In this document: in pieces, positions 1-64,000 of the stretch
How positions within the stretch are numbered: the first letter of the stretch is position 1
Layout of the letters: every line of letters begins with the position of its first letter
DNA from: Stutzerimonas nosocomialis
Lineage (GTDB): Bacteria; Pseudomonadota; Gammaproteobacteria; Pseudomonadales; Pseudomonadaceae
NCBI RefSeq assembly: GCF_005876855.1
Contig: NZ_QLAE01000027.1
Location: forward strand, 1 to 64,000
Direction of reading: 5' to 3'
Length of the DNA: 64,000 bases
The notes under the pieces: model-generated
What the model was told of the DNA's origin: nothing
What the model saw: the letters and a program-made list of their open reading frames with translations, nothing else
The model's database searches: none
Made by a program: the position numbers and the translations under genes

Positions 1-35
1 CTTTCGATCTCAGCGATCTCGTCAGCGGGAGGCGA

Positions 36-63
36 ATCATACAGCGACCAGAATCGCTGTCAA
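36..63 (-). promoter_or_regulatory. Proximal rRNA-operon-type promoter (firing leftward)
   Basis: Read on the minus strand, TTGACA (58-63) and TATGAT (36-41) are separated by 16 bases and followed by a GC-rich discriminator (TCGCCTCCCGCTGA). This is the form of Pseudomonas rRNA promoters as I know them. The transcript would leave the window at its left edge. In P. aeruginosa an rRNA operon lies directly beyond msrQ in this orientation, so a 16S gene just outside the window is inferred, not seen. Confidence 0.75.
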
Positions 64-234
64 CCACCTCGTGAAGCTTTTCGACCGAACCGATCGAAAC
101 ATGGAAGCGAGCAAGCCCGCCACCAACCAGCACTCCACCACAAGGCTTCGCACCGACCTTCCAGCCGACCCCAAACTCATAACCCTTTGATTAACATCAG
201 GTTTTTTCCAAGCTTCGCACTGGAAGTGGGGCGC

Positions 235-262
235 ATTATAGGGACCTGAAAGCGCACGTCAA
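235..262 (-). promoter_or_regulatory. Distal rRNA-operon-type promoter (firing leftward)
   Basis: On the minus strand TTGACG (257-262), 16 bases, then a perfect TATAAT (235-240) and the GC-rich discriminator GCGCCCC. It lies about 200 bases upstream of the second rRNA-type promoter and only a few bases past the msrQ stop codon. The 64-234 stretch between the promoters has no gene and would be rRNA leader. Tandem strong promoters with GC-rich discriminators fit stringent, growth-rate-regulated rRNA transcription. Confidence 0.75.
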
Positions 263-265
263 CAA

Positions 266-889
266 TTAAATTCCAGACTTCGCCGAAACCGCTTTCCTCG
301 CTCGCCATCGCCCCAGCGCGCTGGAGACGACCGGTATACGGAGCGCCAGCAGGAACGCGGCGATAGACGCATAGAGCGCCCAGCGGCTCGCATCCGAGCG
401 AACCACCCAAAGCATATGCAGCAGTGCCAACAGCACGATCGGGTATGCCAGGCGATGCAATTGCTTCCAGCGCCTGCCCAGGCGCCGCATGCTCCATCGA
501 TTGGACGTCAGCGCCAGAGCGAGAAGCCCCACGAAGGCCAGCGAGCCAACCAGGATATAAGGGCGCTCGATGACCTCCCCTGGCAACCGGGCGATCTCCA
601 GACCTAAAAGGAAGAACAGGTAACCGCCCAGATGCAGCGACGCATAGGCAAAAGCCCAAAGGCCGAGCTGCCGCCTGATGGACGCCCAACCCGACCATCC
701 CGAAGCTCTCTGCAAAGGCGTCAGCGCAAGCGTGAGCAGAAGCAGCACCAATGCGCCCTGCCCCAGCCGATCCACCAGCACCTTGCCGGGATCGGGCCCC
801 AGTGCAAACGCCCATGCCTGGTACAGCCAATACACGGGCACGCTTGCCACCACGAGAAACACCGGCAGTCGCCACCACCAATAGCGCAT
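266..889 (-). CDS. msrQ: MsrQ, haem-binding membrane partner of methionine sulfoxide reductase MsrP
   Basis: 207 residues, an inner-membrane b-type haem protein (ferric reductase-like transmembrane family) that passes electrons from the quinone pool or flavin to periplasmic MsrP. About six hydrophobic segments are visible, starting at residues 8-30. Histidines in the helices (for example in [15 protein letters not shown] and ALLHMLWV) are the likely haem ligands. The start MRYWWWR was chosen because its ATG overlaps the msrP stop by one base (TGATG), which indicates translational coupling; the reading frame is open further upstream but that would lie inside msrP. It sits last in a msrP-msrQ pair, with an rRNA promoter immediately downstream. 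Confidence 0.93.
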
Positions 890-1893
890 CAGTAGTTCGT
901 CCTGAGGTCCAGCCCGCTGTACAGGCTTGCCACTTGCTCGCCATAGCCGTTGAACAATTGCGTGTCGCGCACGTTGGGCGCGAACAAGCTGCCCGGCAGT
1001 CGTCGCTCCCTCGCCTGCGACCAGCGAGGATGCGACACCTGCGGATTCACGTTGGCGTAGAAGCCATATTCCTCCGGGGCCATGGACTGCCAGGTCGTGG
1101 AGGGCTGCTCCTCGACGAAACTGATCCGCACGATGGACTTGATGCTCTTGAAGCCGTACTTCCAGGGTACGACGAGTCGCAACGGTGCACCGTTCTGATT
1201 GGGCAGGACCCGCCCGTACATGCCGACAGCCATGAGCGTCAGCGGGTGCATCGCCTCGTCCATTCGCAGCCCTTCGACATAGGGCCAGGCGATCAGCGAA
1301 AAGCGGGACTTCATGCCAGGCATCTGTTCGGGGCGCACCAACGTCTCGAAACGCACATATCGGGCAGCAGAGGTCGGCTCGAGGCGCTTGATCATGTCGG
1401 CGAGCGGCACACCCAACCAGGGAATGACCATGGACCACGCCTCCACGCAGCGCAATCGGTAGATGCGCTCCTGCAGCCCATGGGGCCTCATCAGATCTTC
1501 GAGCGAATAGCGCCCGGGCTGCTTGACCGCACCGTCGACCATCACCGTCCAGGGTTCGGTTTCGAGCATCGGTACGTGCCGCGCCGGATCGCCCTTGTCA
1601 GGGCCGAATTCGTAGAAGTTGTTGTACTGGGTGGCATCGGCGAACGGGGTGATGGGCTCCCCTTCGGCAACCTCGGATTCCCACTGGGCATCCTTCAGCT
1701 TGTCGCCGAACCAGCCAGGCGCCGCTGCAGGCGTGACCTTCGGGTAGCGATCCACGGCCTGAACACCCGGCACGGCCAGCGTGACCGCAGCGGCAAGGCC
1801 GCTCTTCAGCAAACGCCGGCGGTCTAGATAAACCGCCTCAGAGGTGACTTCGAACTCACGACAATCACCGGGTGCAGGGTGTTTGATCAGCAT
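889..1893 (-). CDS. msrP: MsrP, periplasmic molybdopterin methionine-sulfoxide reductase catalytic subunit
   Basis: 334 residues. It reduces methionine sulfoxide in oxidised periplasmic proteins, using electrons delivered by MsrQ. The N terminus carries a Tat signal: RRRLLK at residues 25-30 followed by a hydrophobic stretch to about residue 46, so it is exported folded with its molybdenum cofactor. The sulfite-oxidase-like domain follows, with the Mo-ligating cysteine at about residue 149 in RLRCVEAW. The start MLIKHP was preferred to an ATG five codons upstream because it matches the start I recall in Pseudomonas homologues. It overlaps msrQ by one base. Confidence 0.93.
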
Positions 1894-1950
1894 CGCCGGG
1901 CTCCGCATCGGATCGAGGAAGACCGATCATGCGCGGAGCCTGCGAAAAAG

Positions 1951-2790
1951 TCAGCTTTCGATGCGAGTGCGACGACGACGCAACTGCATCAGGTACTGAA
2001 CCGGCCCGGAAACCGCATAGGCCAGGAAAATCAGCAGCAGGATACGTGGCGGATCGCTGAACACCACGGCGAAGACCAGCACGACCACGAGGATGGCAAC
2101 GAAAGGCACCCGCCCCTTGAGGTCCAGGTCCTTGAAGCTGTAGTACTTGATATTGCTGACCATCAGCAAACCCGCGGCCGCAACGATCAGGGCGAACAGC
2201 ATGACGGCCACCAGCGGCAGATCCACGCCACCGATGCCCGGGTCGTCGAGCGCCCAGATCGCCCAGACCGAACCCGCCACGACGCCCGCGGCAGCAGGAC
2301 TGGCCAGACCGATGAACCAGCGCTTGTCGACCTTGCCGATCTGCGTATTGAAACGCGCCAGACGCAGCGCCGCGCAGGCCACATAGATGAAGGCCACGGT
2401 CAGGCCGACATTGTTCAGTTCCGACAATGCCCATTCGTAGGCCAGCACCGCGGGCGCCAGGCCGAACGCGACCATGTCCGACAGCGAGTCGTACTCGGCG
2501 CCGAACGCGCTCTGGGTGTTGGTCAGCCGGGCGACGCGCCCATCGAGACTATCGAGCACCATCGCCACGAAAACGGTCGCCGCCGCCACGTAGAAGTTGC
2601 CGTTGACGGCGTTGATGATGGAGAAGAATCCGGCAAACAGGTTGGCCGTGGTGAACAGGTTCGGTAACAGGTAGATGCCGCGATGACGAACCTTGCGACC
2701 TTCGGCGTCCTGGATTTCTTCCACATGCTCGTCGATCGGCAACAGACTCTCTTCGACTGGCTTGTTGGGCTCTTCGGGGTGGTCGCTCAT
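1951..2790 (-). CDS. pssA: PssA, CDP-diacylglycerol-serine O-phosphatidyltransferase
   Basis: 279 residues, an integral membrane enzyme that makes phosphatidylserine from CDP-diacylglycerol and L-serine, the precursor of phosphatidylethanolamine. The CDP-alcohol phosphatidyltransferase signature is complete: DSLDGRVAR, then G, then YDSLSD, which supplies the three conserved aspartates. About eight hydrophobic segments follow an acidic cytoplasmic N terminus of about 35 residues. It is the CDP-OH membrane type, not the peripheral phospholipase-D-like PssA of E. coli. It lies between ilvC and msrP as in P. aeruginosa, separated from ilvC by a terminator, so it probably has its own promoter. Confidence 0.93.
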   Translation of the reverse strand: MSDHPEEPNKPVEESLLPIDEHVEEIQDAEGRKVRHRGIYLLPNLFTTANLFAGFFSIINAVNGNFYVAAATVFVAMVLDSLDGRVARLTNTQSAFGAEYDSLSDMVAFGLAPAVLAYEWALSELNNVGLTVAFIYVACAALRLARFNTQIGKVDKRWFIGLASPAAAGVVAGSVWAIWALDDPGIGGVDLPLVAVMLFALIVAAAGLLMVSNIKYYSFKDLDLKGRVPFVAILVVVLVFAVVFSDPPRILLLIFLAYAVSGPVQYLMQLRRRRTRIES

Positions 2791-2892
2791 GCGCAGTACC
2801 TTACACAGCAGGTTCGTAATTTCGACAGACCCTGGCCAAGGGGGTTCAGCCCTACGCCAGCGTTGCGCTTTATACCAGAACCCATGAATGAA

Positions 2893-2918
2893 ACAAAAAA
2901 CGCGGCCGAAGCCGCGTT
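2893..2918 (-). terminator. Rho-independent terminator after ilvC
   Basis: On the minus strand, eight-base arms AACGCGGC/GCCGCGTT enclose a TTCG tetraloop and run straight into a T tract. It lies 20 bases past the ilvC stop codon and ends the ilvIHC transcript before pssA. Confidence 0.85.
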
Positions 2919-2937
2919 CACTCAGAGCCGGACCTTA

Positions 2938-3978
<1,041 letters not shown>

Positions 3979-3993
3979 TCAGGCCTTGCTGAA

Positions 3994-4485
3994 TTAGATG
4001 CTGAGCACTTTGTCGCCCCGGGAGATCCCGGTGACGCCGCTGCGCACGACTTCGAGAATGGAGGCGGTGCCGACTGCCTGGATGAAGCTGTCCAGCTTGT
4101 CGCTGGTACCGGTCAGCTGGATGGTATAGACGGTGCTGGTGACATCCACGATCTGGCCACGAAAGATGTCGGTGGTGCGCTTGACCTCGGCACGCTGGGC
4201 GCCGGTGGCCTTGACCTTGACCAGCATCAGCTCGCGCTCGATGTGGGCGCTTTCCGACAGGTCCACCAGTTTGACCACTTCGATCAGCTTGTTGAGGTTC
4301 TTGGTGATCTGCTCGATCACTTCGTCATGGCCGATCGTGGTCAGGGTCAGGCGCGACAGCGTCGGATCTTCGGTGGGCGCGACCGTCAGGCTTTCGATGT
4401 TGTAGTTGCGCTGGGAAAACAGCCCGACCACACGGGACAAGGCGCCAGGCTCGTTTTCCATCAGCAGGGAGATGATGTGTCTCAT
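3994..4485 (-). CDS. ilvH: IlvH, acetolactate synthase small (regulatory) subunit
   Basis: 163 residues. It activates the catalytic subunit IlvI and confers valine feedback inhibition. The ACT domain is at the N terminus (ENEPGALSRVVGLFSQRNYNI, residues 10-30, abridged to its start ENEPGALSRV and the NYNI turn), and a second regulatory domain follows. The start MRHIISLL was chosen because it begins the ACT domain and lies 2 bases after the ilvI stop; the open frame extends upstream only within ilvI. Tight spacing to ilvI implies co-translation in stoichiometric amounts. Confidence 0.95.
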   Translation of the reverse strand: MRHIISLLMENEPGALSRVVGLFSQRNYNIESLTVAPTEDPTLSRLTLTTIGHDEVIEQITKNLNKLIEVVKLVDLSESAHIERELMLVKVKATGAQRAEVKRTTDIFRGQIVDVTSTVYTIQLTGTSDKLDSFIQAVGTASILEVVRSGVTGISRGDKVLSI

Positions 4486-4487
4486 GA

Positions 4488-6212
4488 TCAGGTGCGCTCC
4501 GTCTTGCTCAGCCACATGTCGCGCATCGCGCCGTCTTTGATCTGCATCGGATAGACGTGCTCGCTGGAATCGACCTGGATATCGAGGAACACCAGACGAT
4601 TCTTCATCGCGAAGGCTTCCTCCATCTTCGGCTTGAGATCCTTCGGATCGGTGATGCGCATGCCGACATGGCCGTAAGCCTCGACCAGCTTGACAAAGTC
4701 CGGCAGCGATTCCATGTACGAATGCGAATAGCGGCTGTTGTACTGCATGTCCTGCCACTGGCGAACCATGCCCAGCGCACCGTTGTTGAGGTTGACGATC
4801 TTCACCGGCAGGTCGTACTGCAGGCAGGTCGACAGTTCCTGGATGTTCATCTGGATACTGCCTTCGCCGGTGACGCAGGCCACGTCCTCATCCGGGAAAT
4901 TCAGCTTCACACCCATGGCGGCCGGGAAGCCGAAGCCCATGGTGCCCAGGCCACCGGAATTGATCCAGCGGTTGGGTTTGTTGTAGCGGTAGTACTGGGC
5001 CGCGAACATTTGATGCTGGCCCACGTCGGAGGTGATGAAGGCATCGCCACGGGTGACTTCGCACAGCGTCTCGATGACGGTCTGCGGCTTGATGATCGAA
5101 CCGTCGCCCTTGTCGTAGGGGAACATGCCGCGACTGCCGCGCCATTCCTCGATCTGCTTCCACCAGCTGGCGACCGACTCGGCGTTCGGCGACTGGGCGA
5201 TTTCCTTGACGATCGCGACCATCTCGGTGAGCACGCTGTCGACCGGGCCGACGATCGGGATGTCGGCCTTGATGGTCTTGGAGATCGAGGCCGGGTCGAT
5301 GTCGATATGGATGATCTTCGCGTTCGGGCAGAACTTGGTCGCGCCGTTGATCACCCGGTCATCGAATCGCGCGCCGACCGCGAGGATCACATCGGAATGG
5401 TGCATGGCCAGGTTGGCGGTGTAGCTGCCGTGCATGCCGAGCATGCCGAGGAACTGGCGATCGCCGCCCGGGTAGCCGCCCAGACCCATCAGCGTGTTGG
5501 TGACCGGCAGGTTGAGCATCTGCGCCAGCTCGGTCAGCGGCGCGGAGGCGCCGCCCATGATGACGCCGCCCCCCGAATAGATGATCGGGCGCTTGGCGGC
5601 CAGCAGCAGCTCGGCAGCCTTGCGGATCTGCCCGGAATGCCCCCGCAGCGCCGGGCTGTAGGAGCGCAGCTTGGCCTTCTTCGGGTAGACGTACTCGAAC
5701 TTCTCGGCGGGGTTGGTCATGTCCTTGGGGATGTCCACGACCACCGGTCCGGGGCGTCCGGACTGCGCCAGGTAGAACGCCTTCTTCATCACCTCCGGAA
5801 TCTCGGAAGGATGCTTGATCATGAAGCTGTGCTTAACGATCGGGCGGGAGATACCGATCATGTCGGTTTCCTGGAAGGCATCGGTACCAACCATGTTGCT
5901 CGCCACCTGACCGGAGATCACCACCATCGGGATCGAATCCATGTAGGCGGTGGCGATGCCGGTGATGGCGTTGGTCGCGCCCGGGCCGGAGGTCACCAGC
6001 ACCACGCCGGCCTTGCCGGTGGCGCGGGCATAACCGTCGGCCATGTGAGTTGCGGCCTGCTCGTGGCGTACCAGGATGTGGGTGACTTCCTGTTCCTTGA
6101 ACAGCGCATCGTAGATATGCAGGAGGGCACCGCCCGGGTACCCGTAAATGTACTTAACGCCTTCGTCACGCAGGAAGCGGACGACCATTTCAGCGCCGGA
6201 TAAGAGTTCCAC
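4488..6212 (-). CDS. ilvI: IlvI, acetolactate synthase large (catalytic) subunit
   Basis: 574 residues. This ThDP- and FAD-dependent enzyme condenses pyruvate with pyruvate or 2-oxobutyrate, the first common step of branched-chain amino-acid synthesis. The catalytic glutamate lies in [10 protein letters not shown], and the ThDP-Mg motif reads GEGSIQMN instead of the usual GDGS. I chose the GTG at 6210-6212 (start VELLSGAEM). A GAGGTG ribosome-binding site lies six bases upstream of it, whereas a GTG three codons earlier would lie within that site. First gene of ilvIHC. Confidence 0.93.
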
Positions 6213-6617
6213 GTTGTTCACCTCTGAAACGCCAGATAACCGCCCCGCGTCGGAACGGCCTGAAATAGGTTTACTGCCAAGCAGAGCATGAGCGACGGGT
6301 GGTCGCCGACTACGTCAGCTACTGACTGAGCGAGTATTGGGAAGCCTCCAGAACTGTTGCGGAGCTTCCCACCCAGCGCGAGGTAACGCGTTGCGGGTGT
6401 TGCAGGTCGGCGCGGGTGAGCGCCTCATGGTCTGCCGAACAGGCCGCTTGCGGCGATCTGTTCAGGACAGCGAGCCCTGAATTGTTCGGATTAGAGGCAT
6501 TCAAGTCAAGTGTGACGTGGCTTTTCAGCCGCTGCAGCTGTGACGGGCCGCAGGATGTGGCGGGAGGGCTTTGGGTATAGTAGCCACTTGATTGCCGATC
6601 CACAGAAGGGAACCAGC
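6213..6617. other. Intergenic leader between ilvI and the DUF4124 gene; no gene seen
   Basis: 405 bases between divergent genes. For ilvI, a weak minus-strand candidate promoter is TTGACT (6504-6509), 17 bases, AACAAT (6481-6486). An imperfect hairpin (TGGGAAGC-C-TCC with GGAGCTTCCCA, 6338-6371) lies in the presumed ilvI leader about 130 bases before its start; it has no T tract. I found no leader peptide rich in Ile, Val or Leu. For the rightward gene, TATAGT at 6576-6581 is a possible -10 without a good -35. Confidence 0.35.
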
Positions 6618-7049
6618 ATGCGATTCATGATTCTCACAGGCGGCCTGGTACTCGCCTTGAGTAGCGGTGCCATGGCCGGACAGGTGTACAAATGGGTCGA
6701 CGCCCAGGGCATCACCCATTTCAGCGCGCAACCTCCCCAAGGCGCTCCGGCCGAAGTGGTCAGCACTCATGTGGCGCCACCGCGTGCCAGCGAGCCTTCC
6801 CTCCCGACACCCGCCCCGACGTCCACACCGGACCAGGCCGCCCTCGATCGCCAGGTTCGCCAGCAGGTCGCGGCCGAGGACGCCGAACGCGCCCGCTACT
6901 GCACCAACATGCGTACCAACTTGGCCCAGCTGAAGAACAATCCGCGCGTGCGCGTCGAAGATGGTGGGGAAATGCGGCGACTGACGGAAGAAGAGCGCCA
7001 GGCCCGTATCAGCGAAACCACGAAGACGATCAGCGAAGACTGCAAATAG
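6618..7049 (+). CDS. DUF4124-domain exported protein
   Basis: 143 residues. A signal peptide (about residues 1-21, ending GAMA) is followed by a DUF4124 motif with YKWVDAQG and HFSAQPP, then a proline-rich linker and a charged C-terminal part with two cysteines (YCTNM and EDCK) that could form a periplasmic disulfide. DUF4124 proteins are small envelope proteins of unknown function common in Pseudomonas. The start MRFMIL was chosen because AGAAGGGA lies just upstream and the signal peptide begins there. It is flanked by ilvI and yqcC on the opposite strand. Confidence 0.85.
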   Translation: MRFMILTGGLVLALSSGAMAGQVYKWVDAQGITHFSAQPPQGAPAEVVSTHVAPPRASEPSLPTPAPTSTPDQAALDRQVRQQVAAEDAERARYCTNMRTNLAQLKNNPRVRVEDGGEMRRLTEEERQARISETTKTISEDCK

Positions 7050-7055
7050 CAGTCG

Positions 7056-7385
7056 TCAGTCCGCCCGCATGATCAGCCGATCGAAATCGGCCAGCGCCCC
7101 GATCAGAGCAGCCACTTCCAGTGGCTGCTGCCGATAGACTTCTTCAGCCATCTCCTTGATGCCCGACACCCTCGGCAGGGGCTGGCCTTGCTCGAGAATG
7201 AGCTTCATGCGCGGCAGGAAGATCCACTGCAGCCATTCCTCGAGCTTCAGCGTGTCGACGCAGAATGGCTCCCGGCTGGCCAGCGCCTCGGCTGCCGGAG
7301 GCTCGGACGCCCACAGCCCCAGCAGACGCAGCTCGCGCTCGATCAGCAGCAGCTGGTCGGCGACCGGACCGATTCGAGCATCCAT
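7056..7385 (-). CDS. yqcC: YqcC-family protein (DUF446)
   Basis: 109 residues, a small all-helical protein of the YqcC family, whose function is not established; in enterobacteria it usually lies beside truC. Leucine-rich helices and the core LKLEEWLQWIFLPRM are visible. No signal peptide, so cytoplasmic. Its ATG overlaps the stop of the upstream TPR lipoprotein gene by one base (TGATG), which suggests coupled translation. It ends seven bases from the convergent DUF4124 gene, with no obvious terminator between them. Confidence 0.85.
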   Translation of the reverse strand: MDARIGPVADQLLLIERELRLLGLWASEPPAAEALASREPFCVDTLKLEEWLQWIFLPRMKLILEQGQPLPRVSGIKEMAEEVYRQQPLEVAALIGALADFDRLIMRAD

Positions 7386-8116
7386 CAGAGACTGACCCGT
7401 GCCCGCTCGCGAGCCTGCGCGGCACCCGCGGCGTCACCCTGGCGCTCGCGGGCCTGGGCGATCAATTCCCACAGACTCGCCTGCAAGGTCGCACGCCCAC
7501 CGGCATAGCTCAAAGCCCGACGCGAAAGCTGCTCGGCCTGCGGCGCGTCGCCCTGCGCCAGGCGCACCTGGGCCAGGCGGTAAAGCACCTGCGGCTCGCG
7601 TGGCGCGATCCGCTGGGCGCGCTCCAGACTCGAGGCGGCACCATTGAGATCGCCACCACCCTGCTGTTGCTGGGCGGTCGTCAGCAATGCCAGCACGGGG
7701 CCGTCGAGCTGCTCGTCCGCCGCCAGTCCGCTGGACGCCGAAGGAATCCCGGTGGGCGCAGCGGGCTGCGGCGTGGTGATCGGTGCGGGAGGTGGAGTCC
7801 ATTGTTCGGCCGGAGCCGCAGGCGCAGACGGCGGCGCACTGACCGACCCGTTGAACGGCACATCGGGGGCGGCGAAGGTCAGAGGAGCCGAACTGTCGCC
7901 GGGAACCATCACCGTCACCCCGGAATCCCCGGCCAGCGCGCTCGGCTGCGAAGCGCCGGGCGGCGGCGCGGCAGCCACCGCGGGCCGACGCGCCGAACTC
8001 TGCTCGGAAACCGGAGCGCCGGCGTCGACCACGGGAATCGAACCCCTGTCGACCGTGGCACAGCCCTGGGCCACCGCGGCGAAGATCGCCACCACCATCC
8101 ACTGCTTATTCACCAT
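7385..8116 (-). CDS. Tetratricopeptide-repeat probable lipoprotein
   Basis: 243 residues. An N-terminal export signal ends in AVAQGC, an imperfect lipobox, so lipidation is likely but not certain. A long Ala/Pro-rich spacer (about residues 30-140) leads to TPR-like helices at the C terminus (ALLTTAQQQQ, YRLAQVRLAQGD, LWELIAQARERQGD). Such proteins often act as partners of cell-wall enzymes, and this one lies 23 bases downstream of mrcB (PBP1B), which makes that role worth considering. The start MVNKQW has GGAGAGAGG upstream. The homologous P. aeruginosa gene occupies the same position. Confidence 0.8.
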   Translation of the reverse strand: MVNKQWMVVAIFAAVAQGCATVDRGSIPVVDAGAPVSEQSSARRPAVAAAPPPGASQPSALAGDSGVTVMVPGDSSAPLTFAAPDVPFNGSVSAPPSAPAAPAEQWTPPPAPITTPQPAAPTGIPSASSGLAADEQLDGPVLALLTTAQQQQGGGDLNGAASSLERAQRIAPREPQVLYRLAQVRLAQGDAPQAEQLSRRALSYAGGRATLQASLWELIAQARERQGDAAGAAQARERARVSL

Positions 8117-8139
8117 CCAACCTCTCTCCAAAGGCACCA

Positions 8140-10446
8140 TCACTGCAACCAGCCCCGCACCCAGTCCATCACGGATTCGGCCGGCGCCTGGATGCCGCAT
8201 CCTGGCCCGGGGGCCGGCTCACTGCCGCGAATATAGGGCATCTGTACCGCGTTGGGGCAGTCGGCGTCGGTCCCCTGCCCGGTCTGCGCATCGACCCAGG
8301 CGAAGTTCACGTTGTCCGGTTCGGGCATGTTCAACGGCATCGGATCGGCGCGACGCATGAAATCGGCCCAGACCTGCAACGCGCCGGTCGCGCCGGTGAA
8401 GGGCGTCTTGCCGTTGTCATCGCGCCCCAGCCAGACCACCGCCAGCAGATCCTGGCTGAAGCCGGCGAACCAGCTGTCACGCGAGTCGTTGGTGGTACCG
8501 GTCTTGCCCGCCAGCGTCAGCGAACTCGGCAACTGGTTGTAGACCGACCGCCCGGTACCCTCGCGCATGGTGCGCTGCATGGCGTACTGGGTCAGGTAGA
8601 TGGCACCGGGGTCGAAACGCTGCTGGATCTGGAAGGGGTAGCGGCGCAGCGGTTCGCCATCGGCGGTCAGCACGCTGCGGATGCCGCGCAACGGCGTGTT
8701 GAATCCGCCATTGGCGATGGTCTGGTACATGTCCGCGACTTCGATCGGGGACAGCGCGCCCGCACCGAGCAGCATCGACGGGTAGGCCGGCCAGCTGCGC
8801 TCCACCCCCAGGCGCCCGAGCGTCTTGAGCACGTTCGGCACACCGAGATCGAGCCCCAGCCGCGCCGACGACAGGTTGTAGGAATTGGCCAGCGCCTGGT
8901 AGAGGTAGACCGTACCGTGCGCCTTGCGGTCGTAGTTCTGCGGCCGCCAGACCTGGCCATCGGCGCCCTTGACCGAGAAGGGTTCGTCTTCGATCAGGCT
9001 GGTCAGGCTGTACTGGCTGGGACGCTCCAGCGCGGTCAGATAGATGGCTGGCTTGATCAGCGAGCCGATCGGCCGTACCGCATCCAGGGCCCGGTTGAAA
9101 CCGGCGAACCCGGGCTGCCGGCTGCCGAGCATGGCCTGGATCTCGCCGGTCTCCGGGTTGGTGACCATCATGGCGCCTTCCATTTCGTCAGCCTTGAGCC
9201 GCTTGAGCGTCTCGCTCATCGCCCCCTCGGCCTTGAGCTGGAGGATCGGATCGAAGCTGGTGAAGACCCGCAGCCCCTCCTCGGTCAAGTCCTCGTCACG
9301 ATAATCCTCGCGCAGCTGACGCTTGACCAAGTCGAGAAACGCCGGATACGACGAGTCAGCGAGGCTGCCGCGGCGGGTGACCCCGAGCGGCCGTTTCTTC
9401 GCCTCTGCGGCCTGCTCGGCAGTCACTACGCCCTGCTCGGCCAGCACGTCGAGAATCAGGTTACGTCGGGCAAGCGCCCGCTCGGGGTTGCGCCGCGGGT
9501 TGTAGTAGGTCGGTCCCTTGACCATCCCCACCAGCAACGCCACCTGGTGCAGCTTGAGCTCGGCGAGTGGCTGACTGAAGAAGTACTGGCTGGCCAGTCC
9601 GAAACCATGGACCGCACGCCGGCCGTCCTGCCCTAGGAAGACCTCGTTGAGGTAGGCCTCGAGAATTTCCTGCTTGTCGTAATGCAGCTCCAGCAGCACC
9701 GCCATCATCGCTTCGTTGATCTTGCGGGTGAGGCTGCGCTCGTTGGTCAGGTAGAAGTTCTTCACCAGCTGCTGCGTCAGCGTACTGCCGCCCTGGCGCA
9801 CCGAACCGGCGGTGGCATTGACCCACACGGCACGAGCGATGGACTTGGGCGACACGCCGAAGTGATCGAAGAACTCGCGATCCTCGACGGCAACCAGCGT
9901 CTCGACCAGGTACGGCGGCACCTGGTCGAGCTTGATCAGAATCCGGTCCTCGTTGTGCGCCGGGTACAGCCCGCCGATCAGCAAGGGCTCCAGACGCGCA
10001 ACCGCGAGATCGCCGCCATCGGCTCGAGTGAGGCCGGCGACATAGTCTCCGGAGAAACGCACGCGGATCCGCTGCGCAGGCTCGGCACCTTCGTAGAACT
10101 GGAAGCCACGCGAATGCAGCTCGACATTGTTGCCCGACACCGAGGCCGCACCCGGGGAGGCCGCGGCGTTCTCGCGGCGATAACCCAGAGCGTCGAGTTC
10201 GGCGAGGAAATCGTTCTTGGCGAGCTTCTGGCCAACGAACAGTTCCAGCGGACGGGCATAGACCTTGGCCGGAATGGTCCAGCGTTTGCCGGAGAATTTC
10301 TCCTGCACCACGGCGTCCAGATAGATGGCGAAACCGGCCAGCAACACGAGTCCGACCAGGGAGAGTTTCAGGGCCCAACCCAACCAGGGACGAAGCCCGC
10401 CAGAGCGGCGTTTGGAGCGAGATGAAGCGGATCGGCGTTTAGTCAT
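8140..10446 (-). CDS. mrcB: PBP1B, bifunctional peptidoglycan glycosyltransferase/transpeptidase
   Basis: 768 residues, a class A penicillin-binding protein that polymerises lipid II and cross-links the glycan strands in the periplasm. It has a basic cytoplasmic tail, one transmembrane helix (about residues 24-44) and a UB2H-like region. The GT51 domain contains EDREFFDHFG near residue 187 and GGSTLTQQLVKN. The transpeptidase domain has SLIK (about 461), SYN and KTGT (about 645). The start is supported by a perfect TATAAT only eight bases before the ATG. The TPR lipoprotein and yqcC follow in the same direction and are probably co-transcribed. Confidence 0.96.
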   Translation of the reverse strand: MTKRRSASSRSKRRSGGLRPWLGWALKLSLVGLVLLAGFAIYLDAVVQEKFSGKRWTIPAKVYARPLELFVGQKLAKNDFLAELDALGYRRENAAASPGAASVSGNNVELHSRGFQFYEGAEPAQRIRVRFSGDYVAGLTRADGGDLAVARLEPLLIGGLYPAHNEDRILIKLDQVPPYLVETLVAVEDREFFDHFGVSPKSIARAVWVNATAGSVRQGGSTLTQQLVKNFYLTNERSLTRKINEAMMAVLLELHYDKQEILEAYLNEVFLGQDGRRAVHGFGLASQYFFSQPLAELKLHQVALLVGMVKGPTYYNPRRNPERALARRNLILDVLAEQGVVTAEQAAEAKKRPLGVTRRGSLADSSYPAFLDLVKRQLREDYRDEDLTEEGLRVFTSFDPILQLKAEGAMSETLKRLKADEMEGAMMVTNPETGEIQAMLGSRQPGFAGFNRALDAVRPIGSLIKPAIYLTALERPSQYSLTSLIEDEPFSVKGADGQVWRPQNYDRKAHGTVYLYQALANSYNLSSARLGLDLGVPNVLKTLGRLGVERSWPAYPSMLLGAGALSPIEVADMYQTIANGGFNTPLRGIRSVLTADGEPLRRYPFQIQQRFDPGAIYLTQYAMQRTMREGTGRSVYNQLPSSLTLAGKTGTTNDSRDSWFAGFSQDLLAVVWLGRDDNGKTPFTGATGALQVWADFMRRADPMPLNMPEPDNVNFAWVDAQTGQGTDADCPNAVQMPYIRGSEPAPGPGCGIQAPAESVMDWVRGWLQ

Positions 10447-10454
10447 GGCGCCGC

Positions 10455-10460
10455 ATTATA
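10455..10460 (-). promoter_or_regulatory. mrcB -10 box abutting the start codon
   Basis: TATAAT on the minus strand, eight bases before the mrcB ATG. Transcription starting about seven bases after the -10 would leave essentially no 5' leader. No convincing -35 is seen. Confidence 0.5.
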
Positions 10461-10498
10461 CGCACTTTGCCCAGGCCGGCAGACGCCCTCTCGGCGGT

Positions 10499-10526
10499 TT
10501 GCAGAGTACTGCTCAATGACCATAAT
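10499..10526 (+). promoter_or_regulatory. Probable sigma-70 promoter of the phosphotransferase/ATPase gene
   Basis: TTGCAG (10499-10504), 16 bases, CATAAT (10521-10526), about 75 bases before the GTG start. It faces away from the mrcB promoter in the same short divergent intergenic region. Confidence 0.5.
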
Positions 10527-10603
10527 GCAGGCCTCCGAGACCCTATGAACTGCTCCGTGGCGTGATCATGCGCCCCGCCCAACAGCCTCCTGAAGGAATG
10601 ACC

Positions 10604-12157
10604 GTGAGCCAAGCGCTGATCTCCGCCCTACAGAACCCTGCCCTCTATCCCCATCCGGTGGAAGGGTTTCGAATCATCGAGACGCACATTTCCTGGGTCA
10701 TCCTGACCGGCACCTACGCCTACAAGATGAAAAAGCCGGTGAACTTCGGCTTTCTCGATTTCACCGGGCTCGATGCCCGCAAGCATTTCTGCGAGGAGGA
10801 GCTGCGCCTGAACCAGCGCATGGCGCCGGAGCTGTACCTCAAGGTGGTGGCCGTTACCGGCAGCCCCGAGGCGCCGGAGCTGGAAGGCGAGGGCCCGGCG
10901 ATCGAGTATCTGCTGCAGATGCACGAATTTCCCCAGTCGCAGCTGCTGACCGAAGTGCAAGGCCGTGGAGAGTTGACCGATGCCCATGTCGATGCGCTCG
11001 CCGAGCAGATCGCCCGTTTTCACCAGACCACGCCCCAGGTGCCTGCAGGGCATCCGCTCAACAGCGCCGATGCGATCGTGGCGCCGATGCGGCAGAACTT
11101 CGAGCAGATCCGTCCGCTGTTGACCGAAGAAGTGGACCGCCTGCAGCTCGACGCCCTCGAGGCCTGGACCGAAAGCAACATCCAGCGGCTCTGGCCCGTG
11201 CTCGAAGCCCGCTGCCGCGACGGCTTCGTTCGTGAATGCCATGGCGATCTCCATCTGGGTAACGCCGCACTGATCGACGGCAAGGTGATGCTGTTCGACT
11301 GCATCGAATTCAACGAAGCCTTTCGCTTCACCGATATCGCGCTGGACACCGCCTTTCTGGCCATGGACCTCGAAGACCGGGGCCTCAAGAGCCAGGCGCG
11401 GCGATTCGTCAACGCCTGGCTCGAGCGCACCGGCGACTACCAGGCGCTGGAGCTGCTCCACCTGTACAAGGCGTATCGAGCCCTCGTGCGCGCCAAGATC
11501 AACCTGTTCCGCCTGGCCCAGGAGCAGGATGGCGTACAGAAGGCCGCCATCCTGCGTCGCTACCGCAGCTACGTGAACCTGGCGGAGAGCTACAGCGCCA
11601 TCCCCTCCCCCTTTCTCGCCATCACCCACGGCGTTTCGGCCGTCGGCAAGAGCCATGTCGCGCTGCGCCTGACCGAAGCACTCGGCGCACTGCGCCTGCG
11701 CTCGGACGTCGAGCGCAAGCGACTCTATGGAACCGGGCAGGACAGCCCGCTGAGCGATGGCATTTACAGCCCCGGGGCGAGCGAGGCGACCTACCAGCGC
11801 CTGCATCAGTTGGCGGCCATCGCACTGCGCTCGGGCTTCCCGGTGGTCATCGATGCCACCTACCTGAAAAGGCAGCAGCGCGACGCGGCCTGGCAGCTCG
11901 CCGAGTCGACCGGCACGCCCTTTCTCATCCTCGACTGCCAGGCGCCGGACAAGGTGGTGCAGCAATGGCTCTCGCAACGCCAGGCCGAGGGCAGCGACCC
12001 CTCGGACGCGACGCTCCAGGTGATCCAGGCGCAACAGGCGAGCCGCGAGCCGCTGGGCGATGACGAACTGGCCCGCAGCCGCCGCATCGACACCCACGAA
12101 CCCGCCAGCCTGGACGACCTGGTACGCAGCATCCGCCAGCATCTGCCGGGTCTTTGA
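10604..12157 (+). CDS. Fusion of aminoglycoside-phosphotransferase-like kinase and P-loop ATPase
   Basis: 517 residues in two domains. The N-terminal half is APH/choline-kinase-like: ECHGDLHLGN near residue 210 supplies the catalytic aspartate, and MLFDCIEFN resembles the following metal-binding segment. The C-terminal half is a P-loop kinase-like domain with GVSAVGKS near residue 342 and DATYLKR. The substrate is unknown; resistance is not implied. I chose GTG 10604 because GAAGGA lies six bases before it; an in-frame ATG at 10598 sits directly against that site. The gene is conserved next to mrcB in Pseudomonas. Confidence 0.88.
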   Translation: MSQALISALQNPALYPHPVEGFRIIETHISWVILTGTYAYKMKKPVNFGFLDFTGLDARKHFCEEELRLNQRMAPELYLKVVAVTGSPEAPELEGEGPAIEYLLQMHEFPQSQLLTEVQGRGELTDAHVDALAEQIARFHQTTPQVPAGHPLNSADAIVAPMRQNFEQIRPLLTEEVDRLQLDALEAWTESNIQRLWPVLEARCRDGFVRECHGDLHLGNAALIDGKVMLFDCIEFNEAFRFTDIALDTAFLAMDLEDRGLKSQARRFVNAWLERTGDYQALELLHLYKAYRALVRAKINLFRLAQEQDGVQKAAILRRYRSYVNLAESYSAIPSPFLAITHGVSAVGKSHVALRLTEALGALRLRSDVERKRLYGTGQDSPLSDGIYSPGASEATYQRLHQLAAIALRSGFPVVIDATYLKRQQRDAAWQLAESTGTPFLILDCQAPDKVVQQWLSQRQAEGSDPSDATLQVIQAQQASREPLGDDELARSRRIDTHEPASLDDLVRSIRQHLPGL

Positions 12158-12417
12158 CCGCCAGGCGCGCCCGTCTGCGATATCGCCGACGGGCGCCGGC
12201 GCTGCACAACGCTGGAAGGCTTCTATACTGGCAAGGCTGCCTTCTTCTGGACTTGCCCATGCCGCCAGGATCCGCAAGACCCCGTGTCCCGGGGCCTACA
12301 GCATCCCCTTTGCCCATCGACGCCCCTCCCGCGCTCGCCCTTGATGGTCAGGGACGCCTCGTCGCTGCGCTCACCGGCTCTCAGCCCGCTCCCATAGCCC
12401 CGCACGGAGGCTCACCT

Positions 12418-12690
12418 ATGCACGACGAGCTGCTTACCCTCAAGAACCTCGGCAAGACGTCATCCCAGTGGCTGCATGCCTCGGGCATCCACACCGTCGA
12501 CGACCTGCGTCGCCTGGGTGCGGTCCAGGCGTACCTGGCGGTGAAGTCGCGCGGCTTCGGAGCATCCCGCGTGCTGCTCTATGCCATCGAGGGGGCGCTG
12601 CAGGACATGTCATGGAAAGAACTGCCGGAAACCACCAAGGCGGCCCTCAACAAAAGCCTCAACGGGCACGCCCTTCGCAATAAGAGCTAG
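12418..12690 (+). CDS. TfoX/Sxy C-terminal-domain protein
   Basis: 90 residues matching only the C-terminal, helix-hairpin-helix-like half of TfoX/Sxy competence regulators (LKNLGKTSSQWLHASGI, TVDDLRRLGAVQAY). Stand-alone C-terminal proteins of this kind are common, and their role is not established. The start has a clear GGAGG seven bases upstream. The frame is open to 12154, and the extra N-terminal residues would be proline-rich and low in complexity, so I regard 12158-12417 as non-coding; it contains a possible -10 TATACT at 12224. Next is cbpA, 100 bases away. Confidence 0.83.
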   Translation: MHDELLTLKNLGKTSSQWLHASGIHTVDDLRRLGAVQAYLAVKSRGFGASRVLLYAIEGALQDMSWKELPETTKAALNKSLNGHALRNKS

Positions 12691-12790
12691 CTCACAACCT
12701 CCGGATGCCGGGATTTACTCGCCTCCGGGTCGGGCCTATTGTGCGCGGGAGCTTCGTCCATCGTTTGGCTGCGCGCTAAGGATTACCGTC

Positions 12791-13588
12791 ATGTATTTAC
12801 TCGGAGAGCAACCGGCCTACGCCGATCGACTGATCAGCAGACTGCAAGGCATTCCCGGCCAGTTGCTCCAGGGACTGGAACCCTCGGGCCCGACGCTCCA
12901 GCTGCAACGCTCGACCGACCTGGGCGCCGGGCTGCCCGCCCAGCAGCTGTTCCTCATCGAGAGCGGGCTTTTGCACGCGGCCGTGGATGAGCGCCCGCTG
13001 TTCTATCTCCAGGAGGGCGACCTGATCGGCCTGCGCCAGGACACGGACCTGCCTACCTGTCGTTACTTCAACGACGAACCGCTCAGCCTGATCCCCTACT
13101 CGCGCGCTGCCGCACTCGAACACATTGCCGCCGACCGGGAGCGCCAGGAGCTCTTCATCCGCTATCTGGTGGGGCACACCGCCCTGCTCTCCGACGCGGT
13201 CGCGCGTATCAAGCAGCCGGACATCCGCCCGGCAACCGGCTTCCAGCATTTCGCCGCGGGCGAGGAACTGATTCACCAGGGCGACGAAGCCGACCACGTA
13301 TTCATCATCATCGAAGGGCATGCCGAAGCGATGGTCGACGGGCAGAAGGTCGGCGACGTGCAGAAGGACGAAATCTTCGGCGCCATGGCCGTCTTCACCC
13401 GCGAGAAGCGCAGCGCCACTGTGGTAGCCAGCGAGCCGTGCACGGTGATGGTGATTCCGAAAGATCAGTTCCTGTGCCTGATGCAAAGCAACCCGCGCAT
13501 CGCCCACAGCCTCATCGAAAGCATGGCGCGTCGTATCGACCTGCTGAACAAGGAAATCACCCAGCAGCGCCTGGCGACCGCCGTCTGA
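12791..13588 (+). CDS. cbpA: CbpA-like cyclic-nucleotide-binding protein
   Basis: 265 residues. The C-terminal half holds a cyclic-nucleotide-binding fold: FAAGEELIHQGDEADHVFIII, then IFGAMAVFTREKRSATVVA (glycine, glutamate-equivalent region and the phosphate-binding RSAT segment). No helix-turn-helix follows the domain, so it is not a Crp-type transcription factor. The P. aeruginosa gene in the same position, next to prrF, encodes the cAMP-binding protein CbpA, which is controlled by Vfr. The N-terminal region is a weak second cNMP-like fold. It ends 30 bases before the prrF promoter. Confidence 0.85.
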   Translation: MYLLGEQPAYADRLISRLQGIPGQLLQGLEPSGPTLQLQRSTDLGAGLPAQQLFLIESGLLHAAVDERPLFYLQEGDLIGLRQDTDLPTCRYFNDEPLSLIPYSRAAALEHIAADRERQELFIRYLVGHTALLSDAVARIKQPDIRPATGFQHFAAGEELIHQGDEADHVFIIIEGHAEAMVDGQKVGDVQKDEIFGAMAVFTREKRSATVVASEPCTVMVIPKDQFLCLMQSNPRIAHSLIESMARRIDLLNKEITQQRLATAV

Positions 13589-13618
13589 GGCACCTGAAAA
13601 TTAGCGGACATTCGGCTG

Positions 13619-13646
13619 TTGACAGCGAAATGAGAATTGTTATTAT
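13619..13646 (+). promoter_or_regulatory. prrF promoter with overlapping Fur box
   Basis: TTGACA (13619-13624), 16 bases, TATTAT (13641-13646). The Fur-box-like sequence TGAGAATTGTTATTA (13631-13645) covers the spacer and -10, matching the 7-1-7 consensus TGATAATNATTATCA at most positions. Fe-Fur would block transcription, so the RNA should appear during iron starvation. Confidence 0.85.
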
Positions 13647-13652
13647 TACCGC

Positions 13653-13766
13653 AACTGGTCGCGAGATCAGCCGGTAAGCTGGGAGTCCAGGCAGTCGGTC
13701 TTTCAGGTTATCTCCTCATCAGGCTAATCACGGTTTTGACCCGGCATCTTTGCCGGGTCTTTTTTT
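13653..13766 (+). ncRNA. prrF: PrrF iron-responsive small regulatory RNA
   Basis: About 114 bases from the predicted start (AACTGG, seven bases after the -10) to the terminator. The sequence (AACTGGTCGCGAGATCAGCC at the 5' end, CAGGTTATCTCCTCATCAGG in the middle) closely matches the PrrF RNAs of Pseudomonas as I remember them. These are functional counterparts of E. coli RyhB that pair, with Hfq, to mRNAs of iron-rich proteins such as SodB and TCA enzymes. The central TATCTCCTCATCAGG-like core is the conserved pairing region. P. aeruginosa has two tandem copies at this locus; only one is seen here. Confidence 0.92.
13737..13766 (+). terminator. prrF rho-independent terminator
   Basis: GACCCGGC/GCCGGGTC stem with an ATCTTT loop followed by seven T residues. 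It forms the 3' end of PrrF. Confidence 0.92.
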
Positions 13767-13892
13767 GCCCCTTTGTTTTCCTCGACCGCGCCCGCGCCTT
13801 ACGACCAACGGATGAGTCGATCCGCTTGAACCGGGGTTCGGCAGGGCGCACCCTTCGGCTGTTGCGGACAAACAAAAACAAGGGAAACCGCC

Positions 13893-15830
13893 ATGTTCGA
13901 AGCCAAGACCCATCCGGTGCCCGACGCCGTGCGTCAACGCGCCCATCTGGACAACGACGCCTACCGGCGCCTCTATCGGCAGTCGATAGAAGAGCCCGAA
14001 CAGTTCTGGAGTGAGCAGGCCCGTACCTTCCTCCACTGGTTCAAACCCTGGGACAGGCTCCATCGCAGCGACATGCAGAGCGGCCACGCCGCCTGGTTCG
14101 AAGGTGGCCAGCTGAACGTCGCCTACAACTGCATCGATCGGCACCTGCCCGAGCGCGCCGAGCAGACGGCCATCCTGTGGGAAGGCGACGACCCTTGCGA
14201 ATCGGCACAGATCACCTACCGAAAACTGCACAATCACGTCTGCCGGCTGGCCAACGTGATGAAGAGCCGGGGCGTGAGCAAGGGCGACCGTGTCTGCATC
14301 TACATGCCGATGATTCCCGAGACGGCCTACGCCATGCTCGCCTGCGCCCGCATCGGCGCGGTGCACACGGTGGTGTTCGGCGGCTTTTCGCCCGACGCGT
14401 TGCGCGACCGGATCAATGATGCCGACTGCAGCATGGTGATCACCGCCGACGAAGGCGTACGTGGCGGCAAGTACATCCCGCTCAAGGAGAACGTCGACAA
14501 GGCGCTGGCCGGATGCCCGCAGGTCGGCAGCGTGATCGTCGTGCAGCGCACCGAGGCCCCGATCGCCTGGGTAGAGGGTCGGGACCTCTGGTACCACGAG
14601 GCCCTGCATGGCATCGATCCGCACTGCGACCCGGAACCGATGGATGCCGAGGACCCGCTGTTCATCCTCTACACCTCCGGCTCCACCGGCAAACCCAAGG
14701 GCGTGCTGCACACCACGGGCGGATACCTTCTGCAGGCGAGCATGACGCACCGCTACGTCTTCGATTACCACGACGGCGACATTCACTGGTGTACCGCCGA
14801 TGTGGGCTGGATTACCGGCCACAGTTACGTGGTCTACGGGCCGCTGGCCAATGGCGCCACGACCCTCATGTTCGAGGGCGTACCCACCTATCCGGACGCT
14901 TCCCGACTCTGGCAGATCGTCGACAAGCATCAGGTGAACATCTTCTATACCGCCCCGACCGCCATCCGCGCGCTGATGCGCGAAGGCGACGAGCCGGTCA
15001 AGCGCACCTCGCGCAGCAGCCTGCGGTTGCTCGCCAGCGCGGGCGAGCCGATCAATCCCGAGGCCTGGGAATGGTTCTACCACGTGGTCGGCGAAGGTCG
15101 GTGCCCCATCATGGACACCTGGTGGCAGACCGAGACCGGCGCCATCATGATCACCCCGCTACCGGGCGCGACCGACCTGAAGCCGGGTTCGGCAACCCGC
15201 CCCTTCTTCGGCGTCCAGCCGGTGCTGCTCGATGAACAGGGTGGCGTCATCGAAGGGCCGGGCAGCGGCGTGCTGGCGATTCGCGCAAGCTGGCCGAGCC
15301 AGACCAGAACGCTCTATGGCGACCACAAGCGTCATGTCGAGACCTACTTCAAGCCCTACCCCGGCTATTACTTCAGCGGCGATGGCGCCCGACGAGACGA
15401 AGACGGCTACTACTGGATCACAGGCCGCGTGGACGACGTGATCAACGTGTCCGGACACCGCATCGGCACCGCCGAGGTCGAAAGCGCGATGGTGCTCCAC
15501 GACGCCATCGCCGAAGCCGCGGTGGTCGGCTGCCCGCACGACGTCAAGGGCCAGTGCGTCTATGCCTTCGTCACGCCCATGCGCGGCAGCGAGCCGAGCG
15601 AAGCGCTCAAGGCCGAGCTGCTCGCGCTGGTGAGCAGGGAGATCGGCAGTTTCGCCAAGCCCGACAAGTTGCAGTGGGCACCGGCGCTGCCCAAGACCCG
15701 CTCCGGCAAGATCATGAGGCGCATCCTGCGCAAGATCGCCTGCAACGAGCTCGACACCCTCGGCGACACCAGCACCCTGGCCGACCCCTCGGTGGTCGAG
15801 GACCTGATCGCCCAGCGGTTGAATCGTTAG
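13893..15830 (+). CDS. acs: Acetyl-CoA synthetase (AMP-forming)
   Basis: 645 residues. It converts acetate, ATP and CoA to acetyl-CoA through acetyl-AMP. The adenylation P-loop [11 protein letters not shown] lies near residues 262-272, the WWQTETG motif identifies acetyl-CoA synthetases, and [15 protein letters not shown] carries the hinge aspartate. The C-terminal SGKIMRR contains the catalytic lysine that is switched off by acetylation in this family. GGGAAA lies before the ATG. P. aeruginosa has two paralogues; this position corresponds to the one next to cbpA/prrF (acsB). A 12-bp hairpin follows the stop. Confidence 0.95.
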
Positions 15831-15837
15831 CCGGGAG

Positions 15838-15867
15838 CAGGCGTGGCGCTTGTCGGCGCCACGCCTG
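15838..15867 (+). terminator. Strong hairpin after acs
   Basis: Twelve-base perfect arms (CAGGCGTGGCGC with GCGCCACGCCTG) around a six-base loop, seven bases after the acs stop. There is no T tract, so it could stabilise the mRNA end or act with Rho instead of being an intrinsic terminator. Confidence 0.5.
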
Positions 15868-15942
15868 ATCGCACCGGCCAGGGCTTGTTGCGATCGCGGT
15901 TTTGCTGCAGCCTGCCGGTTTCTTCCTTGCTGTCGGCTGATC

Positions 15943-16821
15943 ATGGACCTGCTGCGTCGCCACCTCGAATCCCAGGCGTTGAACCTCACCGGCCTGGCCA
16001 TTGGCGGCGTGGACTACGAGAATCCACGCGGGGACCCGGGGCTGTTCGGCCCCGACTCGGCATGCTGGAAGGTCCACGGGGACTTCACCTCGATGCTCAT
16101 CGGCGGCATCTCGGCGCTGCTCCTGCAGATGCTGCATCCCCTGGCCCTGGCCGGCGTCTGGGACCATTCCAACTTCCGCCAGGACATGCTCGGGCGCCTG
16201 CGGCGCACCGGCCAGTTCATCGCGGCGACCACCTACGGCAGCCACGCCGATGCCGAGCGCCTGATCCAGCGCGTCAGGGGCATCCATGCGCAGATCAGCG
16301 GGATCGCACCGGATGGCCGCCCCTACGCCGCCGACGATCCGCACCTGCTGACCTGGGTGCATGTCGCCGAGGTCAGCAGCTTTCTCAAGGCCCACCTGCT
16401 CTATCGCAACCCCGACCTTCCCGCCGCCGAGCAGGATCGCTACTACGCGGAAATCGCGCGGGTGGCCGAACGCCTGGGCGCGCGGGACGTGCCCCGTTCG
16501 CGACAGGAGGTGGCTCGCTACCTCGAGGCGATGCGTCCAGAGCTGCTCTGCGATGAGCGAACCCGCGAAGTGGCGCGGCTGTTGTTCGCCGAGCCCGCAC
16601 CCAATGCTCTGACCAAGCCCTTCGGCAAGTTGATGATGCAGGCCGGCGTCGACCTGCTGCCCGAATGGGCCAGCGATATGCTGGACCTGACGCCGGGCCC
16701 GGCACGCAGCGCCCTGATCCGCGCAGGCGTCCGGCGCACCGCGCCGGTGTTGCGTTGGGCGATCCGCAACGGCTCGGTACACCGCGCCCGCCGCCGCATG
16801 GGCTTGCCGCCACTGGCGTGA
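15943..16821 (+). CDS. MpaB-family (DUF2236) putative haem oxygenase/peroxygenase-like protein
   Basis: 292 residues of the DUF2236/MpaB family, which includes latex-clearing protein Lcp and fungal MpaB. Bacterial members like this one have no assigned substrate. Visible family features are HGDFTSMLIGGISALLLQMLHPLA near residue 45 (abridged: HGDF, then QMLHP) and WVHVAEVSSFL, whose histidine is a candidate haem ligand. No signal peptide. The start MDLLRRH was chosen because the upstream open frame lacks family similarity and overlaps the acs hairpin. The ribosome-binding site is weak. Confidence 0.82.
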   Translation: MDLLRRHLESQALNLTGLAIGGVDYENPRGDPGLFGPDSACWKVHGDFTSMLIGGISALLLQMLHPLALAGVWDHSNFRQDMLGRLRRTGQFIAATTYGSHADAERLIQRVRGIHAQISGIAPDGRPYAADDPHLLTWVHVAEVSSFLKAHLLYRNPDLPAAEQDRYYAEIARVAERLGARDVPRSRQEVARYLEAMRPELLCDERTREVARLLFAEPAPNALTKPFGKLMMQAGVDLLPEWASDMLDLTPGPARSALIRAGVRRTAPVLRWAIRNGSVHRARRRMGLPPLA

Positions 16822-16909
16822 CCGGTCGGTTCGGTAGTGGGCCGGCCCCCGACCGTTGTGCCAAGATGGCGCCCTCGCGGTCATCCGCAGCCATCATGAG
16901 GTTTCGTCC

Positions 16910-18088
<1,179 letters not shown>

Positions 18089-18195
18089 GGCGCAGCGCAG
18101 GTCACAGGCGGAGGTCCGTCACAAGCCCGGCTGCGGCGCAATTCCGCCCGCAGCGGGCGTGGCATACTCGGGCATCCGCCCCGCTGACAACCGCC

Positions 18196-21072
18196 ATGAG
18201 AAGAACCGCGATAAAACGAACGGCCATCGCCACCCTGCTCGCGGTGGCCCTCTATAGCCTGCTGGGCTTTCTCGTGCTGCCGGGCATTGCGCTGCACCTG
18301 ATCAACGGGCAGCTCGAGCGCCACGTCAACGCCCCGGCGAAGCTGCAACGCATCGAATTCAACCCCTTCAGCCTCGAACTGAGCCTGTTCGACCTGCGCA
18401 TCGGCGAGCCCGGGGATGAGCAGCTGGGCCTGGACCGGCTCTACCTCAATTTGCAATGGAGCAGCCTCTGGCAGCGCCAGCTGCATCTGGCCGATGTCGA
18501 ACTGGAACGTCCCCGCGGCGAAATCCGCTTCGCCAAGGACGGTACGTTCAACCTTTCCCAGCTGTTCGACATCCCCGAAAGCGACGCACCAGCGGATGAT
18601 GACGCGCAGACCTTCCCGCTGCGCATCGATCGGCTGCGACTGGCCCGCGGTTACCTGCACATCCAGGACCTGCAGCCGCAGGAACCGGTCGAGCTGGTCT
18701 ACGACACCCTGGACCTGGAACTGCACAATCTGGTGACGCGCGATGACGGCCGTGCCGACATCAGCCTGGTGGCCCACAATCCGGCCGGCGGCCAGCTGCA
18801 GTGGCAGGGCCAGCTCGCCCTTGCCCCCTTCACCTCCAGCGGCAGCCTGAGCCTCAGCGACCTGGAATTGCGTACGCTCTGGCCCTACGTTCAGCAGTCG
18901 GTGCCCCTGGCGCTGAAGGAAGGTCGCCTGAACGCCGGAACCGACTATGTCCTGGACCTGAGCGACGGCTTCTCCCTGCGCCTGGACAACGCGCGCCTGG
19001 ACTCGACCGCGCTGAGCATCGACAGCCTCGAAGGCGAGCCGCTGCTACGCCTTAAGTCCCTGTCGGTCGGCGAGACCTCGCTGGACCTGGCCGACCAGCG
19101 GATAACCGTCGGCCAGCTGCGCCTGAACGGACTGGAAACCTGGGCCACGCGCGAGGCCGATGGCGTGCTCGACTGGCAGAAGCGCTTCGCCGGGAGCGGC
19201 GATGCGAGCGATCCCGGCACGCAGGCACCCGACCAGCCGGCGCGCCCCTGGCAGGTCCTACTACGCGACGCCGGCCTCGAAGGCGCGACCGTGCATCTGG
19301 CCGACCGCGTACCCGACGACGAGGTGACCCTCGACCTCACACCACTGGACATTCACCTGCGCGACTTCGACAGTGCCGGCACCACGCCCTTCAGCCTGAG
19401 TGTCAATGCCGGCGTCGGCCGCCAGGGCAAGCTCGGCGCCAAAGGCAACGTGCAGCTCCAACCCCTGAGCGGTCAGCTGGCCATCACCCTGGACAGCCTG
19501 GACATGCGCATCGCCCAGGCCTATCTCAGCCCCTTCGTCCGCCTGGAACTGCGCAGCGGGCGGCTCGATGGCGAACTTGAGGTCGACCTGCAGGGTGCCG
19601 ACCCGCTGGCCTTCGACGTCAGCGGCCGCGCCGGCATCAGCCAGCTGCACGCCCTGGACACGCTGCACAACCGCGACTTCCTCAAATGGCAGCGCCTGGA
19701 CGTCGAAGGGCTCGACTATCGCCACGGCACTCGTCTGGGCATAGAGCGGGTGGCGCTGGACGAGCCTTACGCCCGCTTCATCATCAATCAGAACCTGACC
19801 ACCAATATCAACGACCTGCTGATCGAGCAGCCCGGGTCATCCGAAGGCACGAGCGAACCGGCATCGGGCGAGCCGCTGGCAATTCGCGTCGGTCAGGTGG
19901 ACATTTCCCAAGGCTCTGCGAACTTCGCCGACTTCAGCCTGCGACCGCCCTTCGCAACCGCCGTGCAGGAGCTCAACGGCCGTATCGGGACGCTCGACAG
20001 CCGCTCCGACAGCCCGGCCAGCGTGGAGGTCACCGGCAAGGTGGACCGCTATGCGCCGGTCACCATCAGCGGCAGCCTGACGCCCTTCGACCCGTTGCAG
20101 AACCTCGACATCGCGACACGCTTTCGCCAGGTCGAACTGACCACCCTGACGCCCTACTCGAGCAAGTTCGCCGGCTATCGCATCCGCCGCGGTCGGCTCG
20201 ACCTGGATTTGCACTACCGCATCCAGCAAGGCCTGCTGCGTGCCGAGAACAAGGTGGTGCTCGAACAGCTGCAGCTTGGCGAGCGCGTGGACAGCCCGGA
20301 CGCCGTCGACCTGCCCATACGCCTGGCGGTGGCCCTGCTCAAGGACAGCCGCGGCACCATCTCGCTGGAACTGCCGGTCCAGGGCGACCTCAACGATCCG
20401 CAGTTCGACGTCATGCCGATCGTCTGGCAGACCCTGCGCAACCTCGTGGTACGAGCGGCCAAGGCGCCCTTTCGCTTCCTCGGCTCCCTGGTCGGCAACG
20501 ACCAGGACGACCTCAACCATGTCGCCTTCGCCGCTGGCGACAGCAGCCTCGATACCCAGGCACGCCAGGCCCTCGACGCCCTCGCCGCGGCCCTCAGGGA
20601 GCGCCCGGCCCTGCGCCTGGAAGTCGAAGGCATGAGCGCACAACAAAGCGACGGCCCGTTGCTTGCCGAACAATGGCTCGAGCGCGAATACCAGAACACC
20701 GCCTACAACATGCGTCAGCGCCGGGGCGACCAGGTACCGCGCGACCCTTCGCAGCTGGACGTGGCCGACAGCGAAAAGCCGGCGCTGCTCGAAGCCATCT
20801 ACCGCAGCAGGTTGCAGCAACAGCCCCCGGAGCCGTGGCGGCAGTTGGACGAGGACGCGCGCGCCGAGCGTTTGCGCCAGGCGATCCTCGACACCTGGAG
20901 CGGCAATGCCGGCTTGCTCAGACGCCTGGCGCAAGCCCGGGCCGCGGCCATCAAGGAGCATCTGGTCGATCACGGCGGTCTGGACGCCGGCCGCGTGTAC
21001 CTGCTCGACGCCGGCCTGACCGAGCCCGACAATGGCCGGGTCAGCAGCCTGCTGCACCTAGGAAGCGACTAG
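18196..21072 (+). CDS. DUF748 (AsmA-like) envelope protein
   Basis: 958 residues. An N-terminal membrane anchor (about residues 12-34) is followed by long DUF748 beta-rich repeats related to the AsmA/bridge-like families, many of whose members are now associated with lipid transport across the periplasm. The C-terminal segment FAAGDSSLDTQARQALDALA looks OmpA-like (a peptidoglycan-binding fold), with a charged helical tail. Topology would be inner-membrane anchored with the bulk in the periplasm. It ends one base before the DUF2845 gene and is probably co-transcribed with the two DUF2845 genes. The specific role is unknown. Confidence 0.85.
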   Translation: MRRTAIKRTAIATLLAVALYSLLGFLVLPGIALHLINGQLERHVNAPAKLQRIEFNPFSLELSLFDLRIGEPGDEQLGLDRLYLNLQWSSLWQRQLHLADVELERPRGEIRFAKDGTFNLSQLFDIPESDAPADDDAQTFPLRIDRLRLARGYLHIQDLQPQEPVELVYDTLDLELHNLVTRDDGRADISLVAHNPAGGQLQWQGQLALAPFTSSGSLSLSDLELRTLWPYVQQSVPLALKEGRLNAGTDYVLDLSDGFSLRLDNARLDSTALSIDSLEGEPLLRLKSLSVGETSLDLADQRITVGQLRLNGLETWATREADGVLDWQKRFAGSGDASDPGTQAPDQPARPWQVLLRDAGLEGATVHLADRVPDDEVTLDLTPLDIHLRDFDSAGTTPFSLSVNAGVGRQGKLGAKGNVQLQPLSGQLAITLDSLDMRIAQAYLSPFVRLELRSGRLDGELEVDLQGADPLAFDVSGRAGISQLHALDTLHNRDFLKWQRLDVEGLDYRHGTRLGIERVALDEPYARFIINQNLTTNINDLLIEQPGSSEGTSEPASGEPLAIRVGQVDISQGSANFADFSLRPPFATAVQELNGRIGTLDSRSDSPASVEVTGKVDRYAPVTISGSLTPFDPLQNLDIATRFRQVELTTLTPYSSKFAGYRIRRGRLDLDLHYRIQQGLLRAENKVVLEQLQLGERVDSPDAVDLPIRLAVALLKDSRGTISLELPVQGDLNDPQFDVMPIVWQTLRNLVVRAAKAPFRFLGSLVGNDQDDLNHVAFAAGDSSLDTQARQALDALAAALRERPALRLEVEGMSAQQSDGPLLAEQWLEREYQNTAYNMRQRRGDQVPRDPSQLDVADSEKPALLEAIYRSRLQQQPPEPWRQLDEDARAERLRQAILDTWSGNAGLLRRLAQARAAAIKEHLVDHGGLDAGRVYLLDAGLTEPDNGRVSSLLHLGSD

Positions 21073-21073
21073 C

Positions 21074-21373
21074 ATGATCCCGACCCGATTCATCGTCTGC
21101 CTGAGCGCCACGCTGGCCTGCGCCGGTGCGGCCCAGGCCGATACCATGCGCTGCGGCAGCCAGCTGGTCAGCACCGGCGACCGCACCTTCGAAGTCGAGC
21201 GCAAATGCGGACCGCCAGCGCACAGCGATCTGGTCGGCTATGCCCTTGGCCGGAACGACCGACAGGAATTCAAGCTGGAAGAATGGGTATACGGCCCGAG
21301 CAACGGCTCGATCAACATCCTGACGTTCGAAGGCAACCGCCTGGTTCGCATCGAAACGCGCCGCAGCAATTGA
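21074..21373 (+). CDS. DUF2845 small secreted protein, copy 1
   Basis: 99 residues. A signal peptide (about 1-22, ending AAQA) precedes a DUF2845 domain: MRCGSQLVSTGD, EVERKCGPP, EEWVYGPSNG and LTFEGNRLVRI. The two conserved cysteines (RCGS and KCGP) probably form a disulfide. The fold resembles BamE/SmpA-type small periplasmic proteins, but function is unknown. Its ATG follows the DUF748 stop by one base, which implies translational coupling. A paralogue follows immediately. Confidence 0.88.
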   Translation: MIPTRFIVCLSATLACAGAAQADTMRCGSQLVSTGDRTFEVERKCGPPAHSDLVGYALGRNDRQEFKLEEWVYGPSNGSINILTFEGNRLVRIETRRSN

Positions 21374-21387
21374 AACGGAGATTCATC

Positions 21388-21690
21388 ATGACCAACCGGC
21401 TATTGGTCCTGGCACTGGCGCTCTGGGCACCCGTGGCGCTGGCCTCGTCGACCTACCGCTGCGGCAGCCAGCTGGTGAGCAGGGATGCCACCACGAGCGA
21501 GGTCCTGAGCAAATGCGGACCGCCTGCCAGCGAAACCCTGATCGGCTTCAAGGAGATCGTGGATGTCTACGGATTTCGCAACGAGGTGCAGGTCGAGGAA
21601 TGGATCTACGGGCCGAACAACGGAATGCTGCATTACCTGCGCTTCGAAGGTAATCGACTGATGCGCATCGACAGCCGGCGAGGCCAATAA
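21388..21690 (+). CDS. DUF2845 small secreted protein, copy 2
   Basis: 100 residues, a paralogue of the preceding gene: signal peptide ending ALAS, then YRCGSQLVSRD, LSKCGPP, EEWIYGPNNG and LRFEGNRLMRI. The motifs align one to one with copy 1, so this is a tandem duplication with clear divergence between the motifs. ACGGAG lies eight bases before the ATG. The unit ends in a bidirectional terminator. Function unknown. Confidence 0.88.
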   Translation: MTNRLLVLALALWAPVALASSTYRCGSQLVSRDATTSEVLSKCGPPASETLIGFKEIVDVYGFRNEVQVEEWIYGPNNGMLHYLRFEGNRLMRIDSRRGQ

Positions 21691-21717
21691 AAAAACCCCA
21701 CGCACTGGCGTGGGGTT
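21689..21717. terminator. Bidirectional terminator between DUF2845 and BON genes
   Basis: Ten-base arms AACCCCACGC/GCGTGGGGTT with an ACTG loop. The A run on the left gives a good T tail for the leftward BON gene; the rightward tail is shorter and mixed. Confidence 0.8.
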
Positions 21718-21753
21718 CGTTTGCCATGCAAGGGGAACATGGCCCAACAAAAC

Positions 21754-22125
21754 TCAGTCGGCGGTTTTCAGGCCGTCGGCGGAAACGTTACGCACGCCTT
21801 CGACACCCTTGGCCTTGGAAATGGCCATTTCCTTTTCAGCCTCGGTCGCCACGGTGCCGCTCAGCGACACGACGCCGTCCTTGGTTTCGACTTCGATGTC
21901 CATGCCGGGCGTGGAACCCTCGGCCAACAGGACGGACTTCACTTTGGTGGTGATCCAGGTATCGGAAACGGCATCCCCAGCGTCTCGTGCTTCGTTTGCG
22001 GCAAGCATCAGGGTGTCCGACTGGCCCAACGCAGGGGTGGTGTCGGCAAAGGCGACGCCAGCGAACGGAAAGCTCAGGGCAGCGGTGACAACGGTGGCAG
22101 CAACGGAAGTCTGGATCTTTTTCAT
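21754..22125 (-). CDS. BON-domain periplasmic protein
   Basis: 123 residues. A signal peptide (about 1-28, ending VAFA) precedes one BON domain: SDTWITTKVKSVLLAEG, EVETKDGVVSLSGTVATEAE and AKGVEGVRNVSADGL (OsmY-like pattern). BON proteins bind envelope lipids and are often induced by osmotic or envelope stress; a single-domain protein such as this is shorter than OsmY, which has two. AGGAG lies six bases before the ATG. 22126-22343 upstream has no gene that I can support. Confidence 0.88.
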   Translation of the reverse strand: MKKIQTSVAATVVTAALSFPFAGVAFADTTPALGQSDTLMLAANEARDAGDAVSDTWITTKVKSVLLAEGSTPGMDIEVETKDGVVSLSGTVATEAEKEMAISKAKGVEGVRNVSADGLKTAD

Positions 22126-22343
22126 GGAGTTACTCCTATCTTTCTCATGGTGTCCGCAGCGTGACTCCGGCTGCGGATTACACATGTACCATCGCAAGCC
22201 GCGTGCCAACCGTCACTCAACCTGAAAGTCCTTTTAAAACAGCAACTTAAAAACAAGCAGCGAAGGGTGAAAAAATGCATATTGCATGTTGTCCATTCAG
22301 GGCACGTGCAACTTGCAATGTAGATGAAAACATGCAGCCAATG

Positions 22344-22370
22344 AAAAAGGGCCCCGAAGGGCCCTTTTTT
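22344..22370 (-). terminator. pnp terminator
   Basis: AAAAAGGGCCC/GGGCCCTTTTT with a four-base loop, 14 bases past the pnp stop. It is symmetric and could work in both directions. Confidence 0.88.
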
Positions 22371-22383
22371 GAAACACCGCGAA

Positions 22384-24489
22384 TCAGACGCCAGAGGCTT
22401 CGGCAGCCGCCACGTCCTTGATCGACAGCTTGATACGGCCGCGGTTGTCCACGTCCAGTACCAGCACCTTCACTTCCTGACCTTCCTTGAGCACGTCGGT
22501 GACCTTCTCGACACGCTGATCGCTCAGCATCGAGATGTGCACCAGACCATCCTTGCCCGGCAGGATGTTGACGAAGGCACCGAAGTCGACGATGCGCTCG
22601 ACGCGACCCACGTAGATCTTGCCGATCTCGGCTTCGGCAGTGATGCTCAGCACGCGCTGCTTGGCGGCTTCGGCAGCTTCCTTGGTCTCGCCGAAGATCT
22701 TGATCGAGCCGTCGTCCTCGATGTCGATCGAGGCCTTGGTCTCTTCGCAGATGCCGCGAATCGTGGCGCCGCCCTTGCCGATCACATCGCGGATCTTGTC
22801 CTGGTCGATCTTCATCGCGATCATGGTCGGCGCGTTGGCCGACAGCTCGCTGCGCGACTGGGCGATGACCTGGTTCATCTGGCCGAGGATGTTCAGGCGC
22901 GCTTCCAGGGCCTGGCCCAGGGCGATTTCCATGATCTCTTCGGTGATCCCCTGGATCTTGATGTCCATCTGCAGCGCGGTCACGCCCTTGGCGGTACCGG
23001 CGACCTTGAAGTCCATGTCGCCCAGGTGGTCTTCGTCACCCAGGATGTCGGTCAGCACGGCGAACTTCTCGCCTTCCTTGACCAGACCCATGGCGATACC
23101 GGCGACCGGCGCCTTCATCGGTACGCCCGCGTCCATCAGTGCCAGCGAGGCGCCACAGACGGAGGCCATGGAGCTGGAGCCGTTGGATTCGGTGATTTCC
23201 GACACCACGCGGATGGTGTACGGGAATTCGTCGGCGTTCGGCAGCATGGCGGCGACGCCACGACGGGCCAGACGGCCATGGCCGATTTCACGGCGGCCAG
23301 TGGCGCCCATGCGACCGCACTCGCCCACCGAGTAAGGCGGGAAGTTGTAGTGCAGCATGAAGGCGTCTTTCTTTTCGCCTTCCAGGGTATCGAGCAGCTG
23401 GGCGTCGCGTGCGGTACCGAGGGTCGCGACCACCAGCGCCTGGGTTTCGCCACGGGTGAACAGCGCCGAACCGTGGGTCTTGTCCAGAACGCCGACTTCG
23501 ATGTTCAGGCCACGCACGGTACGGGTGTCACGGCCGTCGATGCGCGGCTTGCCGTTGACGATGTTTTCACGGACGGTGCGGTATTCGATCTCGCCGAAGG
23601 CGTCCTTGACCTCGCCCGCGGACGGCTGGCCTTCTTCACCGGAGAACTTCGCGACGACCTGGTCACGCAGCTCGCCCAGGCGCGCATAGCGATCCTGCTT
23701 GATGATGATGGTGTAGGCCTGGGAGATGGCTTCGCCGAATTCGCTGCGGATGGCATCGAGCAGCGCGGTGTTGGGCGCGGTCGGCTGCCAGTCCCAGCGC
23801 GGCTTGCCGGCTTCGGCAGCGAGCTCGGAAACGGCCTGGATGACCGTCTGGAATTCATCGTGGGCGAACAGCACGGCGCCCAGCATCTGGTCTTCGGTCA
23901 GTTCCTTGGCTTCGGACTCGACCATCAGGACGGCGTCCTTGGTGCCGGCCACGACCATGTCCAGGCTGGAGGCCTTGAGCTGCTCGTAGGTCGGGTTCAG
24001 CAGGTAGCCGGTTTCCGGGTGGAAGGCCACACGAGCGGCGCCGATGGGGCCGTCGAACGGGATGCCGGAAATGGCCAGCGCGGCCGAGGTGCCGATCATC
24101 GCGGCGATGTCCGGATCGGTCTTCTTGCTGGTGGAAACCACGGTGCAGATGACCTGCACTTCGTTCTGGAAACCTTCCGGGAACAGCGGACGGATCGGAC
24201 GATCGATCAGGCGCGAGGTCAGGGTTTCCTTTTCCGAGGGACGCGCTTCGCGCTTGAAGAAGCCGCCCGGGATCTTGCCGGCTGCGTAGGTCTTCTCCTG
24301 GTAGTGCACCGACAGCGGGAAAAAGCCCTTGCTCGGGTCAGCGGTCTTGGCGCCGACCACGGTGACCAGCACAGTGACGTCGTCGTCGACGGTGACCAGC
24401 ACAGCGCCGGAGGCCTGGCGAGCGATACGGCCCGTCTCGAGGGTTACGGTCGACTGACCGAACTGAAACTTCTTGATTACCGGGTTCAC
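22384..24489 (-). CDS. pnp: Polynucleotide phosphorylase
   Basis: 701 residues. A phosphorolytic 3'-to-5' exoribonuclease and core of the RNA degradosome. Two RNase PH domains (about 1-220 and 310-545) flank an all-helical domain. A KH domain with [10 protein letters not shown] near 555-620 and an S1 domain ([16 protein letters not shown], about 620-690) complete the usual layout. It is last in the long rimP-nusA-infB-rbfA-truB-rpsO-pnp block. The 169 bases to rpsO contain a large inverted repeat; in E. coli this intercistronic region is an RNase III site for pnp autoregulation, and a similar role is possible here. Confidence 0.97.
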
Positions 24490-24574
24490 GGTGTTTTCCT
24501 TCTCTGTGTTGCCTTGGGGGAATTCGTGGGAAGCAGCGGGAGTCGGACCCGAACTGTTTCACCCAGAAAGCTAA

Positions 24575-24637
24575 AAGCTGGGAGCCCGAAGCTGTAAGCG
24601 GGAAAATCCCTGGCTTTCAACTTCAAGCTCCCAGCTT
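24575..24637. repeat. Inverted repeat between rpsO and pnp
   Basis: Perfect 11-base arms AAGCTGGGAGC (24575-24585) and GCTCCCAGCTT (24627-24637) around 41 bases. The interior also contains partial copies (GAAGCTGTAAGC, CTTCAAGCTC). The pattern resembles dispersed intergenic repeats seen in Pseudomonas. It could form a long stem in the pnp leader. Confidence 0.7.
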
Positions 24638-24658
24638 CTTGCTTGCAGCGAACGTCGC

Positions 24659-24928
24659 TTAGCGACGCAGGCCCAGGCGGCCGATCAGGCTGCTGTAACG
24701 AGTGGTGTCCTTACCCTTCAGGTAATCCAGCAGCTTGCGGCGCTGGTTGACCATGCGGATCAGACCACGACGGGAGTGGTGATCTTTGCCGTTGGCCTTG
24801 AAGTGGTCCTGCAGCTTGTTGATGTTAGCGGTGAGCAGGGCAACCTGCACTTCCGGAGAACCGGTATCGCCTTCACCTTGCTTGTACTCGTTTACGATCT
24901 GGGCTTTTTCTTCAACGCTCAGTGCCAT
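24659..24928 (-). CDS. rpsO: 30S ribosomal protein S15
   Basis: 89 residues, the standard length. It binds the central domain of 16S rRNA at a three-way junction early in 30S assembly. The conserved [11 protein letters not shown] segment and LLDYLKGKD are intact. AGGGCTCC lies before the ATG. It lies between truB and pnp as in most gammaproteobacteria. An imperfect GC-rich hairpin (25018-25040) separates it from truB. Confidence 0.97.
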
Positions 24929-25046
24929 GTTAGGGCTCCTTGAGTGAACAGGCCGGGAATCGCTTCCCGTGTTTTAAAGAGAGGTATGACCGTGCCTGCT
25001 GACAGCCACCCTCTGGACACGCCGCGCAAAGCGCCGCGTGCAACGG

Positions 25047-25964
25047 TCATTCCGACCGAATCAATCGACGCGGCGCGATCCGCCCGTCGTCGCTCACCTC
25101 ACCGATACCGATGAAGCGACCGTTATGGTCCTGTACCCGGACCATGCCGTACTTCGGCGCCTCCGGTGCCCGCACTGGCTGCCCCTGCAGCCAGTAGAAC
25201 GCGCTGTGCTCGGAAAAGTGTAGCAGCGGCCAATGCTCCAGCCCGCTGTCGACCGGTTTCAAGAACGCATCGAGCGCCTCGGCACCGCCTTCGGCATGGG
25301 CCTGCTCCAACGCTTCGAGACTGATCGTCTGCGAAAGGTCGAAGGGGCCGGCCTGCGTTCTGCGCAATTCGGCGACATGCGCGCCGCAGCCGAGCAGCTC
25401 ACCGATATCCTCGACCAGCGTGCGGATATAGGTGCCCTTGCTGCAGGCAACCGCCAGACGCGCCGTCTCGCCGTCGAGCTCGAGCAGTTCCAGGCGCGCA
25501 ATGGTAACAGAACGCGCCTCGCGCTCCACTACCTCTCCTGCCCGGGCGAGCTTGTAGAGCGGCTGGCCATCGCGCTTGATTGCCGAATACATCGGCGGCA
25601 CCTGCTTGATATCGCCACGAAAACGCGGCAACACCGACTCCAGCCGCGCGTGGTCGACCTCTACCGGCCGACGCAGGAGCACCTCGCCCTCGGCATCGGC
25701 GGTAGTGGTGGTCACGCCCAGTTGCATGCGCGTCTCGTAGCCCTTGTCGGCATCGAGCAGGTACTGCGAAAACTTGGTCGCCTCTCCGAAACAGAGCGGC
25801 AGCACACCGGTCGCCAACGGATCGAGACTGCCGGTATGACCGGCCTTCTCGGCGTTGAGCAGCCAGCGCACCTTCTGCAGCGCGGCGTTGGACGTCAGCC
25901 CCTTGGGCTTGTCGAGCAGCATGATGCCGCTGACGGCGCGCCTGACACGTTTGACCTGCGCCAC
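25047..25964 (-). CDS. truB: tRNA pseudouridine-55 synthase
   Basis: 305 residues. It isomerises U55 in the T loop of elongator tRNAs and also acts as a tRNA chaperone. The catalytic aspartate lies in [14 protein letters not shown] near residue 48, and LLDKPKG is the conserved N-terminal motif. The C-terminal PUA-like part ([19 protein letters not shown]) is present. It starts three bases after the rbfA stop, so the two are translated together. Confidence 0.97.
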
Positions 25965-25967
25965 GGG

Positions 25968-26357
25968 TTACTCCTTCGCGTCGTCTTCGTGCTTGCGGTC
26001 TTCGGCGACCGCCCGCTCGATCAGCGCGGCCAGCTCGACCCCACGGCGGACGCTGGCGTCGTAGTGGAAGCGAAGCTGCGGAATGGTGCGGACCTTCATC
26101 GACTTGCCGAGCTGCATGCGCAGGAAACCGCCGGCTTCGTTGAGGATATGCACGCTTTCCTTGACCGCCTCGGCATCGTCGTCCTTGCCCATGACGGTGA
26201 TGAAGATCTGCGCATGGGAGAGATCGCGACTGACATCGACCGCCGTGACGGTGATCAGCCCAAGACGCGGGTCCTTGATCTCGCGCTGAATCAGAGATGC
26301 CAGCTCACGCTGCATCTGATCGCCGATACGCTGGGTACGGCTGAATTCTTTGGCCAT
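25968..26357 (-). CDS. rbfA: 30S ribosome-binding factor A
   Basis: 129 residues. A KH-fold 30S maturation factor, needed for 16S 5'-end processing and cold adaptation. The N-terminal [16 protein letters not shown] and the central [13 protein letters not shown] are typical. The acidic/basic C terminus ([11 protein letters not shown]) is slightly extended relative to E. coli, as in other pseudomonads. Lies between infB and truB. Confidence 0.96.
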
Positions 26358-26412
26358 AAATCTGCCTCGAGCTGCGTTTGCAGCTTAAAAAACCATCTCG
26401 CTGCAAAGGCAA

Positions 26413-26448
26413 ACGGCAAGCTTCCGGGTTGCCCCTGAAGCTTGCCGT
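26413..26448. repeat. Perfect inverted repeat between infB and rbfA
   Basis: Twelve-base arms ACGGCAAGCTTC (26413-26424) and GAAGCTTGCCGT (26437-26448), 12-base loop. No T tract. The surroundings repeat GCTTGCAGCT-type words, as in the rpsO-pnp repeat, which suggests the same dispersed family or an RNA-processing structure in the operon transcript. Confidence 0.65.
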
Positions 26449-26468
26449 CTGAGGCTTGCAGCTGCTGT

Positions 26469-28991
26469 TTAGAGCGAGCGAGCCACCTGGACCTTCTCGA
26501 AGACCTCGATCTTGTCGCCGACCTTGACGTCGTTGTAGCTCTTCACGCCGATACCGCACTCCATGCCGGCGCGGACTTCAGCCACGTCGTCCTTGAAGCG
26601 GCGCAGCGATTCCAGCTCGCCTTCGAAGATGACCACGTCATCACGCAGCACGCGGATCGGACGGTTGCGGTGGACCATGCCCTCGATGACCATGCAGCCG
26701 GCGATCGCGCCGAACTTCGGCGAACGGAATACGTCACGCACCTCGGCCACGCCCAGGATGTTCTCCCGAACATCGCTGCCCAGCATGCCGGACAGGGCCT
26801 TCTTCACGTCATCGATGATGTCGTAGATGACGTTGTAGTAACGCAGGTCCAGACCTTCCTGCTCGACGATCTTGCGCGCGCCGGCATCGGCCCGCACGTT
26901 GAAGCCGAACAGCACGGCGTTGGATGCCAGCGCCAGGTTGGCATCGCTCTCGGTGATACCACCGACACCGCCACCGACCACACGTACCTGGACTTCGTCG
27001 TTGCCCAGGTCGCTCAGCGAGCCCTGCAGGGCCTCGAGCGAACCGCGAACGTCGGCCTTGAGCACGATGTTGAGCGTCTTCTTCTCGTCCTGCCCCATGG
27101 TCTCGAAGATGTTCTCGAGCTTGCCGGCATGCGCGCGGGCCAGCTTGACCTCGCGGAACTTGCCCTGACGGAACAGCGCGATCTCGCGCGCCTTCTTCTC
27201 GTCGGCCACCACGATCAGCTCGTCACCGGCATCCGGCGTACCGTCCAGGCCGAGGATCTCGACCGGAATCGACGGGCCGGCTTCCTTCACGGGCTTGCCG
27301 TTCTCGTCGAGCATGGCGCGAACGCGACCATAGTTGACGCCGACCAGCACCATGTCGCCCTGACGCAGGGTACCGTCCTGTACCAGCACGGTGGCCACCG
27401 GGCCGCGGCCCTTGTCCAGGCGGGACTCGACCACGACACCGCGGCCAGGCGCGGACGGCGTGGCGCTCAGTTCCAGCAGTTCGGCCTGGAGCAGAACGGC
27501 TTCGAGCAGCTCGTCCACGCCGGTACCAACCTTCGCCGAAACCGCGACGAACTGGGTGTTGCCGCCCCACTCTTCCGGAATCACGTCGCGTCCGGCCAGA
27601 TCGTTCTTGATCCGGTCCAGGTCCGCTTCCGGCTTGTCGATCTTGTTCACCGCGACCACGATCGGAACACCGGCCGCTTTCGCGTGCTGGATGGCTTCCT
27701 CGGTCTGCGGCATCACGCCGTCGTCCGCAGCCACCACCAGGATGACGATGTCGGTGGCCTTGGCACCACGGGCACGCATCGCGGTAAACGCGGCGTGACC
27801 AGGGGTGTCGAGGAAGGTCACCATGCCGCGATCGGTTTCCACGTGGTAGGCGCCGATGTGCTGGGTGATGCCGCCGGCTTCACCGGAGGCGACCTTGGCG
27901 CGGCGGATGTAGTCGAGCAGCGATGTCTTGCCGTGGTCGACGTGGCCCATGACGGTCACGACCGGCGCACGGGAGACCGCCTCGCCTTCGAACTTCAGCG
28001 ACTCGGCCAGCTGCTCTTCGAGCGCGTTGTCGCTGACGAGCTTGACCTTGTGGCCCAGTTCTTCAGCCACCAGCTGAGCGGTTTCACGGTCGAGCACCTG
28101 GTTGATGGTGACCGGCGAACCCAGCTTGAACATGAACTTGATGACTTCCGCGGCCTTCACCGACATCTGCTGTGCCAGCTCGGAAACGGTAATGGTCTCG
28201 CCGATGGAAACTTCGCGCACGACAGGTCCTGTTGGGCTTTGGAAGCCATGCTGATTACGCTTCTTGAGCTTCGACTTGCCACGGCCACCACGGCGCCCGA
28301 AGCTGTCCGCCTCGTCTTCGCCGGTGCGAACGGTACGTCCCAGCGGCGCCTTGGCCTTGAGCGAAGGGCGGTGCTGAGCGTGCTTGCGGTCACGACGATC
28401 GTCCTCGTCGCTGCGCGCCTTCTCGGTGCGGCGGACTTCGTCCTTCTTGCGATCATCGGCAGCCGGTGCAGGCGCAGACACAGGGGCAGCAGGCGCGGCG
28501 GCAGCCACCGCAGGCGACGGCTCGTCCGCAGGCGCTTCGGCAGTCTTGGTTGCAGCGGCCGCGCGGGCCTGCTCCTCGGCCTGACGACGCGTCTCTTCCT
28601 CGGCGCGCTGACGCGCTTCTTCCTCGGCCTTGAGCCGCGCCGCTTCTTCGGCCGCGCGCTGCTCTTCCAGCTCGCGCTGCTTTTCGGCCTCGATCTCGTC
28701 GGGGCTGCGCTTGACGAAGGTCTTCTTCTTGCGCACTTCGACGCTGATGGTCTTGCTGCCACCCACTTTCAGCTTGGTGGTGGTCTTGCGCTGCAAGGTG
28801 ATCTTGCTCGGCTCGTTCACCTTGGCGCCGTGACTGCTCTTCAGGTGGGCCAACAGCGCCTGTTTCTCGTTATCGGTCACTACTTGCTCGGCGCTGGTGT
28901 GCGACAGTCCTGCCTCACGCATCTGCTGAAGCAGTCGCTCGACCGGTGTGTCGACCACCTGGGCCAGTTCTTTCACCGTGACTTGCGTCAT
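26469..28991 (-). CDS. infB: Translation initiation factor IF-2
   Basis: 840 residues. A GTPase that places fMet-tRNA on the 30S subunit and promotes subunit joining. The N-terminal IF2_N domain ([18 protein letters not shown]) is followed by a long Ala/Glu/Arg-rich linker (about 85-260). The G domain has GHVDHGKT (near 348), DTPGHAAF and NKIDKP; the beta-barrel and the C-terminal fMet-tRNA-binding domain end the protein. Shorter in-frame forms from internal starts, known in E. coli, cannot be judged here. It lies 28 bases after nusA. Confidence 0.97.
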
Positions 28992-29019
28992 GCATTCCTC
29001 TCCTCAGGCCGCTAATTAC

Positions 29020-30501
29020 TTACTCGAACCAATGGGCTCGGGCGGCCATGATCAGCTTGCCGGCACGCTCTTGGTCGATGCCGTCTATGTCGAGCAGGTC
29101 GTCTATCGACTGCTCGGCCAGGTCTTCGCGAGTGATGACACCTCGCATTGCCAACTCGACCGCCAATTCCTTGTCCATGCCTTCCAGCGCGAGCAGGTCT
29201 TCGGCTGGCTGAGCGTCCGCCAGTTTTTCTTCGGTAGCGATGGCCTTGGTCAGCAGGCGATCCTTGGCGCGCGAGCGCAGCTCGTTGACGATGTCCTCGT
29301 CGAATCCTTCGATCGCGAGCATTTCCTCCATCGGGACATAGGCCACCTCTTCCAGCGAGGTGAAACCTTCTTCGACCAGGACCTGTGCCAGCTCCTCGTC
29401 CACGTCCAGTTCTTCGATGAAGGCGCGCAGAATGTCGCCGGTCTCTTCCTCCTGCTTGGCCTGGATATCGGCCTCGGTCATCACGTTAAGGGTCCAGCCG
29501 GTCAGCTGGCTGGCCAGTCGAACGTTCTGGCCGCCGCGGCCGATGGCCTGCGCCAGGTTGTCCTCGGCCACGGCGATGTCCATTGCGTGGGCATCTTCGT
29601 CGACGATGATCGCAGCCACCTCGGCCGGCGCCATCGCGTTGATCACGAACTGGGCGGGGTTTTCATCCCACAGCACGATATCGACGCGCTCGCCACCGAT
29701 CTCACCGGATACGGCCTGCACACGCGAACCGCGCATACCGATGCACGCGCCCTGCGGATCGATCCGCTTGTCCTTGGAGCGCACGGCGATCTTGGCGCGG
29801 GAACCCGGGTCACGCGAAGCGCCCATCACCTCGATCAGCTCTTCGGCGATTTCCGGGACCTCGATGCGGAACAGCTCGATCAGCATCTGCGGCGCGGTGC
29901 GCGACAGGATCAGTTGAGGACCGCGGTTTTCAGTGCGAATTTCCTTGAGGAGCGCCCGAACGCGAGCACCGACACGGAAGGTTTCGCGGGCGATGATGTC
30001 TTCGCGAGCCAGCAGCGCTTCGGCGTTGTTGCCGAGGTCAACGATGACGTTGTCGCGAGTGACCTTCTTCACCGTACCGGAAATGATTTCGCCAAGACGA
30101 TCGCGGTAGGCCTCCACGACCTGGGCGCGCTCCGCTTCGCGAACCTTCTGCACGATGACCTGCTTGGCGGTCTGCGCGGCGATACGGCCGAACTCGATCG
30201 ATTCGATCTTCTCTTCCAGCACATCGCCGACCTTCGCATCGGGCTTGCGCGCCTCGGCCTGATCCAGGGTCAGCTGGATGTCGGGATCATCGAAGTCGGC
30301 CTCATCAACCACGGTCCAGCGACGAAAGGTTTCGTAGCTGCCGTTCTGGCGATTGATTTCCACACGCAGGTCGACTTCGTCTTCGTAACGTTTCTTGGTG
30401 GCCGTGGCCAGGGCCAGCTCCAGCGCCTCGAAAATCACACCAGCCGGCACGCCCTTTTCGTTGGACACCGACTCAACAACTAGCAGTACTTCTTTGCTCA
30501 T
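29020..30501 (-). CDS. nusA: Transcription termination/antitermination protein NusA
   Basis: 493 residues. It binds RNA polymerase and modulates pausing, termination and rRNA antitermination. Order: N-terminal RNAP-binding domain (1-125), S1 (about 135-200), two KH domains with [11 protein letters not shown] and [11 protein letters not shown], and two acidic repeats near the C terminus ([28 protein letters not shown]). The start MSKEVLL was chosen on family length; the open frame begins seven codons earlier without support. It follows rimP by 48 bases. Confidence 0.97.
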
Positions 30502-30549
30502 CGTACGCCTCGCCTTTCGCAATCCATTGGGGTTCGCGGGATCCGCGTC

Positions 30550-31008
30550 TCACTCAAATCGGGGAACTATGTTGGCCTTGTCGATCGAGTCGATCGGCAA
30601 CAGATATTCGTGATCGTCGACCAGCACCACGATGTCCTGCTCTTCCACCCCACGCAGAAGGCCTTGAAAATTGCGCCGCCCCTCGAAGGGCGAACGCAGC
30701 TTGATCTTTACCTGCTCGCCAACGTGGGCGGCGAACTGGTCCAGTGTGAACAGCGGCCGATCCATGCCCGGCGAAGACACCTCAAGGGTGTACTCGGCAC
30801 TGATGGGATCTTCGACGTCGAGTACGCCACTCAACTGGCGGCTCACCTTTTCGCAGTCCTCGACGAGGATGCCGTTGGGGTGGTCGATATACACCCGCAA
30901 CAGCGAATGCCGACCCTGGGAGAGGAATTCAATACCCCAGCATTGATAGCCGAGCGCCTCGACCACAGGGGCCAACAAGGCCTGCAACTGTTCTAGCTTG
31001 CTCGACAT
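30550..31008 (-). CDS. rimP: Ribosome maturation factor RimP
   Basis: 152 residues, a 30S assembly factor that promotes S12 incorporation. The N-terminal alpha/beta domain ([18 protein letters not shown]) and the conserved [18 protein letters not shown] motif are present, with the C-terminal Sm-like barrel. It opens the nusA-infB operon just downstream of tRNA-fMet, the same arrangement as E. coli metY-rimP-nusA. The start MSSKLEQL matches family length. Confidence 0.96.
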
Positions 31009-31102
31009 CGAAGTCCCTCGTGCATGCTGTAAAAATGAAAAATGGGCGAAACGCCCATCCTGCGAACCGCCTGTGAATGCCGGCGGCCTGGCTCCAGCTA
31101 AG

Positions 31103-31125
31103 AAAAAGCCCCTTGACAGGGGCTC
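31103..31125 (-). terminator. Terminator after tRNA-fMet
   Basis: AGCCCC/GGGGCT stem with a six-base loop and a T-rich tail on the minus strand, 10 bases past the tRNA. It may be partial, since rimP-nusA lie downstream and metY-nusA readthrough is known in E. coli. Confidence 0.75.
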
Positions 31126-31134
31126 TACTACAAC

Positions 31135-31211
<77 letters not shown>

Positions 31212-31273
31212 TCTAAAGCTGGGCACGAATTATACGGCCGACCCTGGAGCTGGTCAACCTGAGCCCTGAAGAC

Positions 31274-31297
31274 AAGAAAGCCCGCTGATGCGGGCCT
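31274..31297 (-). terminator. Terminator after tRNA-Leu
   Basis: GCCCGC/GCGGGC with a four-base loop and TTTCTT on the minus strand, just after the tRNA-Leu 3' end. Confidence 0.75.
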
Positions 31298-31304
31298 GCT
31301 TGTT

Positions 31305-31390
31305 TGGTACCGAGGAGGGGACTCGAACCCCTACAGCCTATGGCCACTACCACCTCAAGGTAGCGTGTCTACCAATTCCACCACCTCGGC
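31305..31390 (-). tRNA. tRNA-Leu (GAG)
   Basis: 86 bases with encoded CCA. GCCGAGG pairs with CCTCGGT. The long variable arm marks a class II tRNA. Anticodon loop CTTGAGG gives GAG, reading CTC/CTT leucine codons. It lies seven bases downstream of secG, the arrangement also found in E. coli and P. aeruginosa. Confidence 0.97.
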
Positions 31391-31397
31391 AAAACCT

Positions 31398-31778
31398 TTA
31401 CTGCCCGGGCGCCTGAGGTATATCCCCTGTCGTTTCGGCTGGCCGACGCTCTTCGAGAGCAGGCACATCGTCAACAACTGGCCTGTTGGCCGGCACTTCC
31501 AGAACCGCGGGATCAGGCAACCCTGCCCCCGCCAGTTGATCAGCCTGCTGCTTGGCGAAGAACGCAAGCCCCAGACTGGTCACGAAAAAAACGGTCGCTA
31601 GTATAGCAGTAACTCGACTCAAAAAGGTAGCAGAACCTTGGCTTCCGAATACGGTTGCCGAAGCACCCGAACCGAACGAAGCGCCGGCATCGGCACCCTT
31701 ACCCTGCTGCAGCAGCACCAGCACGACAACACCAATGGCAACCAGCAGATGCACCACGATAACAACAGTTTGCAACAT
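31398..31778 (-). CDS. secG: Preprotein translocase subunit SecG
   Basis: 126 residues. An inner-membrane subunit of SecYEG that aids SecA-driven export. Two transmembrane helices (about 3-23 and 52-74) flank the conserved cytoplasmic loop [17 protein letters not shown]. The C-terminal tail is Pro/Glu-rich. The start MLQTVVIV is standard. The stop of tpiA lies four bases upstream. Confidence 0.95.
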
Positions 31779-31782
31779 CTGT

Positions 31783-32538
31783 TCAGTTCCCTGCGGCGCG
31801 ACAGATCGCACCGAACTCGTCCGCTTTCAGAGAAGCTCCACCAATGAGCCCCCCATCAATATCCGCCATGCCGAACAACTCAGCGGCATTGGCAGCCTTT
31901 ACGCTACCACCGTAGAGAATCCGAACGCCCTCGGCGACCTCGACACTCTCTCGAGCCAGCTGCGCCCGGATGGCAGCATGCACTTCCTGCGCCTGTTGCG
32001 GCGTCGCGGTCAACCCCGAGCCAATGGCCCAGACCGGCTCATACGCTACAACCGCATCAGCCAGAGCCGAGATACCCAGAGCGGATACCACGTTCTCCAA
32101 CTGACGCCCCACCACTTCCAGCGTCTGACCCGCCTCTCGCTGCTCGAGCGTCTCGCCCACACAGAGAATCGGCTTCAGGCCACACGCTTTGGCAGCGGCG
32201 AACTTGCGGCGAACCACCTCGTCGCTTTCGCCCAGAATCAGACGACGCTCCGAATGACCCACCAGAACCCATTCACAACCCGCATCCTGCAATTGCTCGA
32301 CCGACTCTTCACCGGTCAGCGCACCGAAGCCCGCCTCGCTTGCACAATCCTGGGCACCGACGCTCAATTGCGTGCCGGAAAGACTCTCGACGACCTGACC
32401 GATATGCAAGGCACCAGGCAACACGACAATCTCGACCGAGGCAGGCAGCGCCTGCTCACGCAATGACCGGATCAGCTCTGCGACGCTGGCGCGGGTACCG
32501 TTCATCTTCCAGTTACCAGCTACCAGTTGGCGACGCAT
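31783..32538 (-). CDS. tpiA: Triosephosphate isomerase
   Basis: 251 residues, a TIM-barrel enzyme interconverting dihydroxyacetone phosphate and glyceraldehyde 3-phosphate. Catalytic residues are all visible: lysine in GNWKMNG, histidine in VGHSERR and glutamate in [11 protein letters not shown]. The phosphate-binding loop [10 protein letters not shown] is intact. It follows glmM by 65 bases and precedes secG by four. Confidence 0.97.
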
Positions 32539-32603
32539 GCTTTACCCCGTCGGTCAAAGTGGGCGCAGATGTTACTCAAGAGAAAAACACCTGGCAAGCC
32601 GAA

Positions 32604-33941
32604 TCATGCACAAACTTCATTTACCACTTTGACCAGCTGCTCGGCATAGCTGCGGACCTGCGTTTCGTCATCCCCTTCCACCATGACGCGCACCAGCGGT
32701 TCGGTACCGGATTTGCGCAGCAGAACCCGCCCGCGCCCCGCCATCTTCGCCGTGACTTCGTCACAGGCCGCCTGTACGTCAGGGTGCGACACCGGATCGC
32801 TGCCGGCAGGAAAGCGGACGTTGATCAGCACCTGCGGAAACTTCCTCAGCGCCTGCCGGGCCTGTGCCAGGGTCTGTTCGCGACGGCGCAGCGCAAGGAC
32901 GACCTGCAGGGCAGCGATGATTGCATCGCCCGTGGTGACATGTTGACCACAGACGATATGGCCCGAATTTTCGCCACCCAGCTGCCAGTTGCGCTCGAGC
33001 ATCTCGGCCATGACATAACGGTCACCCACCTTGGCCCGGACGAAGGGAATGTCCGCCTCCTTGAGGGCCAGCTCGAGGCCGAAATTGCTCATCAGCGTGC
33101 CGACCACGCCACCTTCGAGCAGGCCCCGCGCCTTGAGATCACACGCGATGATGAACAGCAGCTCGTCGCCGTCCACCGCCGTTCCGGTGTGATCCACCAT
33201 CATCACCCGGTCCCCGTCGCCATCGAACGCGATCCCCAGGTCAGCCCCATGCTCGACGACAGCCTTCTGCAACTGGCCGACGTGGGTCGAACCGACATCG
33301 GCGTTGATGTTCAGACCATCCGGATCGGCACCGATGACCACCACTTTCGCGCCGAGCTCACGGAAAACGCTCGGCGCGACCTTGTAGGTGGCGCCATGAG
33401 CGCAGTCGAGCACCACCTTCATCCCGGAGAAATCGGTGCTGGTCGGCACGCTGCTCTTGCAGAACTCGATGTACCGACCGGCCGCGTCATTGATCCGGGA
33501 GGCCTTGCCCAGCTGAGCGGACTCCACCACCGTCATGGGGGCATCGAGAAGCTCCTCGATCATCAGCTCGATCTCATCGGGAAGCTTGGTGCCACGACTG
33601 GAGAAGAACTTGATCCCGTTGTCATGGTGGGGGTTATGCGAAGCACTGATGACGATGCCTGCCTCGGCGTGAAAGGTACGCGTGAGGTAGGCGATCGCCG
33701 GCGTCGGCATGGGGCCCAGCAGCAGCACATCCGCACCGGAGGCCGACAGACCGGCCTGCAGGGCCGACTCGAACATGTAACCCGAAATGCGCGTGTCCTT
33801 CCCGATCAGGATGCGGCACTTGCCCTGCTTGCGAAACGCCATGCCGGCCGCCCAGCCGAGCTTCAACATGAATTCCGGGGTGATGGGAAACTGGCCGACC
33901 TGCCCACGAATGCCGTCGGTGCCGAAATATTTTCTAGTCAT
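32604..33941 (-). CDS. glmM: Phosphoglucosamine mutase
   Basis: 445 residues, the usual length. It converts glucosamine-6-phosphate to glucosamine-1-phosphate for peptidoglycan and LPS synthesis. The phosphoserine loop [11 protein letters not shown] (near 100), the metal loop DGDGDR (near 242) and the sugar-phosphate loop RKSGTEP are intact. The start [10 protein letters not shown] is the usual one; the frame is open for 12 further codons. It follows folP by 10 bases. Confidence 0.97.
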
Positions 33942-33951
33942 TGTTCCATTC

Positions 33952-34803
33952 CTAATCAGCTGCCTGGACCGCAGCAATCATTCTGACCACATCCACCGTC
34001 TCGGCAACATCGTGCACCCGCAGGATCCGAGCCCCTTGCGAGACAGCCAGCGCCGCCAGGGCCAGGCTTCCATAGAGCCTTTCGCCCACCTCGCGCCCAA
34101 GCGCCTGCCCGATCATCGTCTTGCGCGACACACCAACCAGCAGCGGCCGCCCCAGGCGATGCAGTCGCTCAAGGTGCTTGAACAGGCTGAGGTTATGCTC
34201 GAGATTCTTGGCGAAGCCGAAACCGGGATCGAGCACGATGCGCTCCGGCGCTATCCCGGCGGCCGAACAGGCGTCCATCCTAGCCTCGAGGAACGCCACC
34301 ACTTCGGCGGCCACATCGACGTAAACGGCCTCGCGCTGCATGTCGCCCGGCTCGCCACGCATATGCATCAGGCAAACCGGCAAACCGCTGTCGGCAGCCG
34401 CATCGAGGGCTCCGTCACGGCGCAACGAGCGCACGTCATTGATGAGCCCGGCGCCGAGCCTTGCGCTCTCGCGCATGACCGAGGGCGTGGACGTATCGAC
34501 CGACACGATCACGTCCAGCTCGCGAACGATGGCCTCGACGACCGGCGCGACGCGCTCCAGTTCTTCCAGGGCCGATACCGCACGCGCGCCCGGACGGGTC
34601 GACTCGCCGCCGACGTCCACCAGGGACGCTCCCGCGCGCACCATGGCCTCGGCATGACGCAACGCCAGGTCGCGGGAAGCGTAGCGCCCGCCATCGGAAA
34701 AGGAGTCAGGAGTGACGTTGAGAATGCCCATCACGTGCGGACGGGATAAATCAAGAACCCGGTTGCCACAGGGCAACCGGGTTGGGTGAAGCGCAGGCGC
34801 CAT
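33952..34803 (-). CDS. folP: Dihydropteroate synthase
   Basis: 283 residues, a TIM-barrel enzyme of folate synthesis that joins p-aminobenzoate to the pterin pyrophosphate; it is the sulfonamide target. Both signature loops are present, [14 protein letters not shown] and GGESTRPGA, with DPGFGFAKN. The N terminus is normal. It starts nine bases after ftsH, so ftsH-folP-glmM is likely one transcript, as in E. coli. Confidence 0.96.
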
Positions 34804-34812
34804 GAAGGACCC

Positions 34813-36732
34813 TTAGTGCTCGCCGGCCGGACCGCCGATGGGGGTTTCAGGGCGATCGGCATTCGGCTGGACAGGCGTGCCCGAGGCACCCGACCCACCC
34901 TGCCAGTCACGCGGCTCGCGGGGCGTACGGCCAGCCATGATGTCGTCGATCTGATCGGCGTCGATGGTTTCGTACTTCATCAGCGCCTCGGCCATCATGT
35001 CGAGCTTGTCGCGATTGTCCGAGAGGATCTGCTTGGCCGTGCCGTAGCACTGATCGATGATGGCGCGCACTTCGAGGTCGATCATCCGCGCGGTGTCTGC
35101 CGAGACGTTGGTGTGCTGGCTACCGGCACTGCGACCGAGGAACACCTCGCCCTCTTCTTCGGCATACATCAGCGGACCGAGTTTTTCCGAGAGCCCCCAC
35201 TTGGTCACCATGTTCCGCGCCAGCTGGGTGGCGCGCATGATGTCGTTCGAGGCGCCGGTGGTGACGCCCTCGAAGCCCAGCGTCATCTCTTCGGCGATAC
35301 GCCCACCGAACAGCGAGCAGATCTGGCTGATCAGGGCGCGCTTGGAGAGGCTGTAGCGGTCTTCCTCGGGCAGGAACATGGTCACGCCCAAGGCACGGCC
35401 GCGCGGAATGATGGAGACCTTGTAGACCGGATCGTGCTCGGGCACCACGCGCCCGACGATCGCATGGCCAGCTTCGTGGTAGGCCGTGTTGAGCTTTTCC
35501 TTTTCGGACATGACCATGGTCTTGCGCTCGGCGCCCATCATGATCTTGTCCTTGGCCAGCTCGAACTCGCGCATGTCGACCACGCGCTTGTTCGCTCGCG
35601 CCGAAAACAGCGAGGCTTCGTTGACCAGGTTGGCGAGGTCCGCACCCGAGAACCCGGGCGTACCGCGGGCAATCACGGCCGGATCGACATTGTCGCCCAG
35701 CGGCACCTTGCGCATGTGCACCTTGAGAATCTGCTCGCGACCACGGATATCCGGCAGGCCGACGACCACCTGGCGATCGAAACGGCCCGGACGCAGCAGC
35801 GCGGGGTCGAGCACGTCAGGACGGTTGGTCGCGGCGATCACGATGATGCCGTCGTTCATTTCGAAGCCGTCCATCTCGACCAGCAGCTGGTTGAGGGTCT
35901 GCTCGCGCTCGTCGTGACCACCACCGAGACCAGCACCACGATGGCGACCGACCGCATCGATCTCGTCGATGAAGATGATGCAGGGCGCATGCTTCTTCGC
36001 CTGGTCGAACATGTCACGCACGCGGGACGCACCGACACCAACGAACATCTCGACGAAGTCCGAACCGGAAATGGTGAAGAACGGCACTTTCGCTTCGCCC
36101 GCCACGGCTTTGGCCAGCAGCGTCTTGCCGGTACCCGGCGAGCCCACCATCAGCACGCCGCGCGGAATGCGGCCACCCAGGCGCTGGAACTTGCCCGGAT
36201 CGCGCAGGAACTCGACCAGCTCGCTGACCTCTTCCTTGGCTTCGTCGCAGCCGGCGACATCGGCGAAGGTGGTCTTGACCTGGTCTTCGGACAGCAGCCG
36301 CGCCTTGCTTTTGCCGAAGCTCATCGGCCCGCCCTTGCCGCCCGCGCCGCCCTGCATCTGGCGCATGAAGAACATGAACACCGCGATGATCACGAGGATC
36401 GGGAAGCTCGCTACCAAGAGCTGAGTCCAGATGCTCTGCTGCTCGGGCTGTTTGCCCTCGATGACGACGTTGTTGTTGATCAGGTCGCCGATCAGACCGC
36501 CGTCCTGAATGGCCGGGCGGATCGTCTTGAACGAGTCGCCGTCGGTACGCCGACCGGTAATGACGAAGCCGTCGACCGTCACGCGCTCGACGCGACCTTC
36601 ACGAACCTGCTCGAGAAAGTCCGAATAGTTCAGCGTCTGTTGCTCGGCCGGGCTGGAAAAGTTGTTCATCACCGTCACCAGTACGGCGGCAATGATCAAC
36701 CAAAGAATGAGGTTTTTCGCCATGTCGTTCAA
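34813..36732 (-). CDS. ftsH: ATP-dependent zinc metalloprotease FtsH
   Basis: 639 residues from the TTG at 36730-36732, whose GAGGG ribosome-binding site is seven bases upstream; an ATG three codons later (MAKNLI) is the alternative but is too far from that site. An inner-membrane AAA protease that degrades misassembled membrane proteins, LpxC and sigma-32. Two transmembrane helices (about 7-26 and 104-123) flank a periplasmic domain. Walker A is GSPGTGKT (usually GPPGTGKT), Walker B is [11 protein letters not shown], and the zinc motif is HEAGH. A weak sigma-32-type promoter lies upstream. Confidence 0.96.
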
Positions 36733-37262
36733 TTAACTACCCTCTGGAGCGAACCCGGTATCGTCGGGTCCGCATGACGGCCGGTTGGTTGCTCGGCCTA
36801 ACTTACTACACTACGCACCGGGCCAGGCAGACTGTCTGTAACCCTTTATGAGGGGTCGAACCCTCTGGTGAGACCCATCGTTGCCGCAGAGGTGCCGGGC
36901 GCCAATGAAATTAGCGCACCGCACCAAGGCGTGATGACACGGCCTGCTCACCCATCCATATTGGGGCCATATCGGAAATCACAAGTCTACCGGATTTCTC
37001 CCGCGGCCCGGGCATCGGCGCGAGCGGGGTACCCAGGGTCGCCGAGCCAATCCTTGACCTGTCGACTGCTGCGACAGGACCTGCCAAACCGTCGCCGCGC
37101 CTGTGCGGCCGAGGGCCTCTCGGTTACACTAGCCGACCGCTGAAACCGCCGTGTCCGGCCGCAGGCAAAGCCGGGCAGCCGCCCGCGCGCCTTGCGCCGC
37201 AAACGCGCCTATCATTTCGGCTATCACGCCATCGTTTTCAAGATTCAAGCAAGGGTCGGACT
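36733..37262. other. 530-base gap where rlmE would be expected; no convincing gene
   Basis: In P. aeruginosa and E. coli rlmE (ftsJ, 23S rRNA 2'-O-methyltransferase, about 207 codons) lies just upstream of ftsH. Here the gap is too short for it, and none of its motifs (DLGAAPGG, SDMAPN) is seen in any frame. The gap holds a candidate sigma-32 promoter for ftsH (36958-36985). A short GC-rich minus-strand frame at 36987-37202 is not convincing. Confidence 0.6.
36958..36985 (-). promoter_or_regulatory. Candidate sigma-32 promoter for ftsH
   Basis: On the minus strand CTTGTG (36980-36985), 13 bases, CCCCAATAT (36958-36966), close to the heat-shock consensus CTTGAA/CCCCATNT. It lies about 226 bases before ftsH, which is a heat-shock gene in other gammaproteobacteria. 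Confidence 0.45.
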
Positions 37263-37574
37263 ATGCCGCTCAACAACGAGCAGAAAAAACGCTTCAAATC
37301 CATCGGCCATCACCTCAAGCCCGTGCTGATCGTAGCCGAAAACGGCCTGACCGAAGGCGTGCAGGCCGAACTGGATCGCGCCCTGAACGATCACGAACTG
37401 ATCAAGGTGCAGTTTCGCGTCACTGAACGCGACGACCGCCGCGCTCTGATGGAAGCGCTCTGCGAGGCGGGCAACTGCGAACTGGTGCAGGCCATCGGCA
37501 AGATGGCCCTGGTCTACCGGCGCAATCCGAAGGCGAACAAGCAGCTCTCCAACGTCTCACGCTACGAAGCCTGA
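37263..37574 (+). CDS. yhbY: YhbY, CRM-domain ribosome-associated RNA-binding protein
   Basis: 103 residues covering a single CRM (CRS1/YhbY) domain, which binds pre-50S particles. LKPVLIVAENGLTEGVQAELDRAL carries the GxxG-like turn, and LVQAIGKMALVYRR is the conserved end. The start MPLNNEQKKR follows GGGTCGGACT, a moderate ribosome-binding site. It is divergent from ftsH and faces the DUF4149-greA-carBA block. Confidence 0.93.
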   Translation: MPLNNEQKKRFKSIGHHLKPVLIVAENGLTEGVQAELDRALNDHELIKVQFRVTERDDRRALMEALCEAGNCELVQAIGKMALVYRRNPKANKQLSNVSRYEA

Positions 37575-37590
37575 AGCCCGGACAGTCGCG

Positions 37591-38016
37591 TCACCGACCG
37601 GCGCCCGCGCGCGCCGGATCGGCAGGCTGCCCGGGCACCGGTTGCAGTACCAGCAACAGCCCGCACACGGCCATCGCCAGATAGCTGAATACCTGCCAGT
37701 ACGGCGAGTCGAACCAACCGGCGAGGCCCGCATGATGGCTCGCCGCAAGCGCCAGCACCGTCAACAGCAGCTGCCCGCGCAGATCGGTGCGCAGCGCCCC
37801 GAAGCCGAGCACCTGCACCAGCACCAGCAGCTGCAACAGGGCACAGAAGGCGGCGAACCCGATCATCAGCGGCCGCAGGCCATTGGCGACTTCCTCCACC
37901 AGCAACGGCGCCAGACCGATCTTGCCGAGCGCCGGCAGGACGACGAACTGAAGCAGCCAAAGGCCGCCGACCCAGAACGTCTGGGCCAGCTGCCAACTGA
38001 CCATTCCAGCCCGCAT
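37591..38016 (-). CDS. DUF4149 membrane protein
   Basis: 141 residues with four hydrophobic segments (roughly 10-30, 50-70, 80-100 and 112-130), a small inner-membrane protein of unknown function. It begins 11 bases after the greA stop and is probably the last gene of the dapB-carA-carB-greA direction of transcription. The start MRAGMVSW was chosen over the longer frame that overlaps greA; MVSWQL four codons later is also possible. It ends 17 bases from the convergent yhbY. Confidence 0.82.
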   Translation of the reverse strand: MRAGMVSWQLAQTFWVGGLWLLQFVVLPALGKIGLAPLLVEEVANGLRPLMIGFAAFCALLQLLVLVQVLGFGALRTDLRGQLLLTVLALAASHHAGLAGWFDSPYWQVFSYLAMAVCGLLLVLQPVPGQPADPARAGAGR

Positions 38017-38026
38017 CGGGCGACGC

Positions 38027-38499
38027 TCAGACGTGCCGGACTTCGACAATCTCGTACTCGACCACGCCGCTGGGTGTCTTGACGGCGACGACGTCACCCT
38101 CTTCCTTGCCGATCAGGGCACGCGCGATCGGCGAACTCACCGACAGCTTGCCCTTCTTGATGTCCGCCTCGTCGTCGCCGACGATCTGGTAAGTCACCGT
38201 CTCGTCGGTCTCGACGTTGGCGATATCCACGGTCGTCCCGAAGATCACCTTGCCGGTCGGCGGAATGCTGGCGATATCGATCACCTGCGCATTCTGCAGA
38301 CGCCCTTCGATGTCACGGATACGCGCCTCGACCATCCCCTGCTGCTCGCGCGCGGCGTGGTATTCGGCGTTCTCCTTCAGATCTCCCAGCTCGCGCGCCT
38401 CGGCGATCGCCTGGGTGATCTGCGGGCGCAGTTCGGTCTTGAGGTGACGGAGTTCTTCTTCCAGGGCGCGTGCGCCCTGGACGGTCATCGGGAACTTGG

Positions 38500-38503
<4 letters not shown>
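38027..38503 (-). CDS. greA: Transcription elongation factor GreA
   Basis: 158 residues, the normal length. It rescues backtracked RNA polymerase by stimulating transcript cleavage. The N-terminal coiled coil ([17 protein letters not shown] to [13 protein letters not shown]) carries the acidic tip, with the [11 protein letters not shown] motif. The C-terminal FKBP-like domain ends [13 protein letters not shown]. Its ATG overlaps the carB stop by four bases (ATGA), so the genes are translationally coupled. Confidence 0.97.
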
Positions 38504-41721
<3,218 letters not shown>

Positions 41722-41861
41722 GTCTTCTCTCGAATCTTCAGTCAGTCGGCGCGGTTGTGGCTGCGTATCGCTTCATACAGAAGGCGCGCCGGCCGGCTGC
41801 AAATGTTCTGTTTCGTCACGTGCCGACTCGGCGGCACGCTCGTAGCAGCGAGCCGACAGGC

Positions 41862-42998
41862 TCAGCGGCGCTGGGCCATGGCCTCGATGAAACGGTCGAA
41901 CAGCGGCGCCACATCGTGTGGTCCCGGGCTCGCTTCAGGGTGCCCCTGGAAGCTGAACGCGGCGCGGTCGGTCAGTTCGATGCCCTGCAGGGTGCCATCG
42001 AACAGCGACTTGTGGGTGGCACGCACGTTCGCCGGCAGGCTCGCCTCGTCCACCGCGAACCCGTGGTTCTGGCTGGTGATCATCACCACACCGGTCTTCA
42101 GATCCTGCACCGGGTGGTTGGCGCCATGGTGCCCGTTGGGCATCTTGACGGTCTTGGCGCCAGCGGCGAGCGCCAGCAACTGATGACCGAGGCAGATGCC
42201 GAAGACCGGAATCTCGGTTTTCAGCAACTGCTGTATCGCCCGGATAGCGTAGTCGCAAGGCTCCGGATCGCCCGGGCCGTTGGCCAGCAGGATACCGTCC
42301 GGGTTGAGCGCCAGCGCGTCTTCGGCAGTGGATTGCGCCGGCAGAACCGTCAGGCGGCAGCCGCGCGCGACCAGCATGCGCAGGATGTTGTACTTGACGC
42401 CGTAGTCGAAGGCGACCACATGGTAAGGCAGGTCGCCGGCCTCGATTTCCTCGTGCCGATTCGTGCTCAGGCACCATACGCTCGAGCGCCACTCGTAGGC
42501 TTCCTTGACGCTGACCTCCTTGGCCAGGTCCATGCCCTTGAGTCCCGGAAACGCCCGCGCGGCTTCCAGCGCCGCTTCCTCGCTGACGTTGTCGCCGGCC
42601 AGGATGCAGCCGTTCTGGGCGCCCTTCTCGCGCAGGATGCGGGTCAGCCGACGGGTATCGATCCCGGCGATGGCGACGGTATTGTTGGCTTTCAGGTATT
42701 CGGGCAGCGATTGCTGGTTGCGCCAGTTGCTGGCGATCAGCGGCAGGTCGCGGATGACCAGGCCGGCAGACCAGACCTTGAACGACTCGGCGTCCTCCGG
42801 ATTGGTGCCGGTGTTGCCGATGTGCGGGTAGGTCAGGGTGACGATCTGCTTTGCATAGGAAGGATCGGTAAGGATCTCCTGATAACCGGTCATGGCGGTG
42901 TTGAACACCACCTCACCTGTGGTCTGGCCGTCGGCGCCGATGGATTCGCCGCGAAAGATGCTGCCGTCGGCAAGGGCGAGTATGGCTGGCTTAGTCAA
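41862..42998 (-). CDS. carA: Carbamoyl-phosphate synthase small (glutamine amidotransferase) subunit
   Basis: 378 residues. It hydrolyses glutamine and channels ammonia to CarB. The class I amidotransferase domain has the nucleophile in [12 protein letters not shown] and the His/Glu pair in PEASPGPHD. The start is TTG at 42996-42998 (then TKPAILAL): GGAGGT lies a few bases before it, and the length then equals other pseudomonad CarA proteins. The frame remains open upstream across the dapB terminator without similarity. Confidence 0.95.
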
Positions 42999-43038
42999 GA
43001 GACCTCCGTAGATCAAGGCTGAAGCAGACGCAGATTGC

Positions 43039-43080
43039 AAAAAAGCGGGATGACGTTTGAAGGTCATCCCGCTTTTTATT
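43039..43080. terminator. Long hairpin terminator between dapB and carA
   Basis: Fifteen-base perfect arms AAAAAGCGGGATGAC (43040-43054) and GTCATCCCGCTTTTT (43063-43077), with A and T runs on both sides. It should stop leftward dapB transcription about 110 bases past its stop; it also lies about 40 bases upstream of carA, where it could affect carA readthrough. Confidence 0.82.
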
Positions 43081-43191
43081 TATTCGAGCCATTTCTGCGT
43101 AACTTTTAGTGGACACACTAAAGCGGGCAGCTTACAGAAAAACTCGTTTCCGGTCCAACCGAAATGCAGCCAAACGTCAGGGCGCGCCTCT

Positions 43192-45200
<2,009 letters not shown>

Positions 45201-45242
45201 AACTTTCCTGAACCCTCAATTCGTACCCCCCAGACACGCCGA

Positions 45243-45299
45243 CGCGGGAGCAAGCCCCCGCGCGGCGGTCGTGCCTGCGGGAAGGGATTCCGCGCAGGC
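45243..45299. repeat. Pair of REP-like palindromes between dnaJ and dnaK
   Basis: Two adjacent GC-rich hairpins: CGCGGG/CCCGCG (45243-45262, loop AGCAAGCC, with the GAGCAAGC core common in Pseudomonas REP elements) and GCCTGCG/CGCAGGC (45273-45299). The arrangement resembles a REP doublet. They could lower dnaJ expression relative to dnaK by stabilising the dnaK mRNA end. Confidence 0.6.
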
Positions 45300-45369
45300 T
45301 GGAGCGACAGGCAGCGGCCGATCATCGGATCGCCGCTGCATTCCCCATCCAAGGGGCATAAGCCGCAGC

Positions 45370-47280
<1,911 letters not shown>

Positions 47281-47354
47281 TTACTCTCTCCGAAAACCTT
47301 TGGTTGTTCCGCGCCTGTCTACCGGCTGCGGTAATACAAAAACGCTTGACTAAA

Positions 47355-47383
47355 CAGATGGGGCCGCAGCGGCGGATTTCAAG
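47355..47383 (-). promoter_or_regulatory. Sigma-32 promoter for dnaK, overlapping the grpE stop
   Basis: On the minus strand CTTGAAA (47377-47383), 13 bases, CCCCATCTG (47355-47363). Both elements match the heat-shock consensus well. The -35 overlaps the grpE stop codon, and the dnaK ATG is about 75 bases downstream. Confidence 0.75.
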
Positions 47384-47948
47384 CCTTCTCGTCGATCGAA
47401 GGCGGGGTCTGCGCCGGCGCCTTGCTGACCACCACCATGGCCGGTCGCAACAGGCGGCCGTTGAGCATGTAGCCCTTCTGGAACACCTTGAGCACGCTGC
47501 CCGGCTCGGCATGGGTGCTTTCTTCCATGGCCATCGCCTGGTGATGCTCGGGGTTGAACGGCTCGCCATGCGGGTCCAGCGCCACCAGCTGGTAGCGCCC
47601 CAGGGTGTCGATCAGCAGCTTGAGGGTCAGCTCGACGCCTTCGCGCATCGGCTTGATCGCCTCGTCATCCGGGTTCGACAGCTCCAGGCCGCGCTCGAGG
47701 CTGTCGACCACCGACAGCAGGTCGCCGGCGAACTTCTCCAGGGCGAACTTGTGCGCCTTCTCCACATCCTGCTCGGCTCGGCGGCGGATGTTCTGCAGTT
47801 CGGCAGCGACGCGCAGGGACTGGTCCTGCGCAGCGGCCAGCTGCTCTTCGAGCGACTGAATCCGCGCCACCAGATCCTCGGTGACCTCCACTTCAGGATT
47901 CTCTTTCGCTTCAGGGGACGGATTGTCCAGGTTCTGCTCGTCAGCCAT
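47379..47948 (-). CDS. grpE: GrpE, nucleotide exchange factor of DnaK
   Basis: 189 residues. Releases ADP from DnaK and acts as a thermosensor through its long coiled coil. Acidic N terminus, a coiled coil (about 28-90: [41 protein letters not shown]) and a C-terminal beta domain ([10 protein letters not shown]). Preceded by GGAGGAGC and a near-perfect sigma-32 promoter. First gene of grpE-dnaK-dnaJ. Confidence 0.96.
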
Positions 47949-47998
47949 GCGCTCCTCCTATCGATACGTCTGCGGGTGGCGACCCGCGCTTGTGCGGC

Positions 47999-48028
47999 TA
48001 TATGGGGGCGCGATCACCGGCTTCAAGG
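47999..48028 (-). promoter_or_regulatory. Sigma-32 promoter for grpE-dnaK-dnaJ
   Basis: On the minus strand CCTTGAA (48022-48028), 14 bases, CCCCATATA (47999-48007), a near-perfect heat-shock promoter about 51 bases before the grpE ATG. Confidence 0.88.
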
Positions 48029-48120
48029 GGCTTTCGAGCATTACCCCTTCAGCTCATCGGGATAAGCGGGATTCCCTGACCGACGTCACGGGCAGACGCT
48101 TGCCGGCCTGGCGAAAAGCA

Positions 48121-48136
48121 CTGTATAAATACCCAG
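48121..48136 (+). promoter_or_regulatory. LexA (SOS) box of recN
   Basis: CTGTATAAATACCCAG fits the LexA consensus CTG-N10-CAG. It contains the probable -10 TATAAAT and lies 25 bases before the recN start, so LexA binding would block the promoter directly. Confidence 0.85.
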
Positions 48137-48161
48137 CCATCACCATTTCGGGATCTCTTCG

Positions 48162-49835
48162 ATGCTCGTCCACCTGTCCGTGCACAACTACGCCATCGTC
48201 GAACACCTTGACCTCGAGCTGAAGCGCGGCATGAGCGTGATCACCGGGGAGACCGGCGCGGGCAAGTCGATCATGCTCGACGCCCTCGGTCTGACGCTGG
48301 GGGATCGCGCCGACAGCGCCGTGGTTCGCCCCGGGGCGGACAAGGCCGACATCCTCGCGAGCTTCGATCTGGACGACATCCCCGATGCACGTGCCTGGCT
48401 CGCCGAACGCGACCTGGAAACCGACGGCCCCTGCATCCTGCGCCGGGTGATCACGGCGGAAGGCCGCTCCCGCGGCTATATAAACGGCACGCCCTGCCCG
48501 CAAGGCGACCTCAAGGCGCTCGGTGAACTGCTGATCGACATCCACAGCCAGCACGAGCACCAGTCCCTGCTCAAGCCAGACACCCACCGTCGTCTGCTCG
48601 ACGAGTACAGCGGCAGCCAGGATCTGGCGCGCCAGGTCCAGCTTGCCGCCCAGCGCTGGCGCCAGACGCGTCAGACCCTCGAACGACTGAGCAACAGCAG
48701 CGACGAACAGCGCGCCCGGCATCAGCTGCTCAGCTACCAGCTCGAGGAACTGGAAAACCTCGCCCTCGGCGAAAACGAACTCGAACAGCTGGAGCAGGAG
48801 CACAAGAACCTTGCCAATGCCGATCAGCTGCTCGGCGCCTGCCGCCAGGTGGTGGACCTGTGCAGCGAGAGCGATGCGGGCAACGTGCTCTCCGCGCTGA
48901 CCATGAGCCTGCAGCGCCTGACCGCCTTCCAGAACCAGCCCGGCGCGCTCGGCGAAGCGGTCAACCTGCTGTCCAGTGCGCAGATCCAGGTGGAAGAGGC
49001 GATCGGCGAGCTGAACCGCTTCCTCGATCACTTCGACGCCGACCCCGAACGCCAGCAACTGCTCGAGGAGCGTCTAAACACCATCTATACCCTGGCGCGC
49101 AAACACCGGGTCCAGCCTTCGGAGCTCGGCGCGCTGCAACAGCAGCTGCTCGAGGAAGTCGAAACCCTGAACGCCGATGACGAGGCCGTCGAACGGCTGA
49201 CCGAGGAGCTGGCGGCCTATGCCCGCCACTACGAAGAGAAGGCCACCGAACTGAGCCGCATCCGCCAGGAAGCCGCAGGCCGCCTGGGCAGTGCGGTGGA
49301 AGCGGAAATCCAGCGCCTGGGCATGCCCGGCGGACGGCTTTCGGTCGAACTGAAGCCCGCGGCCGAAGGCGAACTGCATCCCTATGGCCGGGAGCAGGTC
49401 GAGTTTCTCGTCAGCGCCAACCCGGGGCAGCCGCTACGGCCGCTGGCCAAGGTCGCCTCCGGTGGCGAGCTGTCGCGGATCAGCCTGGCGATCCAGGTCA
49501 TCACCGCACAGACCTCGCGCGTGCCGACCCTGGTGTTCGACGAAGTGGACGTCGGCATCGGCGGCCCGACCGCCGAAGTGGTCGGTCAACTGTTGCGCCG
49601 CCTCGGCGAGCGCGGGCAGGTCCTGACCGTGACCCACCTGCCACAGGTGGCAGCGCAGGGGCACCATCACCTGTTCGTGCACAAGGCTCGCGGCAGCGAC
49701 GCCACACGGACCGCAGTGGCGGATCTGGACGGCAATGCACGCATCGAGGAAATCGCCCGCATGCTCGGCGGCGTCGACCTGACCGAGCAGTCCATCGCCC
49801 ACGCCCGCCAGATGGTGACCTCGGCCCAGGCCTGA
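48162..49835 (+). CDS. recN: DNA repair protein RecN
   Basis: 557 residues, an SMC-like ATPase that holds broken DNA ends during double-strand-break repair. Walker A is GETGAGKSIMLDA near residue 30, the central coiled coils run from about 160 to 370, and the C-terminal ABC signature and Walker B are ASGGELSRISLA and LVFDEVDVGIGG. It is under an SOS box and stands divergent from grpE. A bidirectional terminator separates it from convergent fur. Confidence 0.96.
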   Translation: MLVHLSVHNYAIVEHLDLELKRGMSVITGETGAGKSIMLDALGLTLGDRADSAVVRPGADKADILASFDLDDIPDARAWLAERDLETDGPCILRRVITAEGRSRGYINGTPCPQGDLKALGELLIDIHSQHEHQSLLKPDTHRRLLDEYSGSQDLARQVQLAAQRWRQTRQTLERLSNSSDEQRARHQLLSYQLEELENLALGENELEQLEQEHKNLANADQLLGACRQVVDLCSESDAGNVLSALTMSLQRLTAFQNQPGALGEAVNLLSSAQIQVEEAIGELNRFLDHFDADPERQQLLEERLNTIYTLARKHRVQPSELGALQQQLLEEVETLNADDEAVERLTEELAAYARHYEEKATELSRIRQEAAGRLGSAVEAEIQRLGMPGGRLSVELKPAAEGELHPYGREQVEFLVSANPGQPLRPLAKVASGGELSRISLAIQVITAQTSRVPTLVFDEVDVGIGGPTAEVVGQLLRRLGERGQVLTVTHLPQVAAQGHHHLFVHKARGSDATRTAVADLDGNARIEEIARMLGGVDLTEQSIAHARQMVTSAQA

Positions 49836-49849
49836 CGGTCACGCAAACG

Positions 49850-49877
49850 AAAAAGGCGACCCGAAGGTCGCCTTTTT
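49850..49877. terminator. Bidirectional terminator between recN and fur
   Basis: AAAAAGGCGAC/GTCGCCTTTTT with a six-base loop; serves both convergent genes. Confidence 0.9.
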
Positions 49878-49889
49878 CATGAGGCCCGC

Positions 49890-50294
49890 TCAGGCCTTCT
49901 TGCGTACGTACAACACCAGGTTGTGATCGACCAGATCGAACCCGTGGCGGTTGACGATTTCCTTCTGGAGGTTTTCGATCTCCGAGTCGAAGAACTCGAT
50001 CACGTCGCCGGTATCGACGCAGACCATATGGTCGTGGTGGCCGCTGTCGGCCAGCTCGAACACCGCGTGGCCGCCGTCGAAATTGTGTCGAACCACCAGG
50101 CCAGCCGCTTCGAACTGAGTCAGTACTCGATATACCGTTGCCAGACCGACGTCTTCTCCGGCCTCCATCAACGCCTTGTAGACGTCTTCCGCGCTCATGT
50201 GGCGCTGCTCGGTGGTGTCGAGCATCTGTAGGATTTTGACCCGTGGCAGGGTCACCTTGAGGCCAGCTTTGCGTAGTTCGCTATTTTCAACCAT
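49890..50294 (-). CDS. fur: Ferric uptake regulator Fur
   Basis: 134 residues, the usual pseudomonad length. Fe2+-dependent repressor of siderophore and iron-transport genes and of prrF (box at 13631). Winged-helix domain 1-83 with [15 protein letters not shown] as recognition helix; metal-binding residues in the [19 protein letters not shown] segment. There is a single cysteine, as in other Pseudomonas Fur proteins, so no structural Cys4 zinc site. The start MVENSELRK was chosen on family length. Divergent from bamE, the known Pseudomonas arrangement. Confidence 0.97.
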
Positions 50295-50389
50295 GGTCGG
50301 CTTTCTCGCTGCTGCTGTTTCGCAGCCTCCTTCAATGCAGGTATGATCCGGGCTCTTTGCCCAGCCAAGATAGTGGAAGTCACCCACCG

Positions 50390-50908
50390 ATGCAAAACAC
50401 CAAGCTCCTGCTCACCAGCCTGACTTTTGCGGGTCTGGTAGCACTCGCGGGTTGTTCATTTCCCGGCGTGTACAAGGTCGACATTCAACAGGGCAATGTC
50501 GTCACGCAAGACATGATAGACCAGTTGCGTCCTGGAATGACCCGACGCCAAGTGCGGTTTATCATGGGCAACCCCTTGATCACGGACACCTTCCACGCCA
50601 ACCGCTGGGACTATGTCTACAGCATCCAGCCAGGCGGCAGCCGTCGCCAGCAGGAACGCATGAGCCTGATTTTCAGCGACAACGACCAGCTGATCGGACT
50701 GTCCGGCGACTTCGTACCCGGCGTGAGCCGGGACGAGGCGATCCTTGGCACCGATACCGGCGCAGCGCCGGCGCCCCCCGCAGCCGCTCAGCCCGCCGAA
50801 CCGGCTCCCGCACCTGGATCGCTGCAGGAGCAGATCCAGCGCGAAGTCGATGAGGCCGAAGCCGTTCCGGTGCCGTCGCCCGAGCCGCTCGACACCAACG
50901 CGCAGTAA
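50390..50908 (+). CDS. bamE: BamE/OmlA outer-membrane lipoprotein
   Basis: 172 residues. A lipoprotein of the BAM complex that inserts outer-membrane beta-barrels. Signal peptide with a good lipobox (ALAGC), so mature lipidated Cys near residue 22. SmpA/OmlA domain: [17 protein letters not shown] and [17 protein letters not shown], then NRWDYVYSI. The C terminus extends into a Pro/Ala-rich, acidic tail absent from E. coli BamE. TATGAT at 50342-50347 is a likely -10. Followed by a terminator. Confidence 0.94.
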
Positions 50909-50919
50909 CCTGCGCACAC

Positions 50920-50947
50920 AAAAAAGCCCGGCACCGCCGGGCTTTTT
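50920..50947. terminator. Bidirectional terminator between bamE and rnfH
   Basis: AAAAAGCCCGGC/GCCGGGCTTTTT with a three-base loop, 12 bases past the bamE stop and 14 bases from the rnfH stop. Confidence 0.9.
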
Positions 50948-50960
50948 CACGAGGGCGACG

Positions 50961-51278
50961 CTAGCTCGCCTGCTGCGCCTTGCGCTTGGCCGCCTCGGCG
51001 GCGCGCTGCTTGCGGACCTCCTTGGGGTCGGCGATCAGCGGGCGATAGATCTCCACTCGCTCCCCCTCCTCCAGTACCCGCTCGTCGGGCCTGGCGACCG
51101 CCTTGCCGAAAATGCCAAGGGGCGCGGCCTGCAGATCGAGGCCGGGAAAATGCTGCTCCATTGCGGAGCGCAGGACGGCTTCGCGAACGGTGGCGCCTTC
51201 GGGCAGATTCAGGCGCAGCAGCACCTGCTTGTCCGCCAGCGCATAAACGACTTCGACGGCGATCGTCGCCTCAGCCAT
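50961..51278 (-). CDS. rnfH: RnfH/UPF0125 family protein
   Basis: 105 residues, a ubiquitin-like beta-grasp protein of unknown function, usually beside ratA, whose antitoxin role has been proposed but not generally supported. Motifs: [50 protein letters not shown]. The C-terminal tail is Ala/Lys/Arg-rich. The start MAEATIAV lies inside the end of ratA (8-base overlap), and the frame shift between the two implies translational coupling. Confidence 0.9.
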
Positions 51279-51705
51279 AGAGCTTCTTGGCCCGCTCGCA
51301 GAAGGCATCCACCAGGCTGTTGGCCGCCTGGTTGAACAGCGGCCCGAGGGTGGCCTTGACCAGCGGCCCGGCGTAATCGAAGGTCAGGTCGAGACTGATC
51401 TTGCAGGCCTTCTCCCCGAGCGCCTTGAACTCCCAGATGCCATGCAGGTGGCTGAAGGGGCCTTCCTCGAGTGTCATCTCGATACGCTTGCCCGGCTCCA
51501 GGTCGTTGCGCGTCATGAACCGCTGGCTGAGCCCAGCCTTGGCGACGGTCATGCTGGCCCGCATCTGCGTTTCGCTCTCCGACAGCACCTCGGTGGCCGA
51601 GCACCAGGGCAGGAACTGGGGGTAGCTGGCCACGTCGTTGACCATGTCGAACAGTGCCTGTGCCGGATAAGGCAGCAAGGCCGAGCGCTGAATGTGAGTC
51701 GTCAT
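51271..51705 (-). CDS. ratA: RatA, START-like/coenzyme Q-binding domain protein
   Basis: 144 residues with a polyketide-cyclase/COQ10 START-like fold. E. coli RatA was reported to inhibit subunit joining, and eukaryotic COQ10 binds ubiquinone; which role applies here is unknown. Motifs: [50 protein letters not shown]. The start MTTHIQRS agrees with family length. Divergent from smpB; its stop overlaps rnfH. Confidence 0.92.
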
Positions 51706-51930
51706 CGATTGGAGTTGCTCTATTGCGTAGGCCAGGGGCCGGGACCAGCATGCGAACCGGTACGAACACACGCCCGCCGCCGCAGGAGCATCACGCTCCG
51801 GCGCTCGGCGGGCCTGGAAAGACCCCATTGTCCGGGATTAGCCGCGGCCCCTCAAGCTCGCCCGCCTGGCCGGGGCGCCCACCGGCATCGATCGTTCATC
51901 GCCGTTATCGCCAGCCGCAGCGTCGCCCCC

Positions 51931-51936
51931 TATAAT
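51931..51936 (+). promoter_or_regulatory. smpB -10 box adjacent to the start codon
   Basis: TATAAT nine bases before the smpB ATG, leaving a 5' leader of only a few bases and no room for a ribosome-binding site. No clear -35 is seen. Confidence 0.55.
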
Positions 51937-51945
51937 GCGGGCCCT

Positions 51946-52428
51946 ATGGCCAAACAAAAGAAACAACCCTCCGGGACGATCGCGCTTAACAAGAAAGCGC
52001 TCCACGACTACTTCATCGAGCAGAAATTCGAGGCGGGTCTTGCCTTGGCTGGCTGGGAGGTGAAGAGCCTGCGCGCCGGCAAGGCGCAGCTGGTGGACAG
52101 CTACGTACTGCTCAAGGATGGCGAGGCCTGGCTGCTCGGCAGCCACATCACGCCCCTGACCACCGCCAGCACCCACGTCATCGCCGATCCGACACGCACC
52201 CGCAAGCTGCTGCTGCACAAGCGCGAACTCGGCAAGCTGTTCGGCGCGGTACAGCAGAAGGGCTATGCCTGCGTGGCGCTTTCGCTGTACTGGAAAAAGC
52301 ACCTGATCAAGTGCGAAATCGCACTCGCCAAGGGCAAGAAGGAATTCGACAAGCGCCACACCGAGAAGGAGCGCGACTCGGCCCGCGAGATCCAGCGGGC
52401 CATGCGCACCAAGGGCAAGGAAGACTGA
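51946..52428 (+). CDS. smpB: SsrA-binding protein SmpB
   Basis: 160 residues. Escorts tmRNA to stalled ribosomes for trans-translation; the partner RNA lies at 59943-60320. OB-fold core: [32 protein letters not shown] and [15 protein letters not shown]; the basic C-terminal tail [21 protein letters not shown] enters the mRNA channel. The start MAKQKKQ is standard. The promoter -10 lies nine bases upstream, so the mRNA may be leaderless. Confidence 0.97.
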
Positions 52429-52440
52429 CCGCAGCGCCGG

Positions 52441-53235
52441 TCAGGGCTTGACCTGCTCGCCACGCCCGGCGCCGGTGCGACGCTGGGCACGGGCCAGGCG
52501 CTGCGCCTCCTGCTGCCCCTCCGCCAGCACCTCCTGCACGTAGTGGATATGCCTGTTCGATATCGCCCGGGCCTCTTCCGCACGCCTTTCGACGATCGCC
52601 TCGAACAGCTCGCGATGCTGGTTCATCAGCATGTCGCGGGTCTCGCTGCGCAACGCGTACATCCCGCCGATGTTGGTGACCACGTTGCGCTTGAGCAGAT
52701 CGAACAGGCCGCGAATCGTATGCAGCAGGACCGCGTTGTGACTGGCCTCGGCAATGGCCAGGTGGAAGGACGCATCGGCGGCGCCCTCCTCGGCCCGGGT
52801 CACGGTCCCGATACGGGTATAGCAGTCCTGTAGCGCCTCGAAGGCCACCCGCAAGCGGCCATGATCGAGCGCGGTGGCGCGCAGCGCCGCGTAATAGGCG
52901 CAGGCCCCCTCGAGCGTGTGCCGGAACTCCAGCAGGTCGCGCTGGGCATCGGTGTTGCTGCCCAGCAACTGCAGCAAGGGATCGCTGAAGGTCGATCCGA
53001 GCGACTCGGCAACGAAGGTCCCGCCGCCGTGCCGGCTCACCACCAGCCCCTTGGCCGCCAGCTTCTGCATCGCTTCGCGCAGCGAAGGGCGGGAGACGCC
53101 GAACTGTTCGGCCAGCGCGCGTTCGGCCGGAAGCCGTTCGCCGGCCTTCAAGGTGCCTTCGAGAATCATCGTTTCGAGCTGCATGACGATGTCGTCGGCC
53201 AGGCGACGCTGTCGAACCACACCCACTTCCATCAT
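52441..53235 (-). CDS. lldR: LldR, GntR/FadR-family regulator of lactate utilisation
   Basis: 264 residues. GntR winged helix at the N terminus (RLADDIVMQLETMILEG, LPAERALAEQFGVSRPSLREAM) and an FCD ligand-binding domain (LLEFRHTLEGACAYYAA, FHLAIAEASHNAVL, NQHRELFEAI) with conserved metal-binding Asp/His positions. In Pseudomonas LldR represses the adjacent lldP-lldD-dld operon, and L- or D-lactate relieves this. Two matching operators lie in the divergent region. Two ATG codons are adjacent; either could start. Confidence 0.93.
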   Translation of the reverse strand: MMEVGVVRQRRLADDIVMQLETMILEGTLKAGERLPAERALAEQFGVSRPSLREAMQKLAAKGLVVSRHGGGTFVAESLGSTFSDPLLQLLGSNTDAQRDLLEFRHTLEGACAYYAALRATALDHGRLRVAFEALQDCYTRIGTVTRAEEGAADASFHLAIAEASHNAVLLHTIRGLFDLLKRNVVTNIGGMYALRSETRDMLMNQHRELFEAIVERRAEEARAISNRHIHYVQEVLAEGQQEAQRLARAQRRTGAGRGEQVKP

Positions 53236-53242
53236 TCCACCA

Positions 53243-53257
53243 CTGGTAAGACCAATT
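53243..53257. promoter_or_regulatory. LldR operator, proximal to lldR
   Basis: CTGGTAAGACCAATT, a near-palindromic copy of the TTGGTNNNACCAA LldR consensus, eight bases from the lldR start. Probably used for autoregulation and looping. Confidence 0.7.
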
Positions 53258-53381
53258 TTTATTTCCGCAAAGCCTAGCGGCCGACACCCTGCCCAGCAAG
53301 CCGATGGCGTACGACCAAAGTCTAATAAGGCCAGATTGACGCAGCAGCGGCGCTGCTCTTAGGCTGACATCTCTTCGCTGT

Positions 53382-53400
53382 AAATTGGTATTACCAATTT
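53382..53400. promoter_or_regulatory. LldR operator overlapping the lldP promoter
   Basis: Perfect palindrome AAATTGGTATTACCAATTT centred on 53391. Its right half forms the -35 (TTACCA, 53391-53396) of a promoter with TATAAA at 53414-53419 (17-base spacer), so bound LldR would exclude RNA polymerase. Confidence 0.88.
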
Positions 53401-53433
53401 ACAAGTTTCCAACTATAAAAGAAGAAGAGACCC

Positions 53434-53505
53434 ATGCCCCAACCGCCTCGCTCCGTGCTGTCGTATCCCCCATTGCTCCTGAACGCCAGGGGGAATGATG
53501 TCTAA
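53434..53505 (+). CDS. Possible 23-codon leader peptide before lldP
   Basis: ATG at 53434 opens a 23-codon frame ([16 protein letters not shown] then NARGNDV) with a GAAGAAGAG stretch upstream. It ends TAA at 53503-53505, overlapping the first codons of lldP, which begins at 53495 in another frame. The overlap would allow translational coupling. Proline-rich content could make ribosomes pause. Expression is not shown. Confidence 0.35.
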
Positions 53506-55192
53506 CGGCCTCCTCGCCTTCTTCGCCTTCTCGCCGATCCTCCTGGCCGCCATCCTGCTGGTGGGCCTGCGTTGGCCGGCCAAGCGGGCCATGCCGCTGG
53601 TCTACCTGATCACCGCTGCCATCGCCCTGTTCGTCTGGGACATGAGCGTCAACCGCATCCTCGCCTCGACCCTGCAGGGTCTGGTGATCACCGCCGGCGT
53701 GCTGTGGATCATCTTCGGCGCCATCCTGCTGCTCAACACCCTCAAGCGCTCGGGCGGCATCAGCGCCATCCGCGCCGGGTTCGCCACCATCAGTCCGGAC
53801 CGCCGCATCCAGGCCATCATCATCGCCTGGCTGTTCGGCTGCTTCATCGAGGGCGCTTCCGGCTGGGGCACCACCGCCGCCATCGCCGCGCCGCTGCTGG
53901 TGGCCATCGGCTTCCCGGCCCTCGCGGCAGTACTCATGGGCATGCTGGTCCAGAGCACGCCGGTGTCCTATGGCGCGGTGGGTACGCCCATCCTCATCGG
54001 TATCACCGGCGGCCTGGACACGGCCACGGTGGGGAGCGAACTGGTCGCCCAGGGCTCGAGCTGGGACGCCTACCTGCAGCTGATCACCAGTGAAGTGGCG
54101 ATCATCCATGCCATCGTCGGCACGCTGATGCCCTTCATCATGGCGGTGATGCTGACCCGCTTCTTTGGCAAGGAGCGCAGCTGGCGCGCCGCCTTCGACG
54201 TGCTGCCGTTCGCCCTGTTCGCCGGCCTCGCCTTCACCCTGCCCTACGCCGCTACCGGCGTCTTCCTCGGCCCCGAGTTCCCGTCGATGCTCGGCGGGCT
54301 GGTCGGCCTGGCGATCGTGACCACCGCGGCTCGTGCGGGCTTCCTGATACCGAAGACGGTCTGGGACTTCCCCGAGCCCAAGCAGTGGCCGAGCGAATGG
54401 ATGAGCACGGTCGAGATGAAGCTGGACGAACTCACCAGCAAGCCGATGAGCACCTTCAAGGCCTGGCTGCCCTACGTACTGGTCGGCCTGCTGCTGGTGA
54501 TCACCCGCGTATTCCCGCAAGTCGGCGAGCCGCTCAAGGCCGTGGTGCTGGTGTTCTCCAACATTCTCGGGGAAACGGGCATCAACGGCGATTTCATGCC
54601 GCTCTACCTGCCCGGCGGGATCATGGTGGTGGTCGCCATCGCCACCGTCTTTCTGCACGGCATGAAGCCGAGCGAGCTGCCCAAGGCGATCGGCGAGTCG
54701 AGCAAGGTGCTGGTGGGCGCCGGCTTCGTGCTGCTGTTCACCGTGCCGATGGTGCGCATCATGATCAACTCCGGCATCAATGCCGCAGAGCTGGCAAGCA
54801 TGCCGATCACCATGGCCCGCTTCGTCGCCGACGCGGTCGGCCCGGTCTATCCGCTGCTGGCGCCGAGCATCGGCGCGCTGGGCGCCTTCCTCGCCGGCTC
54901 CAACACGGTGAGCAACATGATGCTCAGCCAGTTCCAGTTCGGCGTCGCGCAGAACCTCGGCATTTCCAGCGCGCTCATCGTCGCGGTGCAGGCGATCGGT
55001 GCTGCGGCGGGCAACATGGTGGCCATCCACAACGTGGTCGCCGCCTCGGCCACCGTGGGCCTGCTCGGCCGCGAAGGCATCACGCTGCGCAAGACCGTCT
55101 GGCCGATGCTGTACTACGTGCTGTTCACCGGCGTGATCGCGTTGATCGCCGTGTACTGGCTGGGGGTCAGCGACCCTCTGGTCAGCCTTTGA
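53495..55192 (+). CDS. lldP: L-lactate permease LldP
   Basis: 565 residues. Lactate permease family, proton-coupled import of L- and D-lactate (and glycolate). Thirteen or more hydrophobic segments; family motifs [20 protein letters not shown] and [18 protein letters not shown] are present, along with [21 protein letters not shown] near the C terminus. Two consecutive ATG codons follow an AGGGGGA site; the first is used here. Starts the lldP-lldD-dld operon. Confidence 0.95.
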
Positions 55193-55280
55193 CCGCCGTC
55201 CGCCCCGACCTTCGCCGCGCCCGCGGGGCGAAGGTCATTCACCCCATCCTTTCAAGCGCTTCCGAACCGGTGTGCATCCC

Positions 55281-56435
55281 ATGATCATTTCTGCCTCTAC
55301 CGACTACCGTGCCGCTGCAAAACGCAAGCTTCCGCCCTTCCTGTTCCACTACATCGACGGCGGCGCCTATGCCGAATACACCATGCGCCGCAACGTCGAC
55401 GACCTCAGCAGCGTGGCCCTGCGCCAGCGCGTGCTGCGCAACATGTCGGAGCTGACGCTGGAGACCCAGCTGTTCGGCGAGACCCTGTCGATGCCGGTGG
55501 CGCTGGCCCCGGTCGGCCTGTGCGGCATGTTCGCCCGCCGCGGCGAGGTCCAGGCGGCCAAGGCCGCGGCGGCCAAGGGCATCCCCTTCACGCTGTCGAC
55601 GGTTTCGGTCTGCCCGATCGAGGAAGTCGCACCGGCGATCAACCGCCCCATGTGGTTCCAGCTCTACGTGCTCAAGGACCGCGGCTTCATGAAGAACGCC
55701 CTGGAGCGCGCCAAGGCCGCCGGGGTCAAGACGCTGGTGTTCACCGTCGACATGCCCACCCCCGGCGCCCGCTACCGCGACGCCCATTCCGGCATGAGCG
55801 GCGAGCGTGCCGCCCTGCGCCGCATGCTGCAGGCCATGACCCACCCGGCCTGGGCCTGGGACGTCGGCCTGAAGGGCAAGCCGCACGACCTCGGCAACAT
55901 CTCCACCTACCGCGGCCATCCGACCGGGCTGGAGGACTATATCGGCTGGCTGGCGAACAACTTCGACCCGTCCATCTCCTGGAAGGATCTGGAGTGGATC
56001 CGCGACTTCTGGGAAGGCCCGATGATCATCAAGGGCATTCTCGATGCGGACGACGCGCGCGACGCGGTGCGCTTCGGTGCCGATGGCATCGTCGTGTCCA
56101 ACCACGGCGGCCGCCAGCTCGACGGCGTGCTTTCCAGTGCGCGGGCGATGCCGGAGATCGCCGACGCGGTCAAGGGCGACCTGAAGATCCTTGCCGACTC
56201 GGGCATCCGTACCGGCCTGGACGTGGTTCGCATGATCGCGCTGGGCGCTGACACCGTGCTGCTCGGCCGTGCCTTCATCTACGCGCTGGCCACCGCCGGT
56301 GCCGCCGGGGTGACCAACCTGCTGAACCTGATCGAGAAGGAGATGCGCGTGGCCATGGTGCTCACCGGCGCCAAGTCCATCAGCGAGATCAGCCGCGATT
56401 CGCTGGTGCCGCAGGCCGGCTCGGTCATCGGCTGA
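55281..56435 (+). CDS. lldD: L-lactate dehydrogenase LldD (FMN, quinone-linked)
   Basis: 384 residues. Membrane-associated flavoenzyme that oxidises L-lactate to pyruvate and passes electrons to quinone. Alpha-hydroxy-acid oxidase barrel: [42 protein letters not shown], and the active-site histidine and arginine in [11 protein letters not shown] near residue 277. The start MIISAST matches E. coli LldD. No strong ribosome-binding site is seen. It follows lldP by 88 bases. Confidence 0.96.
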
Positions 56436-56472
56436 GCCTTTCGCGCCCGTCCCGCACACTTCCGGAGCCGCC

Positions 56473-59313
<2,841 letters not shown>

Positions 59314-59497
59314 TCAGAGCGCGCCTGGCAGTGGCGGCGCCGCCAAGCGCAACGGCTCGTCCCCTCGATGAAACGCTTTAGCCCCACCGCAGTCCCACGT
59401 TAGAGCCCGGAACACAAGGGCCCTAACCGCTCGGCAGCTCCTGCAAGCCGTATCGCGCCAGCCAGCCGGGATGACCATTATGTCTGGAGGACTCACG

Positions 59498-59803
59498 ATG
59501 AAACGCTTCGCTATGCTCGCGACCGCCGCACTGCTCGCCAGCCCCGCCGCCTTCGCCGCGGACAAGGACCTGTGTCAGATCAACATGCAGGAAATCCAGG
59601 ACAACATGACCACCAGCCAGGCCACGCTCGGCGAGCCGGCCCGCAGCCAGGTCGAGGAATACACCAACCAGGCGCGCGAGGCCCAGCAAGCCGGCGACAC
59701 CGAAAAATGCATCACCCTGACCACCCAGGCCCTGCAACGCCTCAAAGGCCCGGGCAGCTCCGAGAGCGGCACCGCCGGCTCCTCGTCGGGCACCAGCAAC
59801 TGA
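59498..59803 (+). CDS. Small secreted protein of unknown function
   Basis: 101 residues. Signal peptide about 1-20 (ending AAFA), then a short helical region with two cysteines (LCQINM and KCITL), consistent with one disulfide, and a Gly/Ser-rich tail (GPGSSESGTAGSSSG). I do not recognise a named family. CTGGAGG lies seven bases before the ATG, better placed than for the ATG nine codons upstream. It stands alone between the lld operon and ssrA. Confidence 0.78.
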   Translation: MKRFAMLATAALLASPAAFAADKDLCQINMQEIQDNMTTSQATLGEPARSQVEEYTNQAREAQQAGDTEKCITLTTQALQRLKGPGSSESGTAGSSSGTSN

Positions 59804-60036
59804 CGACCATGGGGCCAGCACCCTGGCCCCTGGAACCCACCCTTGAAAAGCCGCGCGGCCGCATCCATCTCGTCGCCTGAGGGTTCGACGTGGCCGAGAC
59901 ATTGGCGTAGACTACGCGTTCGACATCCCCTCGCGGATGTTCGGGGCCGATTAGGATTCGACGCCGGTAACAAAACTCTAGGTGCATGCCGAGTTGGTAA
60001 CAGAACTCGTAAATCCACTGTTGCAAACTTATAGTT

Positions 60037-60078
60037 GCCAACGACGACAACTACGAAGGGTACGCGCTAGCCGCCTAA
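60037..60078 (+). other. tmRNA-encoded proteolysis tag reading frame
   Basis: Resume codon GCC through TAA: A-N-D-D-N-Y-E-G-Y-A-L-A-A. Three residues longer than the P. aeruginosa tag as I recall it (ANDDNYALAA). Confidence 0.9.
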
Positions 60079-60295
60079 CCTTCATCTGGTCGCTTCGGCG
60101 CCAGCGGTCACTAGGGGATGCCTGTAAACCCGAAATGACCGTCAGATAGAACAGGATCGCCGCCAAGTTCGCTGCAGACGTAACGGCTAAAACTCATGCA
60201 GCTCGCTCCAAGCACCCTGCCAATCGGGCGGCGCGGAGTTAACTCAGTAGGTTGGATAAGCATGTAGTACCGACAGTGGAGAGCTGGCGGACGGG

Positions 60296-60320
60296 GGTTC
60301 AAATCCCCCCGGCTCCACCA
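60296..60320 (+). other. Probable attachment site: 3' end of ssrA
   Basis: The T-arm/acceptor end of ssrA (GGTTCAAATCCCCCCGGCTC then CACCA) is a common target for tyrosine integrases, and a recombinase gene begins 98 bases after it. The ssrA gene remains intact, as expected for attL. The matching attR would be a copy of part of this sequence beyond the right edge; none is in the window. Confidence 0.6.
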
Positions 60321-60330
60321 ATTCAACACT

Positions 60331-60355
60331 GAAACCCGTCTAGAACGCGGGTTTC
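60331..60355 (+). terminator. Hairpin just past ssrA
   Basis: GAAACCCG (60331-60338) and CGGGTTTC (60348-60355), nine-base loop. No T tract follows. Could be the ssrA terminator or, if the element boundary lies inside ssrA, a recombinase-related structure. Confidence 0.5.
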
Positions 60356-60375
60356 AGCCCAGATTTGATGGCATT

Positions 60376-60403
60376 GGATTACTCACAGTCCGTCTGTGAA
60401 TCC
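60376..60403. repeat. Inverted repeat upstream of the first recombinase
   Basis: TCACAG (60383-60388) and CTGTGA (60394-60399) around TCCGT, flanked by GGATT and ATCC that extend the symmetry with a small bulge. It lies just before the recombinase start and could be an operator or a recombinase-binding arm. Confidence 0.45.
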
Positions 60404-60418
60404 AAAAGGTATGCCATC

Positions 60419-62860
60419 ATGTCCAAGCGCCAAAGCAAAACGGGTGTCCCCCACCTGGTCTATCAAGCCAACACTGGCTTCCAGTACTACCTCACATTCC
60501 CGAAGCATTTCGCGGCCAACCCGAAACTGCCTGCGCAAATCCGGTGGTCGCTCAGCCACGACGAAGCCCTGGCCCGCGATCTCGCTAAGTACCTGAATGC
60601 TTCTTTCGAGCAGTTCCTTGCCAAGGCAACCGAGCACTATGTCGAGCTCTTTTCTGACCGCCTGCTGGTTGACCTCCAAAGGTTTCACTTAGCGGTAGCG
60701 GAAGCACTCAAATTCGCCGACCGGGTTTGGAAAGTCCGCCCGTCGCCCATGAAGCTCGCGAACCAAGACCTTTCGGTCGCCCACGCTCGCATGATGAAAG
60801 AGAGTGCCGAGCGTGTAGTGCTCTATAGCCACGAGCCAGGGGGCGAAATTTTCTTCGCACTCACACCAACGCCCGCACTGGTAAAAGCGCTTGGGGTCGG
60901 GTTCGTACGCTTTGACTGGCCGCTCGGAACCAGCAACCAGTACGTGGCGAGCGACGCTGCCCGGTACATTTACGCCGCCCTTGATGTACTCGAGACCGTC
61001 CCACCCTCTCCAGGGCGCTATTCGAAAGAATCTCCTGCATTTGCAGCGATGACGCTTTATGAATACCTGTGCCATGCCCGCCCAGACCAGGGTCGGAATC
61101 TCATGCACATCCCCCCAGCACTACCGCAATCTCGGCAAGCTTTGCATTTTCATCTTCAGCAAGCCAACGCGATGCATCTGAAGCTCCGCATCATTGATCG
61201 AGCGCTCTTGGTGCAGGAGGAATCGGGGCTTTATGTGATGCTTATCGAACTTGATCCGCTGTGCATGAAAGCGCATCTGAGAGAAAAGAAAAGCTTTCGG
61301 GTTGAGCTGCTCACTAGCTCCATCATCATTGCAGTCCTCATGCTGACGTATACGCTGCAGAAGGTTGATAAGGTGCTGTTGCGTTACTTTCAGGAAGACG
61401 ATCACGAAGATCCTTACACCCAGGCGATGCAGGAGATCGGCGACCTCGTTCGGCGGATGTTGGGCTCCGCTGCAACCACCGAGCCTATGCAGACGATTCC
61501 GGAGCTGAACTCACCAACAGATGCTGTGGCACCGCCGCAGGATCCTGGCACGCTCGCCTTACTAAATGCACTCGGGAGCATTCTGCCTGACGCGCAGAAA
61601 GCCAAGCTTGAAAGCCTGTTTACGCAGCCCTCTGTCAACGAACGCATTGTCTCGCCGACGTGCAGCCCAAAGACAGGGCTGAGCCTCGCCGCATTGGTGA
61701 AGGAATACGAAGAGAGGCAGGTCCGCGAAGGTGCATGGGCCAATCCGCGGACTCGCATCACCGCACGGGCCCGGCTGGAAGGCCTGTGCGAGCTGCTTGG
61801 TGGGCACCGGCAAGTCGAGACGCTGACTCGCGCTGAATTCAACACGCTACGCGATCATCTGCGTAGCTATCCGAAGAACCGGCATCGCCTCCGTGCCACG
61901 CGTAACCAGCCGCTGAGTAAGATCATCAGCGACGGTAAATTCGAGCCAATCAACCCTCGCACTGCGAAGAAGTTTTTCGAATTGGCGAGGGCGCTTGTCA
62001 CCTACGCACATGATCAAGGCCACATCACCGAAAACATCGCGGCCGGATTGGCGTTCAGCACGAAAGGTGCCGAGGCGCCTAGGAAGCGCACATATAGCCC
62101 AAGCCAAATCGAGAAGCTGCTTCACGGCCCGGCCTACACGTTAACCAAGCCGCCGCGCTGGCGTCTGGACGACTTTAAGTTTTGGCTTCCGCTGCTCGGT
62201 CTCTATACCGGCGCACGGCTTAGCGAACTCTGCCAGCTGCGGCTGGAAGACATTCGGCAGGAGCTCGGCGTTTGGATCATCAGCATCAATCGGACAGGGT
62301 CGAAGCAACTCAAAACGTCCGACTCTGAACGGCTAGTGCCCATTCACAAGCAGCTGATCGAGACAGGCTTCCTCGACTATCACCAAGCTCGCCTGGACAT
62401 AGTTAAGCAGGATATGAAAGCTCCTCTTTTCGAAAATATCCGTGTCTACGGTGATCTTTCTCCTGGGCACGTTGCGAGTCGTTGGTACCTGGGCTCAAGC
62501 CAGAGCAGTCATGGCTACTTGGGGCTCTGCGGCCTCGGAGAGGAGGGCCTGACGTATCACGGCCTACGGCATACTTTTATCAACCAATTCCGCAGACAGA
62601 ACCTCGACCTCGCGAAAGCTAAAGCACTCGTGGGTCACGCTGATAAAAGTACAACTGGCGGCTATGGCGACTGCTATCCGGCAGGCGTCCTCAAGGACGA
62701 GCTCGACAAAATCGATTTCGGCCTTGGCTTGGACCACATCCATTACCGGCACTATCAGGGGCTCCAGAAAGCACAAGGTGACTTCAAAGTCGGGCGGCCG
62801 GTGGGCACGCCATTCCCGAACGTGCGAGCTCCGAAGCGCCACTGGAAATCGTACGCATAA
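60419..62860 (+). CDS. Large tyrosine-type site-specific recombinase (island integrase)
   Basis: 813 residues, about twice the size of typical phage integrases. The C-terminal catalytic domain is complete: R600 (TGARLSEL), K632, H714 and R717 (YHGLRHTF), H740 (VGHADKST) and nucleophile Y749 (GGYGDCY). A SAM-like core-binding domain lies about 440-580. The first 430 residues are of uncertain role, with a hydrophobic stretch near 297-312 (SSIIIAVLMLTYTL). The start MSKRQSK has AAAAGGT nine bases upstream; a longer frame from 60365 is possible. G+C is visibly lower than upstream. Inferred integrase of an ssrA-inserted island. Confidence 0.88.
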   Translation: MSKRQSKTGVPHLVYQANTGFQYYLTFPKHFAANPKLPAQIRWSLSHDEALARDLAKYLNASFEQFLAKATEHYVELFSDRLLVDLQRFHLAVAEALKFADRVWKVRPSPMKLANQDLSVAHARMMKESAERVVLYSHEPGGEIFFALTPTPALVKALGVGFVRFDWPLGTSNQYVASDAARYIYAALDVLETVPPSPGRYSKESPAFAAMTLYEYLCHARPDQGRNLMHIPPALPQSRQALHFHLQQANAMHLKLRIIDRALLVQEESGLYVMLIELDPLCMKAHLREKKSFRVELLTSSIIIAVLMLTYTLQKVDKVLLRYFQEDDHEDPYTQAMQEIGDLVRRMLGSAATTEPMQTIPELNSPTDAVAPPQDPGTLALLNALGSILPDAQKAKLESLFTQPSVNERIVSPTCSPKTGLSLAALVKEYEERQVREGAWANPRTRITARARLEGLCELLGGHRQVETLTRAEFNTLRDHLRSYPKNRHRLRATRNQPLSKIISDGKFEPINPRTAKKFFELARALVTYAHDQGHITENIAAGLAFSTKGAEAPRKRTYSPSQIEKLLHGPAYTLTKPPRWRLDDFKFWLPLLGLYTGARLSELCQLRLEDIRQELGVWIISINRTGSKQLKTSDSERLVPIHKQLIETGFLDYHQARLDIVKQDMKAPLFENIRVYGDLSPGHVASRWYLGSSQSSHGYLGLCGLGEEGLTYHGLRHTFINQFRRQNLDLAKAKALVGHADKSTTGGYGDCYPAGVLKDELDKIDFGLGLDHIHYRHYQGLQKAQGDFKVGRPVGTPFPNVRAPKRHWKSYA

Positions 62861-62876
62861 GGCCTAGCCAAACAGA

Positions 62877-62903
62877 GGCGGGAGTCCTGCTCCTGCCCTT
62901 TTT
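62877..62903 (+). terminator. Terminator after the first recombinase
   Basis: GGCGGGAG/CTCCTGCC stem (one G-T pair) with a five-base loop and a CTTTTT tail, 17 bases past the stop codon. Confidence 0.75.
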
Positions 62904-62918
62904 ACACATCCCTTAATT

Positions 62919-62935
62919 ATTGACAAAGTGTCAAT
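62919..62935. promoter_or_regulatory. AT-rich palindrome upstream of the second recombinase
   Basis: ATTGACA-AAG-TGTCAAT, perfect seven-base arms. It includes a consensus -35 (TTGACA), so a regulator bound here would cover a promoter. The surrounding 62905-63000 stretch is much more AT-rich than the rest of the window. Confidence 0.5.
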
Positions 62936-63003
62936 AGAAACTATCGAATGTAATTTTCCAATAGATTATCTTGACTGGTCATTTATACAGTAATAATCTC
63001 GAG

Positions 63004-63020
63004 CCTCACCCACCGTGAGG
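63004..63020 (+). promoter_or_regulatory. Hairpin that includes the ribosome-binding site of the second recombinase
   Basis: CCTCAC (63004-63009) pairs perfectly with GTGAGG (63015-63020) across a five-base loop. The right arm is the likely Shine-Dalgarno sequence, five bases before the ATG at 63026, so translation may be restrained. Confidence 0.55.
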
Positions 63021-63025
63021 TATAT

Positions 63026-64000
63026 ATGAATGTAACGTCCCCTATCTCCATTCCTTTTTATAAGGGCCTGAGTCTGATTGTAGAGCCTGGCCATGAAGAG
63101 CACTTGCGAATCGCCTTGGCGAACATCTCCGCGGTAACGGACGCGATCAACCGCTTCCACTCTTCACCGTTACTTACCGAGTTCATGGACACTACGCTGT
63201 CCCGCTTCCTGCGAGAAAACACTTACGCAGGAAAGTCCGAGCATATGCTGCGGGCTCGAATGGAAAAGCTGAAGGTCATCCTGACCCGAGATAACCCTAC
63301 ACGCCGAGTCGCTGAGCTTGATCGAGCTGATGTGCAGCGTCTAAAGGATCAGTTGCCATTGTTACTGAAGCAGAACTCGGCTTCGGGAAGTAAAGGCGCA
63401 AACCTCACGACCTATTACCAGCTGTTCAATCGCATGCTGGACGAGGCGCTGGAGAGCAAGCTGATTACTGATGCGATCAAGGTTGCTACTTGCAGTACAA
63501 AACAGGCCGAGGTCACCAAGCCATTTCTAGATAGCAACCTGATTCAGATGCTCTCCGGCTGGCCTTACCAAAAGTACCTCGCGGGCACACTGCCTAAGGT
63601 CTACCAAGACGCCAAGCCGTATCGGTTCTGGTTGCTTCCTCTCGGGCTCTACACCGGCGCGCGGCTCAATGAACTCTGCCAGCTTCGTGTGCATGATGTG
63701 ATCCGGGATGTCCACGGCGTAGAGCTCATCGACATAAACGATAACGGCTACAACAAGTCGCTAAAAACGGGCTCATCGGCACGGCAGATTCCGATCTGCA
63801 CGAAGCTTGTGGAGATGGGTTTTATAAATTTCGTAGAGGAACGACGTCAGGCCGATGGCAACGATGCATTGCTTTTCGGCGAGCTGAGCTTTGACCCGAA
63901 GCACTTATACTCCCGCGATCCGAGTCGTTTTTTCTGCGGGCCGTGTACGGGAACGGGATACATCGGTCAGCATTGTCCGCCGGCCGTTAATGGCGGGCTC
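63026..64000 (+). CDS. Second tyrosine-type recombinase (partial, runs off the window)
   Basis: 325 codons are open to the right edge with no stop. A SAM-like core-binding region (about 55-165: FLRENTYAGKSEHMLRARM, NLTTYYQLFNRMLDEALE) precedes the catalytic domain. R213 is in LYTGARLNELCQLR, matching the R600 region of the neighbour (YTGARLSELCQLR), and K247 in SLKTGSSARQIPI matches its K632. The HxxR, H and Tyr boxes would lie beyond the window. A CGPC and a further cysteine occur near 305-317. It is a divergent relative of the first recombinase, not a duplicate. Confidence 0.85.
   Translation, partial: MNVTSPISIPFYKGLSLIVEPGHEEHLRIALANISAVTDAINRFHSSPLLTEFMDTTLSRFLRENTYAGKSEHMLRARMEKLKVILTRDNPTRRVAELDRADVQRLKDQLPLLLKQNSASGSKGANLTTYYQLFNRMLDEALESKLITDAIKVATCSTKQAEVTKPFLDSNLIQMLSGWPYQKYLAGTLPKVYQDAKPYRFWLLPLGLYTGARLNELCQLRVHDVIRDVHGVELIDINDNGYNKSLKTGSSARQIPICTKLVEMGFINFVEERRQADGNDALLFGELSFDPKHLYSRDPSRFFCGPCTGTGYIGQHCPPAVNGGL

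Follow-up and report, generated by a model that had tools for sequence, protein, structure and literature searches.

The question raised by this locus is which enzyme, or which enzymes, move an island that begins at the 3′ end of ssrA and carries two tyrosine recombinase genes, here termed P1 and P2, in tandem at its left end. The window, meaning the whole 64,000-base stretch of DNA that was analyzed, corresponds to bases 1 to 64000 of contig C27 (64194 bases) in a Stutzerimonas nosocomialis genome of 4.76 Mb and 86 contigs.

An integrative island at the 3′ end of ssrA

The ssrA gene (tmRNA, tag ANDDNYEGYALAA) was detected by ARAGORN and Rfam (RF00023, 193.8 bits) at 59943..60320 on the forward strand; it was the integration target and its 3′ end was intact. 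The G+C content changed at the end of this gene, from 0.58 to 0.69 over the first 60 kb to 0.54 to 0.56 in the last 4 kb, confirming a drop in base composition described in the earlier note. The 3′ end of ssrA, designated the attL core (60294..60322, forward strand), was repeated at the start of another contig of the same genome (G000:C20:125-153), and this second copy, designated attR, matched over 29 bp with 97% identity. Crossover probably takes place within the attL core at TTCAAAT, in what we take to be the ssrA T-loop.

P1 was detected at an E value of ≤1e-60 in 24 of the 56 genomes of the genus, a count that includes a P1 fragment in G017. The possibility that these genes are fixed neighbors of ssrA was rejected, as P1 was missing from the other 32 genomes. 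Exact copies of a 23-base core numbered two or more in 20 of the 24 carriers and one in G004, G006, G019 and G043. The ssrA copy and another core copy were present on a single contig in eight carriers and were separated by 57 to 153 kb (57 kb in G014, 58 kb in G003, 61 kb in G036, 72 kb in G033 and G029, 82 kb in G023, 114 kb in G008 and 153 kb in G028). The direct repeats measured 23 to 29 bp and left ssrA whole. P1 immediately followed an ssrA-type core in all carriers except G003, G008, G028 and G054 (20 of 24); the first three of these exceptions look composite because P1 does not adjoin ssrA there. The sequence just inside attR was conserved in all 21 right ends seen, 18 being of one type and 3 of another.

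A junction query, consisting of the ssrA end joined to the right flank, was scored as an unbroken alignment. Nine genomes of the genus had an unbroken junction with 81 to 88% identity (G001, G002, G009, G024, G025, G038, G042, G047 and G051), and none of these contained P1. A second core copy was located 55 kb downstream in G024 and 5 kb downstream in G025, where a different insert may be present, and G047 had an island fragment elsewhere in the genome. The direct repeat and the contiguous junctions of P1-free relatives demonstrated that this is a tRNA/tmRNA-site integrative genomic island, in agreement with the earlier note, which had placed the left end of a probable island in ssrA. That note had named two outcomes as refuting its reading, the lack of a directly repeated ssrA 3′ end within about 200 kb and the occurrence of both genes beside ssrA in every close relative, and both were contradicted by these results.

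In some genomes (G008, G054 and G531), ssrA was stacked with more than one element. By eye, an integrase-like gene was seen between ssrA and P1 in G008 (L042:1724-9947), and about 11.6 kb separated ssrA from P1 in G531 (L157).

The tandem recombinases P1 and P2 and a third recombinase, P3

P1 (60419..62860, forward strand) started 98 bp behind ssrA and encoded an 813-amino-acid tyrosine recombinase (PF00589, E value of 6.1e-12) with an N-terminal extension of about 400 amino acids. The catalytic set was complete (R600, H714xxR717, H740 and Y749, with a Lys between them), so that an earlier description of an 813-residue recombinase with all R-K-HxxR-H-Y residues less than 100 bases after ssrA was accurate. 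Structure prediction gave a mean pLDDT of 31.8. The gene was interrupted in G028 and G043. P1 of G003 (L063:1900-4482) looked chimeric, the first ∼50 residues being window-like and the rest nearer to no single type. A tblastn search with P1 returned 8 phage and 37 plasmid records; identity was below 60% throughout, and no record extended over 80% of the query. A profile of the N-terminal 400 residues, searched against 390 genomes of the order, matched only the window's own genome at an E value of ≤1e-8; this profile was built from four rows and was strict, and only two other genus members appeared among the rows listed.

P2 began at position 63026 of the forward strand and extended through the end of the window (63026..64000, 325 amino acids) to the contig end at 64194 (389 codons), the full-length protein of relatives having 419 amino acids. 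The window piece, being without the C-terminal part, scored 20.6 bits with Pfam, below the cutoff of 27.1 bits. Full-length relatives exhibited the pattern R-K-[K/R/Y]xxR-H-Y, and P1 and P2 had a common TGARL-ELCQLR box and 34 to 39% identity over aligned stretches, consistent with the assignment of both genes to one superfamily in the earlier note. The residues R-I, Lys, R-II, H-III and Tyr were kept in an alignment of 19 P2 proteins (G003 and G037 lie outside this alignment), with the box-II His replaced by Lys in 14, by Arg in 3 and by Tyr in 2. P2 of G003 stops before the catalytic Tyr, and P2 of G037 is cut near codon 384 by an IS-like sequence, a few codons upstream of the break in the window genome. 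The missing end of the window P2 (∼30 last codons) opens contig C51 read in reverse, with a 4-base overlap between C27 and C51. As the two contigs abut inside P2 with this overlap, an insertion element may interrupt P2 near codon 389; the overlap (window 64000 to 64194; L039:13760-13886) would be consistent with duplication of the target by such an element. With P2 as the tblastn query, 16 plasmid records were returned, again below 60% identity and with no record reaching 80% query coverage. A Phage_GPA-type replication protein was encoded directly behind P2 in G593 (L156:7979-9601).

P2 followed P1 in 23 of the 24 carriers of the genus; the remaining carrier, G017, had a P1 fragment at a contig end. 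The gap between the two was 165 bp in the window, with no gene between them. A P2 profile was run against 398 Pseudomonadaceae genomes and matched 52 of these at an E value of ≤1e-25, many of the matches being solitary integrases or P1 itself. At an E value of ≤1e-40, matches outside the genus came from 13 genomes of four other genera (G470, G481, G494, G520, G531, G550, G565, G570, G586, G590, G593, G694 and G706), and all 13 had a recombinase of 776 to 843 amino acids upstream of one of 409 to 471 amino acids on the same strand; the gap between the long and short genes exceeded 2 kb in G520 and G565. Matches within the genus at this threshold also included two fragments, one in G047 and one at a second place in G029. 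In a search of the class with the P2 profile (369 genomes of 271 genera), 11 genomes matched at an E value of ≤1e-20, and no match outside the window genome adjoined another; the matching frames there were of 379 to 594 amino acids, and a weakly scoring long partner could escape.

Trees were constructed from 19 P1 and 19 P2 proteins. The deep starred groups agreed between the two trees, and one starred shallow split conflicted (G494 was joined by G586 in the P1 tree and by G590 in the P2 tree); G593 had long branches. In a combined tree, the P1 proteins formed one group and the P2 proteins formed another, save for G531 and G481, which were placed beside P1 with moderate support. P1, P2 and P3, the last described below, are under purifying selection, with dN/dS values within the genus of 0.06 to 0.09 for P1 (10 pairs), 0.03 to 0.08 for P2 (6 pairs) and 0.10 to 0.13 for P3 (3 pairs). 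As judged from the sequences, P1 and P2 probably constitute one co-inherited two-protein recombinase module.

The third recombinase, P3, was an intact recombinase-like gene of about 300 amino acids (C51:3744-4676; weak PF00589 match, E value of 1.4e-4), located ∼19 kb beyond P2 on the other strand and read in the opposite direction. At ≥60% identity, P3 was present in 20 of the 24 P1 carriers (not in G003, G017, G019 or G043) versus 2 of the 32 other genomes (G047 and G050), an association with a Fisher P value of 2.5e-9 when kinship is ignored. It lay between the att copies in seven of the eight one-contig islands, the exception being G003. In five of the six genomes of genus g146, P3 was the next recombinase gene behind P2, about 140 to 330 bp further on; the contig of the sixth (G586) ends first. 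The location of P3 varied within Stutzerimonas, from 2.6 kb behind P2 in G036 to tens of kilobases in others, and it was remote in most of the islands placed. A conserved block of up to ∼2 kb accompanies P3, which, given this block and the variable location, could instead be a nested element. A pseudogene status, suggested by an in-frame TAG in nine rows, was rejected, as the TAG is at residue 11 and precedes the likely start, Met15. Distant P3-like genes without P1 or P2 were found a few kilobases from tRNA-Thr (L218:8961-10046 and L219:8351-9433); such solitary recombinases are perhaps the integrases of small elements.

The idea of a multi-recombinase system, put forward in the earlier note, gained support from the conserved pairing, including the recurrence of long and short genes in four further genera of the Pseudomonadaceae (13 genomes), from the largely congruent P1 and P2 trees and from the presence of a third recombinase in the island.

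Arm-like motifs, possible control sequences and a proposed model of integration

The left end of the element contained a hairpin, CTGAAACCCG...CGGGTTTCAG (60329..60357, forward strand), which is perhaps a terminator for ssrA; a similar hairpin was present in elements at tRNA-Gly. This was followed by an arm-like dyad (60374..60405, forward strand) consisting of TTGGATTACTCACAGT and its inverted partner CTGTGAATCCAA, and the 16-mer TTGGATTACTCACAGT recurred in inverted form, with 15 of 16 bases matching, at C20:49-64 in the right end. The inverted motifs were thus sub-terminal. None of 100 dinucleotide shuffles of these two arms exceeded 13 matches for the best left-right 16-mer. Both arm 16-mers of G029 were unlike the window type and matched each other at 14 of 16 bases (best frame). 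The match failed in G003, in which a first-type left arm was paired with a second-type right arm.

A leader hairpin (60366..60419, forward strand) was predicted to enclose the ribosome-binding site of P1 and to reach the start codon. Its z score ranged from −1.3 to −6.0 in 16 rows relative to mononucleotide shuffles, G481 being the weakest. Covariation was modest: 73.3% of cells were paired versus 68.1% in shuffles, and four other measures were divided, two exceeding nearly all shuffles and the other two failing to do so. The hairpin was made of different sequences in different families.

Between P1 and P2 there was a terminator-like stem-loop with a T-run (62877..62906, forward strand; stem at 62877-62897) and, upstream of P2, a perfect palindrome, TTGACA-AAG-TGTCAA (62920..62934, forward strand), a possible operator. 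The earlier note had regarded P2 as separately transcribed, which is plausible at most: the stem between the genes favors it, and against it, terminator-like sites were no more common than in shuffles (3 versus a mean of 4.0) and no promoter-like site was found (0 versus a mean of 2.1 in shuffles).

Taken together, these features lead us to favor a model in which the window holds the left end of an ssrA 3′-end island that moves by conservative tyrosine recombination, with P1 and P2 acting, and by implication catalyzing, jointly. P1 would bind the arm-like 16-mers near both ends, together with the T-loop core, and P2 would join the same complex. XerC and XerD each cut a different strand or half-site, and P1 and P2 would probably divide the cutting in a similar manner. 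Recombination at TTCAAAT would integrate the circle, with the ssrA 3′ end restored. The smaller recombinase P3, which the island retains, probably assists or directs the reaction, as in excision, for example. The joint role is proposed because P1 and P2 are co-inherited and their catalytic residues are kept.

As its box-II residue is altered, P2 may instead be structural or regulatory. P1, which adjoins att and has the full canonical set, would then be the sole integrase, and P2 would use its recombinase fold as a regulator or directionality factor that cuts no strand. The Lys, Arg or Tyr at the box-II position and the broken or cut P2 genes of G003 and G037 fit this alternative, which is nevertheless unlikely: the other five catalytic residues persist in all 19 aligned P2 proteins and the dN/dS values of P2 are as low as those of P1. 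An improbable alternative to joint action at a conservative site is a copy-out element resembling SE or Tn554, inserted at ssrA by chance, whose long and short recombinases would generate strand-biased circles. The long-plus-short architecture does recall Tn554-related tandems as outlined in PMC3414803, and several recombinases occur in SE and GInt elements according to the accounts in PMC10214605 and PMC5385486; nevertheless, the direct repeats of 23 to 29 bp that leave ssrA whole, the relatives contiguous across the junction, the sub-terminal inverted arm motifs and the absence of an intervening gene in the P1-P2 pair of the window all count against it. Chance stacking of two unrelated integrases in an insertion hotspot, for which the stacked ssrA loci of G008, G054 and G531 provide a precedent, was rejected as very improbable because the P1 and P2 trees are congruent in depth (with the one starred shallow conflict remaining), the order and strand of the pair are kept over five genera and no core copy, with up to four substitutions allowed, occurs between P1 and P2 in the window.

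Relation to known elements, insertion sites and cargo

The island is set apart from GInt, SE and RIT elements by gene order. It resembles GInts in having several tyrosine recombinases at one end and a large variable cargo, and these occur in the same species group (P. stutzeri DSM 4166). According to PMC5385486, the ginABCD genes of GInts, with GinD included, are transcribed together as an operon, and the imperfect repeats measure 10 to 11 nt in the set of GInts that was described first. The ginA-ginB-ginC-ginD adjacency was absent here: only two recombinase genes were adjacent, 165 bp apart with a terminator-like stem between them, P3 was remote (∼19 kb off, on the other strand) and the repeat was 23 to 29 bp. 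SEs are likewise site-specific elements of Gammaproteobacteria with two tyrosine recombinases near one end, and a median size of 15.7 kb is given for them in PMC10214605; the order intA-tfp-intB-srap was missing from this island, which has P1 and P2 with 165 bp between, and the islands of relatives were 57 kb or more. As summarized in PMC3414803, the Tn554-related tandems of actinobacteria combine one abnormally long recombinase (611 to 828 amino acids) with one of normal size. In architecture, the tandem of 813 and 419 amino acids conforms to this, in other hosts and with a tmRNA or tRNA as the target. RIT proteins are described as having 315 to 410 amino acids and overlapping genes (PMC10214605 and PMC3414803). 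Three recombinases in a row, as in RITs, were found as P1-P2-P3 in five g146 genomes, with lengths of 776 to 843, 409 to 471 and about 300 amino acids and with gaps between the genes; in the window genome, P1 has 813 amino acids, 165 bp separate P1 from P2 and P3 is remote. Ordinary islands and IMEs at tRNA or tmRNA sites share the integrase beside attL, the repeat of the gene 3′ end and the variable cargo; what sets this island apart from them is a second recombinase that is conserved and a third that 20 of the 24 carriers possess. No tandem two-recombinase island at ssrA/tmRNA was found in the open literature among the matches listed, and an earlier description is possible.

We tentatively suggest that mobile elements of this kind form a class of their own at tmRNA/tRNA sites in the Pseudomonadaceae. 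They would be moved by a heteromeric machine in which two tyrosine recombinases (P1 and P2) are obligate and a third (P3) is auxiliary; the arm sites of the two ends would match, and P1 would be placed under a start-codon hairpin. Such a class, if it exists, would represent a third solution, next to single-integrase islands and to the operons of GInt and SE, and island movement may take an enzyme team rather than a single integrase. The single roles of the recombinases have not been established for RIT/Tn554-like elements or SEs in the accounts consulted (PMC3414803 and PMC10214605, respectively). The P1-P2 module could be used to test directly why certain mobile elements require two or even three tyrosine recombinases: its pairs are naturally co-inherited, its att sites are defined and lie in a conserved RNA gene, its arm motifs are matched, and a single genus supplies many hosts.

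The 13 pairs outside the genus were located right behind a tmRNA gene in six genomes, behind tRNA-Gly(ccc) in two (G520 and G565) and behind a partial or different core in five. In G694, G586, G494 and G550 (L146, L148, L150 and L152), a different half-core, GTTCAGATTACCCCGGCCCACCA, rather than ssrA, was present to the left of P1, which suggests a secondary site or a tandem array.

Cargo on C51 (L110) included a cytosine methylase next to homologues of MzaB and MzaC (Mza-type defense), together with an AAA protein, a WYL regulator and a protein in which a short stretch was ZorC-like. No relaxase or conjugation gene was found among the 11 of 19 C51 open reading frames scanned with Pfam, this contig covering part of the island. 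By eye, the far end of C51 resembled the start of another integrase. Of the 33 open reading frames of the G036 island, 10 were scanned; one encoded a TraI_2 protein of relaxase type and another a BrxC/D protein. In Stutzerimonas, ssrA is a carrier site for large islands, some with defense genes. A MobA/VirD2 relaxase with an LPD7 domain flanked the P1-P2 pair in all three relatives scanned, G520 (L154:9790-11205), G531 (L157:8630-11038) and G481 (L158:8708-11254), which suggests that these relatives are mobilizable. As cargo and relaxases differ among the elements, the P1-P2 module appears to serve elements of different make.
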